A DNA stretch of 64,000 nucleotides from Kitasatospora acidiphila. Lineage in GTDB: Bacteria > Actinomycetota > Actinomycetes > Streptomycetales > Streptomycetaceae. The position numbers and the translations under genes are program-made. The notes under the pieces were generated by a model. That model had not been told where the DNA came from. It made no database searches and saw nothing but the letters and a program-made list of their open reading frames with translations. Shown in pieces: positions 1 to 64,000 of this stretch; the stretch's first letter is position 1, and each line of letters begins with the position of its first letter. The stretch spans positions 558,001-622,000 of the forward strand of contig NZ_VIGB01000003.1 of NCBI RefSeq assembly GCF_006636205.1. The letters run 5' to 3'.

Positions 1-95
1 CCACCGGCCTGTGACTGGGCGTTATGGCATGCTCACCCGAGGGCGACGGAGAGGTTCGCCGTACGGACAGCCGATGCACCAGGGGTGGGACCAGC

Positions 96-305
96 ATGTT
101 GTCGGTCAGCGCGACCGTGTTCTTCGCAATCGTCATCTACCTGCTGCTGGCCCGGCGTACTGAGGCTCGTAGCCGTGTCAACGAACGGCTGACCGCGTTT
201 GTCTGCGTGGTGTTCGGCGTTCTCATCGCGTCGAGTTCCTGGGGGCAGATGATCTTGCACTTGGTCGGGAACGTGTTCGGAATCGTCGGCCAGGCGACCC
301 GCTGA
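96..305 (+). CDS. Small single-pass membrane protein
   Basis: A 69-residue protein starting MLSVSATVFF. A hydrophobic segment covers roughly residues 3-19 and is followed by a basic ARRTEARSRVNER stretch. A second hydrophobic stretch lies near residues 30-45 (FVCVVFGVLIASSSWGQ). The ATG at 96 is preferred over an upstream in-frame ATG at 24, because the extra 24 residues are hydrophilic and the predicted membrane segment begins right after this ATG. It lies about 145 bases upstream of the Mrr-type nuclease gene on the same strand and may be co-expressed with it. The family is not recognised. Small two-helix proteins like this are common next to plasmid or integrative-element genes in streptomycetes, but that link is inference. 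Confidence 0.5.
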   Translation: MLSVSATVFFAIVIYLLLARRTEARSRVNERLTAFVCVVFGVLIASSSWGQMILHLVGNVFGIVGQATR

Positions 306-449
306 CGCTCCGGTGTGCGCGTGCGCGGCTGACGTTCTGTCAGGGATGGGTGATGTCATGGGTGCCGTAGGCATGTCCACGTACTGGGAGTGGGACCGGG
401 TGGCTCGGCTGGGACGGGGTGCGCTTGTCGTCGGCATCGGGGGTGGGCG

Positions 450-1178
450 GTGACTGCGCGCAGGCCTCCGGCCCGCCGGCGCAGCAGCGGGCGCCGGCCG
501 AAGAAGGCCGCCACCGGGTCGGATGAGTTGTGGCTCTTCGTTGTCGGTGCGGTGGTTGCGCTCGCCGTGGTGGTCACGGTGTTGCGGTGGCTGGCGACCC
601 ACGTCTGGGTGCTGGTGCTGCTGGCGCTGATCGGGGCCGGGGTGGCGGTCTTCTTCGTCCGCCGACTGCTCGATCAACAGCGCGCCGAGCAGGCCCGGCA
701 GTTGGCCGACTTGGAGCGCCAGCGCCGGCTGCGGCTGACGCTGACCGGGCCCGGGGGCCTGGACCACATGCGCCACGACGCCTTCGAGTTCGCGGTACGC
801 GACCTGCTGCTGCGCGACGGCTGCACCGCGCATCGGGTCGGCCAGGGCGGTGACCAGAGCGCGGACGTGCTGGCCACGGATCCGATGGGCCGTACCTGGG
901 TGCTGCAGTGCAAGCACAAGCAGGACCCGATCGGTGGCGCGCCGGTGTCGGTCGGCGTGCTGTACAGCCTGGTGGGCGCGAACGAGCGGGTGCACAAGGC
1001 CCAGGTGCCGGTGGTGGTCACCAACGGCCGCTTCACCAAGCCGTCGGTGAAGTGGGGCGCCGAGCAGAACGTGCTCCTGGTCGACCGTGATCTGCTGGGG
1101 CGCTGGGCCTCCAGCGGCCGGCCGCTGTGGGATCTGCTGCCCCGCGTCCCGGGCCCGCGCGGCGCCCAGGGCGGCTGA
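450..1178 (+). CDS. Membrane-anchored Mrr-type restriction endonuclease
   Basis: A 242-residue protein from the GTG at 450; an upstream in-frame start at 390 would add 20 poorly conserved residues. A basic N-terminus leads into two adjacent transmembrane segments (about residues 27-68, LWLFVVGAVVALAVVV and VWVLVLLALIGAGVAVFFV), then a charged linker (DQQRAEQARQLADLERQRR). The Mrr_cat domain starts near GLDHMRHDAFEFAVRDLL. The PD-(D/E)xK-type active site is visible as GGDQSADVLA followed by VLQCKHK, and the domain closes with VPVVVTNGRFTKPSVKWGAEQN, typical of Mrr_cat. Membrane-tethered Mrr_cat proteins are frequent in actinomycetes and presumably cut DNA, but target and modification dependence are unknown. 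The stop codon abuts the break point of a truncated recombinase gene on the other strand. Confidence 0.82.
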   Translation: MTARRPPARRRSSGRRPKKAATGSDELWLFVVGAVVALAVVVTVLRWLATHVWVLVLLALIGAGVAVFFVRRLLDQQRAEQARQLADLERQRRLRLTLTGPGGLDHMRHDAFEFAVRDLLLRDGCTAHRVGQGGDQSADVLATDPMGRTWVLQCKHKQDPIGGAPVSVGVLYSLVGANERVHKAQVPVVVTNGRFTKPSVKWGAEQNVLLVDRDLLGRWASSGRPLWDLLPRVPGPRGAQGG

Positions 1179-1179
1179 T

Positions 1180-2039
1180 CCCCCCTTCGCATCCCGCGCC
1201 ACCTTGCGCTCACCCCCGGAGCGGCCGATCAGCTTCAAGCCCATCGTCGCCGGCGAGCGCAGGATCTTGCCGATACTCGAGGCGTTCCACTGGTTCGCCG
1301 GCGGCTTCTTGCGCTTGCTGCTGTAGCCCTCGCCCTGGTTCCGGTACACGTGCGTCGTCGGCGTGTCGAAGCCCGCCGCCTCCAAGGCGGCGGCGATCAT
1401 CCACTGACTCTGCCCCCGCACCACCAGCCGACCCATGTACCGCACCGCCTCCGACGTCACCGGATCCGGCTCCAACGTCCGCCCACCCCCGGCCCGGTCC
1501 ACGATCCGGTACCCGTACGGCGGCTGACCACCCGCCCACCGATCCGTCTTCCGCAGATGCTTGTGCGCCCCCGCCACCCGCGCCTTGATCCGCTTCAACT
1601 CCATCTCCGCGAAGATCGACGCCAACATCAGGAACACCTTCGCCATCTCATTCCCGAACGAACTCCCCCTCCCCTCCCGGTAATCCAACGTGATCCCGTC
1701 ATCCGCGAACACCAGAACCTTGCCGTTCTCCTCCGCCCAATGCGCCACATCCGCACAGTCCTTCGCCGACCGGAAAGCCCGGTCCACCTTCGCCCACACC
1801 AACGCATCCCAATCGTCCTTCCGATCGGTCAACCACGGCCCCAGATCCGGCCGCTTCCACGGCGCCACCTGCGCCGACACATCCAAATCCTCGAACGCCC
1901 CCACGATCTCCCACGACTGCCCCAGCGCATGCCGAGTCCCCGACTCCGCCTGCACCAGATGCGACACCTTCCCCTCATCCCCATGCGTATCCGACACCCG
2001 CGAACCCACCACCGCCCGAACCGCCACCGAAGTCGTCAT
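1180..2039 (-). pseudogene. Serine recombinase, 3'-truncated
   Basis: Starting at the ATG at 2039 (MTTSVAVRAVVGSRVSD), about 285 residues match a large serine recombinase. The resolvase domain has the usual SRVSD start, VWAKVDRAFRS and a resolvase-helix region (FGNEMAKVFLMLASIFAEMELKRIKAR). A recombinase domain follows (GGQPPYGYRIVDRAGG, TLEPDPVTSEAVRYM) up to MGLKLIGRSGGERKVARD. Homology then stops near 1180, exactly beside the end of the Mrr gene. The reading frame runs on only as an antisense shadow of that gene. The zinc-ribbon, coiled-coil and C-terminal parts of a large serine integrase are therefore missing, so the protein is probably inactive. Its N-terminal 80 residues are paralogous to the remnant at 30,440-30,694. 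Confidence 0.75.
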
Positions 2040-2137
2040 ACTGGCCACAGGTAGCCCCCTCCACACGAGCCGACCGCCACCACAGACCACGGCACACCCG
2101 AACGAGCGAACCATTTTGAGAAACCCGTTCGATCTGC

Positions 2138-2269
2138 TGGCGGATCGACTACCACATCTCATCGTCCGGCCTGGCCGAGCGCGCCCTGTGGAGCAAGGTC
2201 GAGCGGGCCGCCACGCATGCCGAGCGGTGGTCCGACCACGCGCCCGTCACGGTCGCGTACGACATCTGA
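2138..2269 (+). pseudogene. Exodeoxyribonuclease III, C-terminal remnant
   Basis: A 43-codon open stretch reads WRIDYHISSSGLAERA and, further on, ERWSDHAPVTVAYDI before the TGA at 2267. This matches the last motif of exonuclease III / AP endonucleases: WRIDY, then the catalytic SDHAP Asp-His. No upstream part of the enzyme is present; the sequence before 2138 belongs to the recombinase promoter region. It is a 3' scar left by insertion or deletion beside the recombinase gene. Recognition of the family is good; the reason for the truncation is inference. Confidence 0.7.
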
Positions 2270-2415
2270 CCCTGGTCCGCGGGCAGTGGGCGGCGGTCAG
2301 GCAGATGATGCGGGGGCTGGCTGCGTAGTCCTCGGTGACTGAGGGGAGGAACGCTGTCGCCCATGGCCTTGCTGATCGCCGCACCGTGCCTCAGCCGCCA
2401 CCGTACCGGCCCAGC

Positions 2416-2451
2416 GCGTCCAAAGCGTCCAAGGCGTCCAAGGCGTCCAAG
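2416..2451. repeat. Short tandem repeat, 9 bp x 4
   Basis: Four consecutive copies of a 9-base unit (GCGTCCAAG, the first copy ending AAA) lie in the non-coding stretch between the exonuclease III remnant and the membrane-protein gene. A simple slippage repeat; no function is evident. Confidence 0.8.
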
Positions 2452-2517
2452 GCGCCTTGGGCTGTGCGGATCCTCGAAGAGCTGAAACACTCCGGCTCCC
2501 GAAGCAGCAGTGCCATG

Positions 2518-3000
2518 TCACCCCAGCACAGCACGCTGGGGCGGCGGCGTCGAAACGCCGGGGCCTGCGGCCGGAGCGGCGGTCGCGGCCCACGGCAGCG
2601 CGTACCAGGAGAGCGCGACGAGAACGGTTGCACTCGGCAACTCGGCGAAGTAGGCCAGCAGTTGTGCGAGCTGGTAGTCGGAGCCGCGATGTGCCGACCA
2701 CAGGTCGAAGAACGCGTCCAGGCCCAGTAGGACGGCGGTGGCCGAGGCCACCGGACTGGTGGCCGGGTGGCGGCGACGCACCAACCGGGCCAACAGGAAC
2801 AGCGCCGCCACCTCCATGACATCCAGCCACACCCAGGAGTTGGAGAGGTTCCGTGCACCGAAGCGCCCCTTCACCGACAGCGCAAGCACGACGATCCATG
2901 GCATCAGCAGGAAACCCGCCGTACGGAACGCCATCGGCAGCCAGCGCCGGATTGCCGCCTCACGGACTGCGATCTGCCTCCGAAAAGTGTGCGCCGGCAT
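2518..3000 (-). CDS. Four-helix membrane protein of unknown function
   Basis: A 160-residue protein beginning MPAHTFRRQIAVREAA, preceded by a good ribosome site (AAGGAGAAGG) that fixes the ATG at 3000. Four hydrophobic segments are visible: about residues 20-43 (AFRTAGFLLMPWIVVLALSV), 55-70 (MEVAALFLLARLV), 80-97 (ATAVLLGLDAFFDLW) and 115-135 (ATVLVALSWYALPW). The C-terminus is Pro/Ala-rich. The layout resembles small uncharacterised actinobacterial membrane proteins; no catalytic motif is seen. The gene lies directly downstream of a decayed Ser/Thr kinase gene on the same strand and may once have been co-transcribed with it. It appears intact. Confidence 0.6.
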   Translation of the reverse strand: MPAHTFRRQIAVREAAIRRWLPMAFRTAGFLLMPWIVVLALSVKGRFGARNLSNSWVWLDVMEVAALFLLARLVRRRHPATSPVASATAVLLGLDAFFDLWSAHRGSDYQLAQLLAYFAELPSATVLVALSWYALPWAATAAPAAGPGVSTPPPQRAVLG

Positions 3001-3009
3001 CGTTGTGCG

Positions 3010-3417
3010 CCTTCTCCTTCGCAGTAGTTGGGTTCCAAGCGGTGTATCGGCCAGGCGTCCAGCAGGTCGAGCGTCAGTTCCAGGGCCCGCGCGGCCGGCG
3101 AGGACGGCCCCTGGGCAGCACCTCGTCGAGGGCGCATCCCTGGACGTACTCCAACACCGGGTACAGCAGCACCCCCTCATCCAGCGCCTCCTCGCCGCTG
3201 TCGAAGGCCGCAACGATCGAGGAGTGGTTGAGCGAAGCCGTAGAAAGGGCTCCCGCCGGAACCGAAGCAGCGAGGTGGGGTCGACGGCCAGATCCGGTCG
3301 GAGGGCTTTCACTGCTACCAGGCAGTCAAGACGCTGGTCTTGGGCCAGGTGCACCTCGGCCATGTCCCCGCGTCCCAAGACCGCGTACCGCCCGCTCAGG
3401 ACGTGCTCTGGTTCCAT
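3010..3417 (-). pseudogene. Ser/Thr protein kinase, frameshifted and truncated
   Basis: From MEPEHVLSGRYAVLGRGDMAEVHLAQD (ATG at 3417) the sequence matches the N-lobe of a PknB-type kinase. It shows a glycine loop (LGRGDMAEV), the invariant Lys in VAVKALRPD, and RFRRE of the C-helix region. The kinase then continues in a second frame (STASLNHSSIVAAFDSGEE, LLYPVLEYVQGCALDEVL) and a third (QGPSSPAARALELTLDLLDA). It stops before the catalytic HRD loop. At least two frameshifts and loss of the C-lobe make it non-functional. Neither break is at a C or G homopolymer, so this looks like genuine decay rather than a sequencing artefact. Confidence 0.75.
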
Positions 3418-3593
3418 CGCAACCGTCCTCACTCGTGTCGAGACGTGAGCGCCGCCATCTCAGGCCGGCAGGTCCGGACACGGTACGAAGCCTTCTTGTG
3501 AGATCTCTGTGACGCCGCCGGTACCAGTAGTGCCCCCGGCCGGGCTCTTTCCCTTCCCTTCAAGGCCACCGAAGGTGACCGTCACCGGTACAG

Positions 3594-4110
3594 CCGGTCT
3601 CCGACGGCTACGCCCAGGGCCGCAGCGGCACGGTCTCAGGCGTCGACAGGGGCAACGTGCTCGACTTCGACCTTTGGCAGCACGTCGACGACCTCTACTA
3701 CTACACACACGCCCTGATGTCCGTACCGCCCACCCAGTGGACCAACGCCGGACATCGCAACGGCGTCCCGGTCTTCGCCACGGTGACCGCCGACTGCGCT
3801 GGCTGCGTCAACCAGGCCCAGATCCTCTTCGATGCGGACCACTACCACGAGACGGTCGAGAAGCTCTACCGGTACGCCGTCGCCTACGGCTTCGACGGCT
3901 GAGTGATCGACATGGAGAACGGCTTCGAGCCCACTCCACCGTTCTCGCCGCGGTGCAGGCACTGCTCGACAAGAAGCTGCCGGACGGCCGGCGCATGCAG
4001 GTGATCGTGTATCACGGAGGCCAGGACCGCCTGAGGCAGGATGACGTGCTGCTGCCCTACATCAAGGCGGGGACCTCCTGGCAAGCGGACTACAACCCGG
4101 ACGCGCAGCC
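3594..4110 (+). pseudogene. GH85-like endo-beta-N-acetylglucosaminidase remnant
   Basis: The stretch resembles the start of the GH85 catalytic barrel (cytosolic or secreted endo-beta-N-acetylglucosaminidases, which cleave the chitobiose core of N-glycans). Visible pieces are FDLWQHVDDLYYYTHALMSV, PPTQWTNAGHRNGVPVFATV and KLYRYAVAYGFDG. At 3900 an in-frame TGA replaces the Trp expected in the family's GFDGW, then VIDMENGFE continues. A frameshift follows, and the remaining part (STVLAAVQALLDKKLPDGRR, MQVIVYHGG) is in another frame. The N-terminus and signal peptide are missing. The usual family domain is several times longer, so this is a dead fragment. Confidence 0.6.
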
Positions 4111-4161
4111 CGGACCCGACAATCCGGCAGCGGTGACCCACGGCACCCCGCAGGGACCGCC

Positions 4162-4425
4162 CCCGGCATCGCCTTCAACCTCGCGATGGCCCGGCACGAT
4201 TCGGGGCACCTGCCCGAGGCACTGGACCTGCTGGACGAGGTGGTGGAGGAGACCGACGACACCGACGCCCGGCTGCGCCGCGCGCAGGTACTGATCGCCC
4301 TCGGGCGCGATAACGGGCACGTGGAGCTGGCGGCAGCGTGTCAGCGGCTGCCGGCATACAACGGCGCGACCGCCTTGACGGCCCCCTCCACGAGTGCCAG
4401 CGTGCTGTCCGAGCAGGGCGGATGA
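4162..4425 (+). pseudogene. TPR-like fragment
   Basis: An open frame encodes GIAFNLAMARHDSGHLPEALDLL and then DEVVEETDDTDARLRRAQVLIALG, which has the spacing of tetratricopeptide helices. It has no convincing start site and begins amid other decayed sequence, so it is probably the C-terminal scrap of a larger TPR protein. After about residue 45 the reading frame loses recognisable character. The family call is tentative. Confidence 0.3.
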
Positions 4426-4755
4426 GGTTTTCGGCAAGGGCAGGTGCACCACCGCCGACGTTCCGGCACGGCCCGAGCCGATCCCAGTGCTAGCCGAACT
4501 CGGCTTTCCTGTGGGGTGGTTGGTGGCAATGGATCCGTGGTCGGCACGACATATTCCCCCTTTGGCATATGGGATGCCGGTCAGGACGGCCGGGGCCGAC
4601 CGACCGGTCGGACGTACCATTGCACATGTCATACCCCTGGAGCGAGAGCATGGCCATGGCGAATCTCCGCCGCCGTGATCCTGCGCAATCCTGGCACCGT
4701 GTCGCACCTACCCGGGGGCGGTGCGGCCGGCGGGCGAAAGCCCCTGCGCCCCGTG

Positions 4756-4797
4756 GCGTTCGCGTTCGCGTTCGCGTTCGCGTTCGCGTTCGCGTTC
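4756..4797. repeat. Hexanucleotide tandem repeat, 6 bp x 7
   Basis: Seven perfect copies of GCGTTC in non-coding DNA. Such a perfect array is prone to slippage and could vary between strains. No gene reads through it convincingly. Confidence 0.9.
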
Positions 4798-5231
4798 GAC
4801 GAGCATGCGGCTTGCCGGCGGCCGCGATCCAGGGCTACCGGGCATTGGTTGACCTGGTGTCATGACGCGGTCTGCGACTGGCTGTTGTCGACTGATGTTC
4901 TGTCACCCGGGGGCGGAATTCGTGGTTCCAGGGACTTGACCAAGTGGCTTGACGTGTCACTAACATGATCCGCACCAGCAGGCCGGAGGCTCTCGACCCA
5001 GCACCCTTCGACCTGCACATCAGGGCTGTTGGCGGGCAGCCGATCCATCACAGGCGCCGAGCCGGTGCCAGTTGCCATTCATGGTCGGGGATAGTCATGA
5101 CGCTTGGTAAGTCGTACGCAGACTGATTTCATCGCCTCTTCTGGTCACCACGGGGTGTCTTCACGGAGGCGGCTGAACCGTGCCGCGCGGGCTCGAACCG
5201 CGTCGGCACGGCCGGATCGGCGTCTGTCGCA

Positions 5232-5261
5232 GCCGTCTGCCGTCATGCCGTCTGCCGTCAT
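5232..5261. repeat. 15-bp direct repeat, two tandem copies
   Basis: Two perfect adjacent copies of GCCGTCTGCCGTCAT, followed by a partial third copy, about 100 bases upstream of the secreted protease start codon. They lie where a leader or regulatory region would be expected. No known operator is recognised. Confidence 0.75.
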
Positions 5262-5363
5262 GCCGTCCGCCGGCCTCCATTCCGCACGAATTCCCAGCTG
5301 CGCGGGGTCCGGCTGCTGCCGTACCGGCTCGTCCCACCTGTCCGTTCGAGAAGGAATTGCTGC

Positions 5364-6188
5364 ATGCACGGTTCTCCTCCCTTCCGTCGTCGGCGAAGGG
5401 CAACTAACGCGGTGGTCACCGGGCTGATGACCGTGGCGGGATGGCTCGGGGCGGCTGCTCCGGCCTTCGCCGACTCCACCGGCACGGTGACAGGCGGTCA
5501 GGAAAACTACTCGTACATCAACGAACGCGCTGCTCCGCACCTGTCCGCGTCCCTCGTGGGGCAGGCGTCCCCCGGCAATACGGTGAACATGAAGTGCCAG
5601 ACCCAGGGCGACACCGTCGACAACGACTCCCGCTGGATCTGGTCGGGCTCCTTCTTCATCGCCGACGCCTTCATCTCGGAGAGCACCGACTCCCTGCCCG
5701 GCTGCGGCCAGTCCTCCCTGCCGATCACCATGCAGAAGCAGGTCCAGGACGAATGGTGCTGGGACGCCTCCGGCCTGACCATCGCCAACTACTGGGGCTA
5801 CAACCAGTACAACCAGTACGACTTCTGCAACCTCGCGAACGAGTACAGCGGCATCAGCTGCAACGACCGACCCGCCACGCTGGACGACATGGCGGGCGCG
5901 CTGTGGGAGATGGGCTTCGCCAGCACCGGCAGCGACCTCAACCGCAGCGCCACCTTCGCGGAGACCGCCAACGAGATAGCCGACAACCGCCCGTTCGCGG
6001 TGCGCATCGGCTGGACCTCTGGAGGCGGGCACATGAACGTCATCTACGGGTACGACCCGTCCTCGAACATGATCGCCGTCGGCGACCCGTGGCCGTCTAC
6101 CCAGACCTACACCTGGTGGGACTACAGCAGCTACGTCAGCAACAACTCGTTCCGCTGGACCCACTCCCGGATCGGGATCCACAACTGA
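5364..6188 (+). CDS. Secreted papain-like cysteine protease, AvrRpt2 type
   Basis: A 274-residue preprotein. A basic N-terminus (FRRRRRATN) and hydrophobic core (TGLMTVAGWLGAAAPAFA) form a Sec signal peptide, probably cut after AFA around residue 36. Residues about 45-115 look like a small SH3-like module (ENYSYINERAAPHLSASLVG). The catalytic domain follows. QKQVQDEWCWDASGLTIANYW supplies the oxyanion Gln and nucleophile Cys in the EWCWDA context of AvrRpt2-type proteases. GGGHMNVIYGYD supplies His, and AVGDPWP the third catalytic residue. The start has a good ribosome site (AAGGAA) eight bases upstream. The stop is 17 bases before the next gene, a secreted protein likely co-transcribed. The substrate is unknown; a role in extracellular proteolysis or antagonism is inferred. 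Confidence 0.8.
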   Translation: MHGSPPFRRRRRATNAVVTGLMTVAGWLGAAAPAFADSTGTVTGGQENYSYINERAAPHLSASLVGQASPGNTVNMKCQTQGDTVDNDSRWIWSGSFFIADAFISESTDSLPGCGQSSLPITMQKQVQDEWCWDASGLTIANYWGYNQYNQYDFCNLANEYSGISCNDRPATLDDMAGALWEMGFASTGSDLNRSATFAETANEIADNRPFAVRIGWTSGGGHMNVIYGYDPSSNMIAVGDPWPSTQTYTWWDYSSYVSNNSFRWTHSRIGIHN

Positions 6189-6205
6189 GGAAGGCCGCAG
6201 CCGCA

Positions 6206-7045
6206 ATGCGAAACAACATCCGTACCGGTCGGCGAGCGGGTCGGCTGGTCGCGCTGGCCCTGGGCGCGGCAGCGCTCATGGCCGTCGTGTCCCCGGCGGC
6301 CCAGGCCGACCAGGGGCAGGACGTCCCCGACCTCGCGGGAGCCCAGCAGGTACTGGCCTCCGACCATGTGCACAGCACCGTCTCCCAGTTCCTCGGCGCG
6401 ATGGCCGCAGGCAGCCCCAGCGGTGCGCCCACCATGCCCCGGGCGGCCGAATCCCCGGTCGCCGGGCAGGCGTTCAGCATGGACGCCCCCGTCCCGCTCT
6501 ACGAGCTCTCGCCCGACTTCGTCCGGGGAACGTCGTCGGTGACGCCGGGCAACACCGTGCACCTCGCCTTTCTGGCCACCCCGGTGACCAGCAAGGACGG
6601 CCACCACGCCGATGTCCTGCTCAGCCACCGGACCGGCTCGTGGGCGCTGGCCGGAGTCCGCTCCGAGAGCGAGGACACCGGCTACGCCAAGCGGGCCACG
6701 CCGGGGACCACGATCTTCACCGAGCCGCAGATCCACGCCTGGTACGAGCTCGCGGACGACAAGGTCCAGCCTCTCAACCACGAGGCGCAGGACGGGCTCG
6801 CCGGCCGCCCGAGCCTGTCGCTGGCCGAGTACCAGAAGCTGGTGCACCAGCGTTACGCCGACGAGCTGCCGGGCTCGGCGTATGACCAGAAGGGCCTGGC
6901 CGGAGGGTACGGCCTCGCCTCCGCTCAGAAGGCTCAGCAGTCGGGGCCGTCCACGGCGGAGCTCGGCGCCTCCGGTGCCGCGGCGCTGGCGCTGGCCGGC
7001 GGCACCCTGACCCTGCGCCGGCGCCGCGCGCGGAGGCAGGAGTAG
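6206..7045 (+). CDS. Secreted protein with C-terminal membrane tail, partner of the cysteine protease
   Basis: A 279-residue protein with a signal peptide (LVALALGAAALMAVVSPAAQA, cleaved before DQGQDVPD). A central region of about 200 residues has no recognised family. The C-terminus has a small-residue hydrophobic stretch (ELGASGAAALALAGGTLTL) and a basic RRRRARRQE end. That arrangement resembles a sorting or anchor tail, but no LPxTG motif precedes it. It starts 17 bases after the protease stop codon, so the two are very likely one operon. The partner could be a substrate, inhibitor or chaperone of the protease; the sequence alone does not decide. The operon ends at the hairpin 7084-7117. 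Confidence 0.65.
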   Translation: MRNNIRTGRRAGRLVALALGAAALMAVVSPAAQADQGQDVPDLAGAQQVLASDHVHSTVSQFLGAMAAGSPSGAPTMPRAAESPVAGQAFSMDAPVPLYELSPDFVRGTSSVTPGNTVHLAFLATPVTSKDGHHADVLLSHRTGSWALAGVRSESEDTGYAKRATPGTTIFTEPQIHAWYELADDKVQPLNHEAQDGLAGRPSLSLAEYQKLVHQRYADELPGSAYDQKGLAGGYGLASAQKAQQSGPSTAELGASGAAALALAGGTLTLRRRRARRQE

Positions 7046-7083
7046 ATTCCGCGCGCTGACGCGGAGTCGGGTTTCCGCACGCG

Positions 7084-7117
7084 CCTGCGGCAGGGCACGT
7101 GGTTGCCCTGCCGCAGG
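7084..7117. terminator. Bidirectional intrinsic terminator hairpin
   Basis: A perfect 14-bp inverted repeat (CCTGCGGCAGGGCA and its complement) with a 6-base loop. It sits between the convergent protease operon (ending 7045, plus strand) and the polysaccharide operon (ending 7178, minus strand). It is placed to stop transcription from both sides. There is no U-tract, as is usual for such hairpins in streptomycetes. Confidence 0.8.
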
Positions 7118-7177
7118 TTGCACCCAGCGATCCCCGCCGCCCAGCGTCTGACGCGCCCGATCCACTCGCAGTCCCCG

Positions 7178-8431
7178 TCAGACGGCGGCCCGGCGCCTGC
7201 CGCGCTTGCGGCGCGGGTACGGGAAGAGCCGCGGCGAGCGCTTGGCGGCCACGTCCTCGACCCAGCCGAAGATCAGCACCAGCAGACCGATCAGCGGGAT
7301 CGCCACCATCAGCGGGAACCACTGGCTGGTCAGCAGCCACTGGCAGTGCTTGTAGAAGAAGTCGACGGTCCAAAGGGGGTCGATCAGAGGGATGGACAGC
7401 ACCAGCGCCGTCTCGTGCCAGAGGTAGACACTGACAGCACGTGCGTTGAGCAGGCTGACCAGGCCGTTCCAGCGTTCCAGCGGTTTCGGCCACTGCTCCC
7501 AGGACGGGCTGACGTGGAGCAGGATGGCGACGAAGCCGAAGGACCACAGGGCCTGGGCGATCGGCCAGCTCTCGATGTCGGTCGGGTTGCTCGGATCGAC
7601 CGGCCGGGTGTGCAGGTACCACCAGCCGGCCACCATGATCAGCGGCGCGACGGACGGCACGACGTACTGCGGGATCTTCTTGAGCAGGCCCTCCTGGTGG
7701 GCCATGCCGAGGATCCAGCAGGAGCCGAAGGTGGTGAAGTCGGTGGCGGTCTCCCAGACCCGGCCGTAGATGAACTCCTGATCGGCGAAGAACACGTTCA
7801 TGACGATCGACAGCGCCAATGGCACGAACAGCATCACCCACGGCAGTCGCCGCAGCGCCCACCGCATCAGCGGGGAGAGCAGGACGTACCAGAGGTAGGC
7901 ACGCAGGTACCAGAGCGGGACGATGGTCTGCTCGGCCCAGACGTGCTCCAGATGGTGGTTGAAGCCGTGCAGGCTGACGGCGTACGGCGGAGTGCTCAAC
8001 GGCACGATCCAGAACACCAGCTTGCCCCACCACCAGTTCGGGTGGCCCTCGGCGTTGGGTCCCCAGCCGTCGAGGATCTGGGCGGTGATCATGATCGCGC
8101 CGAACAGCCACATCGGCGGCAGCAGTCGGCGCAGTCGGCTCCGGATGACGCCGAGGGCGGGCCGGCTGAGCGAACGTGCCATCAGCGACCCGGCCAGCGC
8201 GAACATCACGCCCATCGACGGGAAGACGATCGGCAGCCAGAACCAGCCGAAGTTGTGGTAGATCACCACGCGGACCAGCGCCAGCGCGCGCAGCAGGTCG
8301 AGGTAGCGGTCGCGGCCGCCCCCGCGCTTGGACGGCGGCTCCGACTCCGGCTCCGGTCGCAGACCGACAGGGATGCGCAACTGGAGCGTGTCCTGGTTGC
8401 CCCCGAACTCGGTGGACGCAGTCATGGTCAT
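7178..8431 (-). CDS. Acyltransferase 3 family membrane O-acyltransferase
   Basis: A 417-residue integral membrane protein with the AT3 (OafA/NodX-like) signature. The N-terminal RDRYLDLLRALALVRVVIYH contains the conserved helix with Arg and His, followed by around ten hydrophobic segments. These include FPSMGVMFALAGSLMARSL, RRLLPPMWLFGAIMI and the late SVYLWHETALVLSIPL, which carries the second conserved His. The ATG at 8431 overlaps the stop of the upstream gene as ATGA, so translation is coupled. The family transfers acyl groups to sugars at the membrane. Being the last gene of an operon with a deacetylase-glycosyltransferase, it likely decorates the same extracellular polysaccharide. The C-terminus is very basic (PYPRRKRGRRRAAV). 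Confidence 0.85.
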   Translation of the reverse strand: MTMTASTEFGGNQDTLQLRIPVGLRPEPESEPPSKRGGGRDRYLDLLRALALVRVVIYHNFGWFWLPIVFPSMGVMFALAGSLMARSLSRPALGVIRSRLRRLLPPMWLFGAIMITAQILDGWGPNAEGHPNWWWGKLVFWIVPLSTPPYAVSLHGFNHHLEHVWAEQTIVPLWYLRAYLWYVLLSPLMRWALRRLPWVMLFVPLALSIVMNVFFADQEFIYGRVWETATDFTTFGSCWILGMAHQEGLLKKIPQYVVPSVAPLIMVAGWWYLHTRPVDPSNPTDIESWPIAQALWSFGFVAILLHVSPSWEQWPKPLERWNGLVSLLNARAVSVYLWHETALVLSIPLIDPLWTVDFFYKHCQWLLTSQWFPLMVAIPLIGLLVLIFGWVEDVAAKRSPRLFPYPRRKRGRRRAAV

Positions 8432-10578
8432 GCCTCCACCGGTGCGGCGACCTCGCCGGTGCGCCGGAGCTTCTGCCAGCGCAGTCGGCCACCGGTCAGC
8501 GCCGTGATCGTGGACTGCAACAGGACCATGTACATCAGCTGCCGGTAGACCAGTTGCTGGATCGGCAGGGTGATCAGATGCCATGGCTTCTCGTGGTCGA
8601 GCCGGAAGGCGTACCAGGACAGTGCGGCCTGGAGCAGGATGAAGCCGCCCCAGCTGGTGAGGGTGACCGGGGCGTCCGCGAACAGCACGCCGTACAGCAG
8701 GAACAGGTCGACCAGCGGCGCCAGCAGCGGGGCGACCACGCCGAACAGCACGACGAGCGGCAGCCCGAGCCGGCCGAAGCGCCCGGCCGGGCCGCGGGAG
8801 GTCACGGCACGGCGGTGCTTCCACATCGCCTGCATGCTGCCGTAGCTCCAGCGGTACCGCTGGGACCAGAGCTGCTGGATGCTGGCGGGAGCCTCGGTCC
8901 AGGCGCGGGCGCGCTCGGCGTAGACGATCCGCCAGCCGTCGCAGAGCACCGCCATGGTGATGTCGGTGTCCTCGGCGAGGGTGTCGTCGCTCATCCCGCC
9001 GACCCGCTGCAGGGCCTCCTTGCGGAACGCGCCGACCGCGCCGGGTATGGTCGGGATGACGTTGAGCATGTCGTACATCCGGCGGTCCAGGTTGTGGCCG
9101 AGGACGTACTCGATGTGTTGCCAGGCGCCGATCAGGCTGTGGCGGTTGCCGACCTTGGCGTTGCCCGCGACCGCGCCGATCGCCGGGTCGCCGAACGGCT
9201 GGACCAGCTCGCGCACGGTGGACGGCTCGAAGACAGTGTCGCCGTCCATCATCACGATGATGTCGTACGAGGCGGCCGCGATACCGGTGTTCAGCGCACT
9301 GGACTTGCCGCCGTTGACCTTGCGGATCAGCCGGACGAACGGCAGGTTCATCTCCTCGACGACGTCCGCGGTCCCGTCCGTGGAGCCGTCGTCGATGACG
9401 ATCACTTCGATCGGGTAGTCGCTGGCGGCCAGGGAGTTGAGGGTGTTGGCGATGCACTCGAGCTCGTTGTAGGCCGGGACGAGCACGGTGACGGGCTCGG
9501 TGACGGGCGGCCCCCAGGCGTTCCGCCGCCGGGAGCGGCGGGCGTGGATCGGTGCGAGGACTAGCATCAGCGCGAACCGGCCGAAGTTGAGGAAGCCGAC
9601 CAGGGCCAGCAGGCCGACCAGCACCGGCAGGCTGTACACGCCAACCTGGGTGGCCCAGATGAATCCCTTGCCCGCCCACAGCTGGTAACCGTGCACCGGC
9701 ACCATGGCGTTGGAGGCGCCGAGCGCTTCGGAGATGGTGCTGAACCGATAGCCCTCGCCCTGTAGCTTGTCGATGATCTGCCCGAGTGCGGTGACGGTCT
9801 GGGAGCGGTCGCCACCCGCGTCGTGCAGCAGGATCAGCTCGCCCGCACCGGGCTTGGGCGGCATCGCCGCCTTGACGATCTTGTCGACACCGGGACGCTT
9901 CCAGTCGTCGGTGTCAGAGTCGATGAACGCGGTGAGATAGCCGTGCGACCCCACGTACTTGACCACCGGGTAGTTCCAGTCGTCCAGCGCGGAGGCGTCG
10001 GAGGAGTACGGCGGGCGGAACAACGCGCTGTGGACGCCCGCGACGCCGGCCAGCGCCACCTGCGTCTGCGCCAGCTCCCAGGCGATCCGGGTGTGGGACT
10101 GGAACACCAGGTCGGGGTGGGTGAAGGTGTGCACGCCGATTTCGTTGCCGCCCGCGACGATCTGCCGGATCAGCCCCGGGTTGCGCGTGGTCATCGCACC
10201 GGTCACGAAGAAGTCCGCATGGATGTGGTGGGCCGCGAGCACCTCCAGGATCTTCGGAGTCCACTGCGGCGAGGGGCCGTCGTCGAAGCTCAGGACCACG
10301 GTGTGTTCGGGGATGCGGTAGCTCGTTGGGTTCGCGTTCTTGGTGCCACGCGCGTCAATGATCGGCCCGCCCTTGAGCAGGTTGTCCGGCACGGTCGTCT
10401 TGTCGACCGAGACCGCGATCCGGGTGTCGTGGAACACCTCGTTGCTGGCGAGGCCGCGCAGGACGAGCAGCGCGAGCAGGCAGGCCAGCAGGGACAACGG
10501 CATGAAGAAGCGCAGACGCGGCGCGGCCAGTCGACGCGGCCTCAGCAGGGACTGCCGGCGGCGCTGGTGGCGGGACAA
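8428..10578 (-). CDS. matB: Bifunctional polysaccharide deacetylase / glycosyltransferase 2
   Basis: About 716 residues, read from a TTG at 10578 with AGGAG just upstream; a much longer open frame upstream is Arg/Pro-rich shadow. A transmembrane anchor (LSLLACLLALLVLRGL) precedes a NodB deacetylase domain. Its metal site appears as VVLSFDDGPSP and GVHTFTHPD, with RPPYSSD and a catalytic-base region LILLHDAGG. After a second membrane helix comes a GT2 domain: VTVLVPAYNE, VIVIDDGSTDGT, MMDGDT (DxD), LAEDTDIT and QRYRWSYG (QxxRW). C-terminal membrane helices follow. This fusion is the layout of Streptomyces MatB, linked to an extracellular poly-N-acetylglucosamine-like polymer; the symbol rests on architecture only. 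It is coupled by ATGA to the acyltransferase gene. Confidence 0.85.
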   Translation of the reverse strand: MSRHQRRRQSLLRPRRLAAPRLRFFMPLSLLACLLALLVLRGLASNEVFHDTRIAVSVDKTTVPDNLLKGGPIIDARGTKNANPTSYRIPEHTVVLSFDDGPSPQWTPKILEVLAAHHIHADFFVTGAMTTRNPGLIRQIVAGGNEIGVHTFTHPDLVFQSHTRIAWELAQTQVALAGVAGVHSALFRPPYSSDASALDDWNYPVVKYVGSHGYLTAFIDSDTDDWKRPGVDKIVKAAMPPKPGAGELILLHDAGGDRSQTVTALGQIIDKLQGEGYRFSTISEALGASNAMVPVHGYQLWAGKGFIWATQVGVYSLPVLVGLLALVGFLNFGRFALMLVLAPIHARRSRRRNAWGPPVTEPVTVLVPAYNELECIANTLNSLAASDYPIEVIVIDDGSTDGTADVVEEMNLPFVRLIRKVNGGKSSALNTGIAAASYDIIVMMDGDTVFEPSTVRELVQPFGDPAIGAVAGNAKVGNRHSLIGAWQHIEYVLGHNLDRRMYDMLNVIPTIPGAVGAFRKEALQRVGGMSDDTLAEDTDITMAVLCDGWRIVYAERARAWTEAPASIQQLWSQRYRWSYGSMQAMWKHRRAVTSRGPAGRFGRLGLPLVVLFGVVAPLLAPLVDLFLLYGVLFADAPVTLTSWGGFILLQAALSWYAFRLDHEKPWHLITLPIQQLVYRQLMYMVLLQSTITALTGGRLRWQKLRRTGEVAAPVEA

Positions 10579-10609
10579 TGGCGCTCCTGGAGATGGGTGG
10601 TGCGGACGA

Positions 10610-11113
10610 TCAGGCGTGCTTGGTCGGCTGGTGCGAAGGCGTTGCCGCGTGCGGTGCGGCGCCCGACGCGTGCGGCGCGGTGGCCGAGGCGTGCGGCACG
10701 ATGCCCGCCGTGTGCGGCGCAGTGGCCGCGGTGTGCGGTGCGGTAGCCGAGCTGGTCGCGTGAGGTGTCGGAGACTGCGTGGCCGTCCGGGGCGAGGACG
10801 GCGAGAGTGACGGGGTGGGCGACAGCGACGGCACAGGCGGGGGAACCGGTGCGGACGGCAGCGAGGGCTGCACGGGTATCCCCATCGCCGGGGCGTCCGA
10901 CTGCACACCGACCAGGCTGCTGCCCATGGCGGCCGCCAGCATCGCGCCGACCAGGGATACCGGCCAGCCTAGGCCCCGCAGCAGACGGCCACGCAGACCC
11001 GACTCGTCGACGAAGACCGGCGCGGGAGCCTGTTCCTGAAGTCCCGACTCGGACATGTCAGGCTGCGCCCGGTGCGCCGATCCGCGTTCGACGGAAGTGA
11101 TGACTGGGCGCAC
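10610..11113 (-). CDS. Single-pass membrane protein with Pro/Ser/Thr/His-rich tail
   Basis: A 167-residue protein from a GTG at 11113 with AAAGG upstream; an alternative ATG at 11056 lacks a ribosome site. After MSESGLQEQAPAPVFVDESG there is one hydrophobic segment (LGWPVSLVGAMLAAAMGSSLVGV). A low-complexity extracytoplasmic tail follows: first Pro/Ser-rich (PSLSPTPSLSPSSP), then repeated APHTA / APHAS units ending TPSHQPTKHA. No enzymatic motif is visible. The gene is 31 bases upstream of the deacetylase-glycosyltransferase start and is the first gene of the operon. It may act as a scaffold or wall-spanning element for the polysaccharide machinery (inference). Confidence 0.6.
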   Translation of the reverse strand: MRPVITSVERGSAHRAQPDMSESGLQEQAPAPVFVDESGLRGRLLRGLGWPVSLVGAMLAAAMGSSLVGVQSDAPAMGIPVQPSLPSAPVPPPVPSLSPTPSLSPSSPRTATQSPTPHATSSATAPHTAATAPHTAGIVPHASATAPHASGAAPHAATPSHQPTKHA

Positions 11114-11610
11114 CTTGCAAGGCCTTTCAGGGCAGGGTACGTAGACCCCGGAAACGTAGAGGGGGAACGCTAGTGCACCAGCCCGACTCGAATTGGGCTC
11201 GATGTGTGCATTTGGCGCGATCTGCCCAGAGGTTGTGATCAGATCGAAATGCTTCGAACACTTCTCACACTTCTCACGCCGCGCTCCGTCCCGAGCGCGG
11301 AATGGCCCACCTGATGAACTTGCGCGCCCTCGCCCGGCACCGCAGCCGCCGTGACCACCTGCGCATCCGTCCCACCGCGGGACCGCTGTCCGACCAACAA
11401 GCAAGGTTCAAGAGGCAGTTGATCGCACTCCCCAAAGGTCGAGCCGGCTGATCAGATGGGCGGACTCGGGCTCGAGCCGTCCAGGTCCCCACCGCGGACG
11501 AGGTGGCAGGGCCTGGACACTTGGTTAGGATGACGCCTCAATTCGATCAGTGATCGATCCTCATGCAAAGGGCGTGTCCAGATACCGCCCCTACGCCCCA
11601 AGGAGCCTGT
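11114..11610. other. Intergenic region between divergent polysaccharide and lipoprotein genes
   Basis: About 500 bases between two divergently oriented units, so both promoters should lie here; none can be placed confidently. A 49-codon frame at 11302-11451 (+) has no ribosome site and no recognised product, and I do not call it a gene. The final bases include AAGGAG at 11600-11605, the ribosome site of the lipoprotein gene. Confidence 0.5.
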
Positions 11611-12576
11611 GTGAGCCAGCCCCGCCGCACCTCTCGTCGCCGCGCGTGGACCGTGCTCACGCTGCCGGCCCTCGTGTGCGGCCTCGCCGCGTGTTCCGGC
11701 GCCCCCGCATCCAGCGGGGGCGCCGACGCCGCCGCGCCCGCGCAGGGCGCGTCCGCCCCCAGCGCCTCGCCGACCCCGTCCGGACCGCCTGGAACCCTGT
11801 TCGACGACTTCCACTACAGCGGTCCTGACGACCCCTCGCTCACCGCCCACGGCTGGCAGGTCCGCACCGACGATGGCGGCCCGGGGATCAAGGGCACCTG
11901 GTCCACCACTGGTGCCGGCTTCCCGTCCGATACGACCGCTCAAGGGGGCAGGATCCTGCAGTTGCAGGCGTCCACCGACGGCACCGCGCAGGGCACCAAG
12001 CAGGTCGAGGTGCAGAGCACCGGCACCGGCCTCTTCACGGGGACCTTCGCCGCTCGGATCTACCTCAGCGACAAGCCTGCGAGCGGTCGCAACGGCGACC
12101 ACCTCGTCGAGTCCTTCTACCCGATCTCCCCCGCGGACTCCTCGACGAACTACAGCGAACTCGACTACGAGTACATGCCGAACGGCGGCTGGGGTTCGGT
12201 GGGTCCGGAACTCGACACCACGAGCTGGTACAAGGCCGATCCGCCGGACCGGGTCACCCACGCCCTCAAGCAGCACCTCGAGGGCTGGCACATCATGATG
12301 GTCACCGCCATGAACGGAAAGGTCACTTACTCTCTGGACGGCAAGGAGCTGTTCACCAGCTCCGGCAACTACGTCCCGCGCGAGAAGATGGACATCCACT
12401 TCAGCGACTGGTTCATCGACCTCCCCTTCACCGGTGGTCCGCGCACATGGGACACTAAGGTCAACTGGTTCTACTACAAGGCCGGTGAGGCCGTGTCCCA
12501 GACGGATGTCCAGAAAGCGGTGGACGGCTTCTACGGTGCCGGTACCGACTACGTCAACACCGTGCCGAAGTCCTGA
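11611..12576 (+). CDS. GH16-like secreted lipoprotein
   Basis: A 321-residue protein from a GTG at 11611, with AAGGAG five to six bases before it. The N-terminus is Arg-rich (QPRRTSRRRAW), then a hydrophobic core, and the lipobox GLAAC gives a lipidated Cys at about residue 28. After a Ser/Pro/Ala linker a beta-sandwich domain begins (GTLFDDFHYSG). It contains SELDYEYMP, matching the ExDxE catalytic signature of glycoside hydrolase family 16, followed by the aromatic and Gly-rich strands expected of the fold (HLEGWHIMMVTAMNGKVTYS). GH16 enzymes hydrolyse beta-glucans, galactans or related polymers; the substrate cannot be read here. It could be a GH16-like binding domain rather than an active enzyme. 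It is divergent from the polysaccharide operon. Confidence 0.7.
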   Translation: MSQPRRTSRRRAWTVLTLPALVCGLAACSGAPASSGGADAAAPAQGASAPSASPTPSGPPGTLFDDFHYSGPDDPSLTAHGWQVRTDDGGPGIKGTWSTTGAGFPSDTTAQGGRILQLQASTDGTAQGTKQVEVQSTGTGLFTGTFAARIYLSDKPASGRNGDHLVESFYPISPADSSTNYSELDYEYMPNGGWGSVGPELDTTSWYKADPPDRVTHALKQHLEGWHIMMVTAMNGKVTYSLDGKELFTSSGNYVPREKMDIHFSDWFIDLPFTGGPRTWDTKVNWFYYKAGEAVSQTDVQKAVDGFYGAGTDYVNTVPKS

Positions 12577-12752
12577 CCCGGGCGGCAACCGCCGGGCTCG
12601 AGGAGCTGAGCCGCGATCAGGCCCGCAGCATCGAAGGGTGCGCGTCGAAGCAGCATGCGCGCACCTGCTTCATGCGGTGATTCCTCCAGGGCGTCTGTCA
12701 ACCGTCCGGCCGTCGCTGTCGAAGACGCCACGCCACCACCTCCTCGGCCCGG

Positions 12753-13243
12753 CTGATCTGCCCCGTCGGGCCGCAGAGCCAGCCGTTCATCCCATGGGGC
12801 GACTTCGGAGAGTACGAGCACGTTCCGGGGGGTGACTTCGAGCCCGGACACTTCTCCTGGACCCCGGACAACGGTGCCGCCGTGAGCGCGGGCAGCGAGC
12901 CCTGGTACGTCGTCAGCCCCGCCGACAGTCGCTCCCTGACCCTGCCGCAGGGCGCGCACGCCACCTCCCCCACCTATTGCGTCGGTGTCGATCAGCCCAA
13001 CGTCCGCTTCTTCGCCAAGGGCACCGGCACCCTCGCCGTCGACGTCAGCTACAAAGGCCCGCTCGGCATTTCCACTGTGCAGATCGACGCCAGGCACCTC
13101 CCCGACGCCTGGCAACCCAGCACCCGTGTGCCGATCACCGTCAACCTCCTCCGCTGCTGCCCGGCAACCAGACCCCCATCAGCCTGACCTTCCGCTCCCA
13201 GTCCGGCACCATCACCATCGACGACGTCTTCACCGGCAGCTGA
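12753..13243 (+). pseudogene. Secreted beta-sandwich protein, 5'-truncated and frameshifted
   Basis: The stretch reads QPFIPWGDFGEYEHVPGGDF, then WTPDNGAAVSAGSEPWYVVS, SLTLPQGAHATSPTYCVGV and VRFFAKGTGTLAVDVSYKG. This is recognisable as a widespread actinobacterial secreted protein with a carbohydrate-binding-like beta-sandwich. No signal peptide or start codon is found upstream. Near 13,150 the frame shifts by one base, and the natural C-terminus (NQTPISLTFRSQSGTITIDD, stop at 13241) is in a different frame. The shift is not at a long homopolymer. It is therefore classed as a pseudogene. Confidence 0.6.
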
Positions 13244-13566
13244 CCACCACCGCGGAAAGAACCGCAGACCCCGCACACACCGGCACCACCGGCCCGACAC
13301 CACCCGGCGGCGCCCACCGAACGGGAACAGCCCCCACACCTCCCGCGCTCCCGGGCACCGCCGAAGACCACAGCCTCCAGGACCCCGGCCGCCGCGCCCG
13401 GTTCGCGGGAACCACGAATCACCCCGGCCACCCTCCGGACACGCGGTTCAGCACCGCAGTGCGGACTCCTCGTGCAGCGCCGCATTGAGCCTGGCCATGG
13501 CGGCGGCGAGGCCTTCGCATGAATCGTCGGGGCACCGGTACGGTGACTGACGGCAGGTATGTCCAC
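13244..13566. other. Non-coding stretch with possible regulator tail
   Basis: About 320 bases with no convincing gene. On the minus strand near 13,450-13,510 a short open piece (LAAAMARLNAALHEESALRC) looks like the end of a helical protein, but it is too short to assign. Nothing else is seen. Confidence 0.4.
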
Positions 13567-14091
13567 TCACCCGGAAAGCCCATCAGGAGATGGGCCGTTC
13601 GGGTGACATCCATCCCTGTGCAGCCTGACCCGCCCGGGTGCCGCGCCCATCCAGCCCGGCACTGATCGAGGTAGGCATTCCGAGGGCGGGGGCACGGCAC
13701 TGAGTTGTGCGCATCGTGAAATTGCCTGCATCATCACGGCTGCGGCGGTCTCGTCACTGATGCCGTCGGGAACCCGGACCAGCGAGTGGGCCGGGACGGC
13801 CAGCAGTTCGGCGTAGCTGCCCGGGTGGTAGAACCACGCCACCCGGTCGCCGACGGCCAGGTCCCTGACCCCTTCGCCGAGGGCGGTGACGTAGCCCATC
13901 CCCTCGGTGCCGAGGATCGCTGGAGCCGCCCAGCCCGGGCCGCCCTCGGCGCGGGCACCGACGTCCATGTAGTTCACGCCGGCAGCGCCCAGCCGTACCA
14001 GCGCCTCGCCGGGGCGAGGGGTCGGATCCGGCAGCTCGGTCCAGCGCATGACCTCGGGGCCGCCGTGCTCCTCGATGCGGATCGCGTGCAT
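13567..14091 (-). pseudogene. Zinc-type quinone oxidoreductase, 3'-truncated
   Basis: From the ATG at 14091 (MHAIRIEEHGGPEVM, with AGGAAGG upstream) about 122 residues match the N-terminal GroES-like domain of NADPH:quinone reductases. Visible pieces include PRPGEALVRLGAAGVNYMDV, GTEGMGYVTALGEGV, VGDRVAWFYHPGSYAE and VPDGISDETAAAVMMQ. Homology ends there (about 13,725), before the nucleotide-binding GxGxxG region. The remaining 50 codons to the stop at 13567 are unrelated sequence. The truncated protein would lack the Rossmann domain. It stands opposite the CGNR regulator gene at 14541, a common pairing of an oxidoreductase and its regulator. Confidence 0.7.
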
Positions 14092-14151
14092 GATGACACC
14101 TTCCTATGGGATCGTCCGTGAGGGAACGGGCATCACGTTAGGCAGCCAGAA

Positions 14152-14169
14152 TTGGACCAGCAAGTCCAA
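14152..14169. promoter_or_regulatory. Candidate operator palindrome
   Basis: A perfect inverted repeat TTGGAC-cagcaa-GTCCAA lies about 60 bases upstream of the quinone oxidoreductase start codon, in the region facing the CGNR regulator gene. Size and position suit a dimeric repressor site, but the protein that binds it is unknown. Confidence 0.35.
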
Positions 14170-14540
14170 AATCGTTGCCGGGAAAGCGAGTTGACCGGCC
14201 ACCGGTGGGGGGCCCGACGGAAGGTCGCGACGAGCATGGCCGCCATCAGCCGGCGCATCACCAGATCCACCGCGATCACCTCGCCCGGGCGCCAGTCCGA
14301 CACCTGTTCCTCGGTGATGTCGGTCATCGTGCCGACGCAGGCGGCGATGCTGTCACAGCGGAAGGCGGGCGGGAGGGCACGCCGCTGACGCCGGTGGAAA
14401 TCCCGTTCGGACGTGATGATGCCATTCCGAGTGGTGGAGGCCCACCTGCGGGGATTGGGACGGCAGCGCCCCTGATGGGCGCCTGTGGAGCTGTCGGGCC
14501 ACATCTTGCACACCCATTCGTCACCAGTCAAAATGGTGAC
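14170..14540. other. Intergenic stretch with a doubtful minus-strand frame
   Basis: About 370 bases between the palindrome and the CGNR gene. A minus-strand frame at 14133-14327 (MTDITEEQVSDWRPGEVIAV onward) has plausible amino-acid composition at its start and might be the scrap of a helical regulator. It has no ribosome site and its C-terminal half looks random. I see nothing else firm. Confidence 0.4.
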
Positions 14541-15086
14541 GTGAATCATGCCTTTCCTTGCGGAACCCTGCCCCTGGACTTCGTCGGCACCTTGCGCGCC
14601 CGGCGCAACGACGCGCCGATGGAGAAGCTCGCCACGGCCGGCCTGCTCGACGACTGGTTCGTCGAGTCCGGCATGCTGGACGGCGCCCCCGGTGCCGACG
14701 ACATCGACCTCGACATCGCCGTCGAGGTACGGGAAGCGATCTACTCGCTGGTCGCCGCCCACCTCGACGGCCAGCCGCTGCCCGCCCACGCGGTCGGCGT
14801 GCTGAACCGGCACGCGGCAGGGCTGCCGATCACCCTGCGCCTCGGCCCCGGCGGCGTGACCCGCAGCGGTTCGGCCGCGCAAGGACTCACGGCGCTCGCG
14901 CGCGAGGCGATCGAGATCCTCGGCGGCGCCGACGGGGCACTGCTGCGCGAGTGCGCCCGCCCCGAGTGCACCCAGGTCTACCTCGACCGTTCGCGCGGCC
15001 GGCGCAGGGAGTGGTGCGCCATGCGGACCTGCGGCAACCGCGTCAAGGCCGCCGCCTACCGGGCCCGGGCCGGCGGCAAGGACTGA
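14541..15086 (+). CDS. CGNR zinc-finger (ABATE domain) transcriptional regulator
   Basis: A 181-residue protein from a GTG at 14541 (VNHAFPCGTLPLDFVGTLRA). Residues about 5-130 form the ABATE-type N-terminal domain (putative stress-induced transcription regulator): LPLDFVGTL, EVREAIYSLVAAHLDGQPLP, VGVLNRHAAGLP. The C-terminus has the CGNR zinc finger: LRECARPECTQVYLDRSRGR, then REWCAMRTCGNRVKAAAYRAR, with four Cys ligands and the name-giving CGNR motif. Such proteins bind DNA and often regulate an adjacent oxidoreductase or hydrolase gene. Here the divergent neighbour is a truncated quinone oxidoreductase, so its original target may be lost. The GTG has only a weak ribosome site, and a slightly longer start cannot be excluded. 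Confidence 0.8.
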   Translation: MNHAFPCGTLPLDFVGTLRARRNDAPMEKLATAGLLDDWFVESGMLDGAPGADDIDLDIAVEVREAIYSLVAAHLDGQPLPAHAVGVLNRHAAGLPITLRLGPGGVTRSGSAAQGLTALAREAIEILGGADGALLRECARPECTQVYLDRSRGRRREWCAMRTCGNRVKAAAYRARAGGKD

Positions 15087-15356
15087 GCCGCGGTTCCTGC
15101 GCCGCGGCTCTTGCCGGCCGCAGCGCAGGACCATCACACCGAGAGTCGCCTCAAGGGCACCCTGTCACCCTCTTGACAGGTTACGCGTGGCAGAGCAACA
15201 CTCGTCACTGTTCAAACAGGTGACCAGGAGACCGACACCGAGCCGGCCGACGCCGCCCACCAGCTCTGCCCCTGCTCCAAGCCCATCACGGGCCACATTC
15301 CGGTCACCGCCAACGCCACCGCGGTGTCCGCCTGAGAGAACCGGAGGTAGCGGACC

Positions 15357-15554
15357 ATGGCTACGAAACAAGCACGTGCACTGGATGCCGTCGTCGCGGC
15401 CGGGCGGGCGCGCTTCCGCACGCTGCCCGAGCGCGTCCGCTTCGAGGACATGACCGAGATGAAGGACGTGTCGGCATCCGGCGGGCCGGACATGTACGAC
15501 CCTGAGAGGCAATGGGCCTTCTACTCTTGCCTCGCACTGGACCTGGGGCTCTAG
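15357..15554 (+). CDS. Conserved small protein of unknown function
   Basis: A 65-residue acidic-ended protein (MATKQARALDAVVAAGRARF onward, ending ALDLGL). It is preceded by a strong ribosome site (CCGGAGGTAG, about 8 bases upstream), which supports it as a real gene despite its size. It has no membrane segment and no recognised domain. Just upstream a short open piece ends SKPITGHIPVTANATAVSA, which may be the scrap of another small protein. It is convergent with the PspA homologue, whose gene ends at 15617. Confidence 0.55.
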   Translation: MATKQARALDAVVAAGRARFRTLPERVRFEDMTEMKDVSASGGPDMYDPERQWAFYSCLALDLGL

Positions 15555-15616
15555 TCCAACGCCGTTCAGTCGTGCTCTTCGGCGAGGACGTACTCCCTCG
15601 CCGAGAATCCGCACGT

Positions 15617-16393
15617 TCATGATGCGGCCTCATCGTCCGGCGGTGTGGCGGGCTTGTTGCCGGCTTCGATGGCCGGGCCCGCGCCAGGTTCGGCCAACTG
15701 AGCTTTCATGTTGGCCAGTTCGGCCTCGACGTCGTGGCCTTCGCTCGCGGCGTCGAGCTGGGCCTGGATGTCGTCACGTCCCGCGGGCAGGGTGGCGTCC
15801 TCCAGCGCGCCGGTGGCGATCAACTCGTCCAACGCCCCGGCTCGGGCCTGGAGTTGCTCGGTCTTGTCCTGGGCCCGCTGCATGGCCATACCGATGTCGC
15901 CCATCTCCTCGGAGATACCGGTGACGGCCTCGTTGATGTGCGTCTCGGCCTCGGCGGCCGTGTAGGTGGCCTTAATCGTCTCCTTGCGGGTGCGGAACGC
16001 GTCAACCCGAGCCTGCAGCTGCTGCGAGGCCAGGGTGAGCTTCTCCTCCTCGGCCTGCAGTGACGACTCCTGGCCCCGCAGGTCGCTGATCTGCGATGCC
16101 ACGGCGGCGCGCCGGCTCAGGGCCTCACGTGCGAGGTCCTCCCGTCCGACCGCGAGCGCCTGCCGCGCCTGACCGTCCAACTTCACAGAGGACTGGTCGA
16201 GTTGGGCAATCTGAAGCTCGACGCGCTTGCGGCTGGTGGCCACGTCCGCCAGCCCGCGCCGCACCTTCTGCACCAGCTCCAACTGCTTCTCGTATGAGTA
16301 GTCGAGTACCTCGCGCGGATCCTCCGCACGGTCCAGCGCCTTGCCCACCTTGATCCTGAACAGGGCGGCGATACGCTGCATGATGCCGCTCAT
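15617..16393 (-). CDS. pspA: PspA/IM30 family phage-shock protein
   Basis: A 258-residue protein from the ATG at 16393, with a very strong ribosome site (AAGGAGGT) seven bases upstream; a GTG three codons earlier overlaps that site and is unlikely. The N-terminus MSGIMQRIAALFRIKVGKAL is the amphipathic membrane-binding helix. Long coiled-coil helices follow (about residues 25-220), including EDPREVLDYSYEKQLELVQK and the typical VATSRKRVELQ. A short acidic Pro-rich tail ends the protein. PspA/Vipp1 proteins polymerise on damaged membranes (ESCRT-III superfamily) and protect membrane integrity. The length is close to other streptomycete PspA proteins. It is likely monocistronic. Confidence 0.85.
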   Translation of the reverse strand: MSGIMQRIAALFRIKVGKALDRAEDPREVLDYSYEKQLELVQKVRRGLADVATSRKRVELQIAQLDQSSVKLDGQARQALAVGREDLAREALSRRAAVASQISDLRGQESSLQAEEEKLTLASQQLQARVDAFRTRKETIKATYTAAEAETHINEAVTGISEEMGDIGMAMQRAQDKTEQLQARAGALDELIATGALEDATLPAGRDDIQAQLDAASEGHDVEAELANMKAQLAEPGAGPAIEAGNKPATPPDDEAAS

Positions 16394-16678
16394 CGCCCCC
16401 ACCTCCTTCTCCGCTGTGCTGTTGGAGCCGGTCGAATGGCGGCGGCGCCCCGCGTGGTGTCCGCCGTAGCGTGACCCAGAGCTAGGGCCATTGGTGACCG
16501 GCGGCTCTCATCCATCGCACTGGCGGCGCTTCGCTTCGGAACCCGCCCGCGGGGAACGGGGCATGTGGCGCCCGACCTGGCAGGACGGGCTCCTGGTCCT
16601 CGCAATGTGCGGGGCGGTGGAAGTGGTCATGGGGTCCTCCCCCGGGACGGCGGGGCGCAGCTGCCGCCGACGGCTGTG

Positions 16679-16951
16679 TCAGGTGTTGGGGAGGTCCGGT
16701 CTGTGAGTGTGGAGCGCGGCGAGACGCTTCTTGTACTCGTCCTTGTCGTTCTCGTCGCGGGCGAGGCGCTCGGCGGGCCGTTGCTCCGGCGGCGGTGTGA
16801 TCGTAGACGAGGGCAGGGTGTTCTTCTTGCTCTTGGCCGGGCGGGCCATCGATCGCAAGGCCAGGATCAGGGTGATCAGCAATCCCAAGAAGACGATCAC
16901 GCCCAACGCCATGCCGAGCCACCCGCCGGCGTCGTGAGCGGTCCAGAACAT
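16679..16951 (-). CDS. Small SHOCT-domain membrane protein
   Basis: A 90-residue protein (MFWTAHDAGGWLGMALGVIV) with GGGAGGTGGGAG upstream of the ATG at 16951. One transmembrane helix spans about residues 11-33 (WLGMALGVIVFLGLLITLILAL). A linker follows, and a C-terminal SHOCT-type short helical motif (ARDENDKDEYKKRLAALH). SHOCT motifs occur at the ends of many small membrane proteins and are thought to mediate oligomerisation. It directly follows a P-type ATPase remnant on the same strand and may originally have been part of a metal-transport operon (inference). Confidence 0.75.
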   Translation of the reverse strand: MFWTAHDAGGWLGMALGVIVFLGLLITLILALRSMARPAKSKKNTLPSSTITPPPEQRPAERLARDENDKDEYKKRLAALHTHRPDLPNT

Positions 16952-17001
16952 CACTCCCACCTCCCAGGGATCGTGCTGCACGCAGGCGCCCTCCCCCGTC
17001 C

Positions 17002-17250
17002 TCACGTTCCTGCGGCCCCGATGACGTGAGCCAGGGCCTTCCGGCCTTGAGGCCGGGGCGGGCGGCCCCGGCCAATCAGGGTGACGTCGGCGGCTTCGAT
17101 GGCGACACCGGTGCCGATCGCCAGCCCGACGTCTGCCCGGGCCGGCGCGGGGGCGTCGTCGATGCCGTCGCCGACCATGTCGACCCTGCCCGCGCCGCCC
17201 CTGGCCGGCTTGCCGCGGACGACCGCGGCCGGCAGTCCTCGGGGCGGCAA
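17002..17250 (-). pseudogene. Heavy-metal P-type ATPase fragment
   Basis: The fragment reads [20 protein letters not shown] followed by [19 protein letters not shown]. This is the hinge motif of P1B-type ATPases (usual MVGDGINDAPAL and GTGTDVAIEAAD). The phosphorylation domain, the DKTGT motif and nearly all membrane helices are absent. The sequence after the motif ([19 protein letters not shown]) is degenerate. Only about 60 residues of the roughly 750-residue family remain. It lies 50 bases upstream of the SHOCT gene. Confidence 0.7.
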
Positions 17251-17479
17251 GCGGAGCGCTGGCTCCGCGCGATGGGAGCCGACTCCGGCAGGCCCGGCAG
17301 GGGCTCGTACAGATCGCCGACAGGCGCGAGGGCTTGTGCGTCCAGTATCCGGCGAAAACGTCAAGATGACGCATGCGCGAAGCCGCATACCGTCGCCTGC
17401 CCCGCCGCTCCGTCATCCCTCATCACTGATCGTGTCCTCGCGTCAGTGCAGTGCGTGCGGGCAGACGAAGACCTGCAAG

Positions 17480-17582
17480 GTGGGCTCCCTTCGCCGGCAT
17501 TGTCCGGATCAGGTGGTGGAGGTCGCCTTCCGGTCTCACAGACCTTCCAGCCTCTCAGCCCGACCGCCGACAAACAGCCCCG
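17480..17582 (-). promoter_or_regulatory. TPP riboswitch (THI element), orphan
   Basis: Read on the minus strand, this segment carries both conserved halves of the thiamine-pyrophosphate aptamer: CTGAGA in the pyrimidine-sensing arm (about 17,554-17,559) and ACCTGATCCGGACAATGCC with GCGAAGGGA in the pyrophosphate arm (about 17,487-17,514). The closing P1 helix pairs GGGGCT with AGCCCA. Such elements normally sit just upstream of thiC or other thiamine genes in streptomycetes. Here the downstream minus-strand sequence holds no thiamine gene; the next recognisable item is the ATPase fragment some 230 bases away. The riboswitch therefore looks orphaned by a deletion. The aptamer core itself appears intact. 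Confidence 0.8.
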
Positions 17583-17922
17583 CGCGGAGCCTCCGCCCAT
17601 CGCCCGGGGCCCATCCGGTCGAACTCCCTCGCTCGCCCTGCAGGCCAATATCCACGATACACACGCCCCTGCCCGGCACCACAGCCGAATGACCCCATCG
17701 CTGCCCGGGGGTCGCCCAGCAGCGCCATCAGCCCGGGCCGGCGTTCCCGCCTGCGTGGCTTCAACCCCACCGTCGGCACCTCCGGCGCCCACAATCGCTC
17801 CCCCGGCTACCGTGAACCCCGCCTACCCTGACGCACCGGGCGCGAAGGCGGGCCTGCGTACTCCGCAACCGCTCATGGCACCGGTGGGCCCCCGACCCCG
17901 TGGGCCGGTCCACCCGCGCCGG
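17583..17922. other. Non-coding stretch upstream of the TPP riboswitch
   Basis: About 340 bases. It should contain the promoter that drove the riboswitch transcript (minus strand) and the 3' end of the AraC-family gene. No gene is seen on either strand. Confidence 0.4.
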
Positions 17923-18762
17923 TCATCCGCCGGTCGCGGTGCGGAACTTGGTGGGGGACATCCCGGTAGTCAGGCGGAACCGGCGCGAGAAGTAGAGAGG
18001 GTCGGTGAAACCGACCTTGCGGGCGACGTGGTTGACGGGCAGGCCGGTGACGGCGAGCAGGTGCCGGGCGAGTTCCATGCGCTGCTGCTCCACGTGCGCC
18101 ATGAGGCCGGTGCCGAGTTGAGCTGCGGCCAGGTGGGCGAGGCGGGACGGCGACAGGCCGCCGATCCGGGCCAGCGAGGCGACCGTGTGCGGGCGGTCGA
18201 GGTGGTCGCTGACGTGCTCGAGCACGGCCAGGAGCCGGGGGTCGAGCACGTTTCCCCGCGGGTTCCGGGTGTCGCACCACAGCAGGGCCTCCTCGACGGC
18301 GTTCATCGCGAACAGCGTGTTGCGGCGCAGTCCGCAGTGCTGGGCGCCGACGGCCCGGTCCAGCGCTTGGACGACGCGACCGCGCACGGTGCCGTCGACC
18401 TCGATGCTGCGGATGCCCGGGGCCGCCGCCGGCCAGTGCAGGAGCGGCAGCCAGTCGGGCCGTGGCTCGATGTGCGCCCAGCGCAGCGACCAGTGGCCGG
18501 CGTCCCGGTCGGTGCCGTAGTCGTGCGGCGTGTGCGGCTCGATCACGGTGATGCGGTCGGCCGGCGCGAGGATGTCGGGGGCGCCGGTGCGTCGCAGGCG
18601 CCCGCAGCCGGCCACGGTCACGAACAACACCCAGTCGGTCGTGCCACCGGGTCTGACGGTGCGGTAGGTGGCATCCTCGTCGAGCCGACCGCAGAGCACG
18701 CGCTCGGTCCGGGAGGCGATGGTCACCGCGTCAGGAGGTGGGGGCACAGCAGGATCATCCAT
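17923..18762 (-). CDS. AraC-family transcriptional regulator
   Basis: A 279-residue protein from the ATG at 18762 (MDDPAVPPPPDAV). The N-terminal half is a cupin-type sensing domain (VRPGGTTDWVLFVTVAGCGR and PADRITVIEPHTPHDYGT). The C-terminal 100 residues carry the two AraC helix-turn-helix motifs: SLARIGGLSPSRLAHLAAAQ, and LPVNHVARKVGFTDPLYFSR followed by RRFRLTTGMSPTKFR. It is divergent from the PhyH dioxygenase gene, with starts 55 bases apart. It therefore probably controls that gene, in response to a small ligand bound by the cupin. A longer start further upstream would overlap the neighbour and is less likely. Confidence 0.85.
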   Translation of the reverse strand: MDDPAVPPPPDAVTIASRTERVLCGRLDEDATYRTVRPGGTTDWVLFVTVAGCGRLRRTGAPDILAPADRITVIEPHTPHDYGTDRDAGHWSLRWAHIEPRPDWLPLLHWPAAAPGIRSIEVDGTVRGRVVQALDRAVGAQHCGLRRNTLFAMNAVEEALLWCDTRNPRGNVLDPRLLAVLEHVSDHLDRPHTVASLARIGGLSPSRLAHLAAAQLGTGLMAHVEQQRMELARHLLAVTGLPVNHVARKVGFTDPLYFSRRFRLTTGMSPTKFRTATGG

Positions 18763-18817
18763 GAGGACGACGGGTTCGGCGATACCCCGACCGGGGTCCG
18801 GTGCAGACGATGGAGGC

Positions 18818-19644
18818 ATGACGAACAGCACTCTCTCCGTTCCGGCGGCCGATCCCGCCGCGCTGCGCGACCGGTACGACCGCGACGGTGTGGTCCAGGT
18901 CGACGCGGTGCTCCCGGCCGCCGAGACCGACGGAATCCGCGCGGCTTTCATGGCTCAGGTCGAGGCCGACCGCCTCGCCGTCGGTGCCGTCGAGGAGGTG
19001 GCGCAGGACGCCGTCCTCGCCCGCTATCCCCGCTTCATGAACCCGCATCGCCGCCCGGATCTGGTGATCGGGCGCCTGGCCCGGACGCTGATGACCGATC
19101 CGCGCCTGCTCGGGCTGGTCAGCGCCCTGGTCGGCCCGGTATACGGAGCCCAGTCGATGTTCTACTTCAAGCCCCCTCGGCCCGTGGCCAGGCTCTGCAC
19201 CAGGACAACTTCTTCTTGCGCGCCCACCCGGAGACGTGCATCGCGGCGTGGATCGCCGTCGACGCGTGCGACGCTGCCAACGGCGCACTTCGAGTGGTGC
19301 CGGGCAGTCACACCATGGAGATCGTCTGCCCCGAGGAGGCCGACCCCGGGCAGTCGTTCACCAGTGGGCTGGTCCGGGCGCCGGCGGGCCTGCCGGTCGT
19401 GCAGAGCGAGATGCGACCCGGCGACGTGCTGTTCTTCCACGGCAGCGCAGTCCACGGATCACTGCCCAACACCACCGCCGACCGCTTCCGGCGCTCGCTG
19501 ATCTTCCATTACGTCCCGCAGAGCAGCACCGAGATCGCCGGCTGGTACCTGCCGCTGGTCGACCCGGACGGCAGCGACGTCGACCTCGCCGAGGCCACCG
19601 GCGGCGGACCGTGCGGAGACACCTGGACCGGGGCCGCCCACTGA
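18818..19644 (+). pseudogene. Phytanoyl-CoA dioxygenase (PhyH) family protein, one frameshift
   Basis: Starts MTNSTLSVPAADPAALRDRY with GGAGG just upstream. Up to FYFKPP (about residue 120) the protein is in one frame. It continues as SARGQALHQDNFFLRAHPET, NGALRVVPGSHTME and GDVLFFHGSAVHGS in the next frame to the stop at 19642. The Fe(II)/2-oxoglutarate site is visible: HxD in ALHQDN and the distal His of VHGS, with a later Arg. The break is at a run of five C (19,174-19,178); six would restore a 275-residue protein. Similar breaks in the NRPS suggest a base-calling artefact, so the gene may be intact. It is divergent from the AraC regulator. Substrate unknown. Confidence 0.75.
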
Positions 19645-19779
19645 CCGCCAGACCCGGTACCCGTTCTGATCGCTCGACAACAGCCCTGCGTGGCGAATCG
19701 ACGCACATTCCACAACGCCGGGACTGGCTGACAAGGCCCTCTGAACGAAGACCGAGAAGGCTGCGACCCGCCTGAACGC

Positions 19780-19819
19780 ACCGCGCTGGGCGGGGACAGA
19801 GTCCCCACCCCAGCGCGGT
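19780..19819. terminator. Intrinsic terminator hairpin
   Basis: A near-perfect inverted repeat of 18-19 bp (ACCGCGCTGGG...CCCAGCGCGGT, one bulge) closes on a 3-base loop. It lies between the convergent PhyH gene and the sigma-factor remnant and could stop transcription from both sides. Confidence 0.75.
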
Positions 19820-19826
19820 TCATGCC

Positions 19827-20450
19827 TCAGCTGTCGGACTGCGAGGACGACAGCCCCGAGCCCTGCGTCGCACCGGCCCCCGAGCCCTGCGGCGGCGCGT
19901 CCGCCGGCAGCGGCGGCAGGCTGACGCAGTCGGGTGCCTGACCCTTGATCAGCTCGACCGCACTGGTGATGCGGCCGCCAGACAGGGCCTCGAAGGCGAC
20001 CAGCGCGGTTCCGCCGCAGGCGGGCCCTGGCCCGCATCAGCCGCATCCGCAGCGCGCCCGGCGTCATGCCGAGCACGCCCGCTGCCTCCCTGGCCGTCAG
20101 GCCGGCGAGGTCGACCAGCTCCACCACGGCCCGGTCGGGCCCGGACAGCGCGGTCAGCTCGCTGACCAGATGCCGGCCGGCCCGCTCGGCGTCGATCCGG
20201 TCGAGCAGCTCCTCGACCTGGTCGGCGTCCAGCTCCCGGCGGCCCGCCAGGCGCACCGTCTTCTCGCGCTGCCGGGTGCCGGCCGCACAGTGCGCCGCGT
20301 AGACGCGCCGGGCGATGCCGAAGACCCAGGAGCGCGCGGTGCCCTTGCGCGGGTCAAAGGTGGCGTAGGAGGTGATCACCTCGACGAAGGTGTCCGCCGT
20401 GAGATCGGCGACGGTGTGCGGATCGGCGCTGCGGCGGGCGAACTCCGAGC
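19827..20450 (-). pseudogene. ECF-type RNA polymerase sigma factor, 5'-truncated and frameshifted
   Basis: The minus strand encodes region 2 (TVADLTADTFVEVITSYATF, KGTARSWVFGIARRVYAAH) and region 4 (LSGPDRAVVELVDLAGLTAR, EAAGVLGMTPGALRMRLMRA). These match an ECF sigma factor. The first part of region 2 is missing: at about 20,450-20,480 the sequence switches to an oppositely oriented PIG-L fragment. After RARARLRR the frame shifts by one base near 20,000. The natural end (TALVAFEALSGGRITSAVEL onward, stop at 19827) lies in another frame. The gene is dead. The tail composition differs from a normal sigma factor and may derive from a fused or neighbouring gene. Confidence 0.65.
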
Positions 20451-20460
20451 GAGCGTCGCG

Positions 20461-20933
20461 GTGTTGGGATCGGGCCGGGTGGTGCACCTGGGGTACGCGG
20501 ACAGCGGGCGCGGGCCGGAGCTCCAGCCGGACCCGCCGGGCCGCACTCGGTTCGCCCGCACGAACACCGAGGAGGCCGCCAGCGGCTGGCCGAGCTGATC
20601 CGCCAGGAGCGGGCCGACCTACTGCTCGGCTACGACGCGAACGGCGGCTACGGGCATCGGGACCACCGCAAGGTGAACCAGGTGGCCCGCGGCGCGGCCG
20701 AACTGGTGCCCGGAGTGCGGCTGCTGGAGGCGACCATGCCGCGTGAGACGGTCACCCGGCTGGTCATCGCGGTCTGCGGCCACAACAGCGAGCTGATCGT
20801 CACCTGGGACGAGGACGACTTTCACCACCGCCAACCACATGTCAATGACCAGCGTGCAGGACTGAGGGTTGTCCCGCCCGGCTGGTCGGAGCGGAGTGCC
20901 CAGCCGGGATACGGGGCGCCGCCCGGCACATAA
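20461..20933 (+). pseudogene. PIG-L (LmbE-like) deacetylase fragment
   Basis: Open pieces in two frames match the middle of GlcNAc-PI de-N-acetylase-like enzymes (MshB/Mca relatives). The first is RVVHLGYADSGRGPELQP. After a one-base shift near 20,580 come QRLAELIRQERADLLLGYDA and NGGYGHRDHRKVNQVARGAA. The latter holds the zinc-ligand motif (usual NGGYGHPDH), with Pro replaced by Arg. The N-terminal AHPDD zinc motif is missing: the fragment begins abruptly at about 20,461, beside the truncated 5' end of the sigma-factor remnant. Homology fades after ATMPRETVTRLV. It is non-functional. Confidence 0.65.
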
Positions 20934-21034
20934 CGCAGCAGGCAAGTGAGACGAAGGCGCCGTGAATCGAGGCGCCGTTCCCGACGGAGAGCGAGGCACT
21001 TGAACTGGTGGAGTCGGGCGCCGGTCTGCTCGAC

Positions 21035-21733
21035 CTACCCCGGCTTCCGTGCCAGGCAGGCGCGGGCCGGCGGGACGTTGCGCCACGCGGTGCGCTCACC
21101 CAGCCCGTACGACTCCTCGAACTGTCGCAACAGGTGGACCACCGCGCGGTGTTGGGCGGCGCGTCGCGGACCGGAGGTGAGCGCGCGAAGGGCGGTCGTT
21201 CCCCGGTAGCGGAAGTACGTCAGCTCACCCCCGGGAGCGAGCAGCCGCAGGTAGAGGTCCAGCAGCTGCCGCACCTGCACCGGTGGGAAGTTGGTGAACG
21301 GCAGGCCGGACACGATCACGTCGTACCGTCCGAGCTCGTCCTGATAGTCCATCAGATCCTCGGCCCGGCCGGCAGACAGCCGCAAGCCGACACTCGGCCC
21401 GTGCCGGACCAGCACCGGGTCCTCACGCAGGTGCTGGACGAACCGCGCGTTGGCCTCGACCACGTGCAGCCGGTCGCCCGGCCGTAGCGCCAGCACCAGC
21501 CGCCGGGTCACCACCCCCGTTCCCGCGCCGACCTCCAGAACCGAGAGCGGTCGGTCGGGGCGGCTGGTCACGGGGACCAGGAGCGCGTTCACCAGGTCGG
21601 CGCCGCTCGGTGCCACCGCGCCGGTGTCGTGCCAGGAGCGCAGCGCCTCGGCCAGGAAGAGAAGGCCGTCACCGAGTGAACCCCGGTGGCGGCGTGGTGA
21701 GTCGGGGCGGGCATCGAGCCGAACTGTCGTCAT
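21035..21733 (-). CDS. SAM-dependent methyltransferase
   Basis: A 232-residue class I methyltransferase from the ATG at 21733 (MTTVRLDARPDSPRRHRGSL). The SAM-binding motif I is VLEVGAGTGVVTRRL. An acidic residue follows at the end of strand 2 (LHVVEANARFVQHL), then motif IV (YDVIVSGLPFTNFP) and LLAPGGELTYFRYRG. The pattern, with SGLPFTNFP, resembles the PmtA-like / ribosomal RNA adenine dimethylase-like group that includes phospholipid N-methyltransferases. The substrate cannot be fixed. It is divergent from the two-component system at 21892, with about 160 bases between starts. Confidence 0.8.
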   Translation of the reverse strand: MTTVRLDARPDSPRRHRGSLGDGLLFLAEALRSWHDTGAVAPSGADLVNALLVPVTSRPDRPLSVLEVGAGTGVVTRRLVLALRPGDRLHVVEANARFVQHLREDPVLVRHGPSVGLRLSAGRAEDLMDYQDELGRYDVIVSGLPFTNFPPVQVRQLLDLYLRLLAPGGELTYFRYRGTTALRALTSGPRRAAQHRAVVHLLRQFEESYGLGERTAWRNVPPARACLARKPG

Positions 21734-21891
21734 GGCAACGACGGTAGGAAGGCCGACCGCGCCCGGAATCGGCCGACCTGCGGCGCCCACCCCCGACCAA
21801 AGTCGAGGGTCGCGGTAGCCGTGAGGAGGAGGCGTCGGGCCGTGGGCCGGCCCTAGCATCGACGGTACGGAACGCGGTGGGGAGGTGGACT

Positions 21892-23097
21892 GTGCGCTCG
21901 GCACCCCTCGGTTGGTTCGGCTCCGGCCGCCGCCCGTGGGTCGACGTGCTCTACCTGCTGGCCCTCCTCGCGCTCACCGTCGAGGAGGCCGCGGTGCAGT
22001 GGGTGCGCGCCGACGGCCCGTGGCGCCTGCCACGGGTCGCCATGGCCGTTCTCGCTGCCGCCTCCCTGCTCTTGACCCGCCGCCACCCGGTCGCCGCGGC
22101 CGTTCTCCCGGTCCTCACCGGCGGTCTGCTCAACCGGGCCGTGCCAGGCTTGTTCAGCGTCTACTACCTCGCCAGCATCGGCCGGCTCGGCCCAGCGCTC
22201 GTCGGGGGTGCCCTGATCGCCGCGACCAGCACGGTCCGGGCCACCTCACTGGCCGACGGGGCCGGCATCTTCACTTCCCAACTCCTGGCGCAGGTCGCAC
22301 TGTTGTCCTTCGGGTTGTGGCTGCACGGCCGCCGCCGGCTGATTCGCACCCTGCACGCCCAGGTCGCCGCCCTGCGACGCGAACGCGAACTGCGGGCCGA
22401 ACAGGCAAAGTCCGCCGAACGGGCGCGGATCGCCAGGGAGATGCACGACGTACTCGCCCACCGCCTCAGCCTGTTGGTGCTGCACGCCGGCGTGCTGCGG
22501 GATCGGGCGCTGGCCGGAACAGTCGCCACCGATCCCGAACTGCTCACCGAGCGTCTGGAGTTGCTACGCGCCACCGCGGCCGGCTCGCTCGACGACCTGC
22601 GTGACGTGCTGGGCGCGCTGCGCGCCGATCAACCGCCACAGCGAGTCCCTGGGGCCGCTGCCCCGGCACTGCGAGGCCTCACCGAGCTGGTCGGCGAGGC
22701 GGTTCAGGCCGGCCAGCAGGTCGAACTGGCCGTCACCGGCAAAGCGGAGAGCGTCCCCACCACCCACCGCCTGGCCGTCTACCGCCTGGTCCAGGAGGCG
22801 CTCACCAACGCGCGCAAGCATGCCCGCACCGCGCCCGTAGCGGTACGGGTCCGCTACGGCGCCCCGGCCACCACCATCGAGGTCCGCAACGGCCCGGGCC
22901 GGCCTGGCGGGGCTACATCCGATGGTCCGCGCAGCAGCGGCTACGGGCTGGTCGGGCTCGCCGAGCGGGTCCGCTCGCTCGGCGGCCAACTGGACGCGGG
23001 CCCGGACGGCCGCGGAGGCTTCCTGCTCGCCGCCCAGCTGGACACGGCTCCCGATCAGCTATTGAACCCACCCGCGCCACCGGAGGACACCGCATGA
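21892..23097 (+). CDS. NarL-type sensor histidine kinase
   Basis: A 401-residue membrane kinase from a GTG at 21892 with GGGGAGGTGG just upstream. The N-terminal part has four or so hydrophobic segments (VDVLYLLALLALTVEEAAV, MAVLAAASLLL, a loop, and a helix ending ALLSFGLWLHGRRR) and little extracellular sequence. A HisKA_3 dimerisation helix follows, with phospho-acceptor His in ARIAREMHDVLAHRLSLLVL. The HATPase_c domain shows the N box (YRLVQEALTNARKHA) and G box (GYGLVGLAERVRSLGG). The stop overlaps the start of the response regulator as ATGA, so the two form one translationally coupled operon. The signal is unknown; intramembrane-sensing kinases often detect cell-envelope stress (inference). 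Confidence 0.88.
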   Translation: MRSAPLGWFGSGRRPWVDVLYLLALLALTVEEAAVQWVRADGPWRLPRVAMAVLAAASLLLTRRHPVAAAVLPVLTGGLLNRAVPGLFSVYYLASIGRLGPALVGGALIAATSTVRATSLADGAGIFTSQLLAQVALLSFGLWLHGRRRLIRTLHAQVAALRRERELRAEQAKSAERARIAREMHDVLAHRLSLLVLHAGVLRDRALAGTVATDPELLTERLELLRATAAGSLDDLRDVLGALRADQPPQRVPGAAAPALRGLTELVGEAVQAGQQVELAVTGKAESVPTTHRLAVYRLVQEALTNARKHARTAPVAVRVRYGAPATTIEVRNGPGRPGGATSDGPRSSGYGLVGLAERVRSLGGQLDAGPDGRGGFLLAAQLDTAPDQLLNPPAPPEDTA

Positions 23098-23753
23098 TCC
23101 GCACCATGGTGGTCGACGATGACGCACTGGTCCGGCTCGGCCTCATCGACCTGCTCGGCCAGGATCCGGCGCTGAGCGTCGTCGCCGAGGCCGCCGACGG
23201 GCTGCAGGCCGTCGAACTGGCGCGCAGTCAGCAGATCGACGTCGTGCTGATGGACATCAGGATGCCCCGGCTCGACGGGATCGCCGCGACCCGGCGGCTG
23301 CGCGAACTGCCCACCGCCCCACGCGTCATCGCGCTCACCACCTTCGACCTTGACGAATACGTCTACCACGCGCTCGCCGCCGGCGCCGACGGCTTCCTCC
23401 TCAAGGACACCCCGCCCGCCGAAATCGCCCGGGCCGTCCATGTGGTCGCCGCCGGACAGGGCATGCTGCACCCGGCGGCCGCACGTCGGCTGATCGACCG
23501 CTACCACCGGGCCGGCACGCCCCGGTCCGTCGCCGCGCGGGCCCGGATCAACTGCCTGACCGCGCGGGAGGCGGACGTGCTGCGCCTGCTCTCCGCCGGG
23601 TTGTCCAACGCGGACATCGCCAAGGGCCTCGGCATGCGCGAGAGCACGGTCAAGGCCCACGTCAGCCGGATCCTCACCGCTCTCGGCACCGCCAACCGGG
23701 TCCAAGCCGCCCTACTGGCCCGCGACGCCGGCCTGGACCATGCGGAAGCCTGA
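23094..23753 (+). CDS. NarL/LuxR-type response regulator
   Basis: A 219-residue regulator. The receiver domain (1-120) shows the acidic pocket (VVDDDALVR), the phospho-acceptor Asp in DVVLMDIRMPRLDG, the Thr of ALTTFD and the Lys of FLLKDTPP. The C-terminal LuxR helix-turn-helix reads CLTAREADVLRLLSAGLSNA, with recognition helix region MRESTVKAHVSRIL. Its ATG overlaps the kinase stop by four bases (ATGA). Residues in the receiver core are all conserved, so it should be phosphorylated by the cognate kinase. Target genes are not evident; the divergent methyltransferase is one candidate. Confidence 0.9.
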   Translation: MIRTMVVDDDALVRLGLIDLLGQDPALSVVAEAADGLQAVELARSQQIDVVLMDIRMPRLDGIAATRRLRELPTAPRVIALTTFDLDEYVYHALAAGADGFLLKDTPPAEIARAVHVVAAGQGMLHPAAARRLIDRYHRAGTPRSVAARARINCLTAREADVLRLLSAGLSNADIAKGLGMRESTVKAHVSRILTALGTANRVQAALLARDAGLDHAEA

Positions 23754-23900
23754 CGGCCGCGATCCGTAGTGGCGTCCCAGAGTGCGTCTCGGGTGATGCC
23801 CCATAGGCGGCCCGACCCGCTCTCCCCGCTACGCCAGTGAAGCCTCCTTGACATCAGCAAAGGATTGGCGAAGCACGCGCAACGACGCAGCTCGCAAAGG

Positions 23901-23990
23901 GTTCTCCCCACGCGGGTGGGGTTGCTCCGACGGCGCGGGAGCGGGTCAGCGAGGACAGGGCGTCCTCCCCGCGCGCTCGGGGCTGCTCCG
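23901..23990. CRISPR. Two-repeat CRISPR-like relic (type I-E-like)
   Basis: Two 29-base units (23,901-23,929 and 23,962-23,990) match each other at 23 of 29 positions. They share the CTCCCC...GGGG stem and the GCTCCG 3' end typical of streptomycete type I-E repeats. The 32-base gap between them gives the 61-base period of that system. No further repeat is found 61 bases to either side. No cas gene lies in the window. The repeats have diverged, so this is probably a dead or solo array. Confidence 0.5.
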
Positions 23991-24016
23991 CAGGCGGCTA
24001 GGGCGTGTAACGACCC

Positions 24017-24472
24017 TCAGACGATGTCGAATTCGTTGCCCTCGGGGTCCTGCATGGCGGCGGCGTAGAGCCCCATGTCCGGCTCGTCCTTGATCCGCAG
24101 CACGGTGGCACCAGCTTTGACCAGCCGTTCCACCGTAGCCATGACCCGCTGCATGCGGACGTCCACTGGAACGTCACGGCCCCCACCGACCTTCAAGTCG
24201 AAGTGCCACCGGTTCTTGGCGACCTTCGGCTCCGGAACCTGCTGGAACCACACCCTCGGTCCACGTCCCGCGGGATCGATGATCGACTCCGGAATGTCCC
24301 CGGCTCCGGCCGGCAACTCTGCCTCGGGCACCCCCATCGCCGCCCAGTAAGCACGCCATGTGGCGTGCCCGCCCGGCGGAGGCTCAGGCACGTAGCCCAG
24401 GGCCTCGGCCCAGAAAGCCACCATTCTCTGCGGATCGGAGCAGTCGATCGTCAGCTGCAGCGTCATCTCCAT
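24017..24472 (-). CDS. VOC (glyoxalase/bleomycin-resistance fold) family protein
   Basis: A 151-residue protein (MEMTLQLTIDCSDPQRMVAF). It shows two beta-alpha-beta-beta-beta halves of the vicinal oxygen chelate fold: CSDPQRMVAFWAEALGYVPE in the first, and WHFDLKVGG plus AMQDPEGNEFDIV in the second. The final DPEGNEF motif is characteristic. Streptomycetes carry many close relatives of unknown substrate. The IS701 element is inserted 57 bases upstream of its start codon, so its promoter may have been displaced or replaced. Confidence 0.85.
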   Translation of the reverse strand: MEMTLQLTIDCSDPQRMVAFWAEALGYVPEPPPGGHATWRAYWAAMGVPEAELPAGAGDIPESIIDPAGRGPRVWFQQVPEPKVAKNRWHFDLKVGGGRDVPVDVRMQRVMATVERLVKAGATVLRIKDEPDMGLYAAAMQDPEGNEFDIV

Positions 24473-24528
24473 GCTCGGAGAATCCCAGACGGGTCTGACA
24501 GACGATCCGATTTCGCAACAGGCTCTAG

Positions 24529-25970
24529 TAGGGCTTGGTCAGGTCGGCTCGGTGGTGGCGTGTCCTTTGTGCCGGGTGGCGCGTTGTTGAGGTGTGACAC
24601 CTGGGGAGATGGCCGAGGTCCGGGAGGACCTGGAGGCGTTCGCGGCGGAGATGTTCGGTGCGTTCACCCGTGCCGATCAGCGCCGTTGGGGGCAGGCGTA
24701 TGTGCGGGGTCTGCTGTTGGACGGCCGGAGGAAGTCGGTGGAGCCGATGGCCGCGCGGCTCGGTGAGGACGGCAACCGGCAGGCCCTGGCGCACTTCGTC
24801 ACGACGAGCCCGTGGGACCCCGCGCATGTCCGTGCGCGGCTGCCGTGGAGGATGCAGGATGCCATCGCACCGACCGCGCTGATCATCGACGACACCGGGT
24901 TCCTCAAGGACGGGGACGCCTCGGCCTGCGTGTCGCGCCAGTACACCGGGACAGCGGGCAAGGTCACCAACTGCCAAGTGGGCGTGTCGCTCCACCTGGC
25001 CCGCGACCACGCCTCCGCGCCGGTCGACTGGCGGCTGTTCCTCCCGGCGAGCTGGGATGCGGCCTCGGCGAAAGCGGATCCGGACAAGGTCGCCCGCCGC
25101 ACCCGGTGCGGCATCCCCGCCGACCTGGGCCACGTGGAGAAGTGGCAGCTGGCGCTGGACATGATCGACGAGACCCGGTCCTGGGGCGTCCACGTCCCGC
25201 TCGCCGTCGCCGATGCCGGGTACGGCGACGCCGCCGCCTTCCGCCTGGGCCTGCAACAGCGAGGCCTGCACTACGTGGTGGGGATCTCCACCACCCTGTC
25301 CGCGCACCCCGGCGAAGCCCGTCCGTTCACACCCGCCTACAACGGCACCGGCCGGCCGCCGGTGGCGAAGTACCCGGACAAGCCCCGCAGCGTGAAGGAG
25401 CTGGCCATCGCCGCCGGACCGAAGGCGGCCAAGCCGGTGTCGTGGCGAGAGGGATCCCGCCCCGGCCGCGCAAGGAGCGGCTTCAAGCGGATGTACTCGC
25501 GGTTCGTGGCCCTGCGGATCCGCCCCGCCGGGCGCGAGGTCCGCGACGCCACCGAAGGCGCGGAGCTGGCCGAGTGCTGGCTGCTGGCCGAATGGCCCGC
25601 CAAGGAAGCCGAACCGGTCCAGTTCTGGCTCTCCGACCTGCCCGCCGACACCCCGCTGACCACGCTGGTCCGAACAGCCAAGCTCCGCTGGCGGATTGAG
25701 CACGACTACCGGGAGATGAAGCAGGCCCTGGGCCTGGCCCACTTCGAGGGCCGCACCTTCGGCGGCTGGCACCACCACGTCACCCTCGTCTCCCTTGCCC
25801 ACGCGTTCTGCACCCTGCGCAGGCTGAACACCGCCCCAAAAGACACGGCGCCGGCCTGAGCCTCTACCAGGTCGTCCGCCAGCTGCAGACACTCCTGGCG
25901 ACCTGGGCCGGCGCCTGCCCCACCTGCCACCGCGACATACCCACACGACAACAGACCTGACCAAGCCCTA
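24529..25970. mobile_element. Complete IS701-family insertion sequence
   Basis: A 1,442-bp element bounded by perfect 17-bp terminal inverted repeats: TAGGGCTTGGTCAGGTC at 24,529-24,545 and its complement at 25,954-25,970. It is flanked by a 4-bp target duplication CTAG (24,525-24,528 and 25,971-25,974), which fits the YTAR duplications known for the IS701 family. It carries one transposase gene on the plus strand. Intact ends and an intact duplication indicate a simple, fairly recent transposition event with no later rearrangement at either border. Confidence 0.92.
24594..25859 (+). CDS. IS701-family transposase
   Basis: A 421-residue DDE transposase starting from a GTG at 24594 (VTPGEMAEVREDLEAFAAEM). 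The family N-terminus is followed by the catalytic core. The first Asp is in PTALIIDDTGFLKDG, the second in VPLAVADAGYGDAAAF, and the Glu in the YREMK region (RWRIEHDYREMKQALGLAHF). This is the Y-(2)-R-(3)-E-(6)-K signature of the IS4 superfamily. The frame stops at 25857 after TAPA. An adjacent frame continues with LSLYQVVRQLQTLLATWAGA and CPTCHRDIPTRQQT, which looks like the natural family C-terminus, so a one-base shift may have shortened the protein by about 33 residues. Whether the element is still active is uncertain. Confidence 0.85.
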   Translation: MTPGEMAEVREDLEAFAAEMFGAFTRADQRRWGQAYVRGLLLDGRRKSVEPMAARLGEDGNRQALAHFVTTSPWDPAHVRARLPWRMQDAIAPTALIIDDTGFLKDGDASACVSRQYTGTAGKVTNCQVGVSLHLARDHASAPVDWRLFLPASWDAASAKADPDKVARRTRCGIPADLGHVEKWQLALDMIDETRSWGVHVPLAVADAGYGDAAAFRLGLQQRGLHYVVGISTTLSAHPGEARPFTPAYNGTGRPPVAKYPDKPRSVKELAIAAGPKAAKPVSWREGSRPGRARSGFKRMYSRFVALRIRPAGREVRDATEGAELAECWLLAEWPAKEAEPVQFWLSDLPADTPLTTLVRTAKLRWRIEHDYREMKQALGLAHFEGRTFGGWHHHVTLVSLAHAFCTLRRLNTAPKDTAPA

Positions 25971-26256
25971 CTAGTTCGGCCCAAGGTCAGTGCGTGGTGA
26001 CACGCTGACGGAGCAGCGGTGGCGATGGCCTTGAGCGGACCGCCGCTTAGTCCACGAGATATGCCTTCTCCGTGATGCGCAGTGGTGCCCCGGCAGGGCC
26101 CTTGATGAAGGGGCCTCTCCAAACCGCTCGGCTTGCGTCGGGTGAATGGCGGTTGGCAGTGAACTGGTTGCGAGCGGGTCAGTCGTGGCTCTGGGCTCGC
26201 CCTCGGATGGGTGACGATCAGTAGTCCGTGGGCGGGCCGGCGCTATCTCTTGACGC

Positions 26257-26550
26257 ATGATCGCTTCTCGTGGGTGGCTCCCCGCTGCCACCGCTCTCGT
26301 TGGCTTCTCCATTGTTCTTGTCCCCGCCGCGGCGCCGGCCTCTGCCTCACCGGTCCGGGCGGTCCGGGTTCCGCTGGCGCAGTACCGGGTGTTGCCCGAG
26401 CCGTCGCCCGCCGATGTCGCCCGCAAGGAGCTTGGCGACCTGAACGTCTCACGTTGGGCGAGATGCTCGACACCTGCGAGAGTTGATGGCCGCCCGCGGA
26501 GCCCGCCGTGTGCGAGGACGAGGTCACCGCGGGCCCCGGCGGTGCGATGA
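26257..26550 (+). pseudogene. Truncated secreted protein, possibly HNH-nuclease-like
   Basis: It begins with a clear signal peptide (MIASRGWLPAATALVGFSIV, then LVPAAAPASASP). A mature start follows (VRVPLAQYRVLPEPSPADVA, RKELGDLNVS), which resembles secreted actinobacterial proteins with a C-terminal HNH/DUF1524-like nuclease domain. After about residue 62 the sequence turns into Arg/Pro-rich out-of-frame coding and the nuclease domain is absent. The 3' end overlaps the next gene in another frame. It is probably the 5' remnant of a deleted gene. The family guess is weak; the signal peptide is clear. Confidence 0.45.
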
Positions 26551-26765
26551 CCGTCGAGGTCGGCGTCATCACCGGTGAGCTGACCGTCCGCAGCACCCGC
26601 CGCCCTGAGCAGCTCGTCGACGTCGCCATCCGGTACACCGGCGCCGACGAGTGGTACGCCCTCACCGGCAGCCCGGCCCCGGTCCCCGACGGCGACCTTG
26701 AAGACTTCCACGCCGCCGTACTGGTTGCCGTCGAACTCGGCGGCGAAGCCGAGGTCCCCCGCTGA
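26508..26765 (+). CDS. Conserved hypothetical protein
   Basis: An 85-residue protein from a GTG at 26508, or a shorter form from the ATG at 26547. The core is MTVEVGVITGELTVRSTRRP and RYTGADEWYALTGSPAPVPD, with the last third acidic. It has no signal peptide and no membrane segment. The core resembles a family of short streptomycete proteins of unknown function. A GGAG lies about ten bases before the GTG. It overlaps the end of the truncated secreted-protein remnant, which suggests a deletion brought the two together. Confidence 0.5.
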   Translation: MCEDEVTAGPGGAMTVEVGVITGELTVRSTRRPEQLVDVAIRYTGADEWYALTGSPAPVPDGDLEDFHAAVLVAVELGGEAEVPR

Positions 26766-26817
26766 ATCCCGCAACACCACCACAGGGCGAAAGCGCCCCG
26801 CCATCGAGGAGAACACA

Positions 26818-27174
26818 GTGAACGTGCGCAGGAAGATCACCGTCCTGGTCATGACCACCGCCCTGACGGCCGGCCTGGCCGCGATCGGCTTCCCGGCATC
26901 CGCCGCCGAATGCGGCGTCCGCTCCGACGGCAGGCTGTACTGCGGCAACAAGGCCGGGGCCAAGGGCTACGCGGACCGCTCCTACCGTTCAGCCACCCGC
27001 GGCCAGCTCAACGGCACCTTCAGCTGGTTCCAGTGCTGGGGCCACGGCGACCCCCACCCGGGCGGCAACGACATCTGGTACTGGACCCAGCTCGACAACG
27101 GCGCCTGGGGCAACGTGCCCGCCGTCGACGTCAGCACGGGCCAGGACCCGGCTCCCGGGCTACGCGAGTGCTGA
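26818..27174 (+). CDS. Small secreted protein
   Basis: A 118-residue preprotein from a GTG at 26818 with GAGGAG six to seven bases upstream. The signal peptide VLVMTTALTAGLAAIGFPASA is cut before AECGVRSDG. The mature part has Cys residues in ECGV, LYCGNK, FQCWGH and at the C-terminal REC, so two disulfides are possible. It is rich in Gly, Trp and Asp (GHGDPHPGGNDIWYWTQLDN). This resembles small secreted streptomycete proteins with an SH3-like fold; no function is known. It is 52 bases after the preceding gene and possibly co-transcribed. Confidence 0.65.
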   Translation: MNVRRKITVLVMTTALTAGLAAIGFPASAAECGVRSDGRLYCGNKAGAKGYADRSYRSATRGQLNGTFSWFQCWGHGDPHPGGNDIWYWTQLDNGAWGNVPAVDVSTGQDPAPGLREC

Positions 27175-27850
27175 CCGGCAACGCCGAGATGCCGTCCGTT
27201 CGCCCCGGCTGACCGAACGCCAGGATCGGCGCTCCTCAGACAGATCGACTGCCGGCTCCGGCTACACCCGGGACCATCAGCGCGCAGAACACGACGATGG
27301 TCCCGGGGTAAGCAATCGAGTGTCCCCTGAGGTTCGCCCGAGGCAGGCAGAATGACCGCCATGACGATGTGAAGAGCACCTGCCGACCGAAAGTCCCGAC
27401 GTAAGAGCTTGTAACACGAGTGTGTCGCGTCCACGCGATGGCACTCATGGATTACCTGTAGTCATCCGCGGGTGTACTCAGCCCACAGCGGGCCGCCGAC
27501 CCGGTCCAAGACCTCTTCGACTGTGGCGGCAAAGCGCGCCGGCCCATCCGCATCGCTCGAGACCGCCTCGACCGCACCGGCGGTCAAGGTCCCCGCACCC
27601 GGGTCGGACGCACGCATCTGATCCAGGATCATGAGCGCTCTAAATCCTCCGAAATGATCTTTTTGTCATCAAGAAGGTAGATCTGTGCACTGACGAACCG
27701 TCGGCCAGGCGAGTGAATGCGGCGGCGCCGACCGCCGATGATCACACCATCGGCCTATCCGGACGTGCACAGGAGCACGAGCAGCTGTAACAACGCCACC
27801 GCCCGGGACCACAACACCGGCACCACCCACTTCTCCGCGCTCTCCACGCC
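27175..27850. other. Gene-poor stretch
   Basis: About 680 bases with no convincing gene on either strand; open frames are short and without recognisable sequence. A relatively AT-rich patch (about 27,630-27,690) contains TGATCTTTTTGTCATCA, which could be a promoter or regulatory region, but nothing definite is recognised. It ends at the IS256-like fragment. Confidence 0.4.
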
Positions 27851-27851
27851 A

Positions 27852-27995
27852 CCCGTGCGGCGGCTGGCCGGCTTCAACGAGCGGATCCTGTCGCTGTATG
27901 CACGCGACATGAGCGTGCGCGAGGGCTTGCTGACGGTCCGTTCGATGGCAGCGGCGATAGCGAAGGAGGCGTGCGCGAGCATGGCCAGGGTGACT
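27852..27995 (+). pseudogene. IS256-family transposase fragment
   Basis: The piece RRLAGFNERILSLYARDMSV with the following RE matches the conserved IS256 segment (usual form R-x-x-G-x-x-x-x-I-x-SLYA-x-GM-x-x-RE). Only about 25 residues are recognisable before the sequence diverges. No other part of the transposase and no terminal repeats are seen. It is a small scar of a former element. Confidence 0.45.
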
Positions 27996-28008
27996 CAGCG
28001 GTGCCAGG

Positions 28009-28383
28009 TCAGCGGCAGCGCCGCGCCCAGTAGGCGTAGGTGACGGCCAGCAGCAGCCGGCCCCACTGGACCAGCAGGCTCCGGCAGCACACTGCCAGCA
28101 CCCGCCACCAGCCGTCGGTGTAGTGCAGGCCGGGGATGACGCCGAGGATCCCGAGCGACCACTCGACCAGTACGCCGGTCAGCACCAGCCCGCCGAGGGT
28201 CGCCGGCACGATCGCCGCGGCCAGCGGTACCCGCCGGCCGCCGATCACCGGGACCCAGCCGGGCACGACCTCGCCCCACCCGCGCACCAGGCCGATGGAG
28301 AGCAGGGCGAGGCACTCCGAGACCGTGCTCAGGGTGAAGGCGTACGGCGCGATCTCCCACCAGTTGTACGTCTTGTCCTGCAT
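28009..28383 (-). CDS. Membrane protein of unknown function, possibly 5'-truncated
   Basis: A 124-residue protein (MQDKTYNWWEIAPYAFTLST) with three to four hydrophobic segments: APYAFTLSTVSECLALLSIG, VPLAAAIVPATLGGLVLTGV, LGILGVIPG and LVQWGRLLLAVTYAYWARR. The order of motifs (GWGEVVPGWVPVIGGRRVP, final AYWxRR) matches the C-terminal part of a longer streptomycete membrane protein of around 200-250 residues. The N-terminal helices of that protein are missing here, so this may be a shortened but still open copy. It follows the epoxide hydrolase gene by 36 bases on the same strand. Confidence 0.6.
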   Translation of the reverse strand: MQDKTYNWWEIAPYAFTLSTVSECLALLSIGLVRGWGEVVPGWVPVIGGRRVPLAAAIVPATLGGLVLTGVLVEWSLGILGVIPGLHYTDGWWRVLAVCCRSLLVQWGRLLLAVTYAYWARRCR

Positions 28384-28419
28384 CTCTTGCGACGGAGGCG
28401 GGCCGGCACACCCGCCGAT

Positions 28420-29409
28420 TCAGCCCGCGAGGGAGGCGAGCCAGGCGGTCAGCAGGCGGTTGACCTCCTCGGGACGCTCCTGCTGGATCCAGTGCCCGCA
28501 GCCGTCCAGGATGTGGGTGGAGGCCAGGGCGGGGAGGGTGGCCGGGTAGGCGTCGATCGCGTCGGCCATCCAGGTCGTGGAAGCGTCCAGGGCGCCGCCG
28601 ATGAACAGGGACGGCTGCTTGATCGGGGCTCCGCCGTACTGGGCGAGGTCCTCCCAGTCGCGGTCCATGTTGCGGTAGCGGTTGAGGGCCCCGGTCATGC
28701 CGGTGCGCTCGAACTCCCCGGCGTACACGTCGAGGTCGTCCTCGGTCAGCCAGGCGGGCAGCTTGCCGCCGGGGAAGCGGTCGCGCATCCGGCCGCCGGT
28801 GCGGGCCACGAAGTGCGGGTCGGGCTCGCCCTGGGCGGGCATGGTGTCGGCGGACATGGCCGCGTAGAAGCCCGCGAGCCAGCCCCGGAGGTCGGGCTCC
28901 ATCTCTGCTTCGGCCCGGCCGGGCTCCTGGAAGTACGAGACGTAGAACTCCTGGTCGCCGCCCATCTGCGCGAAGACGTCGGTGGGGCGGGGGCCGCCGG
29001 GCGGCGCGTAGGGGACGCTCAGCAGTCCGACGGCGCGGAAGACCTCGGGGTGGAGCAGGGCGGAGGCAGCCGCGATGTTGGAGCCCCAGTCGTGCCCGAC
29101 GACCACCGCCTTCTCCTCGCCCAGGGCGCGCACCAGGGCGACGTTGTCCTCCACTAGGTCGAGCATCCGGTAGGCGTCCGTCGCGGCCGGCTTGGAGGAG
29201 CGGCCGTAGCCGCGCACGTCGAGCGCCACGGCCCGGTACCCCGCCGCCGCGAGGGCCGGGAGTTGGCGGCGCCAGGAGTACCAGGACTCGGGGAAGCCGT
29301 GGACGAGCAGGACCAGCGGTCCGGTGCCCTGCTCGACCAGGTGCAGGCGCCCGGCGGGTGCCTCGATGGTGCGGTGGCGCAGGTCGGCGGACGGCGCGGG
29401 CTGGTGCAT
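28420..29409 (-). CDS. Alpha/beta-hydrolase, epoxide-hydrolase type
   Basis: A 329-residue protein from the ATG at 29409 (MHQPAPSADLRHRTIEA), with GAGGAGAGG immediately upstream; six codons of extension upstream are possible. Epoxide-hydrolase landmarks are in order: the HGFPESWYSWR oxyanion motif, YGRSSKP, nucleophile Asp in VVVGHDWGSNIAA, and cap-domain Tyr residues. An acid residue lies in the GGALDAST region and the catalytic His in ILDGCGHWIQQERP. Such enzymes open epoxides through an ester intermediate on the Asp. It is divergent from an XRE-cupin regulator, which likely controls it. Confidence 0.85.
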   Translation of the reverse strand: MHQPAPSADLRHRTIEAPAGRLHLVEQGTGPLVLLVHGFPESWYSWRRQLPALAAAGYRAVALDVRGYGRSSKPAATDAYRMLDLVEDNVALVRALGEEKAVVVGHDWGSNIAAASALLHPEVFRAVGLLSVPYAPPGGPRPTDVFAQMGGDQEFYVSYFQEPGRAEAEMEPDLRGWLAGFYAAMSADTMPAQGEPDPHFVARTGGRMRDRFPGGKLPAWLTEDDLDVYAGEFERTGMTGALNRYRNMDRDWEDLAQYGGAPIKQPSLFIGGALDASTTWMADAIDAYPATLPALASTHILDGCGHWIQQERPEEVNRLLTAWLASLAG

Positions 29410-29552
29410 TGCCTCTCCTCGGTTCACGGGCGGCCGTGGTTACGCATCGATCATGCGGCCCGGCGGCCGCGCGACGCGAACGCCCTTGCCATCGTGGCAA
29501 ACTGGCAGGACAGGGCGGTGGAGACGGCACGGCCGGAGGGAACGGGGCGACT

Positions 29553-30161
29553 GTGACGGACGACGGCATAGCCGACACGCTGGCGGCCATGGGCCCCCGG
29601 CTGCGGACCGCGCGCGAGCAGCACGGCGCCACACTCACCGGCGTCAGCCGCGCGACCGGCATCTCGCTGAGCACGCTGTCGCGGATCGAGACCGGCCGGC
29701 GCAAGCCGACCCTGGAGGTGCTGCTGCAGCTCGCGGAGGCGTACGACGTCTCCCTGGACGAGCTGGCCGGCACCGCACCCGCCGCGGCGGCCGGACCGCG
29801 CACCCCGGTGCCGCAGCGATCCGGCAACGACAAGGCGGTGCTACCGCTGACCCGGTACGTCGGGGGCCTGCACGCCCACAAGCACGTCCTACCTGCCATC
29901 GACGCGCCGCCGGCGCGGCCGCGGCAGGTCTCCCACGACGGGTACGAATGGCTGTGCGTCCTGTACGGGCGGCTGTGGCTGGCGCTCGGCGAGCAGGACC
30001 TCGTCCTGAGTGCCGGGGACGTGGCCGAGTTCGACACCCGCACCGCCCACGGAGTCGCGAACGCCGGGCCCGGCGGACCGGTCGAATACCTGATCATGTT
30101 CGGGCCGCAGGGAGAGCGCCTACGACCGCGCACCCCAGCCCCCGACCGCTGGGCCCGGTAG
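29553..30161 (+). CDS. XRE-family regulator with C-terminal cupin domain
   Basis: A 202-residue protein from a GTG at 29553 (VTDDGIADTLAAMGPRLRTA) with GGAGGGAACGGGG upstream. Residues about 12-70 form the XRE helix-turn-helix (HGATLTGVSRATGISLSTLS, RIETGRRKPTLEVLLQLAEA). Residues about 110-190 are a cupin (GYEWLCVLYGRLWLALGEQD, SAGDVAEFDTRTAHGVANAG). The arrangement is typical of HipB/PuuR-like small-molecule-responsive repressors. It is divergent from the epoxide hydrolase gene, with 143 bases between the starts. The operator is expected there but I could not place it. Confidence 0.88.
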   Translation: MTDDGIADTLAAMGPRLRTAREQHGATLTGVSRATGISLSTLSRIETGRRKPTLEVLLQLAEAYDVSLDELAGTAPAAAAGPRTPVPQRSGNDKAVLPLTRYVGGLHAHKHVLPAIDAPPARPRQVSHDGYEWLCVLYGRLWLALGEQDLVLSAGDVAEFDTRTAHGVANAGPGGPVEYLIMFGPQGERLRPRTPAPDRWAR

Positions 30162-30202
30162 TGCGGAGCACAGCGTCCGGCCCCGCGACGGTGCCTGCGG
30201 CT

Positions 30203-30694
30203 TCACGCCTCGGCGGCGTCCGGATCACGCAGTGGTCGCAGGCCGCCGGGCAGGTCAAGGAGCTGGAAGGAGTACCGGCCGAGCATGTTGACGTGGTGCC
30301 GCACGAACGGTGAGAGGCGAGCCACGTCCTCGTCACGGACGTCGAAACCGTCCATCCGCAGCCGCTTCACCGCAGCCTCCATGGACCGCGTGTTGCACAG
30401 CACGAGGGCGTCGAGGACCAGCCCCGGCGCCCCGATCTGGTCCTCCATGCCGTCCCACTCGCCCTGGCGATCGGTGAGCCACGGCCCAAGACCTGGACGC
30501 TTCCACGGAGTGATCACCGCCGAGACGTCCAAGTCCTCGACGGATCCGACGGCCTCCCAGTCCTGCGTCAATGCATGACGGGTAGCCGACTCTGCCTGGA
30601 CCAGGTGCGACACCTTGCCCTCGTCCCCATGGGTGTCCGACACCCGGGAACCCACCACCGCCCGAACCGGCACCGACGTCTTCACACTGGACAT
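30203..30694 (-). pseudogene. Chimeric remnant: serine recombinase N-terminus fused to Tn3 transposase C-terminus
   Basis: One open frame of 163 residues. The first part from the ATG at 30694 (VPVRAVVGSRVSDTHGDEGK through PWKRPGLGPWLTDRQGEWD) is paralogous to the serine recombinase at 2039. At about 30,440 it switches to DQIGAPGLVLDALVLCNTRS, EDVARLSPFVRHHVNMLGRY and SFQLLDLPGGLRPLRDPD, the unmistakable C-terminus of a Tn3-family TnpA. Neither part contains a complete active site: the resolvase catalytic helix and most of TnpA are missing. The joint preserves the reading frame. It is most likely a deletion scar between two elements. Confidence 0.75.
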
Positions 30695-30737
30695 GAGCAG
30701 CCCCAGATCACGCCAGCTGCCGCCACCGCCCGCCCGC

Positions 30738-30905
30738 TGCACCTGAAGAGCGCACCCCGGGCTCCCCGGATGAACGCCCGCTGCGAGCGAGTGATCGGCA
30801 GCATCCGGTGTGAGGCCCTGGACCATGACCTCGTCATGAACGAGGCCCACGCCCGGTATGTCCCGGCCACCTACCAGCGGCACTGCAACGAGCACCGACA
30901 GGCTG
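30738..30905 (+). pseudogene. IS3-like integrase-core fragment
   Basis: The plus strand reads SAPRAPRMNARCERVIGSIR, then EALDHDLVMNEAHARYVPAT and YQRHCNEHR. This is the end of an rve integrase core (usual PRAP-x-xNA-x-xER, with the catalytic Glu, and Y-x-x-H-x-NxHRPH). Only this C-terminal piece is present, on the opposite strand and directly beside the chimeric recombinase/Tn3 scar. Confidence 0.6.
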
Positions 30906-31004
30906 CTCGACCAGCGACGATGACTTTGCGAGCCCCACAGGGTCGGGTCGGTCATTTCGGCTGGCGCCGAGGGGTGTTGATCGGCCGCCCGGCCGGGGTG
31001 CGGC

Positions 31005-32513
31005 TCAGGACGCCACATGCAGCCCCAGCGTGCCGCCCGGCATCCCGGCTCGGTGGGCCAGGGCTGCCGCCTCACCGCGCGAGGCGACGCCCAGCTTCGC
31101 CAGGATGTTGGCGACGTGGAACTTCACCGTCGACTCGCTGATGTGCAGCGCCGCGGCGATGTCGCGGTTGCGGCGGCCCTGGGCGAGCTGGTCGAGGACC
31201 TCCGACTCCCTCGGCTGGAGGCCGTCCAGCGGATCGGTGGCGTGGGTCGGCTCGGGGAGGGTGAGCGGCAGGTCGACCGCCACCGTGGTGCCCCAGCCGG
31301 GCACCGCCTCCACGGTGCAGCGACCGCCGAGCGCGGCGACGCGGTCGGCGGTGCGGTGGACCGTGAGGGCGTCGACGGCCAGCACGCCCAGGCCGTCACC
31401 GCGGACCACCGCCCGCAGGGCATCCTCCGGGGTGAACTGCCAACTCACGTGCAGGCGAGTCGGCTTCTCCTGGTCCAGCATCATCAGGACGGCAGCCCGG
31501 ACCGCGTCCCGTGCGGTGTGCGCGGCGTCGGCCGGGACCGAACGGGCGGCCTCGACCGGGGGTGCCGCCTCCAGCCGGACCCGGGTGTGCCGCAGCAGCG
31601 GGCGCAGCTCCCGGGTGAGCCGGGCGAAGGCGGCGTCGGCGGGCTCCTCGCTGAGCGTACGGTCCAGGTCGGCGCCCCGGCGCAGGTCCAGCAGCGCGGT
31701 GACGGCCAGCTCGGTGGCGCTGCGGCGCGCCGCGGCGTCGTCCAGGTCGGCCGAGCGCAGCGGCGCCAGGATCGCGCTGAGCGCAGCGCTGTGCGTGCCG
31801 GTGAACTCGGCGATCGCGCGGGCGCGGGTGTTCGCCGAGGAGCGGGAGGCCGCCGCGTGCTTGGGCCCGGCGTCGGTGGCGCGGTGGTCGGAGTGGGCGA
31901 TGACCAGGTCCCACAGCTGCTGCAGGACGGCGAGCGCCCCCGGCGCCACCGGGGTGGTGTCCGCCCGGACGAGCACCAGAACGGCGCCGCCGGTGGTGGC
32001 CGAAAGGGTGCCGGTGCCCGCTGTGGGGGTGTCGTCCGCCGAGGGGCCGCCGTTCGGTGCGGCGGCGACGGCCACCACCACCGGCCGGGTGCAGCCGGCG
32101 AGTTCGGCCTCACCCTGCCAGGGCCGGCCGGCCGAGGTGGTCGCAGTGGTGCGCTCGGCCAGCCGGGACAGCTCCAGGCTGCTCACTCCCCGGGTCAGCT
32201 CGGCCGGGCCGAAGGCGTGCGACGGGGAGAAGGTGCAGACGCCGCTGAGCTGGGCGACCGCCACGTGCGGGACGAGCGTGTCGAGCATCTGGGAGAGGCG
32301 GAGCAGCAGGTCCGGCCGCGGCGTGCGCAGCACTTCGACGGCCCGCGCCAGCGCGTCCTCGGGGCGGCCCCAGAACTCCCGCCACCGGTCGTCCGCAACG
32401 CCCGTGCCGCCCGTGCCGCCCGTGCCGCCCGTGCCGCCCGCAGCACCCGTACTGCCGCTGCCGCCCCTACCGCTCCCGCTGCCCGTACCGCCAGTGCTGT
32501 CGCCGCGCTTCAT
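31005..32513 (-). CDS. Large LuxR-type regulator with embedded histidine-kinase-like ATPase region
   Basis: A 502-residue protein from the ATG at 32513. Residues 1-38 are Gly/Ser/Thr-rich, encoded by a 9-base tandem array near 32,400-32,435 (GGTGGTGGTGG). A sensory region follows (about 40-330, GAF-like in look: MLDTLVPHVAVAQLSGVCTF, TTGGAVLVLVRADTTPVAPG). An ATPase-like segment, VLAVDALTVHRTADRVAALG then RCTVEAVPGWGTTVAVDLPL, resembles the end of HATPase_c domains of LuxR-linked kinases. The C-terminus is a LuxR helix-turn-helix (LQPRESEVLDQLAQGRRNRD, SESTVKFHVANILAKLGVAS). It is divergent from the oxidoreductase at 32665, its likely target, and is also the regulator nearest the NRPS. Confidence 0.8.
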   Translation of the reverse strand: MKRGDSTGGTGSGSGRGGSGSTGAAGGTGGTGGTGGTGVADDRWREFWGRPEDALARAVEVLRTPRPDLLLRLSQMLDTLVPHVAVAQLSGVCTFSPSHAFGPAELTRGVSSLELSRLAERTTATTSAGRPWQGEAELAGCTRPVVVAVAAAPNGGPSADDTPTAGTGTLSATTGGAVLVLVRADTTPVAPGALAVLQQLWDLVIAHSDHRATDAGPKHAAASRSSANTRARAIAEFTGTHSAALSAILAPLRSADLDDAAARRSATELAVTALLDLRRGADLDRTLSEEPADAAFARLTRELRPLLRHTRVRLEAAPPVEAARSVPADAAHTARDAVRAAVLMMLDQEKPTRLHVSWQFTPEDALRAVVRGDGLGVLAVDALTVHRTADRVAALGGRCTVEAVPGWGTTVAVDLPLTLPEPTHATDPLDGLQPRESEVLDQLAQGRRNRDIAAALHISESTVKFHVANILAKLGVASRGEAAALAHRAGMPGGTLGLHVAS

Positions 32514-32664
32514 GCCGACGAGCCTAGCCCGGCCGGACCGCCCGGACCCGCCTGGTCTTTCGGACAGGTCGAACTGTCCGGAAGAGTGGGTCGCCGCCCG
32601 CCGCCCCGGCGCCAGGATGGGAGCTGTCGGAAGAACCAACTCCACGAAACCCCAAGGACCTTCC

Positions 32665-33591
32665 ATGGCCAAGGCGATCGCCTTCCACGAGTACGGCGGC
32701 GCGGACGTGCTGCGCCCGATCGACATCGAGGTACCCGCCCCCGGGCCCGGCCAGGTGCGGGTCGCGGTCCGCACGATCGGCGTCAACCCGTTGGACCACA
32801 AGGTGCGCAGCGGCGTGATGACCGAGGTCTTCCCGGTCACGTTCCCGGCCGTGTCCGGCTACGAGCTGGCCGGCGTGGTCGAATCCCTCGGCGAGGGCGT
32901 GAGCGGCTTCGCGCCCGGCGACGCGGTGTTCGGCGCGGTGATGGGCGGCGGCTACGCCGAGCAGGTGCTGGTGCCCGCCGTGATGCTCTCCCACAAGCCG
33001 GACTCGCTCGGCTGGGAGGAGGCCGCGGCGATTCCGGTGGCGGCCGAGACCTCCGAGCGGGCGCTGAACGTCCTGGGCGTGCGGCCCGGAGAGACCCTGC
33101 TGGTGCACGGCGCGGCGGGCGGGGTCGGCACCGTGCTGCTGCAGTTCGCCCGGGCCCGCGGGATCACCGTGGTCGGCACCGCGAGCGAGGCCAACCACGA
33201 CCACCTGCGCGAGCTCGGCGCGATTCCGGTGACCTACGGCGAGGGCCTGGCAGAGCGGGTCCGGGCGGCCGTACCGGGCGGCGTGGACAGGGTGCTGGAC
33301 GTGGCCGGGCAGGGCGGGGTGCTGCCGCTGTCCATCGAGCTGACGGGCCGTGCGGACCGGGTCCTGACCATCGCCGACTTCGAGGGCGCGGAGAAGTACG
33401 GCATCCTCGCCACCGGCGGTTCCGACACCGAGTTCCACCACCAGCCCGCCTACACCGCCGCGCTCGCCCTGCACGAGGCCGGCACCCTGCGGCTGCCGCT
33501 GCACCGGGTGTTCCCGCTGGCGGAGGCCGCCCAGGCGCAGCGGGTCAGCGAGCACGGGCACCTGCGCGGCAAGATCGTCCTCACGGTCTGA
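32665..33591 (+). CDS. NADP-dependent quinone oxidoreductase (zinc-free MDR family)
   Basis: A 308-residue protein from the ATG at 32665 (MAKAIAFHEYGGADVLRPID) with AAGGACC upstream. Medium-chain dehydrogenase features appear in order: a GroES-like domain (PAPGPGQVRVAVRTIGVNPL, DHKVRSG, GYELAGVVESLGEGVSGFAP), then the nucleotide-binding motif LLVHGAAGGVGTVLLQFARA, and a C-terminal LPLHRVFPLAEAAQAQ followed by GKIVLTV. There are no zinc ligands. It is divergent from the LuxR regulator, 151 bases between starts. The family reduces quinones or enones with NADPH. A decayed second copy of such an enzyme follows immediately. Confidence 0.88.
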   Translation: MAKAIAFHEYGGADVLRPIDIEVPAPGPGQVRVAVRTIGVNPLDHKVRSGVMTEVFPVTFPAVSGYELAGVVESLGEGVSGFAPGDAVFGAVMGGGYAEQVLVPAVMLSHKPDSLGWEEAAAIPVAAETSERALNVLGVRPGETLLVHGAAGGVGTVLLQFARARGITVVGTASEANHDHLRELGAIPVTYGEGLAERVRAAVPGGVDRVLDVAGQGGVLPLSIELTGRADRVLTIADFEGAEKYGILATGGSDTEFHHQPAYTAALALHEAGTLRLPLHRVFPLAEAAQAQRVSEHGHLRGKIVLTV

Positions 33592-33601
33592 CGCCGGATC
33601 C

Positions 33602-33874
33602 GCTGCGGTCGTCGATGCCGCGGGCCTGGCTGTCGCGCTGGAGACGGCCACCCGCGCTCTCGACCGGCTCGGCGTCGCCAACGGCACGTCCCGGTTCATC
33701 AACGGCGCCTCCGGAGGGATCGGCGGCACGGCGGTCCGGCTGGCCGTCGCCCGCGGCGCCCACGGCATCGGCGCCGCGAGTGCCGCGAGTGCCGCCGACC
33801 AGAACTACCTGCGCCTGCTCGGCGCGGAGCGACTGCCGTTGTGGAGCACGCATCTGTTCAACCGCCGCTGGTGA
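33602..33874 (+). pseudogene. Second quinone oxidoreductase, internal fragment
   Basis: Open from 33602 to a TGA at 33872. It reads LETATRALDRLGVANGTSRF, INGASGGIGGTAVRLAVARG and DQNYLRLLGAERLP, the nucleotide-binding segment of an oxidoreductase related to the upstream gene but clearly diverged. Both the GroES-like domain and the C-terminal third are missing, and no start site is visible. It is a decayed neighbour or duplicate. Confidence 0.65.
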
Positions 33875-36255
33875 ACAGTTGTACGACATCCGGCAATTGC
33901 CGAGGATAGATCGCATCCGTCCGGGCCGCGCACGGGTGGCTCCCGCGCGTCCTGACGCAGGCCGCCGAGGGCGGCGCGGAGGGGACTGGCCACCGACGCA
34001 CAGCTGCAACTCCTTGGAGTGCCGGCCTACACCGGCATGCCTGAACGGCCGCTGACGCCTGCTCCTTTCCCGGTGGCGATTCTGGCATGTCCGGCAAGTC
34101 GAGACGTTGAGGGGTGCGCGGAAATGGCTGTGTTCGACGGCGAGCTCAAGGAACTGATGGCCGGTCAGCTCGAGATCTGGCAGGCACAGCAGCTCGCGCC
34201 GGAGAATCCGGTCTACAACCTCGGCGAGTACCTGGAGATCCGCGGCGACCTCGACGTCGGCCTGTTCACCGAAACGCTCCACAGGCTGGTCGCCGAAGCC
34301 GAGACCGTACGCCTGCGGTTCCGCACCGATGCCGCCGGGACGCCCCGGCAGTACGTCGGCGACGTCCCCGAAGACCTGGTCCAGCTCGTCGACTTCAGCA
34401 GCGAACCCGACCCGCGAGCGGCCGCCGAGAGCTGGATGCGCGAGACCGTCACCCGGCCGGCCGACCTCAGCGGCGGCCCGCTGTTCGGGTTCGCCCTGCT
34501 CACCCTCGGCCCGGACCTGCACCTGTGGTACCAGGGTTACCACCACCTGCTCATCGACGGCATGGCCGGCAGCGTCCTCAGCACCCGGGCGGCCCGGATC
34601 CACGACGCACTGCTGCACGGCCAGGACCCCGCCGACGGCGCGCTGGAACCACTCGCCCTGCTGCTCGACGCCGACCGTGCCTACCGGGTGTCGGACGACC
34701 TCGACCGCGACCGCGCCTACTGGCAGGGCGTCCTCGCCGACCTCCCGCAGGTCGTCGAAGCGGGCACCGACGGCGCCGCGCGCCCGTCCCGCGGCCGGCG
34801 GCTCCCGGAACGGCTCGAACGCCACATCGCCGCCCTCACCACCGACGAGCTCGCCGAACTCAGGACCGCCGCCCGCCGCCTGCGCACCAGCCTCACCGGC
34901 CTGATGGCCTGCGCCGCCGCCGTCCACCGGCACCGCCTCACCGGACAGCGCGACATCGTCATCGGCCTGCCCGTCGCCGGTCGGACCGGACGGCGCGAAC
35001 TCGCCGTCCCCGGCATGACCTCCAACAACCTGCCGCTCCGGGTGCGGATCGAGCCGAACACCCCGCTGGCCGACCTGGTCCGCCAGATCTCCGACGCCGT
35101 CCGCGAGGGCCTGCGCCACCAGCGCTACCGCTACGAGGACATCCTGCGCGACCTGCGCCTGACCGACGGCGACCCGCTGTGCGGCCTCTACGTCAACGCG
35201 ATGGCCTTCGACTACCCGGAGAAGTTCGGCAGTTGCCGCGTCACGGCGGTGCGCAACGTGTCCACCGGGCCGATCGACCACACCCGCGTCAACCTCTACG
35301 CCCGCGGTGGTGACTTCGGCGTCCAGCTCGACGTCGACGTGAACCCCGCCCTGCCCGACCAGCTCCCGGCCCGGGACGTCTCCCGGCAGCTGCGCCGCGT
35401 GCTGGCCTGGCTGGTCACCGCCGAACCCAGCGAGCCGGTCGGCCGGGCCGGTCTGCTGGACCGGGACGAGCAGCGCCGTGTCCTGGTCGAATGGAACGAC
35501 ACCGCCCGCGACCTGCCGCCCGCAACCGCCGTGGACCTGTTCACCGCCCAGGTCGCGGCCCGCCCCGACGCCGTGGCCGTCACCGGCGAGGGCGTCCACC
35601 TCAGCTACGCCCAACTCGACGAACGGGCCAACCGGCTCGCCCACCACCTCGCCGCCCGGGGCGTCGGGCCGGAGACGGTCGTCGCCGTGTGCCAGCACCG
35701 CGGAACCGACCTGGTGGTGTCGCTGCTCGCGGTGTGGAAGGCCGGAGCCGCCTACCTGCCGATCGACCCGCAGTACCCCGCCGAACGCATCCGCCACCTG
35801 CTCACCGACAGCCGGGCGGTGGCCCTGCTGAGCGAGCAGGACATCCTCGACGAACTGCCCGCCGGGCGCCTGCTGACCGTGGCCGTGGACTCCGCCCCGG
35901 TCCACGCCGCGCTGGCGGCCGCACCCGCCACCGCACCCGGTACCGCCCTCACGCCGGCCGCCCTGGCCTACGTGATCTACACCTCGGGCTCCACCGGCAC
36001 GCCCAAGGCCGTCATGCTCACCCAGGCCGGCGCCGTCAACCTGGCCGTCGCGCAACAGGAACGCTGCGCTGTGGACCGGCACAGCCGCGTCCTGCAGTTC
36101 GCCTCGGTCGGCTTCGACGCCGCCACCTGGGAACTGCTGATGGCGCTCTGCTCCGGAGCGAGCCTGGTTGTGGCCCCCGCGCGCGACCTACTGCCCTCCC
36201 CCGCGCTGACCGACCTGATCGCCCGCCACGGCGTCACCCACGCCACCCTGCCCCC

Positions 36256-56992
<20,737 letters not shown>

Positions 56993-56996
<4 letters not shown>

Positions 56997-57466
56997 TCCG
57001 CGTCACCACGGCCGCCGAGCCCGGCAGCGGACGCTGGCTGGCCCTACTGCGCATCCACCACATGGTCCAGGACCACACGACGATGGAGGTGCTCCTCGAC
57101 GAGCTGGCCGCCTTCATGACCGGCCGCGCCGACCGGCTGCCGCAGGCGCTGCCGTTCCGCAACTTCGTGGCGCAGGCCCGCCTCGGCGTGTCGCGCGAGG
57201 AGCACCAGCGGTTCTTCGCCGGCCTGCTCGGGGACGTCACGCAGACCACGGCCCCGTTCGGCCTGCTGGACGTGCACGGCGACGGCAGCGGCGTGGACCT
57301 GGCACGACTGGCGGTCGACCAGCGCCTGGCCGACCAGGTGCGAGCCCTGGCCCGCCGACTGGGAATGAGCGCGGCCCCCTCTTCCACCTCGCCTGGGCGC
57401 GGGTGCTGGCGGCGGTGTCGGGCCACGACGACGTGGTCTTCGGTACGGTGCTGTTCGGCCGGATGA
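56993..57466 (+). CDS. NRPS reading-frame segment 4: middle of E/C8
   Basis: A short frame carrying the central part of the module 8 epimerization/condensation domain: [20 protein letters not shown], the HHMVQDHTT active-site motif, [20 protein letters not shown] and [12 protein letters not shown]. At 57,375-57,379 another five-C run shifts the frame. After RLGMSAA the expected continuation ([20 protein letters not shown]) is in the next segment, while this frame wanders on to a stop at 57,464. Confidence 0.75.
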
Positions 57467-60400
57467 ACGCCGGTGCCGGCTCGGACCGGGTGCCCGGCCT
57501 GTTCATCAACACCCTGCCGGTGCGGGCCCGGACCGGCGACGCGGGCGTGTCGTCGGCATTGACCGGGATGCGGGACCAACTGGCCGAGCTGCTGGTGCAC
57601 GAGCACGCCCCGCTCGCCCTCGCACAACAGGCCAGCGGTGTGCCAGGCGGCAGTCCGCTGTTCACCTCCATCCTCAACTACCGCTACCGGCAGGTGGTCG
57701 AGCAGCCCGGCGCCGGGCTCACCGGCATCACGCTGCTGAGCTCCGACGACCACACCAACTATCCGCTGAGCGTGTCCGTCGACGACGACGGCGAGGGATT
57801 CTCGCTGACCGTCCAGGCGGTCCGGGTGGCCGCCGACGACGTGTGCGTGCTGCTGCACACCGCCCTCGCCGGGCTGGCCACCGCCCTGGAGGCCGCCCCG
57901 GACACCCGGGTGGCCGATCTGCCGGTGCTGGACCCGGCAGCGCGGCACCGGCTGCTCACCGAGTGGAACGAAACGAGCCACCCCGAGAGCGATGTGACAC
58001 CACACCAGTTGATCGAGGCGCAGGTCGCCCGGACACCCATGGCCACCGCCCTGCTCTTCGAGGGTGCCGAGCTCTCGTACGCCGAGCTGAACGCACGGGC
58101 CGAGCAGGTGGCGCGCGGGTTGGCCGACCGCGGGATGGGTGTCGAGTCGGTGGTCGCGGTGGCGCTGGACCATCCGGTTCGGCGGACGATCGCGATGCTC
58201 GCGGCCTGGAAGACCGGCGCTGCCTACCTCCTGCTGGATCCGCAGGGCCCGGCGGACCGGACCGAGTCGGTCCTCGCCGACCTCGCGGCCGCCGGTACCC
58301 CGCTGCTGGTGCTGGACGAGGCGCAGCTGCAAGCCGTTCTGGACGGCGCTCCGCACTCCGGCGCGCCGCGCCCCGCGGCGCTGCCGGAGCACCTGGCCTG
58401 CCTGCGGGTGACGGCGCGGACCTCGGCGACCGCGGCTGCGAACCGCAGTGTGGTGAACAGGTGGGCCTGGCTGGGAGAAGAGTGCGGCCTGTCGTCGTCG
58501 GACCGGGTGTTCGCGGTCGACCCCTCCTCCCCCGAGTTCCTGCGGCCGCTGGCCGAGGGTGCCGCACTGGTGCTGTCCCGACCGGCCGGGTACCTGGCCC
58601 CGGCCCGCCTCGCGGCCCTGCTGCGCGAGACGGGGGTGACGGTCGCACACCTGACCGGCCCGCTGCTGGAGCTGCTGGTGACCGAGCCCGCGGGCGCGCG
58701 GTATCCGGGCCTGCGGGCGGTGTACTGCGCCGGTGACGGGCCGACGGCCGCGACACGTGATCGGTTCCTCGAAAGCTCCGGTGCCCGGCTGTCCACCCTG
58801 CTCGGGGCGACGGCCGCGCGCTGCGAGGCCGGCGACGGCGCGCTGGTGCCGATCGGCCGACCGCTGGCCAACACCAGGGTCTACGTGCTGGACGCGGCGC
58901 TGCGGCCGGTGCCGGTCGGCGTCGAGGGCGAGCTGTACGTCGCGGGTGCCGGCCTGGCGCGCGGGCTCACGGGCGGTGCCGCCCTGACGGCGCAGTGGTT
59001 CGTGGCCTGCCCGTTCGAACAAGGAGGAAGGATGCACCGCACGGGCGAGCGGGTGCGGTGGACCGCGGACGGTCGTCTGGAGCATCTCGGCGGTGCGGAC
59101 GAGCGGGTGGTGATCCGCGCGGTGCCGGTCGAGCCGAGCCAGGTTCGGGGCGTGCTGACCGGTCACCACGCGGTGGCCCAAGCGGTGGTGGTCGAGCGGG
59201 ACGGAGCGCTGGTCGGGTACGTGGTGCCGGCCGGCGTCGGCGCCGCACTCGACGACGCCGCACTCGAGGAGCTGCGGGCGCATGCCGCCGACCGGTTGCC
59301 CGAGCAGGCGGTGCCCGCGGTGCTGTCGGTGCTGGACTCGCTGCCGTTGGCCCCGGACGGGAGCCTGGACCGCACCGCGCTGCCCGTACCGGACGCCCGC
59401 TCGGCAGCGGAACCGGCACGGCTGCGCGGTCCCGCCACCGTGCAGGAGGAGATCCTGTGCCAGGGCTTCGCGCACGTCCTGGGCCGGGAGGGCGTCGCCG
59501 TGGACGACAACTTCTTCGCGCTCGGAGGCCACTCGCTGCTGGCGGTGGCACTGATGGAGTACCTGCGGGCCTACGGCATGTCGATCTCCATCCGCGCCCT
59601 GCTGCGCAACCCGACACCCGCGGGGCTCGCCGCGGTGGCCGGTCCGGCGCAACTGGTCGTGCCGCCGAACCTGGTTCCCGACGGCGCCGAGGAGCTCACA
59701 CCCGAGATGCTGCCGCTGGCCGGGCTCACCGCGGCCGAGCTCGACCGGGTGGTCGCCCAGGTACCGGGCGGCGCGGCCAATGTCGCGGACGTGTACCCGC
59801 TCGCGCCACTGCAGGAGGGGCTGGTCTTCCACCACCTGATGTCCGGTCAGGACGGTGGCGAGGCTGATGTGTACGACGCTCCGACGGTGCTCGGCTTCGA
59901 CACCCGGGAGCGGTTGGACGCACTCCTGGCGGCGCTGCAGCAGGTGGTGGACCGGCATGACGTCTACCGCACGGCGATCGTGTGGGAGGGGCTGCGGGAG
60001 CCGGTGCAGGTGGTGCTGCGCAGGGCGGAGCTGCCGGTCCGGGAGCTGGAGCCGGGCACCGCGGGTACGGACCCGGTGGAGCGGTTGCTGGCCGCCGGCG
60101 ACACCCGGATGGACCTGCGCCAGGCCCCGCTGATCCGCGTCACCACGGCCGCCGAGCCCGGCAGCGGACGCTGGCTGGCCCTGCTGCGCATCCACCACAT
60201 GGTGGGTGACCACACGACCGAGGCCGTGCTGCTCGACGAGGTGCGCGCGTTCATGTCGGGGCGGGGCGGGGCGCTGCCGCAGCCGTCGCCGTTCCGCAAC
60301 TACGTGGCGCAGGCCCGCCTCGGTGTGTCGCGCGAGGAGCACCGGCGCTTCTTCGCCGAGCTGCTCGGGGACGTCACGGAGACGACGGCACCGTTCGGCC

Positions 60401-63400
60401 TGCTGGACGTGCACGGCGACGGTCGCGACATCCGGCAGGCGCGGCTCGACATCGACGGTGAGCAGGCCCGTCTGATCCGCGAGTCGGCCCGCCGGTACGG
60501 GGTGAGCCCGGCCACCGTCTTCCACCTGGCCTGGGCGCGGCTGCTGGCAGCGGTGTCGGGGCGCGACGACGTCGTCTTCGGCACGGTGCTGCTCGGCCGG
60601 ATGAGCGCCGGTGCGGGCTCGGACCGGGCACCCGGCCTGTTCATCAACACCCTGCCGATGCGGGTGCGGGTCGACCGGGTCGGTGTGGCCTCGGCATTGA
60701 CGGGCGTCCGGGACCAGTTGGCCGAGCTGCTGGTGCACGAGCACGCGCCACTCGCGCTGGCACAGGGCGCCAGCGGTCTGCCCGGCGGCGAGCCGCTGTT
60801 CACGTCGATCTTCAACTATCGGCACAGCGATGCCCCGAGTGCGAACACGGCCCCGGGAGTGGACGGCATCACGGTGCTGGCCTCGCGAGACCTGACCAAC
60901 TACCCGCTCGCCGTGTCGGTCGACGACCGTCGAGCGGGGTTCACGGTGACCGCCGAAGCGGCGGCGCCGGCCGATCCGGAAGCGATCGGCGAGCTGCTGC
61001 GGCTGGCCGTCACCAACCTCGTCACTGCGATGGCCGAGGCTCCCCGGTCCAGGCTCAGCGCGGTTCCGGTCCTCGGCGCGGAGGAAGCCCGACGGATGCT
61101 CACCGAGTGGAACGCCACGGGGCGCGGCCTGCCGGCGGCGACCGTGCCGGAGCTGTTCGCCGCACAGGCCTCGCGAACGCCGGACGCGGTGGCCCTGGTG
61201 GCTGATGGCATCCGGCTCAGCTACCGGGAGTTGGACGCGCGGACCAACCGGTTGGCGCGGCTGCTCATCGGCCGGGGCGTCGGCCCGGAGGCCGTGGTCG
61301 CGGTGTCGATGGAGCGCGGTGCCGAGCTGGTGGTGACGCTGCTGGCGGTGTTGAAGGCGCACGGTGCCTACCTGCCGGTGGATCCGAACTACCCCGCCGA
61401 GCGGATCGCGTTCATGCTCGAGGACGCGGCGCCCGTCCTGCTGGTGACGGGCGCGGGGGCGCCGACCGTGGCGTCCGACCTGCCCCTGGTGGAGCTGGAG
61501 GCGCCCAGCACGGTCCGGCTCCTCGAGCGGATGGACGACGGCCCGCTGCGCGCGACCGAGTTGCCCGGCCGGCTGACCGTGGACAACGCGGCCTACCTGG
61601 TCTACACCTCCGGCTCGACCGGGCGGCCGAAGGGCACGGTGATCCCGCATCGGGCCATCGACCGCCTGGTGCGCCGCGGTGGCTACCTCGACCTGGGTGC
61701 GGGCGACGTGGTCGGGCAGTTGGCCTCGGCCTCCTTCGACGCGGCGACCTTCGAGATCTGGGGCGCCCTGGCGGGCGGCGCGACGCTCGCGATCCCTGCG
61801 GCCGGGGTACTGTCCGTCGCCGAGCTGCGGGAGTTCCTGACCGTCCGTCAGGTCACTGTCGCCTTCCTGACGACTGCTCTCTTCAACGAGCTGGTCGAGT
61901 GGGATGTGACGGCCCTGCAGGGGGTGCGGCAGGTGCTGACCGGCGGGGAGCAGCTGTCCGGGGCGCACTTCCGCAAGCTGCTCGAGCGCCTGCCCGGGGT
62001 ACGCCTCAGCCATGTCTACGGGCCGACCGAGAACACCACCTTCACCACGGGCCACCTGGTGCGGACGGCGGACCTGGCGGGTGCGGGCGGCGTCCCGATC
62101 GGCGGCCCGATCGCCGAGACCCGGGTGTTCGTGCTGGACAGGTCGCTGAACCCGGTGCCGGCCGGAGCGGTCGGGGAGCTGTACGTGGCCGGCGCGGGTC
62201 TGGCACGCGGGTACGCGGGGCGCCCCGCCCTGACGGCCGAACGATTCGTGGCCTGCCCGTTCGCAGTGGCGGACCGGATGTACCGCACGGGTGACCTGGT
62301 GCGCTGGACCGCGGACGGAGAGCTGGTGTTCGTCGTGCGCGGGGACGACCAGGTGAAGATCCGCGGGTTCCGGGTCGAGCCCGGCGAGGTCCAGGCGGTT
62401 CTGGCCGAGCATCCGGCGCTGGCCCAGGTCGCGGTGATCGCCCGCGAGGGCGCCCCCGGCGGCAAGCACCTGGTCGGGTACGTCGTCCCGGCGGCCGGGG
62501 TGCAGGCACCGGCCGGGAACGCGGGCGACCTGGCCGGCGCCGTTCGCGCCTTCGCGGCCGAACGGCTGCCCGGCCATCTGGTCCCGGCGGCCGTGGTGGT
62601 GCTCGACGCACTGCCGCTGACGGTCAACGGGAAGGTGGACCGCCGGGCGCTCCCCGCGCCGGAGTACGGCGTCACGGCCGAGCCGCCGACCGAGCAGGGG
62701 CCGGTGGGCGCGCTCGCGACCGGCATCTGCGAGGCCTTCGCCGAGGTGCTGGGGCTTCCCGCCGTCGGCCTCGACGACGACTTCTTCGCGCTGGGCGGCC
62801 ACTCGCTGCTGGCGATGTCACTGGTGGAGCGGCTGCGCCTGCGCGGCGTCTCGGTCTCGGTACGCGACGTGGTCGCGGCCCCGACGGTGTCCCGGCTGAT
62901 GCGGTCCCTGGGCCGGCCGGCCATCGCCGACGCACTCGCGGTGCTCCTGCCGATCCGGACCTCCGGAAGTCGGCCGCCGTTCTTCTTCGTCCACCCGGGA
63001 GGAGGCCTGAGCTGGTCCTATGCACCGCTGGCCCGGCACATTCCGCAGGAGCATCCGCTCTACGGCTTGCAGGCCCGCGGGCTCGACGGCGCATCGGGGC
63101 TCGCGCCCTCGCTCCGCGCGATGGCCGCGGACTACCTCGCGCAGGTCCGCGCCGTCCAGCCGACCGGTCCCTACCACCTGATCGGCTGGTCGTACGGCGG
63201 GATGGTCGCCCACGAGATGGCGGTGCAGGCGAGGGCGGCGGGTGAAGAGGTGGCGGCGCTGGTCATCCTGGACGCCTACCCCGCACCCGCCGCGCAGTCC
63301 GCCGACCGCGGCGGGAACGCCCCGGGCGGTCGGGCCGATCAGGTCGAGCAGGCTGCCGAGATCGACCGGGCGAAAGCCGAGGCCCGCGAGCGCCTCGCCG

Positions 63401-63741
63401 GCGTCGTCGGGGACCTCACCGACTCGGAGCTCGCCGCTGTCGCCCAGGTGGTCGTCAACCACCTCCACCTGCCCGCAGAACACGAGTTCGGCCGGGTCGA
63501 CTGCGATGCCCTGGTCATCGTGGCCGAGCACGATCCGCGTGCCGACGAGGCGGATCCGCAGGCATGGCGGCCGCACATCACCGGAACGATCACCGCGGCC
63601 GGCCTGCCCTGCGATCACGACGCGATGCTGCGGCCCGAGATGCTGGAGCCCCTGTGGAGCACCATCGCGCAGTGGCTGACACGATCCCCCGGTGACCCGC
63701 ACACCCGGTCACCTCGCGGGCGCGGCGGCAGCGACAGCTGA
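57379..63741 (+). CDS. NRPS reading-frame segment 5: end of E/C8, modules 8-9 and thioesterase
   Basis: One frame of about 2,120 codons from [15 protein letters not shown] of E/C8 to the natural stop. It contains the rest of E/C8 ([10 protein letters not shown]), the degenerate A8, an intact T8 ([17 protein letters not shown]), a full module 9 (E/C-A-T) and a C-terminal type I thioesterase (from [20 protein letters not shown]). The TE has nucleophile Ser in [12 protein letters not shown], Asp in VILDAYPAP and a late His in [10 protein letters not shown]. The C-terminal 20 residues are a Ser/Arg/Gly-rich tail. This is the termination end of the assembly line. Confidence 0.88.
59660..62930 (+). 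other. NRPS module 9: dual E/C - A(Ile-like) - T
   Basis: E/C9 starts almost identically to E/C8 ([20 protein letters not shown]), with [16 protein letters not shown] and [10 protein letters not shown]9 has P-loop [15 protein letters not shown] and code DAFFLGVTF, a branched-chain pocket that I read as isoleucine; valine is possible. Its wording (YGPTENTTF) differs from the other A domains, suggesting a separate origin. T9 is [17 protein letters not shown] and leads straight into the thioesterase. Confidence 0.7.
62950..63741 (+). other. NRPS C-terminal type I thioesterase
   Basis: About 260 residues of alpha/beta-hydrolase fold after T9. The domain opens with [20 protein letters not shown] and [11 protein letters not shown]. 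The nucleophile elbow GWSYGG is at about 63,184-63,201. The acid is in [10 protein letters not shown], and the His in DHDAMLRPE near the end. It releases the finished peptide by hydrolysis or by cyclisation. The wording ([21 protein letters not shown]) is typical of actinobacterial and EntF-like TEs. Candidate internal nucleophiles are Thr3 and Ser7. Confidence 0.85.
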
Positions 63742-63798
63742 GCACCGTGTGCCGAGGGTGCGTGCGTGGGCCTGGCCCAGGTCCACGAGCCCCCTACC

Positions 63799-63832
63799 GT
63801 GGCGTCCTGGGCCCGACGGCCCAGGACGCCAC
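63799..63832. terminator. Strong intrinsic terminator after the NRPS
   Basis: A perfect 15-bp inverted repeat (GTGGCGTCCTGGGCC and its complement) with a CGAC tetraloop, 57 bases after the NRPS stop codon. It probably ends the NRPS transcript, and perhaps that of the convergent stress-protein gene. Confidence 0.85.
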
Positions 63833-63924
63833 CGGCTGAGCGCGTGGACCTTGAGGTCATGACGCACGACGACGCGAACGTGTGCGCGGTAGGAACGAGG
63901 ACCGTCGGGCAGGTTGACTCTGTT

Positions 63925-64000
63925 TCAGGACTCGGAAGGTCGGACGACGACGACCGGGCAGTGGGCGTGCTGGACGCAGCTGTGGCTGGTGGAGCCGAGC
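63925..64000 (-). CDS. Universal stress protein, C-terminal end (runs off the window)
   Basis: The minus strand from the window edge reads LGSTSHSCVQHAHCPVVVVR and PSES before a TGA at 63925. This is the highly conserved C-terminus of UspA-domain proteins (GS-x-S-x-x-(C/V)-x-x-x-A-x-CPVVVVR), the end of the ATP-binding motif. Only 24 codons lie in the window. It is convergent with the NRPS and separated from it by the hairpin at 63,799. Confidence 0.8.
   Translation of the reverse strand, partial: LGSTSHSCVQHAHCPVVVVRPSES

Follow-up and report, generated by a model that had tools for sequence, protein, structure and literature searches.

How does a module of an NRPS load its carrier once its own adenylation (A) domain has lost the residues needed for catalysis? 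This question is raised by the eighth A domain (A8) of a nine-module enzyme encoded in the window, i.e. the whole stretch of 64,000 nucleotides analysed here (C3:558001-622000, in a genome of 8.58 Mb and three contigs). A further condensation domain precedes A1 in this enzyme. Upstream of the NRPS gene, the window also carries a DDE_5 transposase (24609-25856) and a Tn3 transposase fragment (30206-30742), as well as two separate proteins, the first with an Mrr_cat restriction endonuclease domain (552-1175) and the second with a papain-like Peptidase_C70 domain (5412-6185). The features of the NRPS are listed in Table 1.

Table 1. Features of the NRPS gene and of module 8 and its neighbours (positions in the window).
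Feature	Position	Strand	Basis or remarks
NRPS gene	34130..63741	+	C-A-T, then eight C-A-T modules, TE; breaks ~36251, 48692, 56989, 57375
A7, intact motifs, predicted Ser-type (pocket DVWHFSLVDK), 500 aa	54774..56273	+	nearest A8 relative (52%)
T7 carrier domain	56292..56483	+	
C8 condensation domain	56649..57930	+	spread over three frames; contains HHMVQDHTT
A8, A domain without catalytic motifs, 481 aa	57955..59397	+	alignment, motif comparison, TIGR01733
A3 (P-loop) remnant of A8	58393..58434	+	4-residue in-frame deletion
A4 remnant of A8	58510..58536	+	5-residue in-frame deletion just before; Asp235 position kept, 58519-58521
A5 remnant of A8	58795..58815	+	YGPTE changed to LGAT, then 7-residue in-frame deletion
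Motif A7 of A8, changed	59035..59049	+	YRTGD changed to HRTGE
Motif A8 of A8, eroded	59089..59142	+	[18 protein letters not shown]; intact form RxDxQVKIRGxRIE
Motif A10 of A8, changed	59356..59373	+	NGKLDR changed to DGSLDR, catalytic Lys to Ser
T8 carrier domain	59425..59616	+	GGHSLL serine intact at 59533-59535
C9 condensation domain	59785..61098	+	HHMVGDHTT; nearest C8 relative in this enzyme
A9, intact motifs	61102..62667	+	pocket DAFFLGVTFK

As proposed in an earlier interpretation of this DNA (the sequence-only reading), A8 is a nearly full-length A-type domain in a single frame with the Ser-type A7 as its nearest kin: residues 1-500 of A7 align with its 481 aa in one frame, at 48.6% identity. 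By comparison with the six other A domains of this enzyme whose frames are unbroken, the P-loop, YGPTE and TGD (now TGE) are gone, as are much of the RGxR region (listed earlier as the RIEPGEV region) and the Lys of motif A10 (now Ser); these losses had been reported before. P-loop, YGPTE, TGD and the A10 Lys are the features by which functional A domains were recognised here, and A8 has none of them in intact form. It is predicted to be catalytically dead and cannot be expected to adenylate. Asp235 had been counted among the losses as well; most of motif A4 is indeed gone, but the residue aligned to Asp235 is still Asp, and His and Leu are likewise retained at the places aligned to pocket positions 278 and 322. 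The pocket letters of A8, taken by alignment column, are DPPHYAL--S.

Profile scores for A8 are divided. With TIGR01733 (NCBIfam) it obtains 220.5 bits, below the cut-off of 317.4, whereas A2, A3, A4, A6, A7 and A9 obtain 400-460 bits; A1 and A5, whose frames are broken, were left out of this scoring. PF00501 (Pfam, cut-off 29.9), on the other hand, matches A8 above its cut-off, in two pieces of 68.4 and 76.1 bits. Compensating frameshifts hidden behind the lost motifs were also considered and rejected, since A7 aligns with the full length of A8 in one frame and the best match in another frame has an E value of 0.91; a motif scan of the three plus-strand frames gave just two PRGA matches.

The erosion of A8 could be viewed as part of the decay of the entire NRPS gene, A8 and the frame breaks being stages of one pseudogene. 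Four breaks within an assembled gene of ~29.6 kb speak for this explanation, which we nevertheless consider very unlikely. Three of them were found by a frame detector and the one near 56989, which the detector missed, by tblastn. All four coincide with runs of exactly five C; 21 C runs of this length occur in the gene, and none that is longer. Furthermore, in 20 random stretches of this genome (338 kb of called coding sequence) the detector found 39 breaks, whereas 20 stretches of a single-contig congener (342 kb) had 15. Because of this excess, the four breaks of the NRPS gene are likely to be assembly errors. The type of break is not distinctive, as the same type accounts for 34 of the 39 breaks here and for 11 of the 15 in the congener, and the ratio of 6-runs to 5-runs of C or G (0.106, versus 0.134 in the control genome) only mildly favours run shortening. 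Moreover, the other A domains retain their core motifs, and therefore the gene appears to have been maintained while A8 was eroding. The loss of constraint throughout the gene that characterizes a pseudogene was not found, considering these core motifs and the dN/dS of 0.35 of the T8 core. The earlier statement that the frame is open throughout holds for A8-T8-C9-A9-T9-TE, but not for the whole nine-module gene as assembled. Similarly, both domains flanking A8 had been described as usable; C8 contains two of the breaks (~56989 and ~57375) and would be usable only if these are assembly errors.

The open frame of A8 had also been taken as proof that its decay is not neutral. This does not follow: any break in A8 would also remove T8-C9-A9-T9-TE, so the downstream modules protect its frame and the argument is weak. 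A conclusion similar to the one drawn from the frame can however be reached from the retention of conserved residues. In a set of 34 A domains with intact motifs, 91 columns are at least 97% conserved. Of the 44 that lie in active-site motifs A8 retains 19, and of the 47 outside them 43 (Fisher p 9e-7), the motif ranges that define this split being the analyst's choice. If gap columns are dropped, the counts are 19/40 inside and 43/47 outside (p 9e-6). The 34 intact-motif domains themselves retain 94-100% of these near-invariant columns in a leave-one-out comparison. Region by region, A8 keeps 18/25, 10/14, 27/30 and 13/14 of the columns that are at least 90% conserved outside the motifs, and 8/30, 4/6 and 10/18 of those inside. 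At positions that vary among A domains as a whole but have the same residue in A7 and two of its relatives, A8 keeps 34 of 84. These counts indicate that the active-site positions of A8 behave as unconstrained, and the other conserved positions do not. Beyond the near-invariant columns A8 is not exceptional: at columns that are 80-90% conserved, it matches 48 of 82, about like A2, A3, A6 and A9.

Branch dN/dS values point in the same direction. They are NG86 three-sequence estimates, with three outgroups for the A domains, and as strong codon bias distorts NG86 values, they were used only relative to each other: A8 is at 0.73-0.88 versus 0.22-0.30 for A7 and, within A8, the active motifs are at 1.10-1.35 versus 0.65-0.79 for the remainder. 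Concerning the fold that such retention might preserve, AlphaFold run on A8 aligned with 29 of the 34 other A domains yields an A-domain fold (pLDDT 85.6, pTM 0.82) that resembles solved NRPS A domains, for instance 4d56 (TM 0.81). Prediction from the A8 sequence alone fails (pLDDT 39.3). Therefore, AlphaFold was not accepted as proof, and the fold of A8 is supported by residue retention and not by the model.

The origin of A8 is best explained by its surroundings. A7-T7-C8 and A8-T8-C9 form a single DNA alignment of 2475 columns with 75.8% identity, which starts midway in the A domain, spans T and stops shortly before C ends. T8 is nearest to T7 (65%), with [11 protein letters not shown] identical in both, and C8 and C9, which share 81% DNA identity over 1188 columns, are nearest relatives within the enzyme. 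Since the two units form this tandem repeat, A8 is likely to be a decayed sister of A7, a predicted serine domain whose pocket code is presumably that of serine. A tandem A-T-C duplication would fit these data best, and A8 itself supports A7 as its sister only weakly. Its best match is A7 (401.8 bits, 52%), with an A domain from a different NRPS of this genome close behind (399.1 bits), and the codon tree places A7 beside A8 with 65% support, on branches of 0.50 and 2.19, respectively. This narrow lead and this support count against the reading, preferred below, of A8 as a decayed sister of A7 that is replaced by A7 in the loading of T8. Patches with 97-98% DNA identity between T7-C8 and T8-C9 occur at 56528-56648 (against the T8-C9 linker), 56828-56888 and 57007-57067. 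Outside the patches, identity in this repeat is 52-92% per 60 bases, with 63-75% for the T cores. These patches, in T-C linkers and C domains, suggest later gene conversion at those places, and the good state of C8 may be owed to conversion with C9; the branch dN/dS of these two domains (0.47-0.55 for C8 and 0.65 for C9) is clouded by it.

We looked for orthologs of A8, whether intact or equally eroded, and found no close match in the genomes searched. Against 60 other genomes, the best match of the protein reached 373.7 bits and 50% identity (1024.7 bits for A8 against itself), with up to 26 candidates scored per genome. At the DNA level, two of 69 further genomes from this genus gave partial matches, at 70-71%, with 5 candidates per genome scored, and 393 other genomes drawn from the family gave none with an E value of at most 1e-150 (3 candidates scored per genome). 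A further search, in which records of this genome or very near ones may be absent, returned six loci at 31-38%. In a protein search passed by 6868 candidates of 0.55-1.75 times the query length, a range by which full-length orthologs could be missed, the highest identity among the best 120, apart from the window's own proteins, was 57% over 55% of the query.

How, then, would T8 be loaded? T8 still has [13 protein letters not shown], as described before, and its phosphopantetheine serine is intact. Around it, the core shows a constraint like that of T7 (dN/dS of 0.35 for both, with T5 as outgroup) and C8 has HHMVQDHTT, its frame being broken as assembled. With the T-C linker included and two outgroups, T8 is at 0.32 and 0.41, and T7 at 0.33 and 0.26, by which T8 may be slightly relaxed. 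Its core is changed at 6 of 32 near-invariant columns and those of the other T domains at 1-4 of 28-31 (T2 rows left out). From the synonymous branch lengths (0.41 for T8, 0.37-0.45 for A8), T8 would be of about the same age as A8. T8 has been kept about as well as T7, and the simplest interpretation is that it is still charged, by A7.

The sequence-only reading had offered two ways out, the skipping of the module and the loading of T8 by another A domain. Under the first, the chain on T7 would pass directly to C9, T8 would remain empty and the product would be an octapeptide. We regard this as unlikely. It agrees with an A8 that is not expected to adenylate, with the mild signs of relaxation in T8 and with the kinship of C9 and C8, by which C9 could accept a T7-bound chain. 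However, a bypassed carrier should relax, and T8 has kept both its serine and a core dN/dS like that of T7. Furthermore, in the skipping of a module during myxochromide synthesis the inactive part is the carrier itself, whereas the serine of T8 is intact. Loading by another A domain thus fits somewhat better than skipping.

The other A domain might be that of a stand-alone A or A-T protein that is encoded elsewhere, acts in trans and perhaps supplies a residue other than serine. Such a protein is known from albicidin, where a stand-alone A-T has been proposed to complement an A domain that is inactive (PMC8949500), and the genome contains 131 AMP-binding matches (129 of 151 candidates scored). 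However, none of these scored candidates gave a match outside this NRPS in C3:515844-645474, i.e. from ~76 kb upstream to ~23 kb downstream. Moreover, 67 coding segments were predicted over the window plus the 20 kb that follow it, and among the 30 given to Pfam (one of which is the start of this NRPS) there was no stand-alone A-T. Nine other sequences of the genome match A8 with an E value of at most 1e-85: eight lie in frames of 1968-7451 aa and the ninth, of 561 aa in a broken frame, lies in the NRPS region at 2.3 Mb. We therefore hold a loader in trans to be quite improbable.

A candidate loader is found in the same protein, as A7, with intact motifs, lies directly upstream of module 8. 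Our preferred reading, held tentatively and at somewhat less than even confidence, is that A8, a decayed sister of A7, has lost its catalytic residues and that A7 would charge T8 with serine in its place. First, a unit of A, T and C whose A domain is of the serine type would have been duplicated. As T7 and T8 would thus derive from one carrier, both could be charged by A7; catalysis by A8 would then have come under relaxed selection, and the domain would have remained in place as a folded spacer that separates C8 from T8. A nonapeptide would still be made, its eighth residue being serine. The wider proposal, that A8 is a pseudo-adenylation domain acting as a folded platform that lets A7 serve two carriers, in a bacterial in-cis line that arose by tandem A-T-C duplication, is somewhat less probable.

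An A domain this eroded in an otherwise complete module had been called unusual, an assessment that needs to be tempered, as inactive or degenerate A domains in complete modules are already in print (PMC8949500, PMC10192304, PMC2644324). That inactive A domains are served by other A domains is likewise already known, for albicidin and SidD. According to the account in PMC8949500, the main-line A domain of the albicidin system is non-functional, with poorly conserved core motifs, and a stand-alone A-T is proposed to complement it in trans; ramoplanin, enduracidin and naphthyridinomycin are given there as similar cases. A8 resembles the albicidin domain in its degraded core motifs and in the proposed complementation by another A domain (PMC8949500). 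However, the albicidin loader is a stand-alone A-T of the same cluster, whereas none was found near A8, for which the nearest candidate is the intact A7 of the same protein.

Other cases are closer to loading within one protein. In the fusarinine synthetase SidD/Nps6, A1 reportedly loads both T1 and T2 because module 2 has an inactive A domain, and in SidC, A3 loads T4 (PMC10192304). As we propose for A7, the A domain of the preceding SidD module serves its own carrier and that of the dead module; however, SidD is fungal and, as reported, its inactive A domain lacks ~290 residues, whereas A8 has 481 aa versus 500 for A7 and its losses are concentrated at the active-site motifs (PMC10192304). 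In the ferrichrome synthetase Sib1 of S. pombe, the second A domain is described as degenerate and the first is proposed to take over in cis (PMC2644324). Like A8, this domain lacks many signature motifs in a module that is otherwise complete; however, Sib1 is a fungal enzyme for which three A domains are counted and iterative use is described (PMC2644324), whereas the present one is a bacterial line of nine modules. Experimental evidence from bacteria comes from capreomycin, where CmnA-A1 loads CmnI (PMC12400406). There too, a carrier is charged by the A domain of a different module, as proposed for A7 and T8; however, CmnI is a separate protein without any A domain (PMC12400406), whereas A8 is present in the same protein as A7.

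What distinguishes the present case is a nearly full-length A domain devoid of its catalytic motifs, next to a sister that is intact, in a bacterial enzyme of nine modules, together with the measured contrast in A8 between active-site and other positions. If our preferred reading is true, this would be a natural bacterial module that works after the death of its own A domain, with the intact sister alongside for comparison. Where products are predicted by counting one residue for each A domain, the count could then be wrong for this NRPS. It also raises a question for engineering, namely whether a dead A domain can be used as a spacer if an adjacent domain takes over the loading of its carrier.

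Two further A domains of this genome, in the NRPS cluster at 2.25-2.39 Mb, are split. They lie at C3:2292317-2293290 and C3:2348428-2349401, have nearly equal Pfam scores and both continue in another frame. This pair is either a recent duplication or an assembly duplicate.
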